From Amycolatopsis sp. EV170708-02-1 (GTDB lineage Bacteria > Actinomycetota > Actinomycetes > Mycobacteriales > Pseudonocardiaceae), in contig NZ_CP092497.1 in the NCBI RefSeq assembly GCF_022479115.1, forward strand, positions 1,240,001 to 1,304,000: DNA of 64,000 nt, in the 5' to 3' direction. Shown piece by piece: positions 1 through 64,000 of this stretch. Under the pieces are notes generated by a model. The model did not search any database and was not told where the DNA came from. It worked only from the letters and a program-made list of their open reading frames with translations. The position numbers were made by a program, and so were the translations under genes. How positions within the stretch are numbered: position 1 is the stretch's first letter; the number at the start of each line of letters is the position of its first letter.

Positions 1-1172
1 ACCCGCTCGGCCACGACGGACTCGTCGAGTTTGCCGTCGAAGGTCTCGGCCTCGGTGCCGTCCTCGTCGGAGTAACCGAAGACGCCGACCGCGTCCAGGC
101 GGGCGCCGTTCAGGAAGCGCTCCAGCTCGGCGAGGTCCTCCTCGGTCTCGCCGGGGAACCCGACGATGACGTTGGTGCGGATGCCGGCGTTGGGCGAGTG
201 CTCCCGGATCTGGTCGCACAGCGCGAGGAACGAATCCGTCGAGCCGAAGCGGCGCATGCGGCGCAGCACGGTCTCGCTGGAGTGCTGGAAGGACAGGTCG
301 AAGTAGTCGGCGACGCCCGGGGTGGTCGCGATGGCCTTGACCAGGCCGGGGCGCGTCTCGGCGGGCTGCAGGTACGAGACGCGGACGCGTTCGATCCCGG
401 GAACCGCGGCCAGGCGCGGCACCAGCAGCTCCAGCGCGCGGGCGCCGTCGCGGCCGAAGTCCTTGCCGTAGGAGGTGGAGTTCTCCGAGACGAGGAAGAC
501 CTCCTTGACGCCGTTCTCCGCGAGCCACATCGCCTCGGCGACGATCTCGTCCGGCTGCCGCGACACGAACGACCCGCGGAACGACGGGATCGCGCAGAAC
601 GAACAGCGACGGTCGCACCCGGAGGCGATCTTCAGCGCGGCGACCGGGGAGGTGTCGAGCCTGGTCCGCAGCACCCGCGGGCCCCAGCCGTGCTGCGCGT
701 GCCCCGGCACCTCGACCGACTCGGCGGCGGTCGGACGCTGGACCGGGCTGATCGGCAGCAGCTTGCGGCGGTCGGACGGCGTGTGCGACTCGACCTTGCG
801 GCCGGCCACGACGTCGTCGAGACGCTCGGCGAGGTCCGCGTAGTGGTCGAAGCCCAGGACCGCGTCGGCCTCCGGCAGGCTCTCGGCCAGCTCGTTGCCG
901 TAGCGCTCGGCCATGCAGCCGACGGCGACGACCTTCTTGCCGGTGTCGGAGGCCGCGAGCAGCGTGTCGACGGAGTCCTTCTTGGCGGACTCGACGAAGC
1001 CGCAGGTGTTGACGACCACGACGTCGGAGTCCTCGGGCTCGGCGGCGAGCTCCCAGCCGCCCGCCGCCAGCCGTCCGGCGAGTTCCTCGGAATCGACCTC
1101 GTTGCGGGCGCAACCGAGGGTCAACAAGGAAACGCGACGGGTGGCGACAGGATCAGTGGTGGGAGAAGGCAC
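1..1172 (-). CDS. rimO: Ribosomal protein S12 methylthiotransferase RimO (3' end cut by window edge)
   Basis: RimO is a radical-SAM enzyme that adds a methylthio group to the conserved aspartate of ribosomal protein S12. The minus-strand reading frame opens [20 protein letters not shown], followed by the [10 protein letters not shown] segment of the N-terminal iron-sulphur domain. The radical-SAM cluster motif CDRRCSFC lies near positions 590-616. About 390 codons are present, so the TRAM-containing C-terminus is off the window. GTG at 1172 was chosen because the frame begins there and a TACCCT box (1180-1185, minus strand) sits 7 nt upstream, suggesting a leaderless transcript. MiaB is the main alternative, but the start of the protein matches RimO better. 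Confidence 0.9.
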
Positions 1173-1260
1173 GTGCCTTAGGGTAGCTGGCCTGTTCGCG
1201 GGGTCGGCGATCGCTCGCTCGGGCGAGCCCTCGGCCGGGCCGGGCGCCGGGGATGGCTTA

Positions 1261-1788
1261 ATGGTGGACGTGCCCTCAGACCCTCTCCCACACCGCCGCC
1301 CCACCGTCCGCCGGGCGCGGATCGCGGACGTCCGCAAGATCAAGGCGCTGGTCGACTCCGACGCCGGGACGGTGCTGCTGGAGAAGGAACTCGTCACCCT
1401 CTACGAGAGCGTCCAGGAGTTCTGGGTGGTCGAGGACGGCGACGACGTGCTCGGCTGCGGCGCGCTCCACGTCCTGTGGGAGGACATCGCCGAGCTGCGC
1501 ACCATCGCGGTCGACAAGGACTCCCGGGGTCGCGGCATCGGGCACGCGCTGGTGGCGCAGCTGATCGATTTCGCCCGCGAGATCGGGCTGAAGCGGCTGT
1601 TCGTGCTGACCTTCGAGACCCACTTCTTCGCCGGACACGGGTTCGTCGAGATCGACGGCACTCCGGTGACACAGGAGGTCTACGAGGAGATGCGGCGCTC
1701 GGCCGATCCGGGCGTCGCGGAGTTCCTCGACCTGCCGTACGTGAAGCCGAACACCTTGGGCAACAGCCGGATGCTGCTGGAGCTGTAG
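1261..1788 (+). CDS. argA: GNAT amino-acid N-acetyltransferase (ArgA-type)
   Basis: A 175-residue single-domain GNAT acetyltransferase. It probably acetylates glutamate at the first step of arginine synthesis, like the short ArgA found beside ftsK in mycobacteria. The acetyl-CoA binding loop reads [11 protein letters not shown] in the middle of the protein, preceded by strands typical of the fold ([10 protein letters not shown]). The C-terminus ([21 protein letters not shown]) is typical of this short family. The frame is open further upstream, but homology to the fold begins just after the ATG at 1261. Gene order with rimO and ftsK supports the assignment. Substrate is inferred from family and context only. 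Confidence 0.7.
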
Positions 1789-1790
1789 CT

Positions 1791-1868
1791 GAAGGGCGCT
1801 TTCCCCGCATAGGACGCGGTGAAGGGCGCTTTCACCGCATCACATGCGGTGAAGGACGCTTTCAGCCC
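1791..1868. repeat. Intergenic 30-bp tandem repeat, family C
   Basis: Three copies of GAAGGRCGCTTTC begin at 1791, 1821 and 1851, an exact 30-bp period. They are separated by short palindromes such as ACCGCATCACATGCGGT. The same unit recurs at 39223-39295 and 60025-60103. It lies between convergent genes, and the stop codon of the minus-strand CGNR gene is inside the last unit, so it probably acts as a terminator or transcript 3' structure. Confidence 0.8.
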
Positions 1869-2389
1869 TTCTTCGCGTGCCTGGCGACCCGCACCCGGTT
1901 GCCGCACAGCGACGGCGTGCACCACACGCGCCTGCTGTTGGCCGCCACGAACAGCATCGAGCAATCGTGCGCGCCGCATCGCCGCAGCCGAGCGGCACGC
2001 GGCCCGGACACGAGGTCGATCGCCGCGACCGCGACCGCGGCGAGGGCGATCTCGCCGCCGTCCTCGCCGTGCCAGCAGGTCTCCGCGCCCTCGGCGGTCA
2101 GCCGCGGGCTGGTCGGGACGGCGGCCGCGGCCGCGTTCACCCGCTCCACCGCCCACGCCTCGGGCTCCCGCGCCGCCACGACCGCTTCCAGCAGCTCGCG
2201 CACCGCCGAACGCAGCCGCCTCGTCTGCTCGGCCGACGGTGCCCGGGCGCCCTCGGGCAGCGCCTGTGTCGCCCAGAACTTCGCATGGCCGTCGTCAAGC
2301 AGATCGACCGACGGCGAGACGGCCAGCATGACCGTGTCGGCGAGGTTCACCGCGAGATCGTCACCGGGAAGCGAGTCGAGATCGAGCAT
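1862..2389 (-). CDS. CGNR zinc-finger (ABATE-domain) regulator
   Basis: A 175-residue protein with an N-terminal ABATE-type helical region and a C-terminal CGNR zinc finger. The finger is visible as RRCGAHDCSMLFV followed by RRVWCTPSLCGNRVRVARH, giving four cysteines and the signature Cys-Gly-Asn-Arg. Such proteins are presumed transcription factors. The gene is divergent from a hydrolase/nitroreductase pair, with a perfect 9-bp inverted repeat in the shared intergenic region, so it likely regulates that pair and itself (inference). ATG at 2389 follows an AAGG. The stop codon lies inside the family C repeat. Confidence 0.8.
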   Translation of the reverse strand: MLDLDSLPGDDLAVNLADTVMLAVSPSVDLLDDGHAKFWATQALPEGARAPSAEQTRRLRSAVRELLEAVVAAREPEAWAVERVNAAAAAVPTSPRLTAEGAETCWHGEDGGEIALAAVAVAAIDLVSGPRAARLRRCGAHDCSMLFVAANSRRVWCTPSLCGNRVRVARHAKKG

Positions 2390-2408
2390 GCCTTGACACT
2401 ATCAGGTA

Positions 2409-2438
2409 CTAATGGTTCGAGACAGTTTTAACCATTAG
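2409..2438. promoter_or_regulatory. Inverted repeat between CGNR regulator and hydrolase (candidate operator)
   Basis: CTAATGGTT (2409-2417) and AACCATTAG (2430-2438) form a perfect 9-bp inverted repeat with a 12-nt spacer, in an AT-rich patch that stands out from its surroundings. A TTGACA hexamer lies at 2393-2398. The dyad ends just before the hydrolase ribosome binding site AGGGAG (2437-2442). This is the expected place for a divergent operator; function is inferred. Confidence 0.55.
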
Positions 2439-2447
2439 GGAGTGTTC

Positions 2448-3293
2448 ATGGCGACCATCCGGCACCGTTCCGTCAAACTCGGCGACGTCGAGGTCTTCTA
2501 TCGCGAAGCCGGTGACCCCGAAGCGCCCGTTTTGCTTCTGCTGCACGGCTTCCCGACGTCTTCGCACCAGTTCGTTCGGTTGATGCGGCGTCTCGCCGGA
2601 CGGTGGCGGCTCATCGCCCCGGACCTGCCGGGCTTCGGGCAGACTGTCACGCCCGAGGGCTTCACGTTCACCTTCGACCGGCTCGCGGAGGTCGTCGGCG
2701 AGTTCGTGGACGCGCTGGAACTGCGGCGGTACGCGCTCTACGTCTTCGATTTCGGTGCCCCGACGGGCCTGCGGCTGGCCGTCTCGCGGCCGTCCCAGAT
2801 CACGGCGCTGATCACGCAGAACGGCAACGCCTACGTCGAGGGGCTCGGCCCGGCGATGCCGGACTTCCCCTCCCTCACCGACGAAGCCGAGGCGCGGCGC
2901 GGGTTCGAGAAGATCCTCGAACCGGACCAGATCGAGTACCAGTACACCGGCGCCCGCGATCCGGAGACCATCGATCCCGCGAACTACCTGCTGGACCAGT
3001 ACTTCCTGGAGCGTCCCGGGCGCGCGGAGGCGATGCTGGACCTGTTCTGGGACTACCGGAACAACCCGCCCGCGTACCCGAAGTTCCAGGCGTGGCTGCG
3101 CGAAGCCCAGCCGCCCGTGCTCGCCGTGTGGGGTCGTAACGACCCGTTCTTCGTCCCGGCGGGAGCCGAGGCTTTCCGGAATGATGTCCCCTCGGCGGAG
3201 GTCCACCTCTTCGACACCGGGCACTTCGCGCTGGAAGAGGACCTCGAACCGATCAGCGAGCTGATCGACCGCTTCCTGGCGGCGCATCTCTAG
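2448..3293 (+). CDS. Alpha/beta hydrolase, dehalogenase/epoxide-hydrolase type
   Basis: A 281-residue cytosolic alpha/beta hydrolase. The oxyanion-hole motif LLHGFPTSSHQF is near residue 32. The nucleophile elbow reads YVFDFGAPTG, with Asp where serine hydrolases have Ser, as in haloalkane dehalogenases and epoxide hydrolases. The acid region is VWGRNDPFF and the catalytic histidine is in DTGHFALEED. ATG 2448 is preferred over GTG 2442 because AGGGAG at 2437-2442 gives a 5-nt spacing. It is followed 11 nt later by a nitroreductase, so the two are probably co-transcribed under the divergent CGNR regulator, perhaps for a xenobiotic or reactive-electrophile response (inference). Substrate unknown. 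Confidence 0.8.
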   Translation: MATIRHRSVKLGDVEVFYREAGDPEAPVLLLLHGFPTSSHQFVRLMRRLAGRWRLIAPDLPGFGQTVTPEGFTFTFDRLAEVVGEFVDALELRRYALYVFDFGAPTGLRLAVSRPSQITALITQNGNAYVEGLGPAMPDFPSLTDEAEARRGFEKILEPDQIEYQYTGARDPETIDPANYLLDQYFLERPGRAEAMLDLFWDYRNNPPAYPKFQAWLREAQPPVLAVWGRNDPFFVPAGAEAFRNDVPSAEVHLFDTGHFALEEDLEPISELIDRFLAAHL

Positions 3294-3304
3294 AAGGGCG
3301 GCAT

Positions 3305-3946
3305 ATGGACACCACGGTCACCGACCACCTGCTGAGCACGACACGAGCGGTCCGCCGCAAACTCGACCTGGACCGGCCGGTGGAACCCGAAGTGCTCGAC
3401 GAATGCCTGCGGCTCGCGCTGCAGGCGCCCACACCGGGCAACCAGCAGGCATGGCGATGGCTCGTCGTGCGGGATCAGGGTGTGAAGGACCGGCTGTCCG
3501 AGCTGTTCCGGCGGGCCGGAAAGGCGTACCTGGAGACGAACGCGGCGGCGCTGGGCGAGGCCATCACCGAGCCTTTGGTGGCGCGGGCGTTCGCTTCGGG
3601 GCAGCACCTGATCGACGTGATCGACCGGGTGCCCGTGTTCGTCATCCCGTGCCTGACCGGCAGGCCGAGCGGCGACAACGCGACCGACGCCGCCTTCTAC
3701 GGCGGGATCTTCCCGGCGGTGTGGAACTTCCAGCTGGCGCTGCGGTCACGAGGCCTCGGCTCGACACTCACGACGTACCACCTGACCCACGAGGCGGAGG
3801 CGGCCGAGATCCTCGGCATCCCGTCCGGCGTCACGCAGGCCGGGCTGCTGCCCGTCGCCTACACGACAGTGCCGGACTTCAAACCCGCGGCGCGCGTGCC
3901 GCTGTCCGAGGTCGCCTATCTCGACGGCTGGGGCAATCCGCTTTAA
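3305..3946 (+). CDS. Nitroreductase-family FMN oxidoreductase
   Basis: A 213-residue flavoprotein of the nitroreductase superfamily, expected to use FMN and NAD(P)H. The hallmark N-terminal segment RAVRRKLDLDRPVEPEVL is followed by APTPGNQQAWRW, the usual FMN-contact region. The later GLGSTLTTYHL and ILGIPSGVTQAGLLPVAY segments match the second half of the fold. A ribosome binding site AAGGGCGG precedes ATG 3305. It forms an operon with the upstream hydrolase and overlaps the convergent lipoprotein gene by 4 bp. The natural substrate cannot be deduced. Confidence 0.85.
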   Translation: MDTTVTDHLLSTTRAVRRKLDLDRPVEPEVLDECLRLALQAPTPGNQQAWRWLVVRDQGVKDRLSELFRRAGKAYLETNAAALGEAITEPLVARAFASGQHLIDVIDRVPVFVIPCLTGRPSGDNATDAAFYGGIFPAVWNFQLALRSRGLGSTLTTYHLTHEAEAAEILGIPSGVTQAGLLPVAYTTVPDFKPAARVPLSEVAYLDGWGNPL

Positions 3947-4416
3947 GCCTTGGACACCCGCAGGGTGACCTGGTCGCCCCCCGAACTCACGGCGACCAGG
4001 TCCACCCGGCAGGCGGCGAACTCGACGGACTGCCTGCCACCACGTCCGGTGGAGGCGAGGGCCGCCGTCGTCCGCTCACCGCGTCCCGGTTCGGCCAAGG
4101 TCAGCTCGACCACGGCCTCCCCTTCCCAGACGCAGACCATTCCCGTGGCGCAGCGGGAATCGGACATCAGGCGAGCGAAGCGGATACTGACGTCCTTCGA
4201 CGCGACTTCGGCCGTGTCACCGGTCTTGAGGACGACGGTCTCCCCCAGCTCGACGCTGTCCTGAGCGTCGCTGGCCGGCTGAGGCCGCTGCACCGGCGCG
4301 GGCTGGGCCGCCGGGGGCTGGGCCGGCGCCGGTTGTTCGCGCGCGGAGGAGCTGCCGGCTCCGCAGGCGAGGCCGGCCAGTGCGCAGAAGACGACGAGCA
4401 GCTTCTTGAGGTCCAC
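3943..4416 (-). CDS. Small secreted lipoprotein
   Basis: A 157-residue exported protein of unknown function. The signal peptide MDLKKLLVVFCALAG ends in lipobox LACG with lipidation at Cys18. A Ser/Pro/Ala/Gln-rich linker (about residues 20-55) follows, then a compact domain of about 100 residues containing two cysteines (SRCATGMVC and AACRVDLVAV). Basic and acidic residues alternate in strand-like segments, suggesting a small beta-domain outside the membrane. It lies immediately downstream of rloB on the same strand (43-bp gap) but shows no link to it by content. Confidence 0.7.
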   Translation of the reverse strand: MDLKKLLVVFCALAGLACGAGSSSAREQPAPAQPPAAQPAPVQRPQPASDAQDSVELGETVVLKTGDTAEVASKDVSIRFARLMSDSRCATGMVCVWEGEAVVELTLAEPGRGERTTAALASTGRGGRQSVEFAACRVDLVAVSSGGDQVTLRVSKA

Positions 4417-4459
4417 GGGCTAAGGACGTAGCGGAGGCTCCGGTCCGTTGCATCGGTCT

Positions 4460-5035
4460 TCAGCTGATCTTTTCGACCAAGGCCCAGACGCCCGTGGACG
4501 GGTTGTGGCCGTGCTCGAAACCCAGCTCGACGTCGTGTTTCTTCGCGCGCTGGACGGCGGATCCGACCCCGCTCTCGTAATCCGCGAACCGCAACGCCGA
4601 CTTGCTGAAGCCCGGCACGTGCTTGATCAGGCGTTTCGCGACGTCGCCGTAGCACGTCAGCGGCGCCGAACAGGCCTCGAAATGCAACAACAGCCAGAAC
4701 TCGAAACAGGGGTTCGAGATCGCCAGGTTGACCTGAAGCCTGCGCGCGGTCGTCGCCGCCTTGTCGAGGTCGAACTCGTCGACATCGACCACGCACCACA
4801 CCTCGTCGTGCGTTCCCTCCGCGCGATCGCGCATCCCCGCCGCGTACTTGACCACGGCTTCCGGGTCTCCGCGCTTCGCTTTGATCTTGATCGTGATAGC
4901 GGGGTTGCGACGAGCCCGTTTGAGTCCTTCGAAGTACGCGGGCTCCGTGGCCTCGGCACCGCAGACGACGAGCATCGACGTTCGCTGTTCCCGGAACGCC
5001 GATCGCCGCCGACCGCTGTTCTCCCGGCGGGTCAT
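4460..5035 (-). CDS. rloB: RloB-family nuclease-like protein
   Basis: A 191-residue member of the RloB family, small proteins with a Toprim-like fold found next to RloA ATPases. Three family blocks are visible: [15 protein letters not shown] near residue 25 (conserved Glu), [10 protein letters not shown] (a DxD metal-binding pair), and [14 protein letters not shown]. The last is the most diagnostic. Its start overlaps the rloA stop as ATGA (5032-5035), so the two are translationally coupled. Known of the family: RloA/RloB were first noted as restriction-linked genes, and the architecture resembles OLD and PARIS defence modules. A role in cleaving nucleic acid during abortive infection is inference. 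Confidence 0.85.
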
Positions 5036-6261
5036 CTGCCCAGCACTGCCTCGGTGAAGTCGCCCAGTACCGGCACGGCCCCGTAGCTACCAGCGAGATA
5101 ACGCCGTTCGGTGTTCTGGTCTTTGCGCGGTTTGAAGTCCGTGAGCGGATACAGCTCGCTGGCGCCCGCGGTGTTCTTGTCGACGAACCAGATCTGGTCC
5201 CGTTCCAGGACGCTGCCACCGAGCATGGTGCCCTGGAGACTCGTGTCGTGGGTGGTGAAGACGAGCTGGGCGCCGTTGGGGTTGGTCACTTCGGACTGAA
5301 AGAGGCTCACGAGCTTCGCGGTCAGCATCGGATGCAGGCTCGAGTCGATCTCGTCGACGACGAGAACCTGCGCTTCGTCGAGCGCGTCCAGAACGGTCGG
5401 GATGAGCCTGAGCCAATTCCTGGTCCCAGCGGACTCGTCGTGCAGTTCGAACGGTGATTCGGCATCACCGTGCCAGAACCTCAGCCTCCATCGTGGCCCG
5501 GATACGGAACCGGCACCCCGCCCTGTCAGGAGCCGCACGTCCCGTTGGCTCGGCGCCTCATCGACCTGCTCCGCGAGGACATCCGCGATTCCCACATCAG
5601 CGGCGGTGAGCAAGGACAGCAACCGGTGGCTATTGCGTGCGTCGCGTTGCAGGAAATGGCCCACTCGGCTCCCCACGTCGTCGGAAGCCCACGTCCCCTC
5701 GGCCGACACGATCCGGAGAGATTGCTCGAACCAGCGATACACCGGCATCAACGGGCCGAGTTCGAGTCCGGAGCAGAAGCTCAGCAAGAGCACGTCACCA
5801 CGGATCAACTCTTCCAGAGCGGCGAACTTACTCTTCAAACTCGCCGAAGTGGAACCGAATCGAAGGTCGTCTCCCGTTCGCTCGAACACCACCCGCCGAC
5901 GCTTTTCGGGATAGGCATACAGCCATTCCTCGACGACCGCATCGTCACTCGCTCGGAAGCCGTACGTGTACCGCGTTCCTTCGGCAAGGATTTCGATCAC
6001 GAACGTCGACGGCCGCTCCACCGCTTGGGGATCCAACCGGAATACGCTGCGTGGCCAAGCGCCGAGAAGTTTCGACGTCAGCACTCCGACCGCCATGTAG
6101 GTCAGCCCGTCGAGCAGGTTCGACTTGCCCGAGGCGTTCGCCCCGTAGATGGCCGCCACCGGAACCACCGGGCGGTCGTCCCCCGGCATCGCGGGCATCA
6201 GGAGCAGCTCATGCTCGTCACGGAACGAGCGATGGTTGCCCAACCGAAAGCTCCGGAGCAC
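5032..6261 (-). CDS. rloA: RloA-type AAA_15/OLD-family ATPase
   Basis: A 409-residue SMC/ABC-like ATPase. Walker A reads [13 protein letters not shown] (about residues 39-51), the ABC-signature-like ESAGTRNWL occurs late, Walker B is [14 protein letters not shown], and the switch histidine is in [10 protein letters not shown]. These are the marks of the AAA_15/OLD ATPases that partner RloB. GTG 6261 is preferred to GTG 6270 because AGGGAGG ends at 6270, giving 8-nt spacing, and because the protein then opens [13 protein letters not shown], the canonical start. It is coupled to rloB by a 4-bp overlap. It probably forms an ATP-gated complex with RloB that senses phage infection (inference). Confidence 0.85.
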
Positions 6262-6285
6262 CCTGACCACCTCCCTGGCAAAGTT

Positions 6286-6326
6286 TCAGGCCGTTCCATG
6301 CCAGTAAACCGCACAGAACGGCCTGA
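6286..6326. terminator. 11-bp inverted repeat between ftsK and rloA
   Basis: TCAGGCCGTTC (6286-6296) pairs perfectly with GAACGGCCTGA (6316-6326) across a 19-nt loop. It lies just downstream of ftsK and just upstream of rloA on the same strand. It could terminate ftsK transcripts or act as an operator for the rloAB promoter. There is no T-run, as is usual in this group. Confidence 0.5.
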
Positions 6327-6346
6327 AGCATCATCCAGGGCCGGGT

Positions 6347-8845
6347 TCAGTCGTCGGAGATGTCTCCGCCTCCTCCGTCCCCGCCGCCGCGGATCATGAA
6401 CAGCACCGACTCCAGCTCCTCCGGCTTGATCAGCACGTCCCGCGCCTTCGAGCCCTCCGAAGGACCGACGACACCCCGGCTTTCCAGCAGGTCCATCAGC
6501 CGCCCGGCCTTGGCGAAGCCGACCCGCAGCTTCCGCTGCAGCATCGACGTCGAGCCGAACTGCGAGGTGACGATCAGCTCAGCCGCCTGCAACAGCACGT
6601 CGAGGTCGTCGCCGATGTCGGAGTCGATCTCCTTCTTCTCGCCCGCCTTCGCCGCGGTGACGCCGTCCTGGTAGTCCGGCTGTGCCTGCTCCTTGGCGAA
6701 GTTCACCACCGCGGAGATCTCTTCGTCGCCGACGAAGGCGCCCTGGATGCGGACCGGTTTCCCGGCACCCATCGGCAGGTATAGCGCATCACCCATACCG
6801 ATGAGCTTCTCCGCGCCCGGCTGGTCGAGGATGACCCGCGAGTCGGTGAGCGACGAGGTCGCGAACGCCAGCCGCGACGGCACGTTCGTCTTGATCAGGC
6901 CGGTCACGACGTCGACCGACGGACGCTGGGTCGCCAGCACCAGGTGGATACCGGCGGCACGCGCCTTCTGGGTGATCCGGACGATCGCGTCCTCGACGTC
7001 GCGCGGGGCGGTCATCATGAGGTCGGCGAGCTCGTCGACGATGGCCATGATGTACGGGTACGGCTGGTAGACGCGCTCGCTGCCCGGCGGCGCGGTGATC
7101 TCGCCCGAGCGCACCTTCTTGTTGTAGTCGTCGATGTGCCGGACCTTGTTGACCTGCATGTCCTGATAGCGCTGCTCCATCTCCTCCACCAGCCAGGCCA
7201 GCGCCGCGGCGGCCTTCTTCGGCTGGGTGATGATGGGCGTGATCAGGTGCGGGATGCCCTCGTACGGGGTCAGCTCGACCATCTTCGGGTCGATCAGGAT
7301 CATCCGGCACTCGTCCGGCGTCGACCGCGCCAGCAGCGACACCAGCATCGAGTTCACGAAGCTCGACTTACCGGAACCGGTGGACCCCGCCACCAGCAGG
7401 TGCGGCATCTTCGTCAGGTTCGCGGTGACGAAATGGCCCTCGATGTCCTTGCCGAGCCCGATGACCATCGGGTGGTTGTCCTTGACCGTCGACGGCGCGC
7501 GCAGCACGTCGCCGAGGCGCACCATCTCGCGGTCGGAGTTCGGCACCTCGATACCGACGGCGGATTTGCCGGGGATCGGCGCCAGCAGCCGGACGTTGTC
7601 GGTCGCCACCGCGTAGGCGATGTTCTTGGTCAGCGCGGTGATCTTCTCGACCTTCACGCCGGGGCCGAGCTCGACCTCGTACCGGGTGACCGTCGGCCCC
7701 CGCGTGAAGCCGGTGACCTGCGCGTCGACGTTGAACTGCTCCAGCACGCCGGTGATCGCCTCGATCATGGCGTCGTTGGCCTTGCTGCGGGACTTCGGCG
7801 CGTCGCCGAGCTTCAGCAGGTCCGGCGGCGGGAGCTTGTAGTCGCCCTCGACGGTCCTAGTGACCGCCAGCGGCGCCTCGGCCTTCTTCGGCTTCTTCTC
7901 TTCGACAGGCTTGGGAGCGGGCTTCGGCGGGCGCAGCGGCGTCGGCGCTTCGGCCAGCGCGGCCTCGATGTCGAGCTGCTCGCCCTCCTGGTCGGCCGAA
8001 GCCTGGCGGCGGCGCGACGGCTTCCGCAGGCGGACCGACTTCGGATCGGCCTCGGTGACGGCGTCGCGTTCCTCGTGGATGGCCTTGCGCTCGGCCTCGG
8101 CCTCTTCGATCTCTTCGGGGTCGAGACCCCAGTTCCGCAGGCGGTGCGGGATCTCCCGGACCGGCGTCCCGGTGAACACGAGCGTGCCGAACAGCAGCGC
8201 AAGCACCAGCAGCGGCACCGCGACCCACGTGGTGACGCCCATGGTCAGCAGGCCGCCGGAGAACGCGCCGATCACCCCGCCGGCGTACATCCGGCCGTCG
8301 TTGGTCTCGGGCAGCGCGGTGAAGATGTGCAGCAGGCCGAGTACCGCCAGGACCACCAGCAGGGTGCCGATGACCATCCGCGGCCGGGCCTCGGGCACCG
8401 GCTCGGACCGCATCAGCGCGACGGCCACCACGGTGAGCACCAGCGGCAGCGTCACCGCCCCGGCGCCCAGCAGGGAACGGGTGCCGACCTCGACCCAGCC
8501 GCCGATCGGGCCGGCGGCCCGCCACCAGACACCGAACGCGATCACCAGCGCCAGCGCGATGAGACCGAGGGCGAGACCGTCGCGACGGTGCTCGGGTTCC
8601 AGTTCGCGGCCGCGGCCGACCGTACGGGCGAGGGTGCCGAGGCCCTTCGCGAGCAGGTTCCAGGTGCCGCGCACGCCTTTGGCGAACGTGCCGGACGAGC
8701 GCTTCCGCGGCGCCGGTCGCCGTGGAGCGGGCTTCCTCGCAGCCGTTGACCTGGGCTTCGCCGGGGTACGCGGCTTTCGCGCCGGCCCCTTGCTGCCGCC
8801 GCTTCGCGCCGTACTCCGCTTCCTGGTCGTCGACCCGCTAGCCAT
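6347..8845 (-). CDS. ftsK: DNA translocase FtsK
   Basis: FtsK is a septum-anchored hexameric DNA pump that clears the terminus region and aids dimer resolution. The 832-residue protein starts MASGSTTRKRS with a long basic Lys/Arg/Pro tail, followed by about four membrane segments (residues 90-250) and a charged linker. The motor has Walker A VAGSTGSGKSSFV near residue 480 and Walker B-type IVDELADLMM. The C-terminal gamma winged helix that reads KOPS sites is present (QRKLRVGFAKAGRLMDLLES). ATG 8845 was chosen over an upstream in-frame ATG because homology and GTGGAGAC start there. Its neighbours argA and rimO are the usual ones. Confidence 0.95.
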   Translation of the reverse strand: MASGSTTRKRSTARSGGSKGPARKPRTPAKPRSTAARKPAPRRPAPRKRSSGTFAKGVRGTWNLLAKGLGTLARTVGRGRELEPEHRRDGLALGLIALALVIAFGVWWRAAGPIGGWVEVGTRSLLGAGAVTLPLVLTVVAVALMRSEPVPEARPRMVIGTLLVVLAVLGLLHIFTALPETNDGRMYAGGVIGAFSGGLLTMGVTTWVAVPLLVLALLFGTLVFTGTPVREIPHRLRNWGLDPEEIEEAEAERKAIHEERDAVTEADPKSVRLRKPSRRRQASADQEGEQLDIEAALAEAPTPLRPPKPAPKPVEEKKPKKAEAPLAVTRTVEGDYKLPPPDLLKLGDAPKSRSKANDAMIEAITGVLEQFNVDAQVTGFTRGPTVTRYEVELGPGVKVEKITALTKNIAYAVATDNVRLLAPIPGKSAVGIEVPNSDREMVRLGDVLRAPSTVKDNHPMVIGLGKDIEGHFVTANLTKMPHLLVAGSTGSGKSSFVNSMLVSLLARSTPDECRMILIDPKMVELTPYEGIPHLITPIITQPKKAAAALAWLVEEMEQRYQDMQVNKVRHIDDYNKKVRSGEITAPPGSERVYQPYPYIMAIVDELADLMMTAPRDVEDAIVRITQKARAAGIHLVLATQRPSVDVVTGLIKTNVPSRLAFATSSLTDSRVILDQPGAEKLIGMGDALYLPMGAGKPVRIQGAFVGDEEISAVVNFAKEQAQPDYQDGVTAAKAGEKKEIDSDIGDDLDVLLQAAELIVTSQFGSTSMLQRKLRVGFAKAGRLMDLLESRGVVGPSEGSKARDVLIKPEELESVLFMIRGGGDGGGGDISDD

Positions 8846-8960
8846 GTCTCCACGGTAACCGCCTCGACCCTCCAGCCCCGGCTGCCACTCGGAGCACATC
8901 CGGAACATTCGTCTCAGGTCACAGCTTGAGCGGCCATCCGGGTGAAAAGGGGTTCATGAC

Positions 8961-9782
8961 ATGCTCTGCCCCATGTTCGCGCTGCATCAGGAGGATAATT
9001 CGGCTCGCCGCGCCCCGGCCATCTGGCGCACGATGCTGAACATCGACCGGGGGCTGGTCAACTTCGTCGGCAAACTGACCGTCACCGGCGGTGTTTCGGC
9101 GGAACTGCGACGGCGGCCCCTGCTCATGACGGCCAACCACATCGGCGTGTTCGACGCGTTCGTGCTGATGGCGGCCTGCAAACGGATCGGCATCAACCCG
9201 CGGTTCATGCTGGCGGGCGGCATCCTCGACGCACCGGTCATCGGCCCGGCGCTGCGGGTCAGCGGTCACCTGCGGGTCGACCGCAAAGAGGCGTCGACGG
9301 CCGTCGGCCAGTTCGCCGAAGCCGCCGAAGCACTGCGGACCACCCGCGACCCGCTGATCGTCTACCCCGAGGGCCGGATCAGCCACGACCCCGGCCTGTG
9401 GCCGGAGCGGGGCAAGACCGGCGCGGCGCGGCTGGCGCTGGCCGCCGGGGTGCCGGTGATCCCGATCAGCCAGTGGGGCGCGCACGAGGCCGTCTACTGG
9501 GGGACGGAGACCGTCAACGGCCCCGCCGATCTGGTGCCGCTCGCCAAGTCCGGGCTGAGCGCGCCCATGCGGCGGCCGCGGTTCAAGGTGCACTTCGGCG
9601 ACCCTGTCGACCTGTCGGAGGTCGAGCCGGAGCGGCCGGGCGCCGGGGTCCGAGCGCACGCCAAGATCATGCAGGCGATCACCGACGGCCTGGTCCCGCT
9701 GCGCCGCGACGAACTGGACAAGCCCCGGTTCCACGACCCGACGCGGCCGACGGACACCGTCAGCCCCTGGAAGAAGCACTGA
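8961..9782 (+). CDS. 1-acylglycerol-3-phosphate acyltransferase (PlsC-like)
   Basis: A 273-residue membrane-associated acyltransferase that probably adds the second acyl chain during phospholipid synthesis. The catalytic NHx4D motif appears as TANHIGVFDAF near residue 54. The second block GHLRVDRKEAS, the third block VYPEGRISHD and the fourth block VPVIPISQWG all match the PlsC family in order and spacing. ATG 8961 was kept, though ATG 8973 is in frame and possible. The gene is divergent from ftsK with a 115-bp intergenic gap. The specific acyl acceptor is not determinable. Confidence 0.85.
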   Translation: MLCPMFALHQEDNSARRAPAIWRTMLNIDRGLVNFVGKLTVTGGVSAELRRRPLLMTANHIGVFDAFVLMAACKRIGINPRFMLAGGILDAPVIGPALRVSGHLRVDRKEASTAVGQFAEAAEALRTTRDPLIVYPEGRISHDPGLWPERGKTGAARLALAAGVPVIPISQWGAHEAVYWGTETVNGPADLVPLAKSGLSAPMRRPRFKVHFGDPVDLSEVEPERPGAGVRAHAKIMQAITDGLVPLRRDELDKPRFHDPTRPTDTVSPWKKH

Positions 9783-9830
9783 GTTCCGGATCCTGAGACG
9801 GGGGCTCACGCTCGCCTAGGGTCGGCGGAC

Positions 9831-10445
9831 GTGAGCACCCGCATCCTCGTCGTCTACTACAGCGCGACCGGCAACACCGCGAAACTGGCGTCGGCGCTGG
9901 CCGGCGGCGCCCGCGAGGCCGAAGCCGACGTCCGCGTCCGCACGGTTCCCGAAACCGCCCCGCCCGGTGCGGTGGCGAGCAATCCGCGCTGGCAGGCGTG
10001 GGTGGACGCAGGGCCGCACCACGAGACGGCGACGCTGGAAGACCTGGAGTGGGCCGACGGTTTCGCGGCGGGCAGCCCGACCCGGTTCGGTGGCCCCGCC
10101 GCGCAACTGAAGTCCTTTTTGGACAGTACGGGCGGGCTGTGGGCCAAGGGAAAGCTCGTGAACAAGGTCGCGACGTCGTTCACCACCGCGTCCACCGCGC
10201 ACGGCGGGCTCGAATCGACCGTGCTCGCGACGAACAACATCTTCTACCACTGGGGCGCCATCGTCCTGCCGCTCGGCTACACCGATCCGCGACTGCTCGA
10301 ATCGGGCAATCCGTACGGTGGCTCGTTCGTCTCGCGCAAGTCCGCCGAGCCCGACGATCTCGCCCTCGACGCCCTCCGTCTGCAGGGGCGACGGCTCGCC
10401 ACCGTCTCGCGCTACATCGCCGACGGGCTCTTCAAGGACGGGTGA
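9831..10445 (+). CDS. Flavodoxin/WrbA-type NAD(P)H oxidoreductase
   Basis: A 204-residue flavodoxin-fold protein. The FMN phosphate loop reads VVYYSATGNTAKLA at the N-terminus, and the second flavin loop is AGSPTRFGGPAAQLKSFLD. TTASTAHGGLESTVL and HWGAIVLPLGY are typical of WrbA-like quinone reductases, which make two-electron reductions of quinones. GTG 9831 is preceded by TAGGGT at 9817-9822 with 8 nt between and no Shine-Dalgarno, suggesting a leaderless message. It stands alone between the acyltransferase and the WXG-like triad. Confidence 0.85.
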   Translation: MSTRILVVYYSATGNTAKLASALAGGAREAEADVRVRTVPETAPPGAVASNPRWQAWVDAGPHHETATLEDLEWADGFAAGSPTRFGGPAAQLKSFLDSTGGLWAKGKLVNKVATSFTTASTAHGGLESTVLATNNIFYHWGAIVLPLGYTDPRLLESGNPYGGSFVSRKSAEPDDLALDALRLQGRRLATVSRYIADGLFKDG

Positions 10446-10515
10446 AGGGAACCGCGCGGCCTTCTCCCGCGTCGTAGAGTGGTCACACAGCGTCACGCTA
10501 CGGGGAGGAAGCGGG

Positions 10516-10806
10516 ATGACCGGCGGGTACGAGGTGGCTCTGGGGGCGATCGGCGCGGCGTCAAGCGCGGCGAGAAGGGCTTCGGCCGATGTCGGGAAGG
10601 TGGACCTCGCGGCCACGCTCGCCGGCGTCGCGACGGGTTTGCCGGGCGGCGTTTCCGGTGAAGCGGCCCGGCTGCTCGCGGACGCCTGGGGCCGCGCGGT
10701 GCCCGGATGGGCCGGGAACACCGCGGACTACGCCGAACGGCTCGACGCGGCGGCCGTCCGCTACCGCGCCAACGAGCTGGCGGCGTCACGGGAACTCCCC
10801 GTCTGA
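10516..10806 (+). CDS. Small WXG100/EspC-like helical protein
   Basis: A 96-residue alpha-helical protein rich in Ala and Gly, with the segment VPGWAGNTADYAERL near residue 65 resembling the WXG turn of type VII secretion substrates. ATG 10516 follows GGAGG at 10503-10507. It overlaps the start of the DUF1023 gene by one base, so the two are coupled. Small helical partners of this kind often chaperone or co-export the larger effector; here that is inference. No signal peptide or membrane segment. Confidence 0.6.
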   Translation: MTGGYEVALGAIGAASSAARRASADVGKVDLAATLAGVATGLPGGVSGEAARLLADAWGRAVPGWAGNTADYAERLDAAAVRYRANELAASRELPV

Positions 10807-12338
10807 TGCTCACCTGGGGAGACGTGCGCCGGTGGGATCCGGCCGCGATCGGCGAGGTCGCCGACGCGCTCAACGACGGGTGCACCCGGATCGTCGCCGC
10901 GAACGACGACGTCGAAGCCATGGCGCGCTTCACGGGCTGGACCGGCGACGCCGCCATCGCCGCGTCGACGCGGGGCGAATCGCTGACGTCGACCTTGGAG
11001 CGGCTCGTCGCCGGGGCGTCCGCGGTCCGGCGGGGCGCGCACGAGGTGCAGATCGCGCTGGACCGGATCGTCGCGTTCGTGCGGGAGACCGACGAACTGG
11101 CCCACCGGAACGGCCTGGCCATCGGTGCCGGTGGCGAGATCACCGTCGGCGTCGCGCGGCCTGACCAGGCTCGCGTGATGGCGGAACTGGCCGACAGGGT
11201 CGAACAGGGCCTGCGCCGCGCGACCGACGTCGACGCCGATTTCGCCGAGATCCTGCGCCGCGCGCTGCGGGGCGAGATCACCGAGCAGGGTGGCGGCACG
11301 CTCGCCCAAGCGGCCGACGCCGGAGCCGCGCAAAGCGGCCTGTCGATCATCGGCCCGCCGGAGAACGGCACTCCCGGTGACAACAAGGCCTGGTGGGCGA
11401 GCCTGTCGGACACGGCGAAAGTCGCCCTGCTGCAAGGAAATCCCGGGCTCATCGGGAATCTCGACGGCATTCCGGCGGCCGACCGCGACGCCGCCAACCG
11501 CGCCGTCCTCGCCCGCGAGATCGCGCGGCTGCAAGGTGATCCCAAACTCAAGGGACTCGAAGCCATCCAACAGCGGCTGGACCGGTCGGAGCCGCGGGCG
11601 TTCCTGCTGGGGCTGGACACCGGCGGCGACGGGAAGGCGATCGTGTCCGCGGGGAATCCCGACACCGCGGTGAACGTGGCGACATACGTGCCGGGGACCG
11701 GTTCGGAGTTGTCGAAAATCGGCGGCGATCTCAACCGGTCCGACAAGATGTGGGCCGCGGCGACCACGTCGGGCTCGCCCTCGACCGCCGTGATCACCTG
11801 GCTCGGCTACGACGCGCCGAACGAGATCACCGACGCCGCGAGCGCCGAGTACGCCGACGGCGGCAAGGCGGCCCTCGCGCAATTCCAAGACGGGCTACGG
11901 GAAACGCATCAAGGGCCGCCCTCGCACAACACGGTGATGGGGCACAGCTACGGCACCACCGTCGTCGGGCACGCCGCCGTCGACGGTGGCCTCGCCGCGG
12001 ACGAACTGGTCTTCGTGGCGAGCCCCGGCGTCGGCGCGCACGACGTGAGCGAACTGCGTCTCGACGGGGTGAATCAGGACGAGATCGGCAAGCACGTGCA
12101 CGCGACGGTGGCCGAGCACGACATGATCAACCTGGCGAACCTCGAAATCGCCGGATACGACCCGATCCTCGGCCAGGACCCGACCGACGCGGACTTCGGC
12201 GGGCAGGTGTTCACCTCGGCGCCGGGCACGGACGGGTGGGGCGGGTACAGCAAGGAAGCGCACAGCGAATACTGGGAAGACAACAACCCGTCACTCCGGA
12301 ATCTCGGCTTGATCATCGCCGGGAAGCCCTCCTCGTGA
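10806..12338 (+). CDS. DUF1023 alpha/beta hydrolase with WXG-like N-terminus
   Basis: A 510-residue two-part protein. Residues 1 to about 170 are helical and contain the WXG-like turn FTGWTGDAAIAAS. Residues from about 280 form a DUF1023 alpha/beta-hydrolase domain with the nucleophile motif VMGHSYGTTVVGHA and a downstream VFVASPGVGAHDVSEL. A late EAHSEYW segment probably holds the catalytic His. The layout resembles type VII-exported toxins or surface esterases of actinobacteria. It is coupled to the small helical gene before it and overlaps the lipoprotein after it by GTGA (12335-12338), making a three-gene unit. Substrate unknown. Confidence 0.75.
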   Translation: MLTWGDVRRWDPAAIGEVADALNDGCTRIVAANDDVEAMARFTGWTGDAAIAASTRGESLTSTLERLVAGASAVRRGAHEVQIALDRIVAFVRETDELAHRNGLAIGAGGEITVGVARPDQARVMAELADRVEQGLRRATDVDADFAEILRRALRGEITEQGGGTLAQAADAGAAQSGLSIIGPPENGTPGDNKAWWASLSDTAKVALLQGNPGLIGNLDGIPAADRDAANRAVLAREIARLQGDPKLKGLEAIQQRLDRSEPRAFLLGLDTGGDGKAIVSAGNPDTAVNVATYVPGTGSELSKIGGDLNRSDKMWAAATTSGSPSTAVITWLGYDAPNEITDAASAEYADGGKAALAQFQDGLRETHQGPPSHNTVMGHSYGTTVVGHAAVDGGLAADELVFVASPGVGAHDVSELRLDGVNQDEIGKHVHATVAEHDMINLANLEIAGYDPILGQDPTDADFGGQVFTSAPGTDGWGGYSKEAHSEYWEDNNPSLRNLGLIIAGKPSS

Positions 12339-12951
12339 AACTCCCGCTCCTGACCGCTCTTCTCGTGCTCTTGTCCGCTTGTTCCTCCGGAGGTGGAGAC
12401 GCCGTGAAACCGACCATCACCGAACACGAGGCGAAAGACAGGGTCGAGCAGTACATCGAGGCCGTGGTCGCCGCGCTGCCCGGCTCCGCGGAACGGAAAC
12501 CGTTCACCCAGCACAGGTCGGAATGCACCGATCCCACCGACGACGGCCCCAAGGACGCTTCGAGATCTCCGCGACCTACGAGATCACCGGCCTCGAACCC
12601 GCACGGTTCGGCGAATACTTCGACGCGATCGTCCAGTGGTGGTCGGCTCACGACTTCGCGGTCCTGACGGATTCGCGGCCTAAAGATCAATACGTGTTCG
12701 TCAGGAACAAGGCGGACGCCTTCGACATGACCGTGCAGGCGAACGACCTCGGCAAGTTCTACGTCGGCGCCACCTCCCCCTGTGTCTGGCCGAACGGCAC
12801 CCCCGAACCCCAGGCCCTCGAAACCGCCGAGCCCGAACAGCCGGTCGCCGCTCCCCCGGAGCCGGAGCCGGTACGCAAACCGCGTCGCGCTCCCGTCGAC
12901 GACGAGGACTTCGCCCAGACGAACTGGACCGACGGCGGCACCTCCTTCTGA
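12335..12951 (+). pseudogene. Lipoprotein gene interrupted by a one-base frameshift
   Basis: The first frame starts at GTG 12335 with signal peptide VKLPLLTALLVLLSACSSGG (lipobox LSAC) and runs to TDPTDDGPKD. The rest of a sensible protein continues in the -1 frame from about 12545 as GRFEISATYEITGLEP, through FDAIVQWWSAHDFAVL, to a Pro-rich acidic tail ending DGGTSF at 12951. Both parts together make about 205 residues, the size of lipoproteins that follow DUF1023 genes. The break is at a CCCCAAGG stretch (about 12547-12554) and is best explained by one missing base, either a real mutation or a sequencing error. It may be the periplasmic partner of the DUF1023 hydrolase (inference). Confidence 0.65.
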
Positions 12952-12967
12952 CCGCTCGCCCAAGTAC

Positions 12968-13014
12968 GTGAAGGTCGAGTTTCCTCGGCTGAGCCGAGGG
13001 AAGGGGCCTTCACG
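12968..13014. terminator. Nested hairpin after the lipoprotein
   Basis: Outer arms CGTGAAGG (12968-12975) and CCTTCACG (13007-13014) enclose an inner stem CCTCGGC (12983-12989), loop TGA, GCCGAGG (12993-12999). It lies just after the DUF1023 triad and probably ends that transcript. Confidence 0.6.
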
Positions 13015-13065
13015 CGCAGGCGCCGTGGCTGCTGGTGCATATGGGACGCTCGTGGCGATCATCAA

Positions 13066-13120
13066 GTCCGTGAAGGCCTCCTTGAGGGACCCAGAGTCCC
13101 TCAAGGAGGCCTTCACGGAC
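13066..13120. repeat. 25-bp perfect inverted repeat, family B
   Basis: Two perfect 25-bp arms (13066-13090 and 13096-13120) flank a 5-nt loop CCAGA. The element is of the same family as 33036-33086; the arms differ at one base pair that has changed on both sides. It probably acts as a bidirectional terminator. Confidence 0.8.
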
Positions 13121-13151
13121 CTGCCCAGTGGCCCATCCGCAGCCAGGACCG

Positions 13152-13197
13152 CTCGTGAGTGGCCCGGCCGGTTCTAACCGTCCTCGCCACTCACGAG
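13152..13197. repeat. Intergenic palindrome, family A
   Basis: CTCGTGAGTGGC (13152-13163) pairs with GCCACTCACGAG (13186-13197), with inner CGGTT/AACCG around 13169-13180. The same palindrome family occurs at 26720-26761, split by the insertion sequence at 18125-19496, and as a half copy at 62661-62685. The 314-bp stretch 12952-13265 holds only these three structures and the promoter of the next gene. Confidence 0.8.
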
Positions 13198-13265
13198 GCC
13201 CGGCCGGAGACCAGCCGTTGGGAAAACGGGTCGCCCCGCCGCCACCCGGCCTCTACCCTCCGGCC

Positions 13266-14237
13266 GTGACCGCCGAACTCGCCGCCGCCCCCAGCCAGCA
13301 CGTCGCGCGTCGCGGCCGGGGCATCACGCTGATCCTGCTCGCCGCGCTCTTCTTCGGCACCTCGGGTGTGCTGGGCAAACCGGCGATGCAGGCCGGGTTG
13401 TCGCCGGAGCAGGTCGCGGCGATCCGCATCGGGCTGTCGGCGCTCGTGCTGCTCTCGCTGGTCGCCGTCTTCCGGCCGAAACTCCTGAAAGTCACGAAGA
13501 ACGAGTGGCCGCTGCTGCTCGCGTACGGCTCGCTCGGCGTCGCGGGCGTCCAGCTCATGTACTTCCTCTCGGCGGGCCGGATCCCGGTCGGGATCGCGAT
13601 CCTGCTCGAGTTCACCTCACCGGTGCTGATCGCGTTGTGGGTGCGGTTCGTGCGCCGGGTGCGCCTGCCGAGGGCGATGTGGGCGGGGATCGCGCTGGCG
13701 ATGACCGGGCTCGTGCTGGTCGCGCAGGTCTGGGAGGGACTCAGCCTGGACGTCCTCGGGTTGCTCGCCGGGCTCGGCGCGGCCGTCTGTTCGGCGGGCT
13801 ACTTCCTCCTCGGCGAGCGTGGCGTCGCGGACCGGGATCCGCTCGGCATGGTCACCTGGGGGATGACGATCGGCGCGGTCCTGGTGTGCGCCGTCGCCCC
13901 GCCGTGGACGATCCCGTGGGGCGTCCTCGACGCGCCGGCGACGTTCGGGCCGTGGGAGCCCCCGGTGTGGTCGTTGCTGATCGCGTTGGTGCTGATCGCG
14001 ACCGTTCTCGCCTACGCGACGGGCATGGCGGCGCTCCGTCATCTCCCGGCGTCGGTGGCGAGCGTCGTCGGGCTGGTCGAGCCGCTGATCGCCGCCGCCG
14101 CGGCCTGGCTGCTGCTGGGCGAGGCACTCAGCTGGATTCAGGCCGCGGGCGCGGTGGTGCTGCTGACCGGCGCGTACATCGTCCAGCTGAATTCGAACGT
14201 GGTCCAGACGGACTCAACCCTGCTGGAAGCCCCGTAG
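13266..14237 (+). CDS. EamA/RhaT-family drug/metabolite transporter
   Basis: A 323-residue integral membrane protein with about ten hydrophobic segments forming two EamA repeats. The first begins GITLILLAALFFGTSGVLG; the second contains LLALGLLLG-like segments and ends SWIQAAGAVVLLTGAYIVQL. Such proteins export or exchange small metabolites. GTG 13266 has TACCCT at 13254-13259, 6 nt upstream, and no Shine-Dalgarno, again suggesting a leaderless start. Its last 24 bp overlap the convergent DUF305 gene. Substrate unknown. Confidence 0.85.
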   Translation: MTAELAAAPSQHVARRGRGITLILLAALFFGTSGVLGKPAMQAGLSPEQVAAIRIGLSALVLLSLVAVFRPKLLKVTKNEWPLLLAYGSLGVAGVQLMYFLSAGRIPVGIAILLEFTSPVLIALWVRFVRRVRLPRAMWAGIALAMTGLVLVAQVWEGLSLDVLGLLAGLGAAVCSAGYFLLGERGVADRDPLGMVTWGMTIGAVLVCAVAPPWTIPWGVLDAPATFGPWEPPVWSLLIALVLIATVLAYATGMAALRHLPASVASVVGLVEPLIAAAAAWLLLGEALSWIQAAGAVVLLTGAYIVQLNSNVVQTDSTLLEAP

Positions 14238-14804
14238 GTCACCGATCTCCTGCTGCTGCGAACGCGAAGTCGTCGCGGCGAGGTCGCGGGCGTCGGGGTT
14301 GCGGCCGTGCTGGGTCTCGGCGTCGGCGATGCGCACACCCGCCTCGCGCTGGCGCAGCAGCCGCGCGACGAACTGGCGGTCGAAGTCCTTTCCGGACAGT
14401 TTGGCCAGTTCCGCCATGTCGCCGGGGCTGACGTAGCCGTCGCGCTGGACGTGTTCGAGGTTCGGGTCGTCCGGCGCGGGCTGCCCCCACGCCTCGATCA
14501 GCCCGGAGAGCCGGGCGATCTCCGGTTCGTGCGTGTCGATGATCCGCTTCGCGAGCGCCTTCAGCTGGTCGTTCGCCGCGCGGGTTTCCGCCAGGGAAGC
14601 CAGATCCACGCCCTGCTGGTGGTGTGCGAGGGCCTGCCGCGCGAAGGCGAGATCGGCGTCGTTGAACGGGACGGCGGCCTGCTGCGCCACCGGTGACGAC
14701 CCGGGAGGAGCCGTCTGCGACTGGGGTGCCTCGTCCGAGCAGCCCGCGAGCGCGACGGCGGCCAGGGCGACGGCGGGCAGGAACCGGAGGACGGCGTGCG
14801 GCAT
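14214..14804 (-). CDS. DUF305 lipoprotein
   Basis: A 196-residue exported lipoprotein. The signal peptide MPHAVLRFLPAVALAAVAL ends in lipobox LAGC (Cys22). The mature part holds a DUF305 ferritin-like four-helix domain with the motif ARQALAHHQQGVDLASLAET and a second helix pair RIIDTHEPEIARLSGLI. In DUF305 proteins such His/Glu positions bind metal, and some members aid copper or silver handling. Here the usual Met-His pair is replaced by His-His. The convergent EamA gene overlaps by 24 bp. No metal-related neighbour is present, so the role is open. Confidence 0.85.
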   Translation of the reverse strand: MPHAVLRFLPAVALAAVALAGCSDEAPQSQTAPPGSSPVAQQAAVPFNDADLAFARQALAHHQQGVDLASLAETRAANDQLKALAKRIIDTHEPEIARLSGLIEAWGQPAPDDPNLEHVQRDGYVSPGDMAELAKLSGKDFDRQFVARLLRQREAGVRIADAETQHGRNPDARDLAATTSRSQQQEIGDLRGFQQG

Positions 14805-14957
14805 CGAAGAGCTCCTCGGAACGCGCGGTGGAGGTGCCTAGGTTGGCAGAGTCCACATCGGCCTGTTCACCTGGGGTTGCGCAAACACTTTTCCTTCCGG
14901 CCGCGCGGTGCGACAATCCCGCGATCCGCCGCCACTCCGACAGGAGGTCACCGCGAC

Positions 14958-16367
14958 ATGGGTCCAGATTCCGGCTCCGAACGGGCGGGACTGCGCCCGG
15001 ACCTGCGGCAACGCCACGTACGGATGATCGCCCTCGGCGGCATCATCGGCGCGAGCCTGTTCATCGGCAGCGGCGCGGTCATCCACACCGTCGGCCCGGC
15101 GGCCGTCCTCTCCTACGCCATCGGCGGCCTGATCGTCGTGCTGGTGATGCGGATGCTGGGCGAGATGGCGACCGCCTCGCCGTCACAAGGGTCCTTCATG
15201 GAGTACGCGCGGACCTCGCTCGGCGGCTGGGCGGGCTTCACCGTCGGCTGGCTGTACTGGTACTTCTGGGTCGGCGTGGTCGCGTTCGAGGCCGTCGCCG
15301 GGGCGAAGATCCTGCAGACGTGGATTCCCGTTGTACCGCAATGGATCTTCTCGCTGGTGCTGATGCTGCTGCTGACCGCGACCAACCTCGCCTCCGCCCG
15401 TTCGTTCGGGGAGACGGAGTTCTGGCTCGCGTCGGTCAAGATCGCCACGATCGTGGTGTTCCTCGTGGTGGGCGTCCTGTTCGTGCTCGGCGCCTGGCCC
15501 GGCGGCTCGTTCTCGGTCGGCAACATCGCGCAGGACGGCTTCCTCGCCAACGGCCCGTTCTCGGTGGTGCACGGGGTGGTGATCGTGATCTTCTCCTACT
15601 TCGGCGCGGAGATCGTCACCATCGCCGCCGCCGAATCACGCGAGCCCGAGACCGCCGTGCGCAAGGCGACCTCGTCGATCGTGTGGCGGGTCATCGTGTT
15701 CTACGTCGGCTCCGTGACCCTGCTGGTGATGATCACCGGCTGGCGTGACATCCCGACCACGACCAGCCCGTTCGCCGCCGCGTTCGGCCGGTTCGGCATC
15801 CCCGCCGCGGAGACGGTGGTCAGCGCGGTGGTGCTGACGGCCGTGCTGTCGGTGCTGAATTCGGGGCTGTACACCGCGTCCCGCATGCTGTTCGCGTTGC
15901 GCGGCAACGGCTGGGCGCCGAAATGGATCGCGGACACGAACCGGCGCGGTGTCCCGTGGAAGGCGATCCTGGTGTCCACTTCGGTCGGTTACGTGGCCGT
16001 GGTGATGAACTTCGTTTCCCCGGACAAGATCTTCTACTTCATCATCAACTCCGCCGGCGCGGTCGCGTTGTTCGTCTACGCGATCATCGCCGGCTCGCAG
16101 CTGCGGATGCGGCGCCGTCTGGAGACCGAAGCACCGGAACGGCTGAAACTGCGCATGTGGGGCTACCCGTGGCTGAGCCGGCTCACCCTCGCCGGGACAT
16201 TGGCCGTGGTCGCGTCGATGTTGTTCGTGGACGCCGACACCCGAGCCCAGCTCTACCTGAGCCTGATCAGCCTGGCGGTGATCCTCGGCGTCTACTTCAT
16301 CCAGCGCCGGCGATCCGGCCGAGAGCCCCGTAAAACACCTCTCCGATCTTCGCGGGATCACGGCTGA
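14958..16367 (+). CDS. Amino acid permease (APC superfamily)
   Basis: A 469-residue, roughly 12-helix permease of the amino acid-polyamine-organocation superfamily. The first membrane segment carries the signature GGIIGASLFIGSGAVI with the unwound glycine-rich substrate loop, and SYFGAEIVTIAAAES is the typical TM6-loop motif. GabP/AnsP-type importers (GABA, asparagine) are the nearest recognisable group. ATG 14958 follows AGGAGGT at 14942-14948 at good spacing, so expression is probably strong. Its last 71 bp overlap the convergent VWA gene, an unusually long tail-to-tail overlap. Confidence 0.85.
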   Translation: MGPDSGSERAGLRPDLRQRHVRMIALGGIIGASLFIGSGAVIHTVGPAAVLSYAIGGLIVVLVMRMLGEMATASPSQGSFMEYARTSLGGWAGFTVGWLYWYFWVGVVAFEAVAGAKILQTWIPVVPQWIFSLVLMLLLTATNLASARSFGETEFWLASVKIATIVVFLVVGVLFVLGAWPGGSFSVGNIAQDGFLANGPFSVVHGVVIVIFSYFGAEIVTIAAAESREPETAVRKATSSIVWRVIVFYVGSVTLLVMITGWRDIPTTTSPFAAAFGRFGIPAAETVVSAVVLTAVLSVLNSGLYTASRMLFALRGNGWAPKWIADTNRRGVPWKAILVSTSVGYVAVVMNFVSPDKIFYFIINSAGAVALFVYAIIAGSQLRMRRRLETEAPERLKLRMWGYPWLSRLTLAGTLAVVASMLFVDADTRAQLYLSLISLAVILGVYFIQRRRSGREPRKTPLRSSRDHG

Positions 16368-17856
16368 GGAACGCCTGGCCACCGGCGGGCGCGACGAGCT
16401 GCCGGAGTTCGGCCTCGTCGGCGTCCGGGCCGATCCCGATGGCGATCAACGGCACCGGGCGCTCCGGATCGCGCAACTTTCCCAGCTCCGCCACCAGGTT
16501 CTCGCGACTGATGCCGCCAGGATCGGTGTTGCGGCCGTCGGTCATCACGATGACCAGGTTCAGCTTTCCCCGCTCGAATTCCTGGTGTGCCAGCCGATGG
16601 ACGTCGAGGATGCTGTCGTAGAGCCCGGTCTGCCCGTCCGGCACAGCGCGGACGGCACGTAACCGATCGACCGCCGTCAGCTGCTGCTTGACCGGGGCCA
16701 TCGGCAGGATCTCGCGGTAGTCACGTTCACCGTCCATTTTGGTCGCGAAGGCCAGGAAACGGACCTGTGAGGCAGATTTGAACAAGTGCAACGCGTTCTC
16801 CGCCGCCTCCAGCGTGATCCGCAGACGGGACTTCCCGGTTCCCGGGACCGGCGCGCTCATCGAACCGGACACGTCGATCAGCACCTGGACCCGGGCGCTC
16901 GCGTTCACCGCGGCCCACTGGCGGAGCGCCTTGTCGACCTCGGCGGCGGCCGGGATCTCGGCACTGCGCTGCCCGTGCGCCTGGATGCGCTGATCGGTTT
17001 CGGCCGGCCGCAACGCTTGGCCGCCGGAGGCGCGCAGTTCGTACGGCGTGCCGGTCGCGGCGCCGTAGAGCAGAGCACGCTTCAGTTCCGCGACGGCCTC
17101 GGCTTGCCGCTGGGTCGCCCCCGCGATCTCGACGAACGGGTAGTCGAGCGCGGCGGCCGCGGGCGAGTACGCGGCCACCAGCGCTGTCTCGCCCTCGGAA
17201 AGCCCGGAATTGTGCCGCAGCACCGCGTTCTCCGACGCGGGGAACACCGTCGCACCGGCCGTGGTGGCGGAGAACTTCCGGAGCAAGGCGACGTACGCGG
17301 CCGCCGGATCCGGCGCGTCCTTCGCGACCTCGCGCAGCGCCAGCAACGCGGAGACCCCCACGGGATCACGCACCGGATCCGGCATTCCGGCGACGATCCC
17401 GGCGTGGCCCAGCACTTCCGGCCAGGTCGGCGATCTGCGGGGCCAGCCGAGTTCCCGCGCGACGGGTTCGGCGACCGCGAGCACCACGGGCGAGCTGGCG
17501 ATCGACGGCCCGGAGGCGGGAACCCCGTTGGCGTGCCTCAGGAACAGCGTCGAAGACGGAATCCAGGCCTGGGGCTTGGGCGCGGTTCCGGACAGTTCCC
17601 GCGCCAGCTGGAGGGATTCCCTGGCCTGGACGTCGAACGTGACACACGCGAGATCGAGGGCGCGGGCGGCCCGCGTGACGGCCGGGGCGATGTCGGGCGA
17701 CGCGGCGACGACCACCCGCTCGGGCTCGCAGCCGGGTTCGGATCGCGCCATGGCCACGACCACCCAGGTGGCCGCGCCGAGCACGGCCGCCAGCGCGAGC
17801 GCCAGCAGCGGCACCAGTATCCGTCTTCGGGTCCGGGTGGTGGCGTGGCGTCCCAT
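16297..17856 (-). CDS. Membrane-anchored VWA-domain protein with substrate-binding-like N-terminus
   Basis: A 519-residue protein with one N-terminal membrane segment (LVPLLALALAAVLGAATWVV). A periplasmic-binding-protein-like region (about residues 45-300) follows, then a C-terminal von Willebrand A domain. The VWA metal site is intact: IDVSGSMSA gives DxSxS, and MTDGRNTD is the later Asp motif. It is expected to act outside the membrane in protein or metal-dependent ligand binding. ATG 17856 is preferred over ATG 17871 because GGGAG lies 5 nt upstream. The 3' end overlaps the convergent permease gene by 71 bp. Ligand unknown. Confidence 0.75.
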   Translation of the reverse strand: MGRHATTRTRRRILVPLLALALAAVLGAATWVVVAMARSEPGCEPERVVVAASPDIAPAVTRAARALDLACVTFDVQARESLQLARELSGTAPKPQAWIPSSTLFLRHANGVPASGPSIASSPVVLAVAEPVARELGWPRRSPTWPEVLGHAGIVAGMPDPVRDPVGVSALLALREVAKDAPDPAAAYVALLRKFSATTAGATVFPASENAVLRHNSGLSEGETALVAAYSPAAAALDYPFVEIAGATQRQAEAVAELKRALLYGAATGTPYELRASGGQALRPAETDQRIQAHGQRSAEIPAAAEVDKALRQWAAVNASARVQVLIDVSGSMSAPVPGTGKSRLRITLEAAENALHLFKSASQVRFLAFATKMDGERDYREILPMAPVKQQLTAVDRLRAVRAVPDGQTGLYDSILDVHRLAHQEFERGKLNLVIVMTDGRNTDPGGISRENLVAELGKLRDPERPVPLIAIGIGPDADEAELRQLVAPAGGQAFLSRDPAKIGEVFYGALGRIAGAG

Positions 17857-18028
17857 CGGCTCTCCCGGCATGGGGCTCGAGGAGCGTCCGAGGGTACGCC
17901 GACAGCACCCCTAGGGGAAGGCTACGACTTTCGGCGTAGAGAAACCCTACCGAGGCGGGAGGTGCCCCGGCGCGGCTCGCGAAACACTTGCCCGGTAAGG
18001 AAAGCACTCGAAACCGGGGGAATTCGTG

Positions 18029-18148
18029 ATGAACCGGCCCACTCGTGCGGAACAGCGCAAAGCCCGCAACGCCCTCTTCGGTCAGGCGATCACGGTCGCC
18101 TTCGCGCTGCTGCTCGCGTCACGCCTCGTGAGTGGCAAGGACGGTTAG
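18029..18148 (+). CDS. Possible 39-aa single-span membrane protein
   Basis: ATG 18029 (or GTG 18026) follows GGGGG at 18016-18020 and opens a 39-residue frame. A basic N-terminus (MNRPTRAEQRKARNALFG) leads into one hydrophobic helix (QAITVAFALLLASRL), ending VSGKDG. The spacing and composition look translated. The last ten codons lie inside the family A palindrome that carries the insertion sequence, and the stop TAG is in the duplicated target. It could be a real micro-protein or chance; no homology is claimed. Confidence 0.4.
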   Translation: MNRPTRAEQRKARNALFGQAITVAFALLLASRLVSGKDG

Positions 18149-18155
18149 AACCGTC
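18140..18155. repeat. Left 16-bp direct repeat (target duplication) of the IS
   Basis: GACGGTTAGAACCGTC abuts the left TGT end of the insertion sequence. The identical 16-mer follows the right ACA end at 19466-19481. The repeat is itself palindromic and is the centre of a family A element. Confidence 0.8.
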
Positions 18156-19465
18156 TGTCTGAGTTCAGGACATGTCGGACAGTTGATGTTTCAGGACCTC
18201 ACGGACACTGACCGGCCTGTCGGTGTGGTGACCAGGGCTTTCGTGGTGATCATGCGACGATGGGCAGTACAGGGTTTTCGATGGATCCTGAGTTCGTCGC
18301 CGCGGTCGCTCGGGCGGCCGCGGGCGAGAAGGTCAACGTGGCGCAGTTCTGCCGCGAGCACGGGGTGTCCCGGGACACGTTCTATCGGTATGTGACCCGG
18401 GTCCGGAACGAGGCGGCGAACGGGTTCATCCGCCGCAGCACCGCCCCGCACCACCGTCCCACCGCGTTCGGGCGGAGGTGGTCGAGGCGGTGCTGCGGGC
18501 CCGCAAGGAACTCGCGGACGAGGGCTGGGACAACGGGCCGATCTCGATCCGCTGGCGGCTGGAGAAGGCCGGGTTCATACCGTTGCCGTCGAAGTCGGCG
18601 ATCTACCGGATCCTGCGCGAGCACGGCCAGATCGAACCGGAGCCCCGCAAGAGACCCCGCACGAGACGCCGGTTCGAGTACTCCGACCCGAACGGGTGCT
18701 GGCAGATCGACGGCATGGAGTACTACCTGGCCGACGGCCAGAAGGTCTGCATCATCCAGATCCTCGACGACCACTCCCGCCTCGACGTCGGCTCCTACGC
18801 CGCGAGCAGTGAGAACGGCACCGACACCTGGGCCGCGCTGCAACAGGCCTTCGCCGGCCACGGTCTACCGGTCAAAGTGTTGTCCGACAACGGATTGGCT
18901 TTCTCCGGAAAACACCGTGGGCAGATGGTCGAACTCGAACGCCACCTCGCCGAACACGGCGTCACCGCCATCGCCTCCAGGCCCTATCGCCCGCAAACCT
19001 GCGGCAAGAACGAACGCGTCCACCGAACCCTGCGGAAATGGCTCGCCGCCCGCCCACCGGCCGAGAACCTTGCCGTCCTGCAACAGCTTCTCGAGGACTA
19101 CCGCCACATCTACAACAACCACCGGCGCCACCAAAGCCTCGACGGCCACACCCCACGGCAACGCTACGACGCCAGCCCCAAAGCCACCCCCGCCACCGGC
19201 CGCGAAGCCCCCAGCGGCCGCACTCAACGCACCGTCTCAGCCACCGGCGTCATCGCCTTCTCTGGCTGCTCCATCGTCCTGGGCCGAAACTGGACCGGAC
19301 ACACAGCCACCGTGTTCTGGCAAGGCGACCGCGTCACCATCATGATCGGCGACACCATCGCCCGCCAGCTCACCCTCAACCGAGCAGTACGCTACCAACC
19401 ACTCAACAACAAACTGTCCGACAAGTCCTGAAACACATCTGTCCGTGAGGTCCTGAAACAGCACA
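18156..19465 (+). mobile_element. IS481-family insertion sequence
   Basis: A roughly 1310-bp element with TGT...ACA ends. The terminal inverted repeats match at 19 of the first 27 positions, with a shared TTCAGGAC core. Each end carries two such boxes. The inner left box TTTCAGGACCTCACGGACA (18189-18207) is an exact inverted copy of the outer right box (19440-19458), suggesting paired transposase-binding sites. A 16-bp direct repeat flanks the element, near the upper end of IS481 target duplications. Removing the element and one repeat restores an intact family A palindrome, proving insertion into that sequence. The single transposase gene is frameshifted. Confidence 0.85.
18260..19431 (+). 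pseudogene. IS481-family transposase, broken by a one-base frameshift
   Basis: The N-terminal helix-turn-helix (VAQFCREHGVSRDTFYRYVT) is read in one frame from ATG 18260 to about 18469. The DDE catalytic part (PF00665-like rve core) continues in the -1 frame from about 18470 to 19431. The catalytic residues are visible as WQIDGMEYYL, LSDNGLAFSG and KNERVHRTLR. Inserting one C in GCGTTCGGGCGG (about 18464-18475) would restore TAFRAEVVEAV and a protein of about 390 residues, the family norm. The sequence at the break is not a usual slippery heptamer, so a mutation or sequencing error is more likely than programmed shifting. Confidence 0.8.
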
Positions 19466-19481
19466 GACGGTTAGAACCGTC
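19466..19481. repeat. Right 16-bp direct repeat of the IS
   Basis: This identical copy of the 16-mer at 18140-18155 is followed directly by the other half of the split family A palindrome (CTCGCCACTCACGAG, ending 19496). That half lies just past the stop codon of the minus-strand rnj gene, so the intact palindrome was probably its terminator. Confidence 0.8.
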
Positions 19482-19498
19482 CTCGCCACTCACGAGCT

Positions 19499-23865
<4,367 letters not shown>

Positions 23866-23916
23866 CTAACTCGGACCCGTTCGCGCTCCGAAAGGTTCCT
23901 TCTCCCGGCTGATGGA

Positions 23917-24309
23917 TCAGACCGTGACCTCGTGCCCGGCCTCCCGGAGCGCCTTCACCGCGCGCTCCAGCTCGGCAGCCCGGACCAGCACGTGGTCGGT
24001 GTCGAAAGTGGACATCGAGAACAGCGCCACCCCGGCGGCGGCCAGCTCGCTGGACAGCGCCGCGATGACGCCGGTCAGCGTGAAGGCCAGCGGTCCGCGG
24101 ACCGACAGCAGCCGCCAGCCGTCCTCGACGGTGGCCCCGGCCGGCGCGAGACCGGCCGGGCAGATCACCGACAGCTCCTCCGGCGTCCGCGTGAGGGAGA
24201 TCAGCACGGGCTCGCCGGGGTCGAGCAGGTTCGCCGGAACCGGCGCGTCCGGGGCGAGGCGGGCGACCGCGTACTCGCCGGGCCGGACGTCGATCGCGAG
24301 GCGTCGCAT
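23917..24309 (-). CDS. ACT-domain protein (ACT_7/CASTOR-like)
   Basis: A 130-residue small protein of two ACT-like halves, the fold that binds amino acids or similar effectors. The first half is RRLAIDVRPGEYAVARL; the second contains GPLAFTLTGVIAALSSELAA and GVALFSMSTFDTDHVLV, the diagnostic block for this CASTOR-like family. ATG 24309 overlaps the last base of the thyX stop, so the pair is probably one transcript. A sensory role is inferred from the fold. Confidence 0.8.
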   Translation of the reverse strand: MRRLAIDVRPGEYAVARLAPDAPVPANLLDPGEPVLISLTRTPEELSVICPAGLAPAGATVEDGWRLLSVRGPLAFTLTGVIAALSSELAAAGVALFSMSTFDTDHVLVRAAELERAVKALREAGHEVTV

Positions 24310-25061
24310 CAGCCCTCGAGAACCTTCGGGCTGGACGCGACCTCGGTGCCGTCGGGCAGCGCGGAGATGGTGAAGTCCGCGAACACGTTGCCCGACGCCT
24401 TCTGCAGCTCGCGCAGGCACTCGATGGCGAGGGCGCGGATCTCGACGTCGGCGTGCTCGGTGGCGCGCATCGCGATGAAGTGCCGCCAGGCGCGGTAGTT
24501 GCCGGTGACCACGATGCGGGTCTCGGTCGCGTTCGGCAGCACGGCGCGGGCGGCCTGGCGGGCCTGCTTGCGGCGCAGGGTCGCGCTCGGCACGTCGGCG
24601 AACTTCTCCTCCAGCCCGGCGAGCAGCTCGGTGTAGGCGTCGACGGCGGCCTGCGAGGCGGCGAGGAACTTCGCGTGCAGCTCCGGGTCCTGCGCGATGA
24701 CGTCGGGCTCGACGAAGGCGGCGTCGCGCTCCGGCACGTAGCGCTGCGAGAGCTGCGAGTAGGAGAAGTGACGGTGGCGGATCAGCTCGTGCGTCAGCGA
24801 CCGGGAGATGCCGGTGATGTAGAAGCTGACGGAGCCGTGCTCCAGCACCGACAGGTGACCGACGTCGATGATGTGCTCGAGGTAGCCGGCGTTGGTGGCC
24901 GTCTTCGGGTTCGGCTTCTTCCAGGACTGGTAGCAGGCCCGGCCCGCGAATTCGGCCAGCGCCTCACCACCGTCGGCATCGGTCGACCACGGTACGTCGG
25001 ACGGCGGGAAGAACTCCGTCTTCGCGATCAGTTGAACCTTGGGTGACACGGTCTCGGCCAC
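24309..25061 (-). CDS. thyX: Flavin-dependent thymidylate synthase ThyX
   Basis: ThyX makes dTMP from dUMP using methylene-tetrahydrofolate, FAD and NADPH. The 250-residue protein carries the family motif [14 protein letters not shown], plus the upstream [20 protein letters not shown] block and the downstream [12 protein letters not shown] segment. GTG 25061 was chosen because AAGGAG lies 7 nt upstream and the length then matches the family; the open frame extends further. The thyX-dapA-rnj neighbourhood is conserved in actinobacteria, here with the kinase and ACT genes between. Confidence 0.95.
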
Positions 25062-25132
25062 GTTCGCACTCCTTTTCGACCCCTGCTCCACGACTCCGGG
25101 CAGCCTAACCGCAACCATGTTTGACGCCGGGG

Positions 25133-25195
25133 CGACATCACGGTGACGTCAGGTCTCCTTGACGTGACATCACAAGTGACGTCATAGTGGTGTCA
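25133..25195. promoter_or_regulatory. Phased TGACGTCA operator array and leaderless promoter
   Basis: Boxes resembling TGACGTCA start at 25133 (CGACATCA), 25144 (exact), 25165 (TGACATCA), 25177 (exact) and 25188 (TGGTGTCA). Spacings are 11, 21, 12 and 11 bp, about one helical turn or two. TTGACG (25159-25164) and CATAGT (25183-25188) with an 18-nt spacer form a promoter within the array. The ATG at 25195 is 6 nt past the -10 box, so the message is probably leaderless. The downstream ribbon-helix-helix protein is the obvious candidate repressor. Confidence 0.6.
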
Positions 25196-25719
25196 TGGAT
25201 CTGACGCCGTACATCACAAGCCTTCGCGAGGACCTCGCGAACACGGCTTCGGCCGGCGACGAGCAGACGCGGCGCGCTGCCGCGCTGCTGTCGTCGGCGC
25301 TGGAGCCGGCCGCCCGCCTGACCATCATGAACGCCCTCGCCGACCTCGCCGCCGAAGTGACTTCCGCGCTGCCGGGGCACGTCGTCGACGTCCGGCTCGA
25401 CGGCCGCGACGTGCGCGTCGTCGTCACCGGCGCGGGAGAGGGCGCCGAGCGGTCCGCGCCCCGCTCCGAGGCGCCGCGGGAGACCCCGCGCGCGCCCAAG
25501 GTGGACACGGGCGACATCACCCGCATCACGCTGCGCCTGTTCGAGCAGGTCAAGGGCCAGGCCGAAGCCGCGGCCGCCTCGCAGGGGGTTTCGCTGAACA
25601 CGTTCGTCTCGCAGGCCGTCCAGGGCGCGCTGGGCAAGAGCGGGAGCGAGCACTGGCAGCACAAGCAGAAGCCGGGCGGCGGTGCCGGTTCGCACCTGCA
25701 CGGCTGGGTCCAGGGCTGA
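25195..25719 (+). CDS. Ribbon-helix-helix (HicB/Arc-like) DNA-binding protein
   Basis: A 174-residue protein. The N-terminal half is helical (ALLSSALEPAARLTIMNALA) with a beta segment VDVRLDGRDVRVVV. A charged linker leads to a ribbon-helix-helix domain (DITRITLRLFEQVKGQAEAA, then ASQGVSLNTFVSQAVQGAL), the class used by HicB and Arc-type repressors. It starts inside an array of TGACGTCA-like boxes and is followed 11 bp later by a DUF4097 gene, so it most likely autoregulates the pair. No HicA-like toxin is adjacent. Confidence 0.75.
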   Translation: MDLTPYITSLREDLANTASAGDEQTRRAAALLSSALEPAARLTIMNALADLAAEVTSALPGHVVDVRLDGRDVRVVVTGAGEGAERSAPRSEAPRETPRAPKVDTGDITRITLRLFEQVKGQAEAAAASQGVSLNTFVSQAVQGALGKSGSEHWQHKQKPGGGAGSHLHGWVQG

Positions 25720-25730
25720 GGGGGACGGAA

Positions 25731-26639
25731 ATGACCGAGGAAAACATTCCCGCCGGTGAAGAGACCGTGCGCGTCGAGGATTTCGAGGCCGAGGGCCCGA
25801 TCGAGGTCGACGTGAGCGTGGCCATCGGCCGGGTGACCATCGAACTGACCGGCGAGAGCGGCGTCCACGCCGAGGTCCGCCGCGACGGCGGCGAACAGCA
25901 GCCGTGGGTGGACGGGATGACGAGCCTGCTCAGCTGGGTCGGGGAACGTTTCGGCGACCAGCTCGGCGGTTCGCCGGTGGGGTCGGTGGACGACGCGGTG
26001 GCGCAGACGCGGATCGAGAAGGTCGGCAACCGGCTGGTCGTCCAGGCGCCGAAGGCCTGGCAGCTGAAGAACGTCCCGCTCGCCGTGACCGTCCGGGCAC
26101 CCGCCGGTTCGCATCTGGAGGTGCGCGCCGGGGCGGCCGACGTGACGGTCACCGGCTCCGCCGGGCGGGCCGACCTCATGACCGGCGCCGGCAAGATCGC
26201 GCTCGAACGGGCCGACGGTTCGGCGATCGTCCGCACCGGCACCGGCGACATCAAACTCGGGCCGACGCAGTCTGGCCTGCAACTGCGCACCGGCAGCGGC
26301 TCGGTCGAGGCGGCCTCGGTGAACGGTTCGGCCACGGTCGCCACCGGAACGGGTGACGTCTGGCTCGGCGAGGTCGCGGGCGAGGTATTGGCGCGCACCG
26401 GCAGCGGCTCCCTCTCGGTGGCGGACGCCGCCTCCGGGACGCTGGAGCTGACCACCGGATCGGGTGAGGTCCGGGTCGGGATCCGCGGCGGTGTCCAGGC
26501 GGAGATCGACCTCTCGTCGACGACCGGTTCGGTATCGAGCGAACTGGAGGTCGCGGAGACCGCGCCTTCGGAGGTCTCGCTGAAGGTGCGGGCGCGCACC
26601 GGCACCGGTGACGCGGTGGTGACCAGCGCGGCCAGCTGA
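25731..26639 (+). CDS. DUF4097-family beta-strand repeat protein
   Basis: A 302-residue protein without signal peptide. From about residue 115 it is a parallel beta-helix-like array of short repeats, visible as VTGSAGRADLMTGAGKIAL, GSAIVRTGTGDIKLG, LRTGSGSVEAASVNG and VATGTGDVWLGEVAG. DUF4097 proteins are adhesin-like beta-helices of unknown function, often under a linked regulator. GGGGGAC precedes ATG 25731. It is co-transcribed with the ribbon-helix-helix gene. A cytosolic role such as stress sensing is possible but unproven. Confidence 0.8.
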   Translation: MTEENIPAGEETVRVEDFEAEGPIEVDVSVAIGRVTIELTGESGVHAEVRRDGGEQQPWVDGMTSLLSWVGERFGDQLGGSPVGSVDDAVAQTRIEKVGNRLVVQAPKAWQLKNVPLAVTVRAPAGSHLEVRAGAADVTVTGSAGRADLMTGAGKIALERADGSAIVRTGTGDIKLGPTQSGLQLRTGSGSVEAASVNGSATVATGTGDVWLGEVAGEVLARTGSGSLSVADAASGTLELTTGSGEVRVGIRGGVQAEIDLSSTTGSVSSELEVAETAPSEVSLKVRARTGTGDAVVTSAAS

Positions 26640-26659
26640 GCCGCGGACCGCAGGGGGAT

Positions 26660-26711
26660 CGAGGGACCTTTGCTCGCACTTTTCCACGGGGGTGGGAGCA
26701 AAGGTCCCTCG
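26660..26711. terminator. 16-bp inverted repeat (hairpin)
   Basis: Perfect arms CGAGGGACCTTTGCTC (26660-26675) and its complement (26696-26711) lie right after the DUF4097 gene, with a short inner CCAC/GTGG pairing. Likely terminator. Confidence 0.75.
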
Positions 26712-26719
26712 TGCGTGGT

Positions 26720-26761
26720 CGTGAGTGGTGAGGACGGTTCTAACCGTCCTTACCACTCACG
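26720..26761. repeat. Intergenic palindrome, family A
   Basis: CGTGAGTGGTGAGGACGGTT (26720-26739) and its complement (26742-26761) with a 2-nt loop and a single mismatch. It sits between convergent DUF4097 and YcaQ-like genes and probably terminates the latter. Confidence 0.8.
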
Positions 26762-26765
26762 AGGC

Positions 26766-27995
26766 TCAGCGGACGAGGCGCGAGAGCACCGGAGCGAGAT
26801 CGCCCCGCTCCCCCACGGCGACCCCGTCCAGCCCCTGCCACTCCGCCATCAGCCGCAGTTCGCCCGCCAGCTCACTGGCCACCCGCGCGACATCCACCCC
26901 AGGCTCGGCGAAGGCGCCCTGGACGCGAAGCAGCCCGGCGGCACGATCGCATTTGAGGTCGACCCGGCCGACGAGTTCGCCGTCGAGCAGGAACGGGAAC
27001 ACGTAGTACCCGTAGATCCGCTTCGGCTCGGGCACGTAGATCTCGATGCGGTAGAAGAAGTCGAAGATGCGCTCGGTGCGGGCCCGTTCCCAGATCAACG
27101 GGTCGAACGGCGACAGCAAGGCCCGGCCGGTGACGCGGCGAGGTGCCTTCGCCGCGACGTGCCGGTACGCCGGGGCGGGCCAGCCGTCCACGGTCACCGG
27201 TTCGAGGACGCCCTCCTCGACCAGCTCCGCCACCGCCCGCTTGCTGACGTCCGGGCCCAGCCGGTAGTAGTCCCGCAGATCCGGTTCGGTGCCGATGCCC
27301 AGCGCGACGGCCGCGCGGGTGATCAGCTCCCGGGCGCCTTCCTCCGGGCTCACGGTCCGCGACAGGATCTCCGGCGGGACGACGCGTTCGGTCAGGTCGT
27401 ACAGCCGCTCGAAGGACCGGCGCGTGCCGGTGGTCAGCTCGCCCATACCGAAGAGCCACTCGCAGGCCTTCTTGACCTCCGACCGCTCCCACCACGAACC
27501 GGGCCGCGAGCCTCCCGACTTGCCCTCCAGCGCGCGCTCGATGCCGCCCGCGCCGATCGGCCCCTGTTCCTTGATCACGGTCAGGATGTCGTCCACCAGC
27601 TGCGGCGTCTGCTCCAGCACCCGGGCGTAGTTCGTCCACCAGCCCATGCGTTTCGCCCCGGACCGGATGAGCGGCCAGTCCGCCACCGGCAGCAGGCTTG
27701 CCTCGTGCGCCCACGTCTCCACCAGCATCCGGGGTTTGCGCGCGGAATGGGACCAGGCCGCGTCGTCCACCAGCGTGGGCTCGTACGCGCCGAGCCGGGA
27801 GAACAGCGGCATGTAGTGCGCGCGGACCGCGACGTTCACCGAATCCAGTTGCAGCAGCTGGATCCGCGACAGCACGCGCTGCAGATGCCTCCTCGTCACC
27901 GCTCCACCGGGACGCGCGTCGGCGAACCCTTGTGCGGCCAGGGCGATCCGGCGCGCGACCGGCCCGCTGATGGTCGTAGTGCTCATCGTCGGCAT
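26766..27995 (-). CDS. YcaQ-like winged-helix DNA glycosylase family protein
   Basis: A 409-residue HTH_42/YcaQ family protein; members are DNA glycosylases acting on alkylated bases and interstrand crosslinks. Recognisable blocks are LSRIQLLQLDSVNVAVRAHY, MPLFSRLGAY, WAHEASLLPV (the catalytic-site region near residue 90), LLSPFDPLIWERARTERIF and YYVFPFLLDGELVGRVDLK. ATG 27995 was chosen because GGGGGA precedes it at 7-nt spacing; other ATGs at 28010 and 27986 are in frame. Single gene, convergent with the DUF4097 operon and divergent from an acetyltransferase. Confidence 0.85.
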   Translation of the reverse strand: MPTMSTTTISGPVARRIALAAQGFADARPGGAVTRRHLQRVLSRIQLLQLDSVNVAVRAHYMPLFSRLGAYEPTLVDDAAWSHSARKPRMLVETWAHEASLLPVADWPLIRSGAKRMGWWTNYARVLEQTPQLVDDILTVIKEQGPIGAGGIERALEGKSGGSRPGSWWERSEVKKACEWLFGMGELTTGTRRSFERLYDLTERVVPPEILSRTVSPEEGARELITRAAVALGIGTEPDLRDYYRLGPDVSKRAVAELVEEGVLEPVTVDGWPAPAYRHVAAKAPRRVTGRALLSPFDPLIWERARTERIFDFFYRIEIYVPEPKRIYGYYVFPFLLDGELVGRVDLKCDRAAGLLRVQGAFAEPGVDVARVASELAGELRLMAEWQGLDGVAVGERGDLAPVLSRLVR

Positions 27996-28045
27996 GGTGC
28001 CATCCCCCACCGACAGTTTCCGGCGAGCAGACTAAATTGCCTGCC

Positions 28046-28606
28046 ATGGCCGCCGCCGAAGTCCGCCCAGCAGTCGTGTCCGACGCCCCCGAGATCGCCC
28101 GCATCCAGCGCGACACCTGGCGAAGCGCCTACACCGAGCTGCTCGGCGAAGCGGCCGTCGCCGGTCTCGACATCGAGGAACTCGAAAAGACCTGGACCGA
28201 GACGATCGAGTACCCGGGCACGCGTGTCTTCCTCGCCACCGAAGGCGAGTTCACCGTCGGTTTCTGTGTCGCCGGCCGCGCTCCGGTGAGCGAGGTCGCC
28301 ACGGCCGACGGATCGCTGCCCGACGACGCGTCGACGACGGCGCTCATCGCCTCGCTGCTGGTCGAGCCGCGCTGGGGACGCCGAGGACACGCCGGACGGC
28401 TGCTGGCGAACGCGTCCGCCTGGCTGCGCGAGGACGGCGCCACCCGCGGGATCAGCTGGGTCGCCCAGACCGATCACGCGTCACTGGGCTTCTTCCGCCG
28501 CGCGGGCTGGTCGCCCGACGGGACCGTCCGCATCCTCGACACCGGAAGCACGAACGTGCGCGAAGTCCGCCTCACCGGCGGCCTCGACCTCGAGCTCACT
28601 CCCTGA
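28046..28606 (+). CDS. GNAT acetyltransferase
   Basis: A 186-residue GNAT-fold acetyltransferase. The N-terminal block VRPAVVSDAPEIARIQRDTW is typical, and the acetyl-CoA loop is RWGRRGHAGRLL after ALIASLLVEP. The C-terminus ends in SLGFFRRAGWSPDGTVRIL. TAAATT at 28033-28038, 7 nt before ATG, and no Shine-Dalgarno suggest a leaderless message. The last 126 bp overlap the convergent GtrA-like gene. Substrate unknown. Confidence 0.8.
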   Translation: MAAAEVRPAVVSDAPEIARIQRDTWRSAYTELLGEAAVAGLDIEELEKTWTETIEYPGTRVFLATEGEFTVGFCVAGRAPVSEVATADGSLPDDASTTALIASLLVEPRWGRRGHAGRLLANASAWLREDGATRGISWVAQTDHASLGFFRRAGWSPDGTVRILDTGSTNVREVRLTGGLDLELTP

Positions 28607-29080
28607 CTTCGCGAACACGACCCAGCGCATCACCGAGTACATGAACACGCCTTCGCACGCCCCGGCGATGAGCCGGGACAGGCGGTAATCGACGCCCAGC
28701 GCGGCCAGTCCCGCGCCGACGCCGAGCAGGAACGCCACGTAGTTGATCACGATCGCGATCACGTACAGCACCGCCTGCCTGCCGACGGGCGCGTGCGAGC
28801 GGAAGTTCATGCTGCGGTTCAGCACGAAGCTCAGCCCGAACGCCGTCGCGTAGGCGAGCGTGATCGCCAGCCACACCGGCAGGCCGAGCCAGCCGCGGAG
28901 CAGGGTCAGCAGGATCAGGTCGACCCCGAAGGTGAACCCGTTGATGAGCGCAAAACCGAGGAAACTCGGCGCCACCAGCCGGGAAAGCCCGAAGGGGAGG
29001 CGCCGCACCACGGCCGCGCAGAAGTCGGCGAAGCGATCCGCGAAACCCTTGCCGCGGACCGCGTCGTGCACGTCGGCCAC
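28481..29080 (-). CDS. GtrA-family membrane protein
   Basis: A 199-residue protein with four hydrophobic helices of the GtrA family, which helps move polyprenyl-linked sugars across the membrane for cell-wall or glycan work. The family pattern is seen in SFLGFALINGFTFGVDLILL, ATAFGLSFVLNRSMNFRS and YSVMRWVVFAKS. The four-helix core ends near residue 157; the last 42 codons lie inside the opposite-strand acetyltransferase gene and look like a run-through tail. Start GTG 29080. No glycosyltransferase is adjacent. Confidence 0.8.
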   Translation of the reverse strand: MADVHDAVRGKGFADRFADFCAAVVRRLPFGLSRLVAPSFLGFALINGFTFGVDLILLTLLRGWLGLPVWLAITLAYATAFGLSFVLNRSMNFRSHAPVGRQAVLYVIAIVINYVAFLLGVGAGLAALGVDYRLSRLIAGACEGVFMYSVMRWVVFAKSGSELEVEAAGEADFAHVRASGVEDADGPVGRPARAAEEAQ

Positions 29081-29229
29081 GGCTCCAGCATGGCAGCGGC
29101 AGGTGGCCGCGAGCCGACGAACAGGTGATCTTCTGGTGCGGCCCGGAGGCCGGGAACGGGGGCTGGCCCCAGTGCGTCCAGGTTTTCAACTGATAACTTG
29201 GAGAGAACGAAGATAACGGGGAGGCAACG

Positions 29230-29751
29230 ATGGCAGGCTGGTTGCTCCTGTCGTTCGGCGTCGCCTTCGGTTCCGCGATCCTCCCCGTGGTCAGCATCGA
29301 GATGTTCCTCATCGGCCTGTGCGCGAGCCAGCCGACGCTGCCGTGGCTGCTGCTCGGCGCCATCGTCGCGGCCGGTCAGGTGGGCGGGAAGACGCTCTAC
29401 TACCTCGCCGCGAAGGGCACGATCAAGCTGCCGAAACCGCTGCACGACCGCCTGCACCGGGAGCGGCCGCCCACCCCGCGCCGGGAAAGATGGCGGGCGC
29501 GCACCAAGAAGATGCGCGCCCGGCTCGACGCCCTGCGCGAGCGGTGCCATCGGCATCCGCATTGGATGGCGGGCACGTACGGGGTGAGCTCGATCGTCGG
29601 CCTGCCGCCGTACATGGCCACGAGTGTGCTCGCGGGCCTGGTGCGGATGCCGCTGGTGACCTTCCTGGCCACCGGTTTCGTGGGCCGCTGGCTGCGGTTC
29701 AGCCTGCTGGCCGCCTCGCCCGCGCTGTTCGCGGGCTGGTTCCACTACTGA
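29230..29751 (+). CDS. VTT/YqaA-like membrane protein
   Basis: A 173-residue membrane protein. Two N-terminal hydrophobic segments (WLLLSFGVAFGSAILPVVSI and LLLGAIVAAGQVGGKTLYYL) and two C-terminal ones flank a strongly basic middle region (residues 65-110, many Arg and His). The glycine-proline segment SSIVGLPPYMATSVLAG resembles the VTT/DedA superfamily that handles lipids. GGGGAGG at 29219-29225 precedes ATG 29230, in an AT-rich upstream stretch likely to hold the promoter. Function inferred from fold resemblance only. Confidence 0.6.
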   Translation: MAGWLLLSFGVAFGSAILPVVSIEMFLIGLCASQPTLPWLLLGAIVAAGQVGGKTLYYLAAKGTIKLPKPLHDRLHRERPPTPRRERWRARTKKMRARLDALRERCHRHPHWMAGTYGVSSIVGLPPYMATSVLAGLVRMPLVTFLATGFVGRWLRFSLLAASPALFAGWFHY

Positions 29752-29803
29752 GCCCGGAAATGGGAATGCGCGCCGGAGCGGCGGGCCCCTAAGGTCTTCG
29801 CCC

Positions 29804-30457
29804 ATGCCGACTTCGTTCGCGTATCCGCCGTTGAACGTGCAGGTGCACACACCCCGCCTTTCCCTGCTGGGGGCGACGGACGAGCTCCTGGAGCGGTTGA
29901 TCCCGACGGTTCGCAAGGGCGTGGTCACCGAACCACCGTGGCCTTTCGACGATCCCGCCTCGCTCTACGAAGACAGCCCGGAGCGCGAATGGCGCTGGCT
30001 GCGCGGGATCTGGCGGGGCCGGGGCCAGGTGAGCGAGAGCCAATGGCGGCTGTACTTCGTCGTGGTCGTCGACGGCGAGCCGGTGGGTATGCAGGATCTG
30101 ATCGGCATCGACTTCGCCATGTTCGGCACGGTCACCACGTTCTCCTGGCTCAGCCCGGACATGCGGGGGCGCGGCCTGGGCAAGGAGATGCGGCAGGCCG
30201 TGCTGCAGCTGGCCTTCGAGGGGTTCGGAGCACGTGAGGCGTCCAGCGACGCGTTCTCCGACAACCAGGCCTCGAACAGCGTCTCGCAGGCCCTGGGTTA
30301 CGAGCCGAACGGCGTCACCTGGGACACCCGGCGCGGCGAACCCGCGCGGATCAAGCAATGGCTGCTGACCCGCGAACAGTGGCGGCGCCGGGACGACATC
30401 GAACTCGTCGCCGTCCGCGAATGCCTGCCCGTCCTGGGGATCGAGCCCCGCGTTTAG
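29804..30457 (+). CDS. GNAT acetyltransferase (RimJ/RimL-like)
   Basis: A 217-residue acetyltransferase of the RimJ/RimL side of the GNAT family. VHTPRLSLLGATDELLERLI is the typical start, and the acetyl-CoA loop is PDMRGRGLGKEMRQAVL. The region DAFSDNQASNSVSQALGYEP matches the end of the fold. TAAGGT at 29790-29795 lies 8 nt before ATG 29804, suggesting a leaderless start. Convergent with the TPR gene, 4 bp apart. Possible N-terminal protein or small-molecule acetylase; substrate unknown. Confidence 0.8.
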   Translation: MPTSFAYPPLNVQVHTPRLSLLGATDELLERLIPTVRKGVVTEPPWPFDDPASLYEDSPEREWRWLRGIWRGRGQVSESQWRLYFVVVVDGEPVGMQDLIGIDFAMFGTVTTFSWLSPDMRGRGLGKEMRQAVLQLAFEGFGAREASSDAFSDNQASNSVSQALGYEPNGVTWDTRRGEPARIKQWLLTREQWRRRDDIELVAVRECLPVLGIEPRV

Positions 30458-30461
30458 CGGG

Positions 30462-33028
<2,567 letters not shown>

Positions 33029-33035
33029 TCACGTG

Positions 33036-33086
33036 CCGTGAAGGCCACCTTGAGGGACTCAGAGTCCCTCAAGGTGGCCTTCACGG
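33036..33086. repeat. 24-bp perfect inverted repeat, family B
   Basis: Two perfect 24-bp arms (33036-33059, 33063-33086) with a CAG loop. It differs from the copy at 13066-13120 by a paired change in the arms (TCC/GGA to ACC/GGT), which preserves pairing. It sits between pnp and the protease gene and probably terminates pnp transcription. Confidence 0.85.
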
Positions 33087-33118
33087 ATCACTTGGTGCTG
33101 TGGAGCGAAGCGGGACTG

Positions 33119-35377
33119 CTACGCGTCGGCCTTCGGGGCCTCGGCCTTGTCGCCCTCGGCGGGCTTCTCGGCGGCGTCGGCAGCGTCGTCTTCCTTGACC
33201 ACGATCAGGCTGATCTTGCCGCGGTTGTCGATGTCGGCGATCTCGACGCGGAGCTTGTCGCCCACGTTGACCACGTCCTCGACCTTGGCGATCCGCTTGC
33301 CGTTGCCCAGCTTCGAGATGTGCACCAGGCCGTCCTTGCCCGGCAGCAGCGAGACGAACGCGCCGAACGCGGCCGTCTTCACCACGGTGCCGAGGAAGCG
33401 CTCGCCGACCTTGGGCAGCTGCGGGTTGGCGATGGCGTTGATCTTGTCGATCGCCGCCTCCGCCGACGGGCCGTCGGCCGCGCCCACGTAGATCGTGCCG
33501 TCGTCCTCGATGGAGATGTCGGCGCCGGTCTCCTCGGTGATCGAGTTGATCATCTTGCCCTTCGGGCCGATGACCTCGCCGATCTTGTCCACCGGGATCT
33601 TCACGCTGGTGACGCGCGGCGCGTACGGGCTCATCTCGTCCGGGCCGTCGATCGCCTCGGCGATGACCTCCAGGATGGTGAGGCGAGCGTCCTTCGCCTG
33701 CTTCAGCGCGGCCGCGAGGACCTCCGACGGGATGCCGTCGAGCTTCGTGTCGAGCTGCAGCGCCGTGATGATGTCCTTGGTGCCAGCGACCTTGAAGTCC
33801 ATGTCGCCCATGGCGTCTTCGGCGCCCAGGATGTCGGTCAGCGCGACGTAGCGGGTCTCGCCGTCGACCTCGTCGGAGATGAGGCCCATGGCGATACCGG
33901 CGACCGGCGCCTTCAGCGGGACACCCGCGTTCAGCAGACCCATGGTCGAGGCACAGACCGAGCCCATCGAGGTGGAGCCGTTGGAGCCCAGCGCCTCGGA
34001 GACCTGGCGGATCGCGTACGGGAACTCGTCCCGCTTCGGCAGGACCGGGACCAGGGCGCGCTCGGCGAGCATGCCGTGGCCGATCTCGCGCCGCTTCGGC
34101 GAACCGACGCGGCCGGTCTCGCCGGTGGAGAACGGCGGGAAGTTGTAGTGGTGCAGGTACCGCTTCGTGGTCTCCGGGGAGAGCGAGTCGATCTGCTGCT
34201 CCATGCGGAGCATGTTCAGCGTGGTGACGCCCAGGATCTGGGTCTCACCGCGCTCGAACAGCGCGGAACCGTGCGCCCGCGGGATCACGGCGACCTCGGC
34301 GGCGAGCGAGCGGATGTCGGTCAGGCCGCGGCCGTCCATGCGGATCTTGTCCGTGAGGACGCGCTTGCGCATGATCTTCTTCGACAGGGCCTTGAACGCC
34401 GCGCCGATCTCCTTCTCGCGGCCCTGGAAGGCTTCGCCCTCGCCCAGGCCGACCTTCTCCAGCACCGCGGCCTTGACCTGGTCGGTCGCGTTGTCGCGGT
34501 CCTGCTTGCCCGCGATGGTCAGGGCGTTCGCGAGGTCGTCGGTCGCGATGGCGGCGACGGCGTCGTACGCGTCCTGCTCGTAGGCGAGGAAGACCGGGAA
34601 CTCGCCGGTCGGCTTGGCAGCCAGCTCGGCCAGCTGCTGCTGGGCCTCGCACAGCACCTTGATGAACGGCTTCGCGGCTTCGAGGCCCTCGGCGACCGAG
34701 ACCTCGTCCGGCGCCTTGCCGCCCGCGGCGATCAGGTCGAGGGTCTGCTCGGTGCCCTCGGCCTCGACCATCATGATGGCGACGTCGTCACCGACGATAC
34801 GGCCGGCGACCACCATGTTGAAGGTGGCCTGCTCCAGCTGCTTCCAGGTCGGGAACGCGACCCACTGGTCCTCGATCAGCGCGACGCGGACGCCGCCGAC
34901 CGGGCCCGAGAACGGCAGGCCGGCGATCTGGGTCGAGGCCGAGGCCGCGTTGATCGCGAGCACGTCGTACGGGTCGTCCGGGTTGAGGCTCTGGACGGTG
35001 ATGACGACCTGGATCTCGTTGCGGAGACCGTCGGCGAACGACGGGCGCAGCGGCCGGTCGATCAGGCGGCAGGTCAGGATCGCGTCGGTCGACGGGCGGC
35101 CCTCGCGGCGGAAGAACGCGCCGGGGATGCGTCCGGCGGCGTACATCCGCTCCTCGACGTCCACGGTCAGCGGGAAGAAGTCGAAGTGGTCCTTCGGGTG
35201 CTTCGACGCGGTGGTCGCCGAGAGCAGCATGGTCTCTTCGTCGAGGTACGCGACGACGGCGCCGGCGGCCTGACGGGCCAGGCGGCCGGTCTCGAAGCGA
35301 ACGGTGCGGGTGCCGAAACGGCCGTTGTCGATCACGGCTTCGGTTTCGTGCACGGTGACTCCGGTGGAGTCGGTCAT
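33119..35377 (-). CDS. pnp: Polynucleotide phosphorylase
   Basis: PNPase degrades RNA phosphorolytically from the 3' end and can also synthesise tails. The 752-residue protein has two RNase PH cores separated by a helical linker, then KH ([20 protein letters not shown]) and S1 ([20 protein letters not shown]) domains. RNase PH motifs such as [18 protein letters not shown] and [18 protein letters not shown] are present. ATG 35377 follows GAGGAGAT. Together with rpsO it is the conserved rpsO-pnp pair. An alanine/lysine/glutamate tail ends the protein. Confidence 0.96.
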
Positions 35378-35483
35378 AGGGTGTATCTCCTCTTTTGATC
35401 CTCTGTAACGGCGCGAGTCTCCCACCCTGGGACCTGTTTCGCCTGCGGACGCTCGAGGAGTGAGGCCGGTCTTCGATCGAAGC

Positions 35484-35501
35484 CCCGGGCCGTTGCCCGG
35501 G
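35484..35501. promoter_or_regulatory. GC hairpin in the rpsO-pnp spacer
   Basis: CCCGGGC (35484-35490), loop CGTT, GCCCGGG (35495-35501). It lies in the 230-bp rpsO-pnp spacer upstream of pnp. In other bacteria a hairpin here is a processing site for PNPase autoregulation; that role is inferred. Confidence 0.5.
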
Positions 35502-35567
35502 AACCACTACCGAGGACCGGCGGACGGTTCCTCGTGCGCGCTCGCGCCGCGTGTCTCTGTACTTGGA

Positions 35568-35604
35568 CCGAGGGGGAGCGACCGATGCGGTCACTCCCCC
35601 TCGG
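35568..35604 (-). terminator. rpsO terminator hairpin
   Basis: A 17-bp stem with one mismatch pairs 35568-35584 with 35588-35604, loop ATG, 7 bp after the rpsO stop. It reads CCGAGGGGG at the base. Confidence 0.8.
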
Positions 35605-35611
35605 GTTCGAG

Positions 35612-35881
35612 CTATCGGCGCAGGCCGAGGCGCTGGATCAGCGCACGGTAACGCTCGATGTCCACCTTCATCACGTAGTTCAGCAGCCGGCGGCGGCGGC
35701 CGACCAGCAGCAGAAGCCCGCGACGGGAGTGGTGGTCGTGCTTGTGAGCCTTGAGGTGCTCGGTGAGGCCGACGATGCGCTTGGTCAGCAGCGCGACCTG
35801 GGCCTCCGGGGATCCGGTGTCCGAGTCGTGCACGCCGTACTCGGCAAGGATCGACTTCTTTTCTTCGGTGGACAAAGCCAC
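35612..35881 (-). CDS. rpsO: Ribosomal protein S15
   Basis: The 89-residue S15 binds 16S rRNA in the platform. The family sequence is clear: [59 protein letters not shown] and the end [14 protein letters not shown] 35881 is the correct start because S15 begins at VALSTEEK and TAGGAG is just upstream; the longer frame is spurious. Followed by its own terminator, then pnp. Confidence 0.97.
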
Positions 35882-36010
35882 AGTGGTGCTCCTAGATACT
35901 CTGTGCCGTGCGGCCCGGACGATGTCTTCACGCCGGGTGAGACGGTCACGGCCGCCACGGACTGCAGCCGGACCCAATCATCGAGGCTACCAGCCTCGTG
36001 ATCAGCGGCT

Positions 36011-36520
36011 TCAGTCGCGGGCGTGGTTCAACGCGTACGACCGGATCACCCGGTAGCGCGAGACGCCCCGCTCACGGTCACTGCTCATCAGAACGGCCTC
36101 GGTCGCCGTCCAAGTCTCACTGGTGAACCCGGCCAGCCGCTCCTCCCACGCGCTCGCGGCGTCCGGCCGGTCGCGGGGGAAGCGGGCCAGTGTCAGGTGG
36201 GCCACGTACGGCCTGCCCTCACTCCCCGCTCCGGCCTTCGCGGCCAGCTCGTGGAGCCCGGTTCCGGACACACTCAACCACAGCACCCCGGGGAATGTCG
36301 CGGCCTTTTCCAGCCGGAGGGCGACCGGGCCCGCGTCCGCCAGCCGTCCGGCGAGCCATTCGCCGCGTTCCGCCGGGTCGTCCGCGCCGTAGAAACCGAG
36401 GGTGACATGCCAGTTCTCCCGCGGCGACCAGCGGAAATCGCCTTCTTCGGGCGTACCGAGAGCGTCGGCGACCTGGTCGAGGACGCCGTCCGGCGGGATC
36501 AACGCGCTGAAGAGTGTCAT
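36011..36520 (-). CDS. thpR: RNA 2',3'-cyclic phosphodiesterase (2'-5' ligase family)
   Basis: A 169-residue two-histidine phosphoesterase. The HxTx motifs are HVTLGF (about residue 38) and HLTLARF (about residue 118). It hydrolyses 2',3'-cyclic RNA ends and was historically called LigT. ATG 36520 is the proper start (MTLFSALIPPDGVLDQV); the open frame continues upstream without homology. The last third ends RVIRSYALN. Located between rpsO and an HTH regulator, all on the minus strand. Confidence 0.9.
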   Translation of the reverse strand: MTLFSALIPPDGVLDQVADALGTPEEGDFRWSPRENWHVTLGFYGADDPAERGEWLAGRLADAGPVALRLEKAATFPGVLWLSVSGTGLHELAAKAGAGSEGRPYVAHLTLARFPRDRPDAASAWEERLAGFTSETWTATEAVLMSSDRERGVSRYRVIRSYALNHARD

Positions 36521-36528
36521 GGGCGCGC

Positions 36529-36582
36529 GACTCGCGTGCTCAGGGCCGTGACTCGCGTGCTTGGAGGCGTAACTCACGAGGT
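36529..36582. repeat. 21-bp tandem repeat
   Basis: GACTCGCGTGCT at 36529 and 36550, and the degenerate AACTCACGAGGT at 36571, give a 21-bp period of three units in the 65-bp gap between the HTH gene and thpR. Confidence 0.6.
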
Positions 36583-36585
36583 ACG

Positions 36586-37149
36586 TCAGGCACCGTTCTT
36601 GGCCGCCCGGCGCAGCAGATCCGCCAGGGACGGGAAATCGTCGTCGAGCAGCTTCGCGGCTTCGGTGAGGTCTTCGTCCTCGCCGATGTCCCGCAGTGCC
36701 GCGAGCACACCCTGGTCGTCGGCGACGGCGCCGACCGGGATGCTGTCCCTGCCCACCGTCGGCCGCGAGTCGCGGACGTCTTCCAGTGCCTCCTGCATGG
36801 CCTTGCGGTCCCCGGCGGCGACCGCAGGGACGAGCACCTTGCGCTCCAGCATGATCATCTTGGCGAGGACGACCGGGTTCCCGATCTTCGCGCGGCGCCC
36901 GCTCATCACCTGGCTGAGCATGGGCGCGCTGATGCCGAGGACCTCGGCGAGGAAGGCCTGGGAGATGTCGAAGGCGACGACCAGTCTCCGCACGCGATCG
37001 CCGAGCGGCTCCCCGTACCACTCCTTCTGCAGCGCGATGTTCCGCTGGACGATCTTGTGGTCCTCCACCTGGTCCGCTCCCCTAACCCCATCGAACGCCA
37101 TGCGCGCGGTCCGTGACATCTTGCCACCGGAACGCACGCGGGCGGGCAT
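36586..37149 (-). CDS. Helix-turn-helix transcriptional regulator
   Basis: A 187-residue protein. The helix-turn-helix is DISQAFLAEVLGISAPMLSQVMSGRRAKIG (about residues 60-90), like XRE/Cro domains. After it comes an all-helical acidic region ending DFPSLADLLRRAAKNG. The start is uncertain: ATG 37149 is used, but ATG 37119 and 37101 (MAFDGVRGADQ) are in frame; GGAGGAG lies upstream of 37149. It is between ribF and thpR. Target genes unknown. Confidence 0.75.
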   Translation of the reverse strand: MPARVRSGGKMSRTARMAFDGVRGADQVEDHKIVQRNIALQKEWYGEPLGDRVRRLVVAFDISQAFLAEVLGISAPMLSQVMSGRRAKIGNPVVLAKMIMLERKVLVPAVAAGDRKAMQEALEDVRDSRPTVGRDSIPVGAVADDQGVLAALRDIGEDEDLTEAAKLLDDDFPSLADLLRRAAKNGA

Positions 37150-37185
37150 GTTTGTCGATTCTCCTCCGGCCGGGGCCGGGTCCGG

Positions 37186-38148
37186 TCAGTCCTGCTCGCC
37201 GAGCAGTTCCCTGGTCCGCGCGACGTCCTCGTCGATCTGCTTCACCAGACCTTCCGACGTCGGGAAACGGACCTGATCCCGCAGCTTGGCGACGAAATCG
37301 AGCGAAACGTGCTGTCCGTAGAAATCCTCGTCGATGTCGAGGACGAAGGCCTCGACGGTGCGTTCCCGCCCGGAGAAGGTCGGGTTGGTGCCGACGGACA
37401 CGGCCGCGCGCAGCCGCCGGCTGGAATCCGACGAACGGGTGAACCAGGCGCTGTAGACCCCGTCGGCGGGCACCGCCGCGAACCGCGGCGTCGACAGGTT
37501 CGCCGTCGGGTAGCCGAGGTCGTGCCCCCGGCCGTCGCCCCGGACGACGATGCCCTCCAGCCGATGCGGCCTGCCGAGCGCCTCGGACGCCGCCACGACG
37601 TCCCCGGCGTCGATGCACGAGCGGACGTAGGTCGAGGAGAACGTGATGTCGTTGTCCGCCTGCTCCTGCGCGAGCAGCCCCTGCAGCTCCGCCCCCTGTG
37701 CCACGAAACCGAACCGCTTCCCCAGCGTGCGGAGCAGGCCGACGTCACCGGCCGCCTTGGCGCCGAAGGTGAAGTTCTCCCCCACGATCACCGCGGCGGC
37801 GTGCAGCTTGTCCACCAGCACCTCGTGCACGAACTCGTGCGCCGTCAGCCGCGACAGCTCCAGGGTGAACGGCAGCACGCAGAAGACGTCCGCCCCGAGG
37901 CCCTCGACCAGTTCCGCCTTGCGGCGCAACGTGGTCAGCTGCGCGGGATGGCTGCCCGGCCGGATCACCTCGGAGGGATGCGGGTCGAAGGTCAGCACCA
38001 CGCTCGGCACGCCGCGTTCGGCGGCGGCGCGGACCGTCCTCGAAATCAGTTCCTGATGACCGCGGTGCACGCCGTCGAAGACGCCGATCGTCACCACGCA
38101 CCGTCCCCAGCTCCCGGGGAGGTCACCCAAACCACGCCAACGCTGCAC
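37186..38148 (-). CDS. ribF: Bifunctional riboflavin kinase/FAD synthetase
   Basis: RibF phosphorylates riboflavin to FMN and adenylates FMN to FAD. The 320-residue protein has the FAD-synthetase motif TIGVFDGVHRGHQ at the start, TFDPHPSEVI and YVRSCIDAGDV in the first domain, and GYPTANLSTP plus FVLDIDEDFYGQ in the C-terminal kinase domain. ATG 38148 gives a ten-residue lead before the core. Adjacent to truB across a long inverted repeat; the truB-ribF pairing is common. Confidence 0.95.
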   Translation of the reverse strand: MQRWRGLGDLPGSWGRCVVTIGVFDGVHRGHQELISRTVRAAAERGVPSVVLTFDPHPSEVIRPGSHPAQLTTLRRKAELVEGLGADVFCVLPFTLELSRLTAHEFVHEVLVDKLHAAAVIVGENFTFGAKAAGDVGLLRTLGKRFGFVAQGAELQGLLAQEQADNDITFSSTYVRSCIDAGDVVAASEALGRPHRLEGIVVRGDGRGHDLGYPTANLSTPRFAAVPADGVYSAWFTRSSDSSRRLRAAVSVGTNPTFSGRERTVEAFVLDIDEDFYGQHVSLDFVAKLRDQVRFPTSEGLVKQIDEDVARTRELLGEQD

Positions 38149-38187
38149 TTCTAGCCCCGTCTCCTCAGGCCCGCTCCGTGCACCACC

Positions 38188-38267
38188 CTAGGCCGTGTCC
38201 TGTGTGGCACGCTCGCGGGCTTCGCGCCCAGGCGGCCCATCAACCGGCCACACAGGACACGACCTAG
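38188..38267. terminator. 21-bp inverted repeat containing the truB stop
   Basis: The arms (38188-38208 and 38247-38267) match at 20 of 21 positions. The core is CCTGTGTGGC. An inner GGGC-TTCG-CGCCC hairpin lies in the loop. The truB stop codon (38264-38266) is inside the right arm. Probably terminates truB before ribF. Confidence 0.75.
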
Positions 38268-39187
38268 GCGGGCAGCAACACGACCACCGACCGGGCCAGT
38301 TCGCCTTCGTCCGCCGCGAGGGCGAGCACCCGGCCGTCCGGCCCGAACATCCCGTACGTGCCCTCGATCCCGGCCGCGGGCACCCTCTGTCCATATCGGA
38401 CCGCCTGCGCCGTGCGGGCGTCCAGATCGCGGCGCGGGAACGCCGCGGCGACGGCGGCGTCGAGGTCCAGCGACAGCTCGGGCTTGTCTTCGAGCTGGTC
38501 GAGGGTACGGGCCTTGGCGAGCGTGAACGGCCCGACCGTGGTGCGCCGCAACGCGAGCAGATGTCCGCCCGCGCCGAGCCCGGCGCCGAGATCGCGGGCC
38601 AGCGCCCGGACGTAGGTCCCCGACGAGCATTCGACGATCGCGTCGAGTTCGATCCGGCCCGCCTCGCGGCGGGTGGCGAGCAGATCGAAACGGTGCACGG
38701 TGACCGGACGCGGCGGGATCACGACCTCTTCGCCCGCCCGGACCCGGGCGTACGCGCGTTTGCCGTCGATCTTGACCGCGCTGACCGCGCTCGGCACCTG
38801 CTGGATGTCACCGGTCAGCGCGGCGATCCCGGCGGCGATCGCCTCGTCGGTGATCTTCTCGACGACGTCCGGTGCGGCTTCGGCGATCGGCTCGCCCTCG
38901 GCGTCGTCGGTCGTGGTGGACAGTCCCAAGGAGAGGGTCGCGAGATAGGTCTTGCGGTCCAGGGCCAGATGGCCGAGGAGTTTCGTCGCGCGTTCGATGC
39001 CGAGCACGAGGACGCCGGTGGCCATCGGGTCGAGGGTGCCGGCGTGCCCGACCTTGCGGGTGCCCATGAAGCGACGCGCCTTGGCGACGACGTCGTGGGA
39101 AGTCATCCCGGACGGTTTGTCGACGATGACGAGACCGGGCGGCGGGGCGGGACGTTTCTTGGCTTGAGCCTGATTGGGGCGCGACAC
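38264..39187 (-). CDS. truB: tRNA pseudouridine-55 synthase
   Basis: TruB makes the pseudouridine at position 55 in the T-loop of tRNAs. The 307-residue enzyme shows LVIVDKPSGMTSHDVV and the catalytic aspartate in GHAGTLDPMATGVLVLG. Later blocks (TYLATLSLGLSTTTDDAEG, VPSAVSAVKIDGKRAY) complete the family. GTG 39187 (VSRPNQAQAKKR) is the likely start; the upstream frame is palindrome sequence. The stop codon lies inside an inverted repeat. Confidence 0.95.
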   Translation of the reverse strand: MSRPNQAQAKKRPAPPPGLVIVDKPSGMTSHDVVAKARRFMGTRKVGHAGTLDPMATGVLVLGIERATKLLGHLALDRKTYLATLSLGLSTTTDDAEGEPIAEAAPDVVEKITDEAIAAGIAALTGDIQQVPSAVSAVKIDGKRAYARVRAGEEVVIPPRPVTVHRFDLLATRREAGRIELDAIVECSSGTYVRALARDLGAGLGAGGHLLALRRTTVGPFTLAKARTLDQLEDKPELSLDLDAAVAAAFPRRDLDARTAQAVRYGQRVPAAGIEGTYGMFGPDGRVLALAADEGELARSVVVLLPA

Positions 39188-39222
39188 GGGCCGAACCCTA
39201 TCTTTCGGCACCGGGCGAGGCT

Positions 39223-39295
39223 GAAGGGGACTTTCCCCGCGTCTTACGCGGTGAAGGACGCTTTCGTCGCGTGGCATGCGGGGAAAGTCCCCTTC
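39223..39295. repeat. Nested palindrome, family C
   Basis: 18-bp perfect outer arms (39223-39240 and 39278-39295, core GGGGACTTTCCCC) around an inner GAAGGACGCTTTC unit at 39252-39264 of the 1791 family. It is located between the MFS gene and truB. Confidence 0.8.
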
Positions 39296-39305
39296 GGCCC
39301 CTCGC

Positions 39306-40616
39306 CTAGGACGAGACGGGCAGCGGCGCTTCGGCGTCCCAGCGGCGGCGCCGGATCTGCACCGGGATCGCCTCGCCGCGGGCCTCGGCTTCGAACAGCA
39401 AGGCGCGGGTGCGCCGCCACCACACGAGCATCCGGAAGGTGCCGAACGCGAGCACCGCGATGACCGAAAGCAGCGCCAGGCGGAACGTGCCGCCCGTCCA
39501 TTCCAGCAGCACGCCGACCGCGAGAGCCGAGATCGTCGTGGCCACGAATCCGCCGACGTTCACCACCCCGGTCGCGGTGCCCACGCGCGAGAGCGGGTTG
39601 TAGTCCCGTGCCAGCGCGAAACCGATCATCGACGCGGGACCGCCCAGGGAAAGGAACGCGAACACGGGGACCAGGACGGCGACCGGCATCGTCCCGCTCC
39701 AGCCGAGCAGGATCGCCCACATCACCGCGGCGCCGCCGATGTACCCGCCGACGAGCGGCATCCGCAGCGACGGGCGCCGTCCGATCAGCCCGCCGATCAC
39801 CGGGCCGCCGATCATCGAGCCGAACACGAACACGATCAGCAGCGAACTCGCGGTGGCCTTCGGATATCCCTGCCCCTGCACCAGGAACGGGACACCCCAC
39901 AGCATGGTCAGCACGTTGGGCGCGAACATCGTGCTGAAGTGGACCCAGAACCCCAGCCGGGTGCCCGGCGTTCGCCACGCCTCGGCGACCTGGCGGCCCA
40001 GCACCTTCGGGTGGACCTTTTCGCGCACGGGCTCCGGCATGCCGCGCGGGGTGTCTTCGACGCGGAGAGCGACGACCGCCGTGTAGAGCGCCGTCACCAG
40101 GCCGACGGCCAGGAACGTCGAGGTCCAGCCGGGGCCGTCGAGCAGCAGGCCCAGCGGGAGGGTCGCGGCGAGGTTGCCGACGTACCCGATCGCGCCGGTC
40201 AGGGCGGCGAGCAGGGCGTACTGGCGGCCGGGGAAATGCGCGGCGATCAGCCGCAGGATGCTCACGAAGGTCAGGGCGTCCCCGAAACCGACGACGGCAC
40301 GGGCGAGCAGGCCGAGCGGGTAGGAATCCGCGATCGCGAGCAGGATCTGGCCGAGCCCGAGGAAGAACACGGCACCGGTGAGCACCCGTCGCGGGCCGTA
40401 GCGGTCGACGAGGACGCCGGTGGGGATCTGCATCGCAGCGTAGACGCCGACCTGCAGGACGGTGAACGTGCCGAGCGCGGCCGCGCCGACACCGAACCGG
40501 TCGGCGGCCTGGAGCCCGGCGACGCCGAACGAGGTGCGGTGGAAGACGGCGAGGAGATAGACGGTGACGGCGGCGAACCAGATGAACCAGGACCGGCGGG
40601 TGGCTCGGCCTGTCAC
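39306..40616 (-). CDS. Major facilitator superfamily transporter
   Basis: A 436-residue, 12-helix MFS permease. The motif between helices 2 and 3 reads GVLVDRYGPRRVL; other membrane blocks are VYLLAVFHRTSFGVAG and TAVVNVGGFVATTISALAVG-like. GTG 40616 has AGGAGG 7 nt upstream, and the protein then begins VTGRATRRSWFIWFAAVTVY, right for the family. Upstream on the minus strand are TATATG and an imperfect GTTG...CAAC dyad (about 40677-40695), perhaps an operator. Substrate not deducible; nitrate/nitrite and sugar-phosphate porters look distantly similar. Confidence 0.8.
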   Translation of the reverse strand: MTGRATRRSWFIWFAAVTVYLLAVFHRTSFGVAGLQAADRFGVGAAALGTFTVLQVGVYAAMQIPTGVLVDRYGPRRVLTGAVFFLGLGQILLAIADSYPLGLLARAVVGFGDALTFVSILRLIAAHFPGRQYALLAALTGAIGYVGNLAATLPLGLLLDGPGWTSTFLAVGLVTALYTAVVALRVEDTPRGMPEPVREKVHPKVLGRQVAEAWRTPGTRLGFWVHFSTMFAPNVLTMLWGVPFLVQGQGYPKATASSLLIVFVFGSMIGGPVIGGLIGRRPSLRMPLVGGYIGGAAVMWAILLGWSGTMPVAVLVPVFAFLSLGGPASMIGFALARDYNPLSRVGTATGVVNVGGFVATTISALAVGVLLEWTGGTFRLALLSVIAVLAFGTFRMLVWWRRTRALLFEAEARGEAIPVQIRRRRWDAEAPLPVSS

Positions 40617-40748
40617 AGTGTTTCCTCCTCGGAACGGTTTCGGGCGCAAGGACGCCCGCACTGCCGCCCCATATAGTTGTAGCTCCTAAGCAACGGTGAA
40701 ACATACCCGTTACCCGGGTGGTTTTCGCCACAGCGCGGGCCGCCACCA

Positions 40749-40814
40749 CCGCGTTTCGTCCTCTGAACGCGGTGGTTGCACGCGCAAGGACCGCATCCAG
40801 AGGACTAAACGCGG
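40749..40814. repeat. 17-bp inverted repeat, family D, holding the dinF stop
   Basis: CCGCGTTTCGTCCTCTG (40749-40765) pairs with 40798-40814 except at one base. The dinF stop (40805-40807) is inside the right arm. A diverged single copy of the left arm occurs at 51999-52026. Confidence 0.7.
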
Positions 40815-42127
40815 ACTGCGCCCTCCACGGCCCACCGGCCAGAGCGCCACCGCACCAGCAGGGTCGCCAGCCGCAGCAGCATGAACAGCGAGAGGCCGGT
40901 CCAGATCCCGGCCAGCCCCCAGCCGAAGGCGAGCGACAGCCAGATCAGCGGCAGGAATCCCACCGCCGCGCTCAGCAGGGTCGCGTTGCGCAGGAACGCG
41001 GCGTCGCCCGCGCCGAGCAGGACGCCGTCCAGCGCGAACACCACCCCGGCGATCGGTTGCAGCGCGACGAAGAACCACCAGGCGTGCGGGATCTGGCCGA
41101 GTACGGCCGCGTCCGAGGTGAACACTCGCGGCAGCACCCCGGCCACCGACGCGAACACGACACCGAGGAAGCAGCCGAACACCAGGCCGTAGACGGTGAT
41201 CTGGTTCGACACCCCGCGCGCCCGTTTGCTCGCCCCGGCGCCGAGCGCGGCGCCCACGAGCGACTGCGCGGCGATCGCGAGCGAGTCCAGCACCAGCGCG
41301 AGGAACGTCCACAGCTGCAGCACGACCTGGTGCGCACCGACGGCCTCGGTGGACGTCCGCGCGGCGACCGCGGCGGCGGAGACGAAGCACGCCTGGAACG
41401 CGAGGCTGCGCAGCACCAGATCCCGGCCGAGGCCGAGCTGGGCGCGCATCACCTTCGGCTCCGGGCGCAGCGGCACCCGCTCTCGCACGAGGGCCGCGAC
41501 GAACAGCGACGCCGAGATCACCTGCGCGACGACGTTCGCGATCGCCGAACCTTCCAGCCCCCAGTCCGCGCCGTACACCAGCACCGGGCACAGTACGGCC
41601 GAGATCCCGTTGCCCGCCAGGACGTAGCGCAACGGTTTCGCGGAGTCCTGCACGCCGCGCATCCAGCCGTTGCCCGCCATCGTGATCAGGATGAACGGCG
41701 TGCCGAACAGGGCGATCCGCAGCCAGGAGACGGCGGCGTCGGTGATCGCGGCGTCCCCGGACAGGACCCGGGCGATCGGCGCGACCAGCAGCTGCCCGGC
41801 GACGATCACCACCAGCCCGACGATCACCGCCAGCCACGTCGCCTGGACGCCTTCGCGGACCGCGTCGCCACGACGGCCGGCGCCGTGCAACCGCGCCGTG
41901 CGCGACGTGGTGCCGTACGACAGGAACGTCAGCTGGCTCGAAACCTGCGACAGCACGACACCGCCGACGGCGAGACCGGCCAGCGGCAGCGCGCCGAGAT
42001 GCCCGACGACGGCCGTGTCCACCAGGACGTACAGCGGTTCGGCGGCGAGGACGCCGAGCGCGGGCACGGCGAGGCCGAGTACGCGTTTCGGCGGGACGCG
42101 CTCGTCGGATCCGGAAGCTTCAGGCAC
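40805..42127 (-). CDS. MATE-family multidrug/oxidant efflux protein (DinF-like)
   Basis: A 440-residue, 12-helix MATE-type antiporter in the DinF branch. Helix 1 is VLGLAVPALGVLAAEPLYVL, followed by DTAVVGHLGALPLAGLAVGG with the family Asp. LAGNGISAVLCPVLVYG and VYGLVFGCFLGVVF follow. GTG 42127 is preferred: TAGTCT (42134-42139, minus) is 6 nt upstream, and GTG 42130 would be only 3 nt from it. In mycobacteria dinF lies near nrnA and rbfA; here an accessory block (42.1-49.9 kb) separates them. Confidence 0.85.
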   Translation of the reverse strand: MPEASGSDERVPPKRVLGLAVPALGVLAAEPLYVLVDTAVVGHLGALPLAGLAVGGVVLSQVSSQLTFLSYGTTSRTARLHGAGRRGDAVREGVQATWLAVIVGLVVIVAGQLLVAPIARVLSGDAAITDAAVSWLRIALFGTPFILITMAGNGWMRGVQDSAKPLRYVLAGNGISAVLCPVLVYGADWGLEGSAIANVVAQVISASLFVAALVRERVPLRPEPKVMRAQLGLGRDLVLRSLAFQACFVSAAAVAARTSTEAVGAHQVVLQLWTFLALVLDSLAIAAQSLVGAALGAGASKRARGVSNQITVYGLVFGCFLGVVFASVAGVLPRVFTSDAAVLGQIPHAWWFFVALQPIAGVVFALDGVLLGAGDAAFLRNATLLSAAVGFLPLIWLSLAFGWGLAGIWTGLSLFMLLRLATLLVRWRSGRWAVEGAVRV

Positions 42128-42136
42128 CACCGCAGA

Positions 42137-42805
42137 CTAAAGGTCTGGTACGACAGTCCCATCCGCCGGACCGAAGCGGGAGTGCTTCACCCCGGTGGCG
42201 AACGCCCAGTACCGGTCGCCGTAGGACCAGTGCCACCATTCGCTCGGATAGTTCACGAAACCCGTCGTGGTCATCGCGTCGATGAGCGTTTCCCGGTTCG
42301 CGCGCGCTTCGGGGCCGATCAGCGCGGACTCGGTGAAGCATTCCGTCCCATACTCCGGCGGCGTCGCGTTCACTTCGGTCCCCATCGGCAGTTCGACGCC
42401 GTCGACGGTGCACAGCGTGAGATCCACCGCTCCCCCGGCGACATGCGGCGCGACTTCGGGCGGCGACACGTAGGTGGCGGCTTCGGCGGCCACCTGTCCG
42501 GACGACCAGTCCGGGTTGGCGCGCGCGATCCGGGCCATGCTGTCCGCGAAGTACCGCTCCTGCGTTTCCCTCGGCCGGAATCCCTCGACGACGAGCAGCC
42601 GGAGCCCGCGCGGGAGCTGGCATTGCGCCGCGACGAGCCGGTCCGCGACGCTGAGCCGCACGTGCGCGAAGGCGCCCCGTTCGTCGGCGAGCCTGGGGTC
42701 GATCCGGATGGCGCCGGTTTCGCGCAGGTCCACCAAGGGTTCTCCGCACTCCCGGACGGGTACGGCGGCGATGCGGGGATCCGACAACGACACGAACGAA
42801 GACAT
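42137..42805 (-). CDS. D-Ala-D-Ala dipeptidase-like M15 peptidase (VanX-like)
   Basis: A 222-residue zinc peptidase of the M15 family. The zinc/active-site motifs are HVAGGAVDLTL (His and Asp) and SEWWHWSYGDRYWA (catalytic Glu and His), with VEGFRPRETQERYFADS earlier. VanX and related enzymes split D-Ala-D-Ala. No signal peptide, as in VanX itself. ATG 42805 is used; ATG 42814 is in frame. It lies directly downstream of the SARP regulator on the same strand, so it may be part of a cell-wall response (inference). No VanA/H genes are next to it. Confidence 0.8.
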   Translation of the reverse strand: MSSFVSLSDPRIAAVPVRECGEPLVDLRETGAIRIDPRLADERGAFAHVRLSVADRLVAAQCQLPRGLRLLVVEGFRPRETQERYFADSMARIARANPDWSSGQVAAEAATYVSPPEVAPHVAGGAVDLTLCTVDGVELPMGTEVNATPPEYGTECFTESALIGPEARANRETLIDAMTTTGFVNYPSEWWHWSYGDRYWAFATGVKHSRFGPADGTVVPDL

Positions 42806-42830
42806 GGGCCCCACTGTCCACCAGCGTCCT

Positions 42831-45800
42831 TCAGGAACGCTGTAACCCGGCTACAGCGGAGAGTTCCCGGTACTCGCGGGCACCGTAGGTCCGGAAGATC
42901 TCGCAGGCCTCCGTGGTCATCCGCCGCCCGGCCGGTGCGTCGCCGAGCGCGTCGTGGACCTCCGCGAGCGTGCGCAGGGTCCGTGCCCGGAACAGTTCGG
43001 CGCGCAGGTCGGTCCACCGCTGGAGCGCATCCTCCAGGCAGCCCTTCGCCTGGTACAACCGGCCTTCGGCGAGATGCACCTCCCCGACGACGCGAAGAGT
43101 GCACGCGTGGCCGAAGGCGTCGCCGAGTTCACGGCAGACCTCCAGCGCGTTCTCCGCGAACCGCCGCGCCGCGACCGAATCGCCGCGCCGCAGCAACGCC
43201 TTGGCCAGCGCGCGTTCGGAATACGCCGCCAGCATCCGGTCCTCGGTGCCCTCGAACACCGCGAGCGCGGCACGCGCGAACTCTTCGGCTTCGGCCCACT
43301 CGCCGCGCGCCCGGTGGTACAGCGACAGGCTGCGCAGCGTCAGCCCCTCGCCGCGCCGGGAGCCCGCCGCCGCGAACGACGCCCGCGCCTCGGTCAGCGC
43401 GGTCAGCGCTCCCGGGTATTCGCCCAGCTCCAGCCGCACCGTGCCGGCCAGCCGGTGGACGTGGCCCATCGCCCCCGGATCGTCCAGCCCGGACCACATC
43501 CGCCCGGCCCGGTCCAGGAAGTGCACCGCCTCGGGCAGGTAGCCCTGCTCACGGCAGGCGGCGCCGAGCGCGGCGAGAGTGGCGGCCTCGCCGCGGACGT
43601 CACCGGCGGCGCGGAACATCGACAGCGCCTGGCTCAGATGCGCGCGGGACCGGGGGAAATCGTCGTGCTCGTAGTACAGCTGCCCGAGCCCCGCCAGCAG
43701 AGTCGCCTCGCCCAGGGCGTTTTCGGTGCGGCGGGCGGCGGTGAGCGCCGCGTCGTGGGTGCGGCGCCATGAGCCGAGCGAATCGTCGAGGACCCGGTTG
43801 TGCCCGCCGAACGCGGTGCCGCACAAGGCGGACGAGAGTCCGACCGCGATGTCGACCAGATCCAGTGCCGCCGCCAACTCGACGGCGGTGGTCATCGCCT
43901 CCTCCTCGGCGCGGAACCATTCGTACGGCCTGGCCACCACCCGCCGGGCGATCTCCTCCCCGACGGGACGGCCCAGCCGGGAAGTGCCCTGGATCGACGG
44001 CACGACCGGCGGCAGGGTCTCGTTGATCCGTTCGACCAGCCAGATCCAGCCGCCGAGCACCCGCTCGACGGCGGCGGCCCGGTCCGCGGCCGTCTCCTCC
44101 GCCACGGCCCGTTCCAGCGCGAACAGGCGGACCAGGTCGTGCAGCCGATACCGCATGAGCCCCAAGGGATCCACGCCGTCGACTTCGAGCAGTGACACGT
44201 CGACGAGGTCTTCGAGCACCTGCTCCGCGTCGTCCGGATCGGCTTCCATCGCCGCCGCGGCGACCCACGCGGGGAACTGCGCGAGACCGAGCATTCCCAG
44301 CCGTCGCAACGCGATCCGCGCCGCCTTGGGCAGGAGCGTGTAGCTCAGGTTGATACTGGCCCGCACCTCCTGGTCGCCGACCACCAGTTCGTCGAGGCGG
44401 CGCTGCTCCTGGGCGAGGCGGTTCGCCAGCCGGGACAGCGACCACTGCCGCCGGGACACCAGCCGCGCGCCGGCGACGCGGATCGCGAGCGGCAACTGGC
44501 CGCACAGTTCGGTGATCTCGGCGGCCGAAGCGGGCTCGGTGCTCGCGCGTTCGGCCCCGACGATGCGGGTGAGCAGATCGAGCGCGGCGTCCGCGGGCAG
44601 CACCCCCAGCTCGCAGAAGGCCGCACCGGCGAGCGCGGGAAGCCGGTTGCGCGACGTGACGACCACCGCGCACCCCGGGCCGCCGGGCAGCAGCGGCCGC
44701 ACCTGTGCCTCGTTCGCGGCGTCGTCGAGCACGACGAGCGTGCGGGTGCCGGCGAGCACCGTCCGGTAGCGGGCGACCCGTTCGTCGAGCGAGCCGGGCG
44801 GCGTCGTCGCGGGATCGAAGTCGCGCAGGACGCGGCCGAGTATTTCTTCGGCGGTGGCGGGGCTGTCGGTGGAGCCGTGGAGTTCGAGGTGCAGCTGCCC
44901 GTCGGGGAAGTGCTCGGCGATCTCGTGCGCGACCCGGTGCGCCAAGGTGGACTTGCCGACGCCGCCCGCGCCGGAGACGACGGCGACCGGCATCCCGCCG
45001 GGCCGTACCAAGGTCGCGCGCAGCGCCGCGAGCTCGGGCGCCCGGCCGGTGAAATCCGGTGGCGGCGACGGCAGTTGCCGGGGCGTGCGGGAGGTGACGG
45101 CCGGGAGCAGGGCGGTGTCGGAACGCAGGATCGATTCGTGCACCTGGCGCAGCTCCGGGCCGGGATCGATGCCGAGCTCGTCGGCTAGCACCTTCCGGCC
45201 GCGTTCGTAGGCTTCCAGCGCTTCGGCCTGCCGTCCGGACCGGTACAACGCGATCATGAGGCCGCCGCGCAGCCGTTCCCGCGTGGGATGCAGGGAGACC
45301 AGTTCGGTGAGTTCCGCGAGCAGCCGCGGCCCTTGCCCCGCCGCCAGGTCCGCGTCGACCCGCTCTTCGGTGACGGTCAGCCGCAGCTCGTCCAGCCTGG
45401 TCGCTTCGGCGCGCAGGAACGACTCGCCGATCCCGCCGAGCGCGGGCCCCCGCCACAGGGCGAGACCGGTGCGGAAGAGGTCCGCCGCCTCGGCGTGGTC
45501 CCCGCTCTGCGCGGCCCGCCGTCCCCGTTCCACCAGCTGTTCGAACATGCGCACGTCGAGGGCGTCCTCGGCGACGTCGGCGCGGTAGCCGTTCCGATCG
45601 GACACGATGACCTGCGGCGACCCCGCCGCGTCGAACGCGCGGCGCAGCGTCGCGACATACGTCTGCACCACCGCGCGGGCCGTCGTGGGCGGCTCCTCGC
45701 CCCAGACCACGCCGATCAGCCGTTCGGCGGGCACGGTCCGGCCGTGGCCCAGCAGCAGCGCGGCGAGCAGCGTGCGCGGTTTGACCCCCGGGAGCGCGAT

Positions 45801-45851
45801 CGGCCCCGACGGGCCCGCCACCTCCATCGGCCCGAGCAGAGAAAACCTCAT
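42831..45851 (-). CDS. SARP/AfsR-like regulator with NB-ARC and TPR domains
   Basis: A 1006-residue multidomain regulator. An OmpR-like winged helix (about residues 1-95) and a BTAD domain (about 96-245; YRSGRQAEALEAYERGRKVL, DELGIDPGPELR) make the SARP part. An NB-ARC ATPase follows, with P-loop VSGAGGVGKSTLA near residue 290 and LVVLDDAANE. The C-terminal half is TPR repeats (ALFRARTLRTL and similar). Such proteins activate secondary-metabolite or cell-wall genes after ligand binding. ATG 45851 follows GGGGAGGG. The likely targets are the divergent hydrolase genes. A CGCTGTAGCC inverted repeat lies in the promoter region and a second copy in the gene's own 3' end. Confidence 0.9.
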   Translation of the reverse strand: MRFSLLGPMEVAGPSGPIALPGVKPRTLLAALLLGHGRTVPAERLIGVVWGEEPPTTARAVVQTYVATLRRAFDAAGSPQVIVSDRNGYRADVAEDALDVRMFEQLVERGRRAAQSGDHAEAADLFRTGLALWRGPALGGIGESFLRAEATRLDELRLTVTEERVDADLAAGQGPRLLAELTELVSLHPTRERLRGGLMIALYRSGRQAEALEAYERGRKVLADELGIDPGPELRQVHESILRSDTALLPAVTSRTPRQLPSPPPDFTGRAPELAALRATLVRPGGMPVAVVSGAGGVGKSTLAHRVAHEIAEHFPDGQLHLELHGSTDSPATAEEILGRVLRDFDPATTPPGSLDERVARYRTVLAGTRTLVVLDDAANEAQVRPLLPGGPGCAVVVTSRNRLPALAGAAFCELGVLPADAALDLLTRIVGAERASTEPASAAEITELCGQLPLAIRVAGARLVSRRQWSLSRLANRLAQEQRRLDELVVGDQEVRASINLSYTLLPKAARIALRRLGMLGLAQFPAWVAAAAMEADPDDAEQVLEDLVDVSLLEVDGVDPLGLMRYRLHDLVRLFALERAVAEETAADRAAAVERVLGGWIWLVERINETLPPVVPSIQGTSRLGRPVGEEIARRVVARPYEWFRAEEEAMTTAVELAAALDLVDIAVGLSSALCGTAFGGHNRVLDDSLGSWRRTHDAALTAARRTENALGEATLLAGLGQLYYEHDDFPRSRAHLSQALSMFRAAGDVRGEAATLAALGAACREQGYLPEAVHFLDRAGRMWSGLDDPGAMGHVHRLAGTVRLELGEYPGALTALTEARASFAAAGSRRGEGLTLRSLSLYHRARGEWAEAEEFARAALAVFEGTEDRMLAAYSERALAKALLRRGDSVAARRFAENALEVCRELGDAFGHACTLRVVGEVHLAEGRLYQAKGCLEDALQRWTDLRAELFRARTLRTLAEVHDALGDAPAGRRMTTEACEIFRTYGAREYRELSAVAGLQRS
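42839..42859. promoter_or_regulatory. Inverted repeat CGCTGTAACC/GGCTACAGCG at the 3' end of the SARP gene
   Basis: CGCTGTAACC (42839-42848) and GGCTACAGCG (42850-42859), one base apart and with one mismatch. It lies in the last codons of the SARP gene. The same arms at 45894-45926 have a 13-nt spacer. Candidate operator half-sites; function is inferred. Confidence 0.45.
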
Positions 45852-45893
45852 CCGTCCCTCCCCCAGAGCGGATCCGCCTCCAGCGCGCCCCCT

Positions 45894-45926
45894 CGCTGTA
45901 GCCCGCGTTGAAGCGTGGCTACAGCG
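45894..45926. promoter_or_regulatory. Inverted repeat upstream of the SARP gene (candidate operator)
   Basis: CGCTGTAGCC (45894-45903) and GGCTACAGCG (45917-45926) are perfect 10-bp arms 13 nt apart, in the 129-bp region between the divergent SARP and hydrolase genes. They recur, with a one-base gap, at 42839-42859. Confidence 0.6.
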
Positions 45927-45980
45927 GCCTCCCGGAGCCTCTGTGTCGTCCACTCCACATCATGCTCAGGAAAGGTCGTC

Positions 45981-47282
45981 ATGAACAGCTCCGGTTCTCC
46001 CAGAGCGGTCCGGTTCGCCTCCGCATTCATGGCCCTCGTGACACTCGTCGCAGGCTTGCTCACGTTCGGCACGCGGAACGAGGCGAGTGCGGCGTCCACG
46101 GTGGGCGGCGCGATCTCCCGCGCCGAGATCATCGCCCGCGCCAAGTACTGGTACGACCGGGGCGACACCTGGTACAGCCAGGACCAGTCGGACGCGATCT
46201 CCGACGGCACCGGCGGCAAGTACCGGCCCGACTGCTCCGGCCTGGTGGCGATGGCCTGGCATCTGCCCAAGAAATCCGACGGCTGGGATCTCAACACCGG
46301 CGACTTCGAGTCGTATTCGCACAAGTCCTGGCTGCCGAGCCTGCACGATCTGCTGCCCGGTGACGCGCTGCTCAAGAACGGTCACATCGAGCTGTTCGAG
46401 AAGTGGGTCGACCCCAAGGACCACTCGGCGGGCGCCTGGGTCTACTCCGAGAACGACTACGGCCAGAAGACCAACCACAACACCAACTCCTGGTCGGAGA
46501 TGACCACCTACCGCGGCATCCGCTACGACAAGGTCATCGAAAAGTCGCTCGACGGCGGGGACTTCGACGGCAACGGCGCGGGCGACATCTACGCGACCGG
46601 CACCGGGACGTTGACGATCTGGAACGGCAAGGGCAACAACAACTTCGGCACCGCCGATCCGATCGGCGGCGGCTGGGAAGGCTTCACCCGGCCCGCGGCC
46701 GGCGACTTCAACAAAGACGGCAAAACCGACCTCGCCGCCGTGAAGAACGGCACCCTCTACGTCTGGAACGGCAAAGGCGGCAACAAGTTCGGCGCCGCCG
46801 ACGCCGTGGGCAGCGGCTGGGAACCCTTCACCGCGCCCGTCGCCGGAGACTTCAACAACGACGGCATCAGCGATCTCTCCGCCGTCAAGGACGGCACCCT
46901 CTACATCTGGAACGGCAAAGGCGCCAACCACTTCACCCCCGCAGACACCATCGGCGGCGGATGGGAACCCTTCACCGCACCCATCGCGGGCGACTTCAAC
47001 AACGACGGCAAAACCGACCTCGCCGCGGTCCGCGACGACAGCACGCTCTACATCTGGAACGGCAAGGGCAGCAACAAATTCGGCGACGCCGACGCCATCG
47101 GCGGCGGCTGGACCAACTACCACCGCACCCTGATGTCGCTGGGCGACGTCAACAAGGACGGCCACACCGACATCGGCGCCGTCGACCAGACCACCGGCAC
47201 CTTCTATCTCTGGAACGGCAAGGGCGCCAACAAGTTCGGCGCGGCCGACGCGCTCGGCGGCGGCTGGCTTCCGCACTTCTGA
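45981..47282 (+). CDS. Secreted NlpC/P60-like hydrolase with FG-GAP propeller
   Basis: A 433-residue exported protein. A signal peptide (VRFASAFMALVTLVAGLLTF) is followed by an NlpC/P60-like cysteine-hydrolase domain with catalytic cysteine in RPDCSGLVAMAWHL and His in LKNGHIELFEKW. From about residue 190 come five or six FG-GAP/VCBS repeats of a beta-propeller, each like AGDFNKDGKTDLAAVKNGTL followed by YVWNGKGGNKF. It should cut peptidoglycan or similar amide links outside the cell, using the propeller for binding. ATG 45981 follows AGGAAAGG. Its propeller DNA is nearly identical to that of the next gene. Divergent from the SARP regulator. Confidence 0.8.
   Translation: MNSSGSPRAVRFASAFMALVTLVAGLLTFGTRNEASAASTVGGAISRAEIIARAKYWYDRGDTWYSQDQSDAISDGTGGKYRPDCSGLVAMAWHLPKKSDGWDLNTGDFESYSHKSWLPSLHDLLPGDALLKNGHIELFEKWVDPKDHSAGAWVYSENDYGQKTNHNTNSWSEMTTYRGIRYDKVIEKSLDGGDFDGNGAGDIYATGTGTLTIWNGKGNNNFGTADPIGGGWEGFTRPAAGDFNKDGKTDLAAVKNGTLYVWNGKGGNKFGAADAVGSGWEPFTAPVAGDFNNDGISDLSAVKDGTLYIWNGKGANHFTPADTIGGGWEPFTAPIAGDFNNDGKTDLAAVRDDSTLYIWNGKGSNKFGDADAIGGGWTNYHRTLMSLGDVNKDGHTDIGAVDQTTGTFYLWNGKGANKFGAADALGGGWLPHF
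46559..47282. repeat. FG-GAP-encoding direct repeat, copy 1
   Basis: About 720 bp encoding the propeller of the first hydrolase is nearly identical in DNA to 47937-48659 in the next gene, with long exact stretches (for example around 46700-47080 against 48080-48460) and a few clustered differences at both ends. Confidence 0.85.
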
Positions 47283-47321
47283 CCGTTCCGTCCCCACCAC
47301 ACGACCTTGGAGGGTCGACCA

Positions 47322-48659
47322 GTGTCGAAGAACTTCACCCGCCGTGCGACCACGGCAGCCCTGACCGTCTTCGCGATCACCGCCCTGTCCCCCGTCGCGC
47401 ACGCCGAAGAGGAACCGGCCGGCTTGGTGACCGCCGCGTACGCGACCGCGCCGTGCGACCGCTCGGGCACCACCAGCGAGGACGCCGCCCTGGCCACGCG
47501 GCTCAACGGCACCCTGACCGCGAAGATGCGGGGATACCTGACCGCGTACCGGATGTCGTGCGCCCGCATGGTCGTCGATGCCGTGCGCGATCGCGGGCTG
47601 AGCCAGAGAGCCGCGGCCATCGCCATCGCCACCGTGATCGTGGAGACGAGCCTCCAGAACATCAGCGAGGAGGTCGACCACGACAGCCTCGGTCTGTTCC
47701 AGCAACGCGCGTCCTGGGGCAGCGCGGCGAACCGGCTCAACCCCGTCTGGGCCACCAACGCCTTCCTCGACAAGATGGTGCGCGTGTACCCGAACGGCTC
47801 GTGGAGCACGGCGCCGATCGGCGAGGTGTGCCAGGCGGTGCAGGTCTCGGCCTATCCGGACCGCTACCAGACCGAGGCCGGTGACGCGCAGAAGATCGTC
47901 AGCGCGTTGTGGCAGCGCTCGGTCGCGGACGGCGCGGACTTCGACGGCAACGGCGCCGGTGACATCTACGCCACCGGCACCGGCACGCTGACGATCTGGA
48001 ACGGCAAGGGCAACAACAACTTCACCGCGGCGGACGCGGTCGGCGGTGGCTGGGAAGGCTTCACTCGGCCCGCGGCCGGTGACTTCAACAAAGACGGCAA
48101 AACCGACCTCGCCGCCGTGAAGAACGGCACCCTCTACGTCTGGAACGGCAAGGGCGGCAACAAGTTCGGCGCCGCCGACGCCGTGGGCAGCGGCTGGGAA
48201 CCCTTCACCGCACCTGTCGCCGGAGACTTCAACAACGACGGCATCAGCGATCTCTCCGCCGTCAAGGACGGCACCCTCTACATCTGGAACGGCAAAGGCG
48301 CCAACCACTTCACCCCCGCAGACACCATCGGCGGCGGATGGGAACCCTTCACCGCACCCATCGCGGGCGACTTCAACAACGACGGCAAAACCGACCTCGC
48401 CGCGGTCCGCGACGACAGCACGCTCTACATCTGGAACGGCAAGGGCAGCAACAAATTCGGCGAGGCCGACGCCATCGGCGGCGGCTGGGGCGACTACCAC
48501 GCCACGCTGATGTCGCTCGGAGACGTCGACCAGGACGGCCACACCGACATCGGCGCCGTCAGCAAGACCAGCGGCACGCTGTACCTCTGGAACGGCAAGG
48601 GCGCCAACAGGTTCGGCGCGGCCGACGCGCTCGGCGGCGGCTGGCTCCCGCATTTCTGA
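47322..48659 (+). CDS. Secreted lysozyme-like (transglycosylase) protein with FG-GAP propeller
   Basis: A 445-residue exported protein. The signal peptide reads TTAALTVFAITALSPVAHA. The first domain (about residues 40-200) has the helical pattern AAIAIATVIVETSLQNIS with DHDSLGLFQQRASWGSA, typical of actinobacterial lysozyme/transglycosylase-like domains with an active-site Glu (in VIVETS). The rest is an FG-GAP propeller almost identical to that of the gene before it. GTG 47322 has GGAGGG 7 nt upstream. A 39-bp gap to the previous gene suggests one operon. Probably acts on the glycan backbone while its neighbour acts on peptides (inference). Confidence 0.75.
   Translation: MSKNFTRRATTAALTVFAITALSPVAHAEEEPAGLVTAAYATAPCDRSGTTSEDAALATRLNGTLTAKMRGYLTAYRMSCARMVVDAVRDRGLSQRAAAIAIATVIVETSLQNISEEVDHDSLGLFQQRASWGSAANRLNPVWATNAFLDKMVRVYPNGSWSTAPIGEVCQAVQVSAYPDRYQTEAGDAQKIVSALWQRSVADGADFDGNGAGDIYATGTGTLTIWNGKGNNNFTAADAVGGGWEGFTRPAAGDFNKDGKTDLAAVKNGTLYVWNGKGGNKFGAADAVGSGWEPFTAPVAGDFNNDGISDLSAVKDGTLYIWNGKGANHFTPADTIGGGWEPFTAPIAGDFNNDGKTDLAAVRDDSTLYIWNGKGSNKFGEADAIGGGWGDYHATLMSLGDVDQDGHTDIGAVSKTSGTLYLWNGKGANRFGAADALGGGWLPHF
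47937..48659. repeat. FG-GAP-encoding direct repeat, copy 2
   Basis: Second copy of the propeller-coding segment (see 46559-47282). The upstream enzymatic domains are unrelated, so the duplication ends at the domain junction, near GADFDGNGAGDIYATG. Confidence 0.85.
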
Positions 48660-48702
48660 GGCGACCCCGGTCCGCGCCCGGCCCCGGGCGCGGACCGATC
48701 GC

Positions 48703-49857
48703 TCAGCGGAGGAACGGTTCGTAGCGCCGCTGCTGGCGCAGCGCCTCGATCTGCTGCGTGGTGTCGAGCGAGACACCGACCAGGAAGACGAGGACCACCT
48801 GCACGGTCACCCCGGCGACGAGCAGCGTCGGGCCGACGCCCAGCAGGGCCAGACCGGCGACCGGGATCAGCGCGACCACTCCCAAGCCGAACGCCCCGAA
48901 GGCGATGATCCTTCGGTTCACGTACTCGAGGTACTCGGCGGTCCAGTTCCCCGGCCGGATCCCGGGGACGAAACCGCCCACCCGCACCAGCTCGCCCGCC
49001 ACCTTGTCCATGTCCTGCCGCACGGCCGCCCTCGCGAAGGCGAAGAGGCAGACGAGGACGAAGTAGGCCGCGATCCACCCGGGGCCTTCCAGGCCGAAGA
49101 AGAACACCGGCACCGACAGCAGCACCGCGGCGAGCACGGCCGGACTGTTCGCTTGGGGGAAGCGAAGGGGAATGTAGGACGGTGTCCCGCCGAAGGCGCG
49201 CCTGCCGATCATCCGCTTCGCGTACTGCACCGGGACGCGGCGCTGCCCCTGCGCGACGACGATCGTGATCACGGTGACCGACAGCGTCACCACGGCCATC
49301 ACCACGACGGCGGCCCAGCCCGTCTTTTCGTACAGGCGCAGGAACTCCGGCGGCAGCACCACCAGGACCTGGGCGAACAGCAGGATCCGGACACCGTCGC
49401 CGAACCCGCGGTCGGTGATCAGCTCGGTCAGCCGCTGGACCAGCGCGGTGCCCGCGGTCAGGCACGCCACCGTCACGGCTCCGTCCAGGACGTCCGGTCC
49501 GCCGGAGACGACCACGCCCACGGCGCCCAGCAGGCCGAGCACGACGACGAGCCGCCGCCGGTACCGCTTCAGCATCCGGGCGCCGGCTTCCCCTTCAGCC
49601 CGGAGTGCGGCCAGCCGCGGGATCAGGACGATCAGCGCTCGCAGGACGAACGGGGCGGCCAGGCAGGGCAGGACCCCGAACCCGAACACCGTGGCCAGGC
49701 GGCCGCCGGTGAGAAGGTCGAGGATCCACCGCAACGAGTGATCGACCAGCGGCAGGCGGGCCGTCTGAGGCATGGGCAGGCTCTGGCCGAGCCGGAACAG
49801 CACGATCACGCCCAGCGTGACCAGGATCCGGCGGCGGAGTGAGGTTCGGTCGTTCAT
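48703..49857 (-). CDS. Accessory SecY-like translocase channel
   Basis: A 384-residue, roughly ten-helix homologue of the protein-export channel SecY, but shorter than the usual 430-440. The first helix RRRILVTLGVIVLFRLGQSLPM follows the SecY pattern, and QGQRRVPVQYAKRMIGRR with YIPLRFPQANSPAVLAA is the diagnostic cytosolic-loop block. It lies convergent with the two secreted hydrolases and away from ribosomal genes, so it is a second, divergent SecY. No SecA, SecE or SecG copy is visible nearby. A specialised export role is inference; it may also be non-functional. Start ATG 49857. Confidence 0.8.
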   Translation of the reverse strand: MNDRTSLRRRILVTLGVIVLFRLGQSLPMPQTARLPLVDHSLRWILDLLTGGRLATVFGFGVLPCLAAPFVLRALIVLIPRLAALRAEGEAGARMLKRYRRRLVVVLGLLGAVGVVVSGGPDVLDGAVTVACLTAGTALVQRLTELITDRGFGDGVRILLFAQVLVVLPPEFLRLYEKTGWAAVVVMAVVTLSVTVITIVVAQGQRRVPVQYAKRMIGRRAFGGTPSYIPLRFPQANSPAVLAAVLLSVPVFFFGLEGPGWIAAYFVLVCLFAFARAAVRQDMDKVAGELVRVGGFVPGIRPGNWTAEYLEYVNRRIIAFGAFGLGVVALIPVAGLALLGVGPTLLVAGVTVQVVLVFLVGVSLDTTQQIEALRQQRRYEPFLR

Positions 49858-49909
49858 CGTGGCCCACGTTAGGAACCACCGATGAAATTACGATGACACC
49901 GCCCGTCGG

Positions 49910-50920
49910 TCAGAGCAGCGGCGCCCTCGACAAGGCTTCCCGGAGCTTGCCGAGCACCTCGTCCGCCGTGCCCTCCGCGGTGCACCCGGCGGCCTGGCGA
50001 TGTCCTCCGCCGCCCAGCTCCCCGGCCGCGGCCGACACGTCGACGCCACCCGCCGAACGCAGCGAGACCGTCCACCGCTGTCGCGGGCCGATCGGTGCGG
50101 CCTCCTTGAGCACCACGGCGACCCCGGCCTCGCGAACGGACCGGACGACGTCGACGACCGCTTCGACCTCCTCGGCACGGACGGACCGCGCGGCGTCGAG
50201 CGTCACGACCGCGTGCGCGAGGCCGAAGCCGCGCGCCTCGTCCGGTTCGAGCCGGGCTCCCGCGAGGACGTCCGAAAGCATCGGCAGCCACGCGAACGGG
50301 TGGTCGTCGACGATCTCGCGGACCACCTTGTCCGGGTCGACCCCGGCTTCGAGCAGCTTCGCGGCCATCAGATGGGTGGAGGGCCGGGCCCGGCGGAACC
50401 CGCTCGTGTCGGTGACGAGCCCCGCGTACAGGCACCGCGCGATCGGCTCGTCGATCTCGGCACCGAGCTCCTCCAGCAACGCGAACACGAGGACCGCGGT
50501 GGCTTCGGCGGTGTCGTCGACGACGTGGTGCGTGCCGTAGAAGACGTTGGACGCGTGGTGGTCGATCACCAGGACGTCGCCTCCCGCCGCGCGGACGGCG
50601 TCCACCCGCGGCGCGAGTTTCCCGAGCCTGCCCGGCGTGGGCGTGTCGAGCGCGATCAAGAGCCGTTCGCTCTCCGGCAGCTCGCTCGCGGGGACGTAGA
50701 GCCCGCCCTCGTCCAGGCTCCGCAGGGTTTCGGGCATCTCCTCGGGCTCGCCGACGGAGACGCGGACCTCGGCACCTCGCTGCTGAAGCGCCCGGCCCAG
50801 TGCCAGCGCGCTGCCGAGCGCGTCGGCGTCCGGGCGGACATGGCCGAGGAGGGTCACGTCGGTGGCGCCTGCCAGGAGGGCGGCGGCTTCCTTCAGGTTC
50901 GGCACTGGAGTGGCTGTCAC
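49910..50920 (-). CDS. nrnA: NrnA-like DHH phosphoesterase
   Basis: A 336-residue DHH/DHHA1 phosphoesterase. The motif HVRPDADALGSALALG supplies metal-binding Asp residues, and VLVIDHHASNVF is the DHH motif. Members degrade nanoRNA and dephosphorylate PAP, and some hydrolyse cyclic di-AMP or pApA. GTG 50920 begins MTATPVPNLKEAAALL. It lies 25 bp from a divergent methyltransferase start. In mycobacteria nrnA sits next to rbfA and dinF, matching this region. Confidence 0.92.
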   Translation of the reverse strand: MTATPVPNLKEAAALLAGATDVTLLGHVRPDADALGSALALGRALQQRGAEVRVSVGEPEEMPETLRSLDEGGLYVPASELPESERLLIALDTPTPGRLGKLAPRVDAVRAAGGDVLVIDHHASNVFYGTHHVVDDTAEATAVLVFALLEELGAEIDEPIARCLYAGLVTDTSGFRRARPSTHLMAAKLLEAGVDPDKVVREIVDDHPFAWLPMLSDVLAGARLEPDEARGFGLAHAVVTLDAARSVRAEEVEAVVDVVRSVREAGVAVVLKEAAPIGPRQRWTVSLRSAGGVDVSAAAGELGGGGHRQAAGCTAEGTADEVLGKLREALSRAPLL

Positions 50921-50928
50921 AATCAGTC

Positions 50929-50938
50929 AAGCTACGCT
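50929..50938. promoter_or_regulatory. Overlapping divergent -10 elements
   Basis: TAGCTT on the minus strand (50929-50934) lies 8 nt before nrnA GTG. TACGCT on the plus strand (50933-50938) lies 7 nt before the methyltransferase ATG. They share two bases in a 25-bp divergent gap, which leaves no room for ordinary leaders. Confidence 0.55.
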
Positions 50939-50945
50939 CTACCGG

Positions 50946-51989
50946 ATGTCCGAGTACGCGATCCTGGTCTACCCGTCCGCCAACCGGGTCTACACCGACT
51001 CCACCCCGGCCCTCCTGCGCGCGGAGCTGGCGGTGTTCGGTCTGTCCGCTTTGGAGACCGAGATCTCCGAGATCGGCGAGACGGAACTCGGCGGCGTCGG
51101 CTACCTCACCTTCACCACGCCTGCCCCGCTGAGCGAACGCGATCTCGCGCTCCTTTCGAACCTTTCGGCGCTGTACGCGCTGTTCGAACGCGGCGACGGC
51201 GTCCTGAAGCCGGTGACGATCAGCCCGCTCGCGAACTTCGACTCGGATCTGCTGACCATCCAGAAATACCCCGGCAAGACGAACGAGCTGTTCACCAAGC
51301 TCCTCGTCAACGTCACGCTCCTGTCGATGGCGGACCCGGCCGCCATGCTGGACAAGCCGCTGCACCTGCTCGACCCGCTCTGCGGCCGCGGCACCACGCT
51401 GAACCAGGCGATGATGTACGGCTTCGACGCCACCGGCCTCGACGTCGACGGCAAGGACTTCGACGCCTACGAGATGTTCGTCAAGACCTGGCTGAAGCAG
51501 AAGCGGATCAAGCACAGCGCCGAATCCGGCCAGGTGCGCCGCAACAAGGTCCGGCTCGGCAGGCGGCTCGACATCGGCTTCGGGATCACCAAGGAGCGGT
51601 ACAAGGCGGGCGAGGTGCGCAAGCTGAGCTACCTCAACTGCGACACACTCACCACCGACGAACTGCTGCGGCCGAACTCGGTGGACCTCATCGTCACCGA
51701 CGCCCCGTACGGCGTGCAGCACGGCAGCCACCGCACCCAGGACGCGTCGCTCGCGCGCAGCCCGCGCGACCTGCTCGCCGCCGCGGTCCCGGTGTGGACG
51801 CGGGTGCTGCGCCCGGGCGGCGCGCTCGGCATCTCGTGGAACACCAACGTCGCGCCGCGCGAGGAGCTCGCCGCGATCCTGGACAAGGCGGGCCTGGAGG
51901 TCCGCGAGGACGGCCCGTACGCCGGCTTCGCCCACCGGGTGGACCAGGCGATCGTGCGAGACCTGATCGTCGCGTCGAAACCCGCCTGA
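50946..51989 (+). CDS. TRM11-like SAM-dependent methyltransferase
   Basis: A 347-residue methyltransferase with an N-terminal RNA-binding-like region (about residues 1-130) and a Rossmann MTase domain. The SAM motif is LDPLCGRGTTLNQAMMYG followed by ATGLDVDGKDFDAYE, and the catalytic loop is VTDAPYGVQHGSH (DPPY-like). This matches the UPF0020/TRM11 group that methylates guanosine in tRNA or rRNA. ATG 50946 is the likely start; no Shine-Dalgarno, leaderless. Its RNA target is not known. Confidence 0.8.
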   Translation: MSEYAILVYPSANRVYTDSTPALLRAELAVFGLSALETEISEIGETELGGVGYLTFTTPAPLSERDLALLSNLSALYALFERGDGVLKPVTISPLANFDSDLLTIQKYPGKTNELFTKLLVNVTLLSMADPAAMLDKPLHLLDPLCGRGTTLNQAMMYGFDATGLDVDGKDFDAYEMFVKTWLKQKRIKHSAESGQVRRNKVRLGRRLDIGFGITKERYKAGEVRKLSYLNCDTLTTDELLRPNSVDLIVTDAPYGVQHGSHRTQDASLARSPRDLLAAAVPVWTRVLRPGGALGISWNTNVAPREELAAILDKAGLEVREDGPYAGFAHRVDQAIVRDLIVASKPA

Positions 51990-51998
51990 CCCCTTCTT

Positions 51999-52026
51999 CC
52001 GCGTTTCGCCCACTGAATGCGGTGGT
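51999..52026. repeat. Diverged left arm of family D repeat
   Basis: CCGCGTTTCGCCCACTGAAT at 51999 matches the left arm of the 40749 repeat except at a few bases, without its partner arm. Likely remnant. Confidence 0.5.
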
Positions 52027-52104
52027 CGGCATCGTGCACCAGGTCCGGGAAAGCCTCCGCCGCTACCTGTTCACGAGCCGGCCGGTGAGGGCGGGACGTG
52101 TCGC

Positions 52105-52149
52105 GAAAGCCACTTTCGGGACATCAGACGTCTCGAAAGTGGCTTTCGG
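52105..52149. terminator. 19-bp inverted repeat between convergent genes
   Basis: CGAAAGCCACTTTCGGGAC (52105-52123) pairs with 52131-52149 with one mismatch, loop 7 nt. Each arm has its own GAAAG...CTTTC dyad. Probable shared terminator of the methyltransferase and the convergent esterase. Confidence 0.75.
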
Positions 52150-52175
52150 GACACGGGAGCCGAAAGGCTCCGCGT

Positions 52176-53054
52176 TCAGGCGAGGCGCTCCCCCACGAAC
52201 TTCAGCACGTCGGGCATGATCTCGCGCCAGTAGTCGTCGTTGTGCGCGCCCGGGGTCATCTTCGCGACGGCGGGATCCAGGGCCTTGATGAGTTTGCGGT
52301 CCGCGCGGGCGAAGGGATCCGAATTGCCGCACCACACCCCCGTCGATGCGGCGGAAAGGTCGCCGGTGTGCAGCAGCGGCTCATGCGATTCCCACTGCGC
52401 GCGATCCGCGAAGACCTTGCGGGACTTGGCATCGGGCCAGCTGACGAACAGCGCCGCGCTGGCGACGGCGACGGCCTTGAGGTTCTTGTGGTCGCGGGCG
52501 TAGCGCAGGGCGCCGAAGCCGCCCATCGAGATCCCGAACATCGCCGACGGCGGCCGCAGCTGGCGCTGGGCGAGCCAGCCGGGCAGCTCGTCGGACAGCA
52601 TCCGCTGCGGGTCGTCGGCCTTGCCGACGTCCACCCAGTAATTGTCCCCGTCGACGGCGGCGACCGCGAAGCCGGGCAGCCCGGCCGCGACGGCCCGGTT
52701 CAGCGAGTCCTGCACGCCCAGGTTCAGGAACGTCCGGGCGTCGGCGCCGCGGCCGTGCAGGGCGACGCAGACCGGCATCCCGACCCGGGACACCCCGTCC
52801 GGCGCGATGATGACGAGGTTGACGTCACGGTTCCGCGCCGCCGACCGCATCTTCTGCACCGTGACCGCTTCGGTGAGCGGGGTCGGAGTGGTCGGCGGGG
52901 CCACCGGCGGCGGCCCCACCAGAGGTGGTTTCTCGGCGCCGCAAGCGGAAAGCAGCGCCGAGCCGCCGAGAGCCGCGGCTCCCAGCAGGAGACCACGCCG
53001 GCTCACGGCGTGGTCCGCTCCCTCAGCGACGGGTCTCCTCGTCGGCGAACTCAT
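52176..53054 (-). CDS. Tat-exported lipoprotein esterase (alpha/beta hydrolase)
   Basis: A 292-residue protein. A twin-arginine signal ([20 protein letters not shown]) ends in lipobox LSAC. The mature domain is an esterase of the feruloyl/PHB-depolymerase type, with oxyanion region [16 protein letters not shown], nucleophile elbow [14 protein letters not shown] and a late histidine in [15 protein letters not shown] 53054 overlaps the rbfA end by 32 bp, so it is probably read with rbfA. Substrate unknown. Confidence 0.85.
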
Positions 53055-53499
53055 CGTCTTCGGCCTCTTCCCGCGGCGGCTTGTACGGGTCGGCTTCGCC
53101 GGCGTGCTGCGCCCCAGTGGCCCGCCGGGCGACCTCCGCATCGGCTTCCCGCGCCTTCGCGAGAAGATCCTCGATGCGCTTGGCGTCCTCAGGAATACTG
53201 TCGGCCACGAAGGCCAGCGTCGGAGTGTAGCGGACTCCAGTGCCCTGACCGACCTTCGTGCGCAGGACCCCGCGGGCGGATTCGAGCGCCGCCGCGGCAC
53301 CGGCGTGGTCGGGCGTGGACTCCAGGTTCTCGCCGAGCACCGTGTAGTAGACCGTGGCGTCGTGCAGATCCGCCGTGATCTTCGTGTCGGTGATCGTCAC
53401 GTGGTTGAGCCGCGGATCCTTGATGTCGTGCTCGATCGCGTGCGCGACGATCTGCGAGATCCGCTTGGCGAGCTTACGAGCCCGAGCGGGGTCGGCCAT
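53023..53499 (-). CDS. rbfA: Ribosome-binding factor A
   Basis: RbfA assists maturation of the 30S subunit at the 5' end of 16S rRNA. The 158-residue protein begins [20 protein letters not shown], contains [21 protein letters not shown] and [19 protein letters not shown], and ends in an acidic tail ([17 protein letters not shown]). The tail overlaps the start of the esterase gene. It follows infB and the DUF503 gene in the order known from actinobacteria. Confidence 0.95.
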
Positions 53500-53526
53500 G
53501 GGGTTTCGTCTCCTCGAAAGATTTGC

Positions 53527-53820
53527 TCAGTCGTCCGGGCCGAGCAGCCGGTGGCGTGTGGAGAGCAGTTCGAACTCCGGTCTTCCGGCCACGAGGCGCT
53601 CACACGAGTCGAGCACGTCACGAACGTGCTCGCCACTCGCCGCGACCACGGCCACACCGATCAGCGCGCGCCGGTGCAGGTCTTGATGGCCGGCTTCGGC
53701 GACGGAGACGTCGAAACGCCTGCGCACCTCGGCCAGCACCGGTTTGATCACGGATCGCTTCTGCTTGAGCGAGTGGACGTCGCCCAGCAGGATGTCGAGC
53801 TCAAGAGCTCCTACGAACAT
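53527..53820 (-). CDS. DUF503 (YlxP-like) protein
   Basis: A 97-residue ferredoxin-like-fold protein of the DUF503 family, next to infB and rbfA in many genomes. The block GALELDILLGDVHSLKQKRS is diagnostic. Later segments are VSVAEAGHQDLHRRALIGVA and FELLSTRHRLL. ATG 53820 has no Shine-Dalgarno; it lies 29 bp past the infB terminator arm. Role probably in ribosome assembly (inference from neighbours). Confidence 0.85.
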   Translation of the reverse strand: MFVGALELDILLGDVHSLKQKRSVIKPVLAEVRRRFDVSVAEAGHQDLHRRALIGVAVVAASGEHVRDVLDSCERLVAGRPEFELLSTRHRLLGPDD

Positions 53821-53849
53821 GGGGGGTTCTGGGTTGTTTCGAAGGTGAA

Positions 53850-53885
53850 GCGGCGCTCCCCCGCCCAGATGCGGAGGAGCGCCGC
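53850..53885 (-). terminator. infB terminator hairpin
   Basis: GCGGCGCTCC (53850-53859) and GGAGCGCCGC (53876-53885), perfect 10-bp arms with a 16-nt loop, 9 bp past the infB stop. Confidence 0.75.
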
Positions 53886-53894
53886 CCGTGTCAC

Positions 53895-56800
53895 TTACGC
53901 ACGCGGCTTTTCGCGCTGCTCGTAGGTCTCGATGATGTCGCCGACCTTGAGGTCGCTGTACGACCCCAGCGTCAGACCACACTCGTACCCGTCGCGAACC
54001 TCGACCACGTCGTCCTTGAACCGCCGCAGCGAGCTGATCGGCAGGTTCTCGGCGATGACGGTCGCGTCGCGAAGCAGACGTGCCCGCGCGTTGCGGCGGA
54101 TCTCGCCCGAGACGACGAGACAACCGGCGATGGTGCCGATCTTCGACGACTTGAAGACGTCGCGGATCTCCGCCTTGCCGAGCTCGACCTCTTCGTACTC
54201 CGGCTTGAGCATGCCCTTCAGAGCCTGCTCGATCTCCTCGATCGCCTGGTAGATGACCGTGTAGTACCGGACGTCGACGCCTTCGCGGGTGGCCCGCTCG
54301 GTCGCCTTGCCCTGCGCACGGACGTTGAAGCCCAGGACGATCGCGTCGGACGCGGTCGCCAGGTCGATGTCGGACTCGGTGACTCCACCGACACCGCGGT
54401 GCACGACGTTGAGTTCGACGTCGTCGCCGACCTCGAGCTGCACCAGCGAGGCTTCGAGCGCCTCGACGGTACCGGAGTTGTCACCCTTGATGATCAGGTT
54501 GAGGCTGTTCGTCTCCTTCAAGGCGGAGTCGAGGTCCTCGAGGCTGACCCGCTTGCGACGCGACGCGTTGAGGGCGTTGCGCGTCCGGGCGGAGCGGCGC
54601 TCGGCGATCTGCCGGGCGACGCGGTCCTCGTCGACCACCAGGAAGGTGTCGCCCGCACCCGGCACCGAGGTGAACCCGATGACCTGGACGGGACGCGACG
54701 GGTACGCCTCGGTGACGTCGACGTTGTGCTCGTCGACCATCCGGCGGACGCGGCCGTAGGCGTCACCCGCCACGACCGAGTCACCGACGCGCAGCGTGCC
54801 TCGCTGGACCAGCACCGTGGCCACCGGACCGCGGCCGCGGTCGAGGTGGGCCTCGATCGCGACACCCTGGGCCTCCATGTCCGGGTTGGCCCGGAGGTCC
54901 AGGGCGGCGTCGGCGGTCAGCAGGATCGCCTCGAGCAGGCCGTCGATGTTGATGTTCTGCCGCGCGGAGATCTCGACGAACATCGTGTCGCCGCCGTACT
55001 CCTCGGCGACCAGGCCGTACTCGGTCAGCTGCTGCCGGATCTTGTCCGGGTTCGCGCCTTCCTTGTCGATCTTGTTGATCGCGACCACGATCGGCGCCTT
55101 GGCGGCCTGCGCGTGGTTGATCGCCTCGACCGTCTGCGGCATCACACCGTCGTCGGCCGCCACCACGATCACCGCGATGTCGGTCGAGTTGGCACCACGG
55201 GCACGCATGGCGGTGAACGCCTCGTGACCCGGGGTGTCGATGAAGGTGATCAGGCGCGGGGTGCCCTCGAGCTCGGTCTCGATCTGGTAGGCGCCGATGT
55301 GCTGGGTGATGCCACCGGCTTCACCTTCGCGCACCTTCGTCTTGCGGATCGTGTCGAGCAGGCGGGTCTTACCGTGGTCGACGTGACCCATGATGGTCAC
55401 GACCGGCGGGCGGACCTGCAGATCCTCTTCCTCACCCGCGTCTTCGCCGTAGGTGATGTCGAAGGTCTCGAGCAGCTCCCGGTCCTCTTCCTCGGGACTG
55501 ACGACCTGAACGTTGTAGTTCATTTCGCCGCCGAGCAGTTCCAGGATGTCGTCGGACACCGACTGCGTCGCCGTGACCATCTCACCGAGGTGGAAGAGCA
55601 CCTGCACCAGCGAAGCCGGGTTGGCGTCGATCTTCTCGGCGAAGTCGGTCAGCGAGGCACCACGCGGGAGACGGATCGTCTCGCCCTGCCCCTTGGGCAG
55701 ACGGACACCACCGACGCTGGGCGCCTGCATGTTGTCCATGTACTCCTGGCGCTTCTGCCGCTTCGACTTGCGGCCCTTGCGCGAGGGGCCACCGGGACGC
55801 CCGAAGGCACCCGCGGTACCGCCACGGCCACCGGGGCCGCCACGACCGCCGCCGCCACCACGGAAGCCGCCGCCACCGGCCGGGGCGCCGCCCCCACCGG
55901 GACCGCCGCCACCGGGACGGAAACCGCCGCCACCGCCGCCGGGACGGAAACCGCCACCGCCGCCGCCACCACCGGGACCGCCGCGGAAACCTCCGCCGCC
56001 GCCACCGGGACCGCCACGAGCGCCGCCACCGGGTCCACCACGGGCTCCGCCGCCAGGACCACCACGGCCGCCACCGGGACCACCGGCCGGACGGGCCGGA
56101 CGGCCCGGCATCATGCCGGGGTTCGGCCGCGGGGGCATGTTGCCCGGGCTCGGCCGGTTACCGCCGGGCGCGCCGCCACCGGGACGGGGAGCCGGACGGT
56201 CGCCGCCCTGGCCACCGCCGGGACGCGGCGGGCGGTTGTCGCCGCCCTGCTGGCCGCCACCGGGACGGGGGCCGGACGGACGCGGGGCCGGGGAACCGGA
56301 ACCCACACCGAACGGGTTGTTGCCGACGCGCGGGGTGCGCGGGCCGGGCTTCGGACCGCCGGGCTTGGGGCCCTGCGGCTTGGGCGGCACGACCGAACCC
56401 TGCGACGGCGTCTGGGACGCGGGCGGGGTGGCCGGTGCCGGGGGGACGTCCTTGGCCGGTTCGGCCTTCTTCGGCTCGGCCGGAGCGGCCTTCGCCGCCG
56501 GAGCGACCTCTTCCTTGGGCGCCGGCGGCCGGGGGCCGGGGCGCGGACCCGGGCGGGCGCCCGGGGTGGCGGGCCGGGACGGCTGCTGCGCCGGAGCCGA
56601 CGGAGCGGACGCCGCCGGGGCGGCCTCGGACTTCGCCGCGGGCGCGGGCTGAGCCTGCTTCGCGGCCGGAGCCGGGGCGGCGGGCTTCGCGGGAGGCGCG
56701 GGCGAAGGGCGCGGGCCGGGGGTCGGAACCGGCTTCTTCTTGCCGTCCTTCGACGGGTACGCGTCACGGAGACGGCGGGCGACCGGCGCCTCGACGGTGG

Positions 56801-56909
56801 ACGACGCGGACTTCACGAACTCGCCCTGTTCCTTCAACTTGGCGAGAACTTCCTTGCTGGTGATGCCGAGCTCTTTCGCGAGCTCATGTACTCGGGCCTT
56901 GCCTGGCAC
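53895..56909 (-). CDS. infB: Translation initiation factor IF-2
   Basis: IF-2 is the GTPase that delivers fMet-tRNA to the 30S subunit. The 1004-residue protein starts [15 protein letters not shown] (IF2_N). About 320 residues of low-complexity Pro/Ala/Gly/Arg sequence (GGGGPRG-type runs) follow, then a second IF2_N-like segment ([19 protein letters not shown]). The GTPase G1 is [12 protein letters not shown] near residue 505, followed by DTPGHEAF and NKIDK, then domains II-IV. GTG 56909 was chosen over ATG 56921 because GAGGAG is at the right spacing and homology starts there. Last gene of the rimP-nusA-ylxR-infB operon. Confidence 0.96.
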
Positions 56910-57054
56910 AGCTCTCCTCATCTGGGGAGGCCGGCGGCAGACCCGCAGACCTCGTCCTATTGTCGCGCGTTCATTGATTCAGCTTCACGGCTGACTCATG
57001 ACGGGTCGACCTGCTTCCTGATTCCATCCGGCACCGGGGATGTCCCGGCGCCCT

Positions 57055-57384
57055 TTAGCCTTCGGCGTGCCGCTCCAGGCGTTCGTGGACACCCTGGGCG
57101 TCGAGCGACCCTGGAACACGAAGTGCTCGGGGGAACGCCCTGCGCCGCTCGGCCTTGGCCAGACAGTCCGGCACGGGATGCAACCAGGCACCCCGGCCCG
57201 GCAACCGCCGACGTTCGTCGACGATCAACCGACCGTCCGCCGCGACCACTCGCAGCAACTCGCCGATCAAGGCCCGCTTACGGCAACCCACACAAGTACG
57301 GACCGGGGCTTCCCGGTCATGCTGGAGGTCGGTTCCCGGCCGCGAGCTCTGAACCACTCGTAAGTCTAGCGCTTCGACCTTCAC
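57055..57384 (-). CDS. YlxR-family RNA-binding protein (DUF448)
   Basis: A 109-residue protein with the YlxR core [20 protein letters not shown] (two cysteines) and [18 protein letters not shown]. YlxR proteins bind RNA and have been linked to RNase P regulation and transcription. The start ATG 57384 overlaps the nusA stop as ATGA. A 28-residue leader precedes the core, so a shorter start is possible. Conserved place between nusA and infB. The 145-bp gap to infB has no gene. Confidence 0.9.
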
Positions 57385-58421
57385 TCAGCCGAACCGGTTG
57401 CCGCGGCGGGCCGCGCCTGCCCGGCGTGTGCTTCGTCACCCTGCTCGGGAGCGGCGTCGCTGCGGATGTCGATCCGCCAGCCGGTGAGCCGGGCGGCCAG
57501 ACGGGCGTTCTGCCCCTCCTTGCCGATCGCGAGCGAAAGCTGGAAGTCCGGGACGACGACGCGAGCGGTCTTGGCCCGCTCGTCGACGACCCGTACCGAC
57601 ACAACCTTCGCGGGCGACAGCGCATTCCCGACGAACTTCGCCGGGTCGTCGGAGTAGTCGATGATGTCGATCTTCTCGCCGGCCAGCTCGCTCATCACGT
57701 TGCGCACGCGCGCCCCGACCGGGCCGATGCAGGCGCCCTTGGCGTTGACGCCGGGCACCGTCGAGCGGACCGCGATCTTGGTCCGGTGTCCCGGTTCCCG
57801 CGCGACGGCGGCGATCTCGACCGTGCCGTCGGCGATCTCGGGGACTTCGAGGGCGAAGAGCTTGTGCACCAGCTTCGGATGCGAACGCGACAGCGTGATC
57901 TGCGGGCCCCGGTTGCCGCGCGAGACGGTGACGACGTAGGCCTTGATCCGGTCGCCGTGCTCGTAGGTCTCGCCGGGCACCTGCTCGATCGCGGGCAGCA
58001 CGCCCTCGATGTCGCCGACCTGGATGACGACCATGCCGCGGGCGTTGGCGCGGGCGTCGCGCTGCACCACGCCTGCCACGAGCTCGTTCTCCTTGGCGGA
58101 GAACTCGCCGAAGGTCTTCTCGTGCTCGGCGTCGCGCAGGCGCTGCAGGATGACCTGCCGCGCGGTGGTCGCGGCGATCCGCCCGAAGCCTTCGGGGGTG
58201 TCGTCCCATTCCTCGTCGGTCTGGCCGTCCGGGGTGAGGGTGTGCGCGAGGACGCGGACCAGCCCGCTCTTGCGATCGATGTCGATCCTGGCGTGCGGCT
58301 GGTGGCCCTCGGTGTGCTTGTACGCGGTGAGCAGCGCGGTTTCGATCGCTTCGATCACCGTCTCGAAGGGGATGTCCTTGTCCCGTTCGATCGCGCGCAG
58401 CGCGGCGATGTCGACGTTCAC
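57381..58421 (-). CDS. nusA: Transcription termination/antitermination factor NusA
   Basis: NusA binds RNA polymerase and nascent RNA to control pausing, termination and rRNA antitermination. The 346-residue protein has an N-terminal polymerase-binding domain ([20 protein letters not shown]), S1, then two KH domains ([20 protein letters not shown] and [20 protein letters not shown]). It lacks the acidic C-terminal repeats of enterics, as is usual in actinobacteria. Start overlaps rimP by ATGA; end overlaps ylxR. Confidence 0.97.
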
Positions 58422-58957
58422 TTCGGCTCCTCCTTCGGCTCCGTGGTGGCGGCGTTCAGGGCCGACGCATCGGTTTCCAACAGTTTCAGGTCCTCGGCAG
58501 GTGGTTGCTTGAACTCGATCTCGATGACCGCCTTGGCCACCGAGGCGTACGGGACGTCCCGGATCTCGCCGTCGACGAGCACACGCGCGGACTTCTCCCC
58601 CGCGTGCCCGACCCGGCCGATGAACGCCGCGCCTTCGGCCGGGGTGACCTTGACGAGACGGAACTTCGCGCGCCGCCAGTGCCGCTGCACGGTCAGCGGC
58701 CGGTCGAGACCCGGCGAGGTGACTTCGAGCGTGTACGCGCTCGCGATCACGTGCTCGTTCTCGTCGAGCGCGGCCGAGACCGCACGGCTGACGCCCGCCA
58801 CCTCGTCCAGCCCGACGCCGTCGTCCCCGTCGACGACGACCTTGACCAGCTGACGGCGGCCTGCCTGCTGGACCTCGAAGGAATCGAGGTCGAAACCCGC
58901 GGCCTTGACGGCTTCGGCCACGATGGGCTCCAGCCTGCTGGCGAGGTCGTTGGGCAC
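58418..58957 (-). CDS. rimP: Ribosome maturation factor RimP
   Basis: RimP is needed for 30S assembly. The 179-residue protein has [39 protein letters not shown] and the core [20 protein letters not shown]. It is the first gene of the rimP-nusA-ylxR-infB operon, overlapping nusA by 4 bp. Its promoter should lie in 58958-59092, shared with the divergent DUF4439 gene. Confidence 0.95.
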
Positions 58958-59092
58958 GGTGGAGCGCTCCTGTTCGGCTGTGGGCGACCCGGCGGCGTGG
59001 ATCCGGGTTCGGTAGTGGACCAGCTTATCCGGTCACCCCCGCGTGACGCGCGAGCGGCGGCCCCGCGCGGGGTACTGGCAGGATGGGGCGGC

Positions 59093-60022
59093 GTGACCGG
59101 AAGATCGACAGAGCCGAGCCGTCGCACTTTCCTGCGGATGGGGGCGCTGGCCGCGCTCGCCGTGCCGCTGGCGTCCGCCTGCTCCCCCGGCTTCGACGAA
59201 AGCCCCGACCCGCTGGGCCCGTTGCTGCGCGCGGCGGAGGCCGACGCGGCGGGCGCGAAGGCGCTGGGCGCCGAGGGCGAAGCGGTCGCCACCGCGCGGG
59301 CGGCGCACGCGGCCGCGCTCAAGACCGAGGTGGACCGGCTCAACCGGCCGAAGCCGGAGCAGCCGGGTCCGGCGGCGATACCGCCGCCCTCGTCGCTGGA
59401 CGGGCTCAAGGAGCGGCTCGCCACGGCCCGCAAGCAGGCCGAGGGCCTCGTGCCCTCGCTGCCCCGCTACCGCGCCGGGATGGTCGCCTCGATCGCCGCG
59501 GGCTGCGCGGCGCTGCAGCAGAGTTCGGAGAAGCTGGGCCGCGGCGACGACGCCGGAGCCGTCGAAGTGCCCGCCGGGGTCCAGCTCGGCGGGGAGGCGG
59601 CGGAGGCCGTCCAGCAGGCGCTGGCCGCCGAACACGCGGCGATCTGGGTGTACGGCCTGGTCAGCGCGTACCTGCCCGCGGCGTTCAGCGGCGCGGTGTC
59701 CCGGGGTACGGCCGAGCACGTCAAACGGCGGGACGTGTGCGAACGGATGCTTTCCGCGGCGGGACAGACGCCGACCGGGCCCGAGGCCGCGTACGTGCCG
59801 CCGAGGCCGGTGACCGAGGCGAACTCGGCGATGGAACTGGTGGCGACCGCCGAGTCGGACGCGAGCTCGGCCTGGCTCGGCGTGCTCGACCGGACCGACG
59901 ACGCGGCCTTGCGGACGACCGCGCTGAACGCGCTGATCGGGTCGGCGCGGCGGGGTACCGCCTGGCGGGCGGAATTCGGCGCGAAACCGGTGGCGATCGC
60001 GATGCCGGGCCAGTCGGCGTAG
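59093..60022 (+). CDS. Tat-exported DUF4439 ferritin-like lipoprotein
   Basis: A 309-residue exported lipoprotein. The twin-arginine signal PSRRTFLRMGALAALAVPLA ends in lipobox ASAC. The mature protein is almost entirely helical. The C-terminal DUF4439 part contains QQALAAEHAAIWVYGLVSAY, SRGTAEHVKRRDVC and SAMELVATAESDASSAWLGV, with Glu/His positions like those of ferritin-type bundles. GTG 59093 is used. It is divergent from rimP, as the homologous gene is in mycobacteria. Function unknown. Confidence 0.85.
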   Translation: MTGRSTEPSRRTFLRMGALAALAVPLASACSPGFDESPDPLGPLLRAAEADAAGAKALGAEGEAVATARAAHAAALKTEVDRLNRPKPEQPGPAAIPPPSSLDGLKERLATARKQAEGLVPSLPRYRAGMVASIAAGCAALQQSSEKLGRGDDAGAVEVPAGVQLGGEAAEAVQQALAAEHAAIWVYGLVSAYLPAAFSGAVSRGTAEHVKRRDVCERMLSAAGQTPTGPEAAYVPPRPVTEANSAMELVATAESDASSAWLGVLDRTDDAALRTTALNALIGSARRGTAWRAEFGAKPVAIAMPGQSA

Positions 60023-60024
60023 AG

Positions 60025-60103
60025 CTGAAGGACGCTTTCCCCGCATCTGATGCGACGAAAGCGTCCTTCACCGCGTGAGATGCGGTGAAGGACGCTTTCA
60101 GCC
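60025..60103. repeat. Intergenic repeat, family C, with one inverted unit
   Basis: GAAGGACGCTTTC at 60026 and 60086 flank an inverted copy GAAAGCGTCCTTC at 60056. The spacing is 30 bp, as at 1791, but the middle unit is flipped, forming two overlapping hairpins between convergent genes. Confidence 0.8.
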
Positions 60104-60111
60104 CACGGCGG

Positions 60112-60786
60112 TCAGCGGCGCAGGTCGCCCGAGAGGCGCAGGGCGTCGGTCGCGATCTTCTCCAGTACGGACTTGTCCTTCTGCTTGTCGTAGAAGCCGG
60201 CCAGCACGATGGCCACCTCGGGCCCGGTGACGTGGGAGTCGTAGGCCGCGTCCTGCCCGGAGATCTTCGGCGCGCCTTGGTCCTTGAAGGTCCCGTCGCG
60301 CACCAGGTCGGACACGTTGCCCGTGCCGTCCTTGTCGGTCAGCGCCTTGAGCTGGGTCGCGGTGACCTCGCCGGGCATGGTGACCAGGACGACCGACACC
60401 AGCGCCTTCTTCCCGCCGGTCTCGGTCGTGTACAGCGCCCGCGACAGGCGCGTGCACGGCGTGTCGGTGAAGAACTTCTTGGTCTCGCCGTAGGACTTGC
60501 TCGCGCAGTCGGTGGTGACCTGCGGGCCTTCGACCAGCGTGTACTGGAACTGGCCGCTCTTCGACGGCGGGTCCGCGACCGGTGTGGGCTCCGGCTCGTG
60601 CCGGATCAGCCACCAGAGCAGGGCCGAGACGACCGCGATGACGACCAGCCCGCCACCCTTGAGCGCCAGGGCCTTGGTGTCCCTCGGCGGCTTCGGCGCG
60701 GGCGGCGGCCCGCCCGGCCCTGCCGGTCGCACCGGCTGAAGCCGGGCCGTTTCCGTCGGTCCCGGGGTAAATTGCGCACCAACCAC
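60112..60786 (-). CDS. Single-span membrane protein with extracytoplasmic domain
   Basis: A 224-residue protein. A Pro/Ala-rich cytosolic start, one membrane helix (GLVVIAVVSALLWWLI) and an outside domain of about 150 residues with two cysteines (VTTDCASKSY, DTPCTRLSRALY). The segment AVSVVLVTMPGEVTATQL and the layout resemble small sensor or accessory lipoproteins of actinobacteria. GTG 60786. No recognised function. Convergent with the DUF4439 gene. Confidence 0.65.
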   Translation of the reverse strand: MVGAQFTPGPTETARLQPVRPAGPGGPPPAPKPPRDTKALALKGGGLVVIAVVSALLWWLIRHEPEPTPVADPPSKSGQFQYTLVEGPQVTTDCASKSYGETKKFFTDTPCTRLSRALYTTETGGKKALVSVVLVTMPGEVTATQLKALTDKDGTGNVSDLVRDGTFKDQGAPKISGQDAAYDSHVTGPEVAIVLAGFYDKQKDKSVLEKIATDALRLSGDLRR

Positions 60787-60820
60787 GGGAACATACGGTA
60801 GTTCACGCCCGTCCGGCGGT

Positions 60821-61840
60821 TCACCTGAACGTGCTTATCACCCGTTCGACGTCGTCAGCCGTGTTGTAGAGATGGAAGCCGAAGCGCTGCCTCCCGGCCC
60901 GGGTACCGGCCACGATGCCCGCTTCCGCCACCCGGCGGGCGTCGGCGTCGAGCGAGACGATCGCACTCCCCTGACCGGGTGAGCCGACCGCTTCGAGGAG
61001 CGAGTCGGCGAGGCCGACGCAGTGCGCTCGGACGGCCTCCAGGTCCAAGGACGCGAGGTAGTCGAGCGAGGCGGCGGCGCCGACGAACGCCAGCCAGGCC
61101 GGGGACAGGTCGAGCGACCGGGCGCCCTCCGCGAGGCGCAGCGGGAGACCGTAGACGGTCTGCCAACGATCCTCGCCCGCGTACCAGTTCGCTGCGACCG
61201 GCACGGCCCGCTCCAGCACCCGCGGATGCGCGGCCAGCCACGCCGCCCCGCGCGGCGCGAGCAGCCATTTGTAGCCCGCGGCGACCACCCAGTCGGCCCA
61301 GCCGAGGTCCAGCGGCCGCCACCCGGCGGCCTGGGTGGCGTCGAGCAGGACCGCCGCGCCCGCCGCCTCGGCTGCGGCCCGGAGCGCGGCGAGGTCGATC
61401 TGGGCGCCGTCGGCCGACTGGACGACGCTGACCGCGACGAGGTCGTGCCCGGCGACGCGCTCGGTCAGCTCGGCCAGCGGGACTTCGGTGACCTTCACCC
61501 CGCGGTGCGCCTGGGCCGCGAACGGGAAGGTGACGCTCGTGAAGTCGTTCGCGGCGACCAGCACACTGGCGCCGTCGGGCAGCCCGGCGGCCACGTTCGC
61601 GATCAACTGCGAGACGGACGCGCCGATCGCGACCCGCTCCGCCGGGACGCCGATCAGCGCGCCGAAACCCGCCCTCGTCCGCGCGACGGGCTCGTCGAAG
61701 TCGGCCGGACGCGCCTCGCCGCGCCGCCACCGCTCGACCGCCTCCGCCACCGCGTCGGCCACGTGCGACGGCGGGATGCCGATGCTGGGCGTGTTCAGAT
61801 ATCCGGGCGGGACGGCGAATTCGGCTCCGAAGGTGTGCAT
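60821..61840 (-). CDS. Class V aminotransferase/cysteine desulfurase-like enzyme
   Basis: A 339-residue PLP enzyme of fold type I, class V. The PLP lysine is in VVAAGYKWLLAPRGAAWL, the cofactor Asp is in AVLLDATQAAGW, and AVSVVQSADGAQID matches the ring-binding segment. Cysteine desulfurases, kynureninase and isopenicillin-epimerase-like enzymes share this pattern; without a visible reactive-Cys loop the reaction stays open. It lies 10 bp after the PEP mutase-like gene, so the two are probably co-transcribed. Confidence 0.8.
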   Translation of the reverse strand: MHTFGAEFAVPPGYLNTPSIGIPPSHVADAVAEAVERWRRGEARPADFDEPVARTRAGFGALIGVPAERVAIGASVSQLIANVAAGLPDGASVLVAANDFTSVTFPFAAQAHRGVKVTEVPLAELTERVAGHDLVAVSVVQSADGAQIDLAALRAAAEAAGAAVLLDATQAAGWRPLDLGWADWVVAAGYKWLLAPRGAAWLAAHPRVLERAVPVAANWYAGEDRWQTVYGLPLRLAEGARSLDLSPAWLAFVGAAASLDYLASLDLEAVRAHCVGLADSLLEAVGSPGQGSAIVSLDADARRVAEAGIVAGTRAGRQRFGFHLYNTADDVERVISTFR

Positions 61841-61850
61841 GCTCCCGAGG

Positions 61851-62612
61851 TTAATGAGATTCCGGGAGCAGGGCGGCGACGTCGGCGTACGACGGCGGGG
61901 TCAGCGGGAGCTCCCCGCCGTCGCGCACGGCCTCCACCGTGCGCAGCGTGGCGGCCAGCGCCATCCGGTACGGCAGCGAACCGAGGCTGACCCGCGCGAC
62001 ACCGAGGCCGGCGAGCCCGGCGACGGTGACCTTGCCGGGCAGGAACAGCAGGTTCACCGGCACCCGGACGGCCTTCACCAGCCGTTCGACGTCCTGGGCT
62101 TCGGAAAGCCCCGGCACGAACACCCCGTCGGCGCCAGCGTCCACATAGGACAGACAGCGGTCGATCGCGGTGCCGATCTCGGGCTCGCCCAGCCAATGCG
62201 TGTCCGTGCGGGCGTTGACGAACAGACCGGGAGCGCGGTCCTTCGCGGCCGCGATCTTGGCCGCGTGCCGCACGGGGTCGCCCAGGGCGTCTTCGAGATT
62301 GATGCCCGCGACACCGGCTTCAGCGAGCTCCGCCGCCAGCGCGCCGACCTCGCCCGGGTCTTCGCTGAACCCGTCGGCGAGGTCGACGCTGATCAGCGCG
62401 TCCAGCCCGGCGAGCCGCCGCGCCAGCCGGACGGTGGCGTCCTTCGAGGACGGGGCGCCGTCCGGCTCGCCCTCGGCGGCCGAGACCCCGAGGCTGGTCG
62501 TGCCGAGCGCCGGGAAGCCTTGCGCGGCAAGGAAGGCGGCCGAGCCGAACTCCCAGACGTTCGGCAGGAGCAGCGGGGAACCGGGGACGTGCAGGGCGGC
62601 GAATGCGGTCAT
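61851..62612 (-). CDS. Isocitrate lyase/PEP mutase-family enzyme
   Basis: A 253-residue TIM-barrel enzyme of the isocitrate lyase/PEP mutase superfamily. The active-site area reads SVDLADGFSEDPGEV (metal Asp), GINLEDALGD and NARTDTHWL. LLLPNVWEFGSAAFL near the start is typical of the oxaloacetate-hydrolase/2-methylisocitrate-lyase-like side. The KKCGH loop of true isocitrate lyases is not present. ATG 62612 is used; the frame upstream crosses a half family A repeat. It acts with, or is expressed with, the PLP enzyme downstream. Confidence 0.8.
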   Translation of the reverse strand: MTAFAALHVPGSPLLLPNVWEFGSAAFLAAQGFPALGTTSLGVSAAEGEPDGAPSSKDATVRLARRLAGLDALISVDLADGFSEDPGEVGALAAELAEAGVAGINLEDALGDPVRHAAKIAAAKDRAPGLFVNARTDTHWLGEPEIGTAIDRCLSYVDAGADGVFVPGLSEAQDVERLVKAVRVPVNLLFLPGKVTVAGLAGLGVARVSLGSLPYRMALAATLRTVEAVRDGGELPLTPPSYADVAALLPESH

Positions 62613-62660
62613 GGCACGACGGTAGCGAGTGGACGCTTCGGTGACGGCCGAAGCATGGGC

Positions 62661-62685
62661 CTCGTGAGTGGCAAGGACGGTTAGA
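62661..62685. repeat. Half copy of the family A palindrome
   Basis: CTCGTGAGTGGCAAGGACGG followed by TTAGA matches the left half of the family A element, then the similarity stops at 62686. The sequence to the right is AT-richer for about 70 bp. Confidence 0.6.
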
Positions 62686-62762
62686 GCCAACTAGCTTTTG
62701 GTTACCTACTTGTGACGTGCGCTTTTGTGGGTACCTGCTCTCGGTGCAGGGTCTATTCCGCT

Positions 62763-62822
62763 AGTGCGGGCCCGTACCGTGCGGGACGAGTCCGCACTAC
62801 CCGTCCCACCACCGGGACGGGT
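62763..62822. other. Two hairpins in the 350-bp gap before the XRE gene
   Basis: AGTGCGG (62763-62769) pairs with CCGCACT (62792-62798). ACCCGTCCC (62799-62807) pairs with GGGACGGGT (62814-62822). In 62613-62962 I see the half repeat, these hairpins and the terminator at 62858, but no convincing gene or tRNA. Confidence 0.5.
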
Positions 62823-62857
62823 CGAATGTGCCTTTTCACCTGCACGAACGTTGGTTC

Positions 62858-62901
62858 GGGCCAGGTGGGCCAGGTTTCAGTCAACCCGGCCCACCTGGCC
62901 C
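62858..62901 (-). terminator. 14-bp perfect hairpin after the XRE gene
   Basis: GGGCCAGGTGGGCC (62858-62871) and GGCCCACCTGGCCC (62888-62901), 16-nt loop. Located downstream of the minus-strand XRE gene, so likely its terminator. Confidence 0.75.
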
Positions 62902-62962
62902 ATTTCAGCGGTGCACCGCCATTTTCGAGACGCAGCGTGGGCGTGGCCGGTCCGACTAGTTA

Positions 62963-63895
62963 TCAGGCGGCAGGGTCTTCCCCGTTCCGGGAATGTGCTG
63001 AGCCGGTCAGTAGCGTGAACACTTCAGTCCGCTGCCGCATGTCGCCGGGCGTGTTCTGTTCGAGTTCGCCGGTTCGATTGACGATCCAGTTCCGGGACTG
63101 GTCGCGGTCAAGCGCTGTGGTCGTGAGGCGGCGGAGGAACTCCTGGTAGTAGGCGATCACACTGTCCTCTTCCAGGAAGAGGCTGGCCGTGAAGGCATCG
63201 ACGTGGAACACGGGTTGGTTCCCCTCGTGCTGGAAGACGCTGAACTCGGGCCCGTCGCCGGGTTCTTCAGCCGTGGCGGGTACGACGTGTATGTGACATT
63301 GCGGGAGCGACGACGCTAGCTGGAGCTGAACCAGTTGCTCGTTCATGACGGTCGAGTCGCCGACCACCGCGTTGAGGACGTTTTCGTGGATGTAGAAGTT
63401 GAGTAGTGGGCGTGAGCGCCGGTTGAAGAGGGAGTGGCGGGCGAGCCGGGCTTCGACGCCACTCTCAAGGTCGGGGCCGGTGTAGCCGCACCGTCGCAGA
63501 ACGGCCCGGATGTACGGCTCGGTCTGGAGCAGGGCGGGAATGACTTTTGGGCTGTAGGTAGTGATTGCGACGCTGTGGGCTTCCAGCAGAGTGAGGGTGC
63601 GGAGCTGGTCGGGTAGTCCTGGACTGTGGAATTGCAACTGGTGGCCGTGGGGTTCGCTGGCCAGCGCGACGAGGTCTTCGAGTTCCTCGGGGGTCGCGCG
63701 AGCGCGCGCGAGGTAGATCGCGACATCTCCGGGCGGGACCGAGCGTTGGCCGCTTTCCAGTCGGGAGACCTTCGGGAAGCCCCAACCCAGCATCCGTGAC
63801 ATGTCTGCGCCGCTATAACCGTTCCGTTTACGGACTTGCTGAAGCTCATGGCCCAGTTCCCGTGTGTGCGCGGTCGACGTTTCGGGCTGCTTCAT
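62963..63895 (-). CDS. XRE regulator with DUF5753 domain
   Basis: A 310-residue regulator. The helix-turn-helix is GYSGADMSRMLGWGFPKVSR followed by LESGQRSVPPGD. The rest is a DUF5753 sensor-like domain (PALLQTEPYIRAVLRRCGY, YIHENVLNAVVGDSTVMNEQ, FHVDAFTASLFLEEDSVIAY). Actinobacteria carry many such genes, often beside a small DUF397 protein; none is visible within the window. ATG 63895 fits the family, with ATG 63925 also in frame. Codons here have more A/T third positions than the backbone genes. Confidence 0.85.
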   Translation of the reverse strand: MKQPETSTAHTRELGHELQQVRKRNGYSGADMSRMLGWGFPKVSRLESGQRSVPPGDVAIYLARARATPEELEDLVALASEPHGHQLQFHSPGLPDQLRTLTLLEAHSVAITTYSPKVIPALLQTEPYIRAVLRRCGYTGPDLESGVEARLARHSLFNRRSRPLLNFYIHENVLNAVVGDSTVMNEQLVQLQLASSLPQCHIHVVPATAEEPGDGPEFSVFQHEGNQPVFHVDAFTASLFLEEDSVIAYYQEFLRRLTTTALDRDQSRNWIVNRTGELEQNTPGDMRQRTEVFTLLTGSAHSRNGEDPAA

Positions 63896-64000
63896 GGGTG
63901 CCGCCGAGCCGCGACAGTCGTACATGAGCTGCTCAGCCCTTCACATCCTCGTGCCTCCCGAAGCGTGTGGCGACCGGCGGAGACAGGCGCGGGCGAAGCG
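63896..64000. other. Upstream region of the XRE gene, to the window edge
   Basis: It holds the presumed XRE promoter. No gene or clear motif is seen in the last 75 bp. Confidence 0.4.

Follow-up and report, generated by a model that had tools for sequence, protein, structure and literature searches.

The rloA–rloB pair beside ftsK in the window (the whole 64,000-nucleotide stretch of Amycolatopsis sp. EV170708-02-1 DNA that was analysed) is probably an AbiL-type abortive-infection or toxin–antitoxin module, in which RloA would be the sensor and RloB the effector, the sensor core appears to have been swapped between lineages and expression may be adjusted from the leader. This kind of system, comprising an OLD-like ABC ATPase and an effector with a probable Toprim fold, is already known, AbiL itself since the 1990s. 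Less ordinary are the patchy occupancy of one chromosomal site, with an rloA core apparently swapped among close species, a hairpin that is tied to the module, and a Gly in RloB at the position of the Toprim Glu. The initial annotation had proposed a defence or toxin-like ATPase–effector pair; this is well supported, with the addition that the pair also belongs to a named system, as indicated by PADLOC and by the accessible part of PMC10440598.

RloB matches the Pfam family RloB (PF13707; E 1.1e-39, 137 bits where the cut-off is 31.5), and RloA matches AAA_21 (PF13304; E 2.2e-38) and AAA_15 (7e-8). With the PADLOC models, RloA is assigned to AbiLi (5e-89), the AriA model coming second and far weaker (4e-37), while AbiLii (4.9e-28) is the sole family matched by RloB at E up to 0.1, AriB giving no match. 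The order, ATPase then RloB in a coupled bicistronic arrangement, is that of AbiL, and a PF13707 profile search of the window genome gave one match. Reading the letters alone, the initial annotation had described rloA and a 191-aa rloB coupled by ATGA, placed between a lipoprotein gene and ftsK with no restriction genes. Coupling, placement and all quoted motifs are borne out, and no restriction enzyme is found among the 12 proteins of positions 913–14237 that were run against Pfam, nor is a UvrD-like gene or a reverse transcriptase. The four-base overlap recurs in 15 of 17 junction copies compared (one base in G017; rloB of G007 is readable from residue 11 only in this comparison). The rloA frame, 5032–6270 on the minus strand, has 412 codons and opens at GTG 6270, and RloA residues are numbered from there; since a Shine–Dalgarno sequence, AGGGAGG, abuts 6270 and the alignments of several homologues begin at residue 4, the start at 6261 (that residue) is likelier. 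A promoter scan found no sigma-70-type promoter, and in a terminator scan terminators were at the level of shuffled sequence. Elsewhere in the window, 10707–12338 encodes a 543-aa protein with Abhydrolase_8 (PF06259) at residues 306–454 and a long N-terminal part that has no Pfam match, and 1862–2389 encodes a putative stress regulator with an ABATE/CGNR zinc finger.

Table 1. Features of the rloA–rloB cassette and its borders (window coordinates).
Feature	Position	Strand	Remarks
Lipoprotein-like gene, 157 aa, one cassette border	3943..4416	-	Named from reading of the N-terminus; no Pfam match
rloB (AbiLii-like), 191 aa, putative effector, probable Toprim fold	4460..5035	-	
RloB codon 26 (Gly), Toprim motif I position	4958..4960	-	Glu in 48/69 aligned rows
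ATGA overlap, rloB start and rloA stop	5032..5035	-	
rloA (AbiLi-like), ABC ATPase, putative sensor/antitoxin	5032..6261	-	Likely start GTG 6261
RloA residues 277-336, with ABC signature ESAGT and Walker B	5263..5442	-	pN 0.16, pS 0.58
RloA residues 57-276, highly divergent core, appears replaced as a block	5443..6102	-	Mean pN 0.32, pS 0.62
rloA leader element (covariance model R1), between ftsK stop and rloA start	6265..6348	-	E 1.5e-22; the model was built with the window copy included
17-bp hairpin, 9-base loop GGTTTACTG (loop 6302-6310)	6285..6327	-	Window fold z -6.6; covariation
ftsK, other cassette border	6347..8908	-	PF01580 1.6e-70; FtsK_gamma 4.3e-22

The site was compared across 80 Amycolatopsis genomes, 24 of which have an RloB match at E 1e-6. 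FtsK is matched at E 1e-100 in 79 of them, and the ftsK junction was compared in those 79, contig ends cutting short the stretch beyond ftsK in G038, G028 and G037. We see the cassette right after ftsK in 20 junctions, followed by the lipoprotein-like gene in all but G072, and no RloA or RloB match in the other 59. The lipoprotein-like gene itself is matched in 67 of the 80 congeners and directly follows ftsK in many unoccupied junctions. Both frames are open in 16 of the occupied junctions and 4 are damaged: the first rloB codons are out of frame in G007, G063 and G076 are broken, and G013 is a deletion remnant. The initial annotation had treated presence in all close relatives as the mark of a housekeeping gene, and this is not the pattern found at the ftsK junction. 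On the ftsK tree, occupancy requires 14 changes (11 forced by starred branches) against a shuffled mean of 18.0, and 5 of 500 shuffles are as low. Together with the decay and two possible rloB 3′ remnants described below, we take this to mean a long-occupied site where the cassette has repeatedly been lost or exchanged through its flanks; the counts alone cannot separate gain from loss. The picture in Amycolatopsis extends the earlier description, with the pair as an old, partly decayed resident of one site.

A search of the 59 unoccupied junctions gave short remnant matches in six, and the reversed control gave four. Two lie where an rloB 3′ remnant is expected: G035 matches that end over 23 bases without a mismatch, and G043 matches over 25 bases at 92%; these are suggestive of remnants, though weak against that control, and the other matches were rejected as not well placed. 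Some pair-less junctions carry palindromic REP-like sequences between ftsK and the lipoprotein-like gene: variants of GTGAGTGGTAAGGACGGTTAGAACC in G014, G015 and G035 (L077, L091, L084), and others in G050, G038 and G074 (L090, L093, L089). Such palindromes were not seen in the 8 occupied junctions examined. Off-site rloAB copies occur in several Amycolatopsis genomes; L155 (G026) and L158 (G066) are of a type with Glu at RloB residue 26 and have no leader hairpin, and G066 has both types.

The clearest variation lies within rloA, and was assessed in ten pairs from five close species (G000, G034, G007, G024 and G020) whose ftsK nucleotide identity is 95–97%. Protein identity is 91–98% for RloB but only 64–74% for RloA. 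Mean pN/pS is 0.324/0.621 for RloA 57–276, the ABC-fold part between Walker A and the signature motif, and 0.161/0.576 for residues 277–336, where amino-acid divergence is lower in most pairs and yet pS is high. The corresponding values are 0.027/0.238 for RloA 1–56, 0.039/0.249 for RloA 337–412, 0.034/0.309 for RloB, 0.008/0.137 for FtsK, 0.063/0.146 for the lipoprotein-like gene, and 0.022/0.177 and 0.032/0.195 for the flanking nitroreductase and hydrolase. RloA 57–336 is near synonymous saturation, unlike the RloA ends, rloB and the four flanking genes. The contrast is sharpest in the sisters G020 and G024, where nucleotide identity is 98% over the ftsK end and RloA 1–56, falls to 51–64% across the core, and returns to 87% in the RloA end, 97–98% in rloB and 96% in the next gene. 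Because pS is saturated in the core and not in the ends, rloB or flanks, most clearly in this pair, the ATPase core appears to have been replaced by recombination.

Trees agree with this reading. Joining G020 and G024 is rejected for RloA 57–336 (AU p 0.026), while RloB (98/99) and ftsK (SH-aLRT 100) both join them and the RloA ends are neutral on the pairing (p 0.49). Keeping all five close species together in the core tree is compatible with the data (AU p 0.11), and four of them do share a core clade (97/92). Core identity within the close clade, 0.53, is not far from the 0.44 seen between clades; for the two ends the within-clade values are 0.94 and 0.92, and the between-clade values 0.87 and 0.83. 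G029 and G052, close on the ftsK tree, are rejected as partners for core, ends and RloB alike (p 2e-10, 0.0009 and 0.0002), which points to whole cassettes having moved as well as cores. Block replacement does not appear to be general across RloA copies: the broken G063 and G076 show little contrast with the window copy (73–86% in the core, 86–90% in the ends), none was seen in Nocardia, Nonomuraea or Streptomyces pairs, and the planctomycete pair L210/L228 is suggestive of it.

A covarying hairpin in the rloA leader is tied to the module. It is present in 19 of the 20 occupied junctions, G013 lacking it, and absent from all 11 unoccupied junctions examined. Thirty-three leaders were aligned, from the 19 Amycolatopsis junctions and from 14 other family genomes (one being A. 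pithecellobii, L170). TGCGGTTTA is kept in 33 of 33, a conservation that is partly selected for since the 14 non-junction leaders were picked by loop motif. The main helix is 85.6% paired, compared with 81.6 in shuffles and 28–43 when slid, although this figure by itself is biased towards the helix, which was defined on the window fold. Both-sided changes occupy 29 cells against 14.4 in shuffles (0 of 500 reach this) and affect 10 of the 17 helix pairs against 7.0 (28 of 500); in the 19 junction leaders alone, pairing is 92.4% with 16 both-sided cells against 7.3 (1 of 500). G-U pairs outnumber A-C mismatches by 73 to 25, or 44 to 23 once the two commonest columns are removed, a comparison among related rows for which the p value is not exact; the excess points to RNA of the rloA strand. 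An outer helix (columns 9–14 with 71–76) is 69.8% paired with 18 G-U against 15 A-C, and given this weak pairing we do not claim that it masks the Shine–Dalgarno sequence. Rfam gave no match at the hairpin, its two sub-threshold matches in 4000–7000 both lying elsewhere.

Searches with the covariance model, which was built from module leaders, return the same association. It is matched in 19 of the 80 congeners, at one place each and always at rloA of the ftsK junction, with no second place in the window genome among the candidates scored. At E 0.01 the model matches in 46 of the 297 genomes of the family sample, and every match precedes the module or what is left of it. In 43 of them RloB is matched on the same strand some 0.4–2 kb downstream (by visual comparison of two match tables, a few being gene fragments); in the remaining three, rloA follows immediately and rloB is eroded. 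A phylum sample of 296 genomes gave only the window genome and one chance hairpin, G250 (E 0.009), which was rejected as a leader as it has neither the loop nor an adjacent rloA. Because only the best 15 or 56 of about 450 to 2,600 candidates per genome were scored, with strict filters, weak hairpin places elsewhere may be missed. Sixteen of 20 family loci fetched match R1 at E 1e-6 or better, L283, L285, L287 and L288 giving no such match. There is likewise no match in the Glu26-type L155 and L158, in Gly26 Nocardia loci L171–L175 or in Streptomyces/Streptacidiphilus loci L178–L180, which places the hairpin in only a part of the Gly26 clade. Its likeliest role would be cis-control of rloA. 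In Nocardia leaders L171, L172 and L175, GGTATACT or GGTATGCT stands in place of the Amycolatopsis GGTTTACT loop, and from these counterparts a promoter origin of the leader element is possible.

Beyond Amycolatopsis junctions, RloB is rare in the phylum sample (10 of 296 genomes) and is found in 79 of 297 genomes of the family sample. In A. pithecellobii (L170) and Herbihabitans (L177) the module immediately follows ftsK, and in Solihabitans (L182) the two are 1.3 kb apart. FtsK is within about 2–5 kb in 5 of the 20 family loci fetched (L272, L279, L281, L282, L289) and in two of three others (L296, L298), and the ftsK neighbourhood therefore recurs; outside Amycolatopsis the module is often away from ftsK. 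In L297 and L298 rloB is eroded and rloA is full length, which is consistent with RloB being the costly half; in L296 rloB is eroded and rloA split, and the hairpin is kept in all three. Mobile carriage is sparse: no phage or plasmid record has an RloB relative at 60% identity or above, and relatives below that level occur in 4 of 50,697 phage records and 73 of 72,556 plasmid records.

For RloB, the structural model finds its best match in the Toprim region of OLD (6nk8), aligning from residue 19 with OLD residue 393. The protein probably has a Toprim fold, and residue 26 would correspond to OLD E400 and AriB E26. Foldseek alone did not identify RloB, a sequence search of solved structures gave nothing useful, and a match to the PIT54 structure was taken as chance. 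AriA, AriB, RNase M5 and DnaG are not among the VIA-align matches listed, which is no evidence against kinship. The RloB alignment holds 69 rows (the window and 68 of 80 loci, filtered by length and E-value; a second alignment kept 71 of 80 and the window), with Glu in 48, Gly in 20, all actinobacterial and including the window, and Asp in one at residue 26. Glu31, Asp84, Glu112, Trp114 and His118 are invariant in 69 of 69, and Asp86, which makes up a DxD motif with Asp84, is also present in the window RloB. Asp84, Asp86, Glu31 and Glu112 may be the counterparts of OLD ligands, judging by motif order and the first aligned residue rather than by a residue alignment. The RloB motifs quoted in the initial annotation are present, but they do not make a canonical active site, as CGAEATEP has Gly where homologues carry the Toprim Glu. 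In family loci L250–L270, 12 of 21 are readable by pattern and have Gly (10) or Cys (2) at residue 26, never Glu; four of these repeat rows of the alignment. The Gly26 rows fall on one side of a branch with a support of only 47, and a single Gly26 clade is not established.

The alternatives bear on these features in different ways. A fixed spot after ftsK in 20 Amycolatopsis genomes, ftsK adjoining or near the module in L170, L177, L182, five of 20 family loci, L296 and L298, and an archaeal OLD-family ATPase reported in cell-cycle progression (PMC12796447, in the part available) could all suggest a housekeeping or regulatory pair, tied to the function of ftsK in chromosome segregation or the cell cycle and kept near it for that. 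We consider this highly improbable: 59 of 79 junctions are without the pair and others show decay, nine hairpin-bearing family loci (L271, L273–L278, L280, L290) have no FtsK match in 13 kb, and a saturated core between conserved ends is not expected of a house gene. It is also very doubtful that the core simply diverged fast in place under diversifying selection with no import of DNA. The high core pN (0.32), the joint core clade of four close species and the non-rejection of all five would suit such divergence, but selection at the protein level does not raise pS, which is equally saturated in the core (0.58–0.62) and not in the ends, rloB or neighbours, and the core separates G020 from G024 though ftsK and RloB join them.

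We give rather more weight, while still thinking it unlikely, to the hairpin being an ftsK terminator or a DNA operator or promoter palindrome rather than an RNA leader. Here it follows the ftsK stop, and its loop contains TTTACT, a weak −10 look-alike, with TATACT or TATGCT at that place in some Nocardia leaders. Against this, the hairpin is absent from the 11 unoccupied junctions examined and was not found in 61 other congeners, the excess of G-U over A-C is as expected for RNA of the rloA strand, and the hairpin precedes rloA away from ftsK too, which argues that it is not an ftsK terminator. As for RloB, Gly at residue 26 in 20 of 69 rows and the lack of Glu in the 12 pattern-readable family loci raise the prospect that the Gly26 clade is catalytically dead and the module acts via RloA alone or by protein binding. 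In AriB, tRNA is no longer cleaved once E26 is changed to Ala (PMC12409363, in part), and by that analogy RloB could be inactive through its missing motif-I Glu. E400 of Burkholderia OLD is a residue of metal site A; when metal ligands of this protein were substituted one at a time, E400A among them, no discernible effect resulted (PMC6755086, in part). Since the two precedents differ, activity and inactivity are both possible; the five invariant residues and purifying selection on RloB (pN 0.03, pS 0.31) speak for function, and a dead RloB seems improbable.

In the AbiL-type reading that we favour, RloA, an OLD/Rad50-like ABC ATPase, would sense infection and restrain the effector, holding RloB until a phage trigger binds, as in PARIS (PMC11455837). 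RloB, with its probable Toprim fold, would then act, most likely on nucleic acid in the manner of AriA/AriB, and translational coupling may set the RloA:RloB ratio. The replaced block between Walker A and the ABC signature is, from the PARIS analogy, likely to recognise the trigger, and lineages would have exchanged this part at a single place in the chromosome, leaving the ATPase ends and RloB little changed. The cassette-specific RNA hairpin probably adjusts expression. Predicted folds agree with such a sensor–effector pair. In AbiL, the toxic effector is said to be AbiLii, and in a published toxin–antitoxin network the RloB-like node D44 with AAA ATPase D29 of Clostridium algidicarnis is among the pairs in toxicity-neutralisation assays, the D44 protein with its AAA partner supporting toxin and antitoxin roles (PMC10440598, available text and figure legend). 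A distinctly unlikely variant of the AbiL scheme is RNA-controlled: RloB, perhaps a weakened one-metal RNA nickase for want of the motif-I Glu, would bind or cut the module-only hairpin as decoy, substrate mimic or feedback switch, and RloA cores would pass between species as interchangeable trigger-recognition cassettes at a single chromosomal site.

The natural core swap on a near-identical cassette (G020 versus G024) offers a ready-made route to what the sensor recognises, the hairpin upstream of the module in 46 of 46 family matches is a way into the question of how such systems are silenced, and clade-wide loss of the Toprim Glu is a test of how much that active site can lose. Among the matches listed in open-licence PubMed Central text, no title or abstract mentions this hairpin, RloA core exchange or the Gly26 clade, which is weak evidence, and no statement on the AbiL trigger or target was found.

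Compared with known systems, the module differs from Septu and retron PtuA in that the partner is RloB and not the HNH protein PtuB, with no reverse transcriptase among the 12 neighbours. OLD class 1 and 2 nucleases and Gabija GajA combine an ABC ATPase with Toprim, a pairing that the module probably shares, and OLD Toprim is the best match of the RloB model; there the two are one protein and here they are two, with no UvrD-like gene in the 12 neighbours and the motif-I Glu absent. PARIS has separate ABC ATPase and Toprim genes, as is probable for this module, its ATPase being the sensor that holds the nuclease (PMC11455837; PMC12409363, in part), but here the effector is a PF13707 protein with no AriB match in PADLOC, and AriA comes second to AbiLi for the ATPase. 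Closest is AbiL of Lactococcus lactis, likewise two genes for an AAA ATPase and an RloB-domain protein, both matched by PADLOC models. The putative defence module described here differs from it in its chromosomal site beside ftsK, Gly26 in RloB and the apparent replacement of the RloA core, and perhaps in the leader hairpin.
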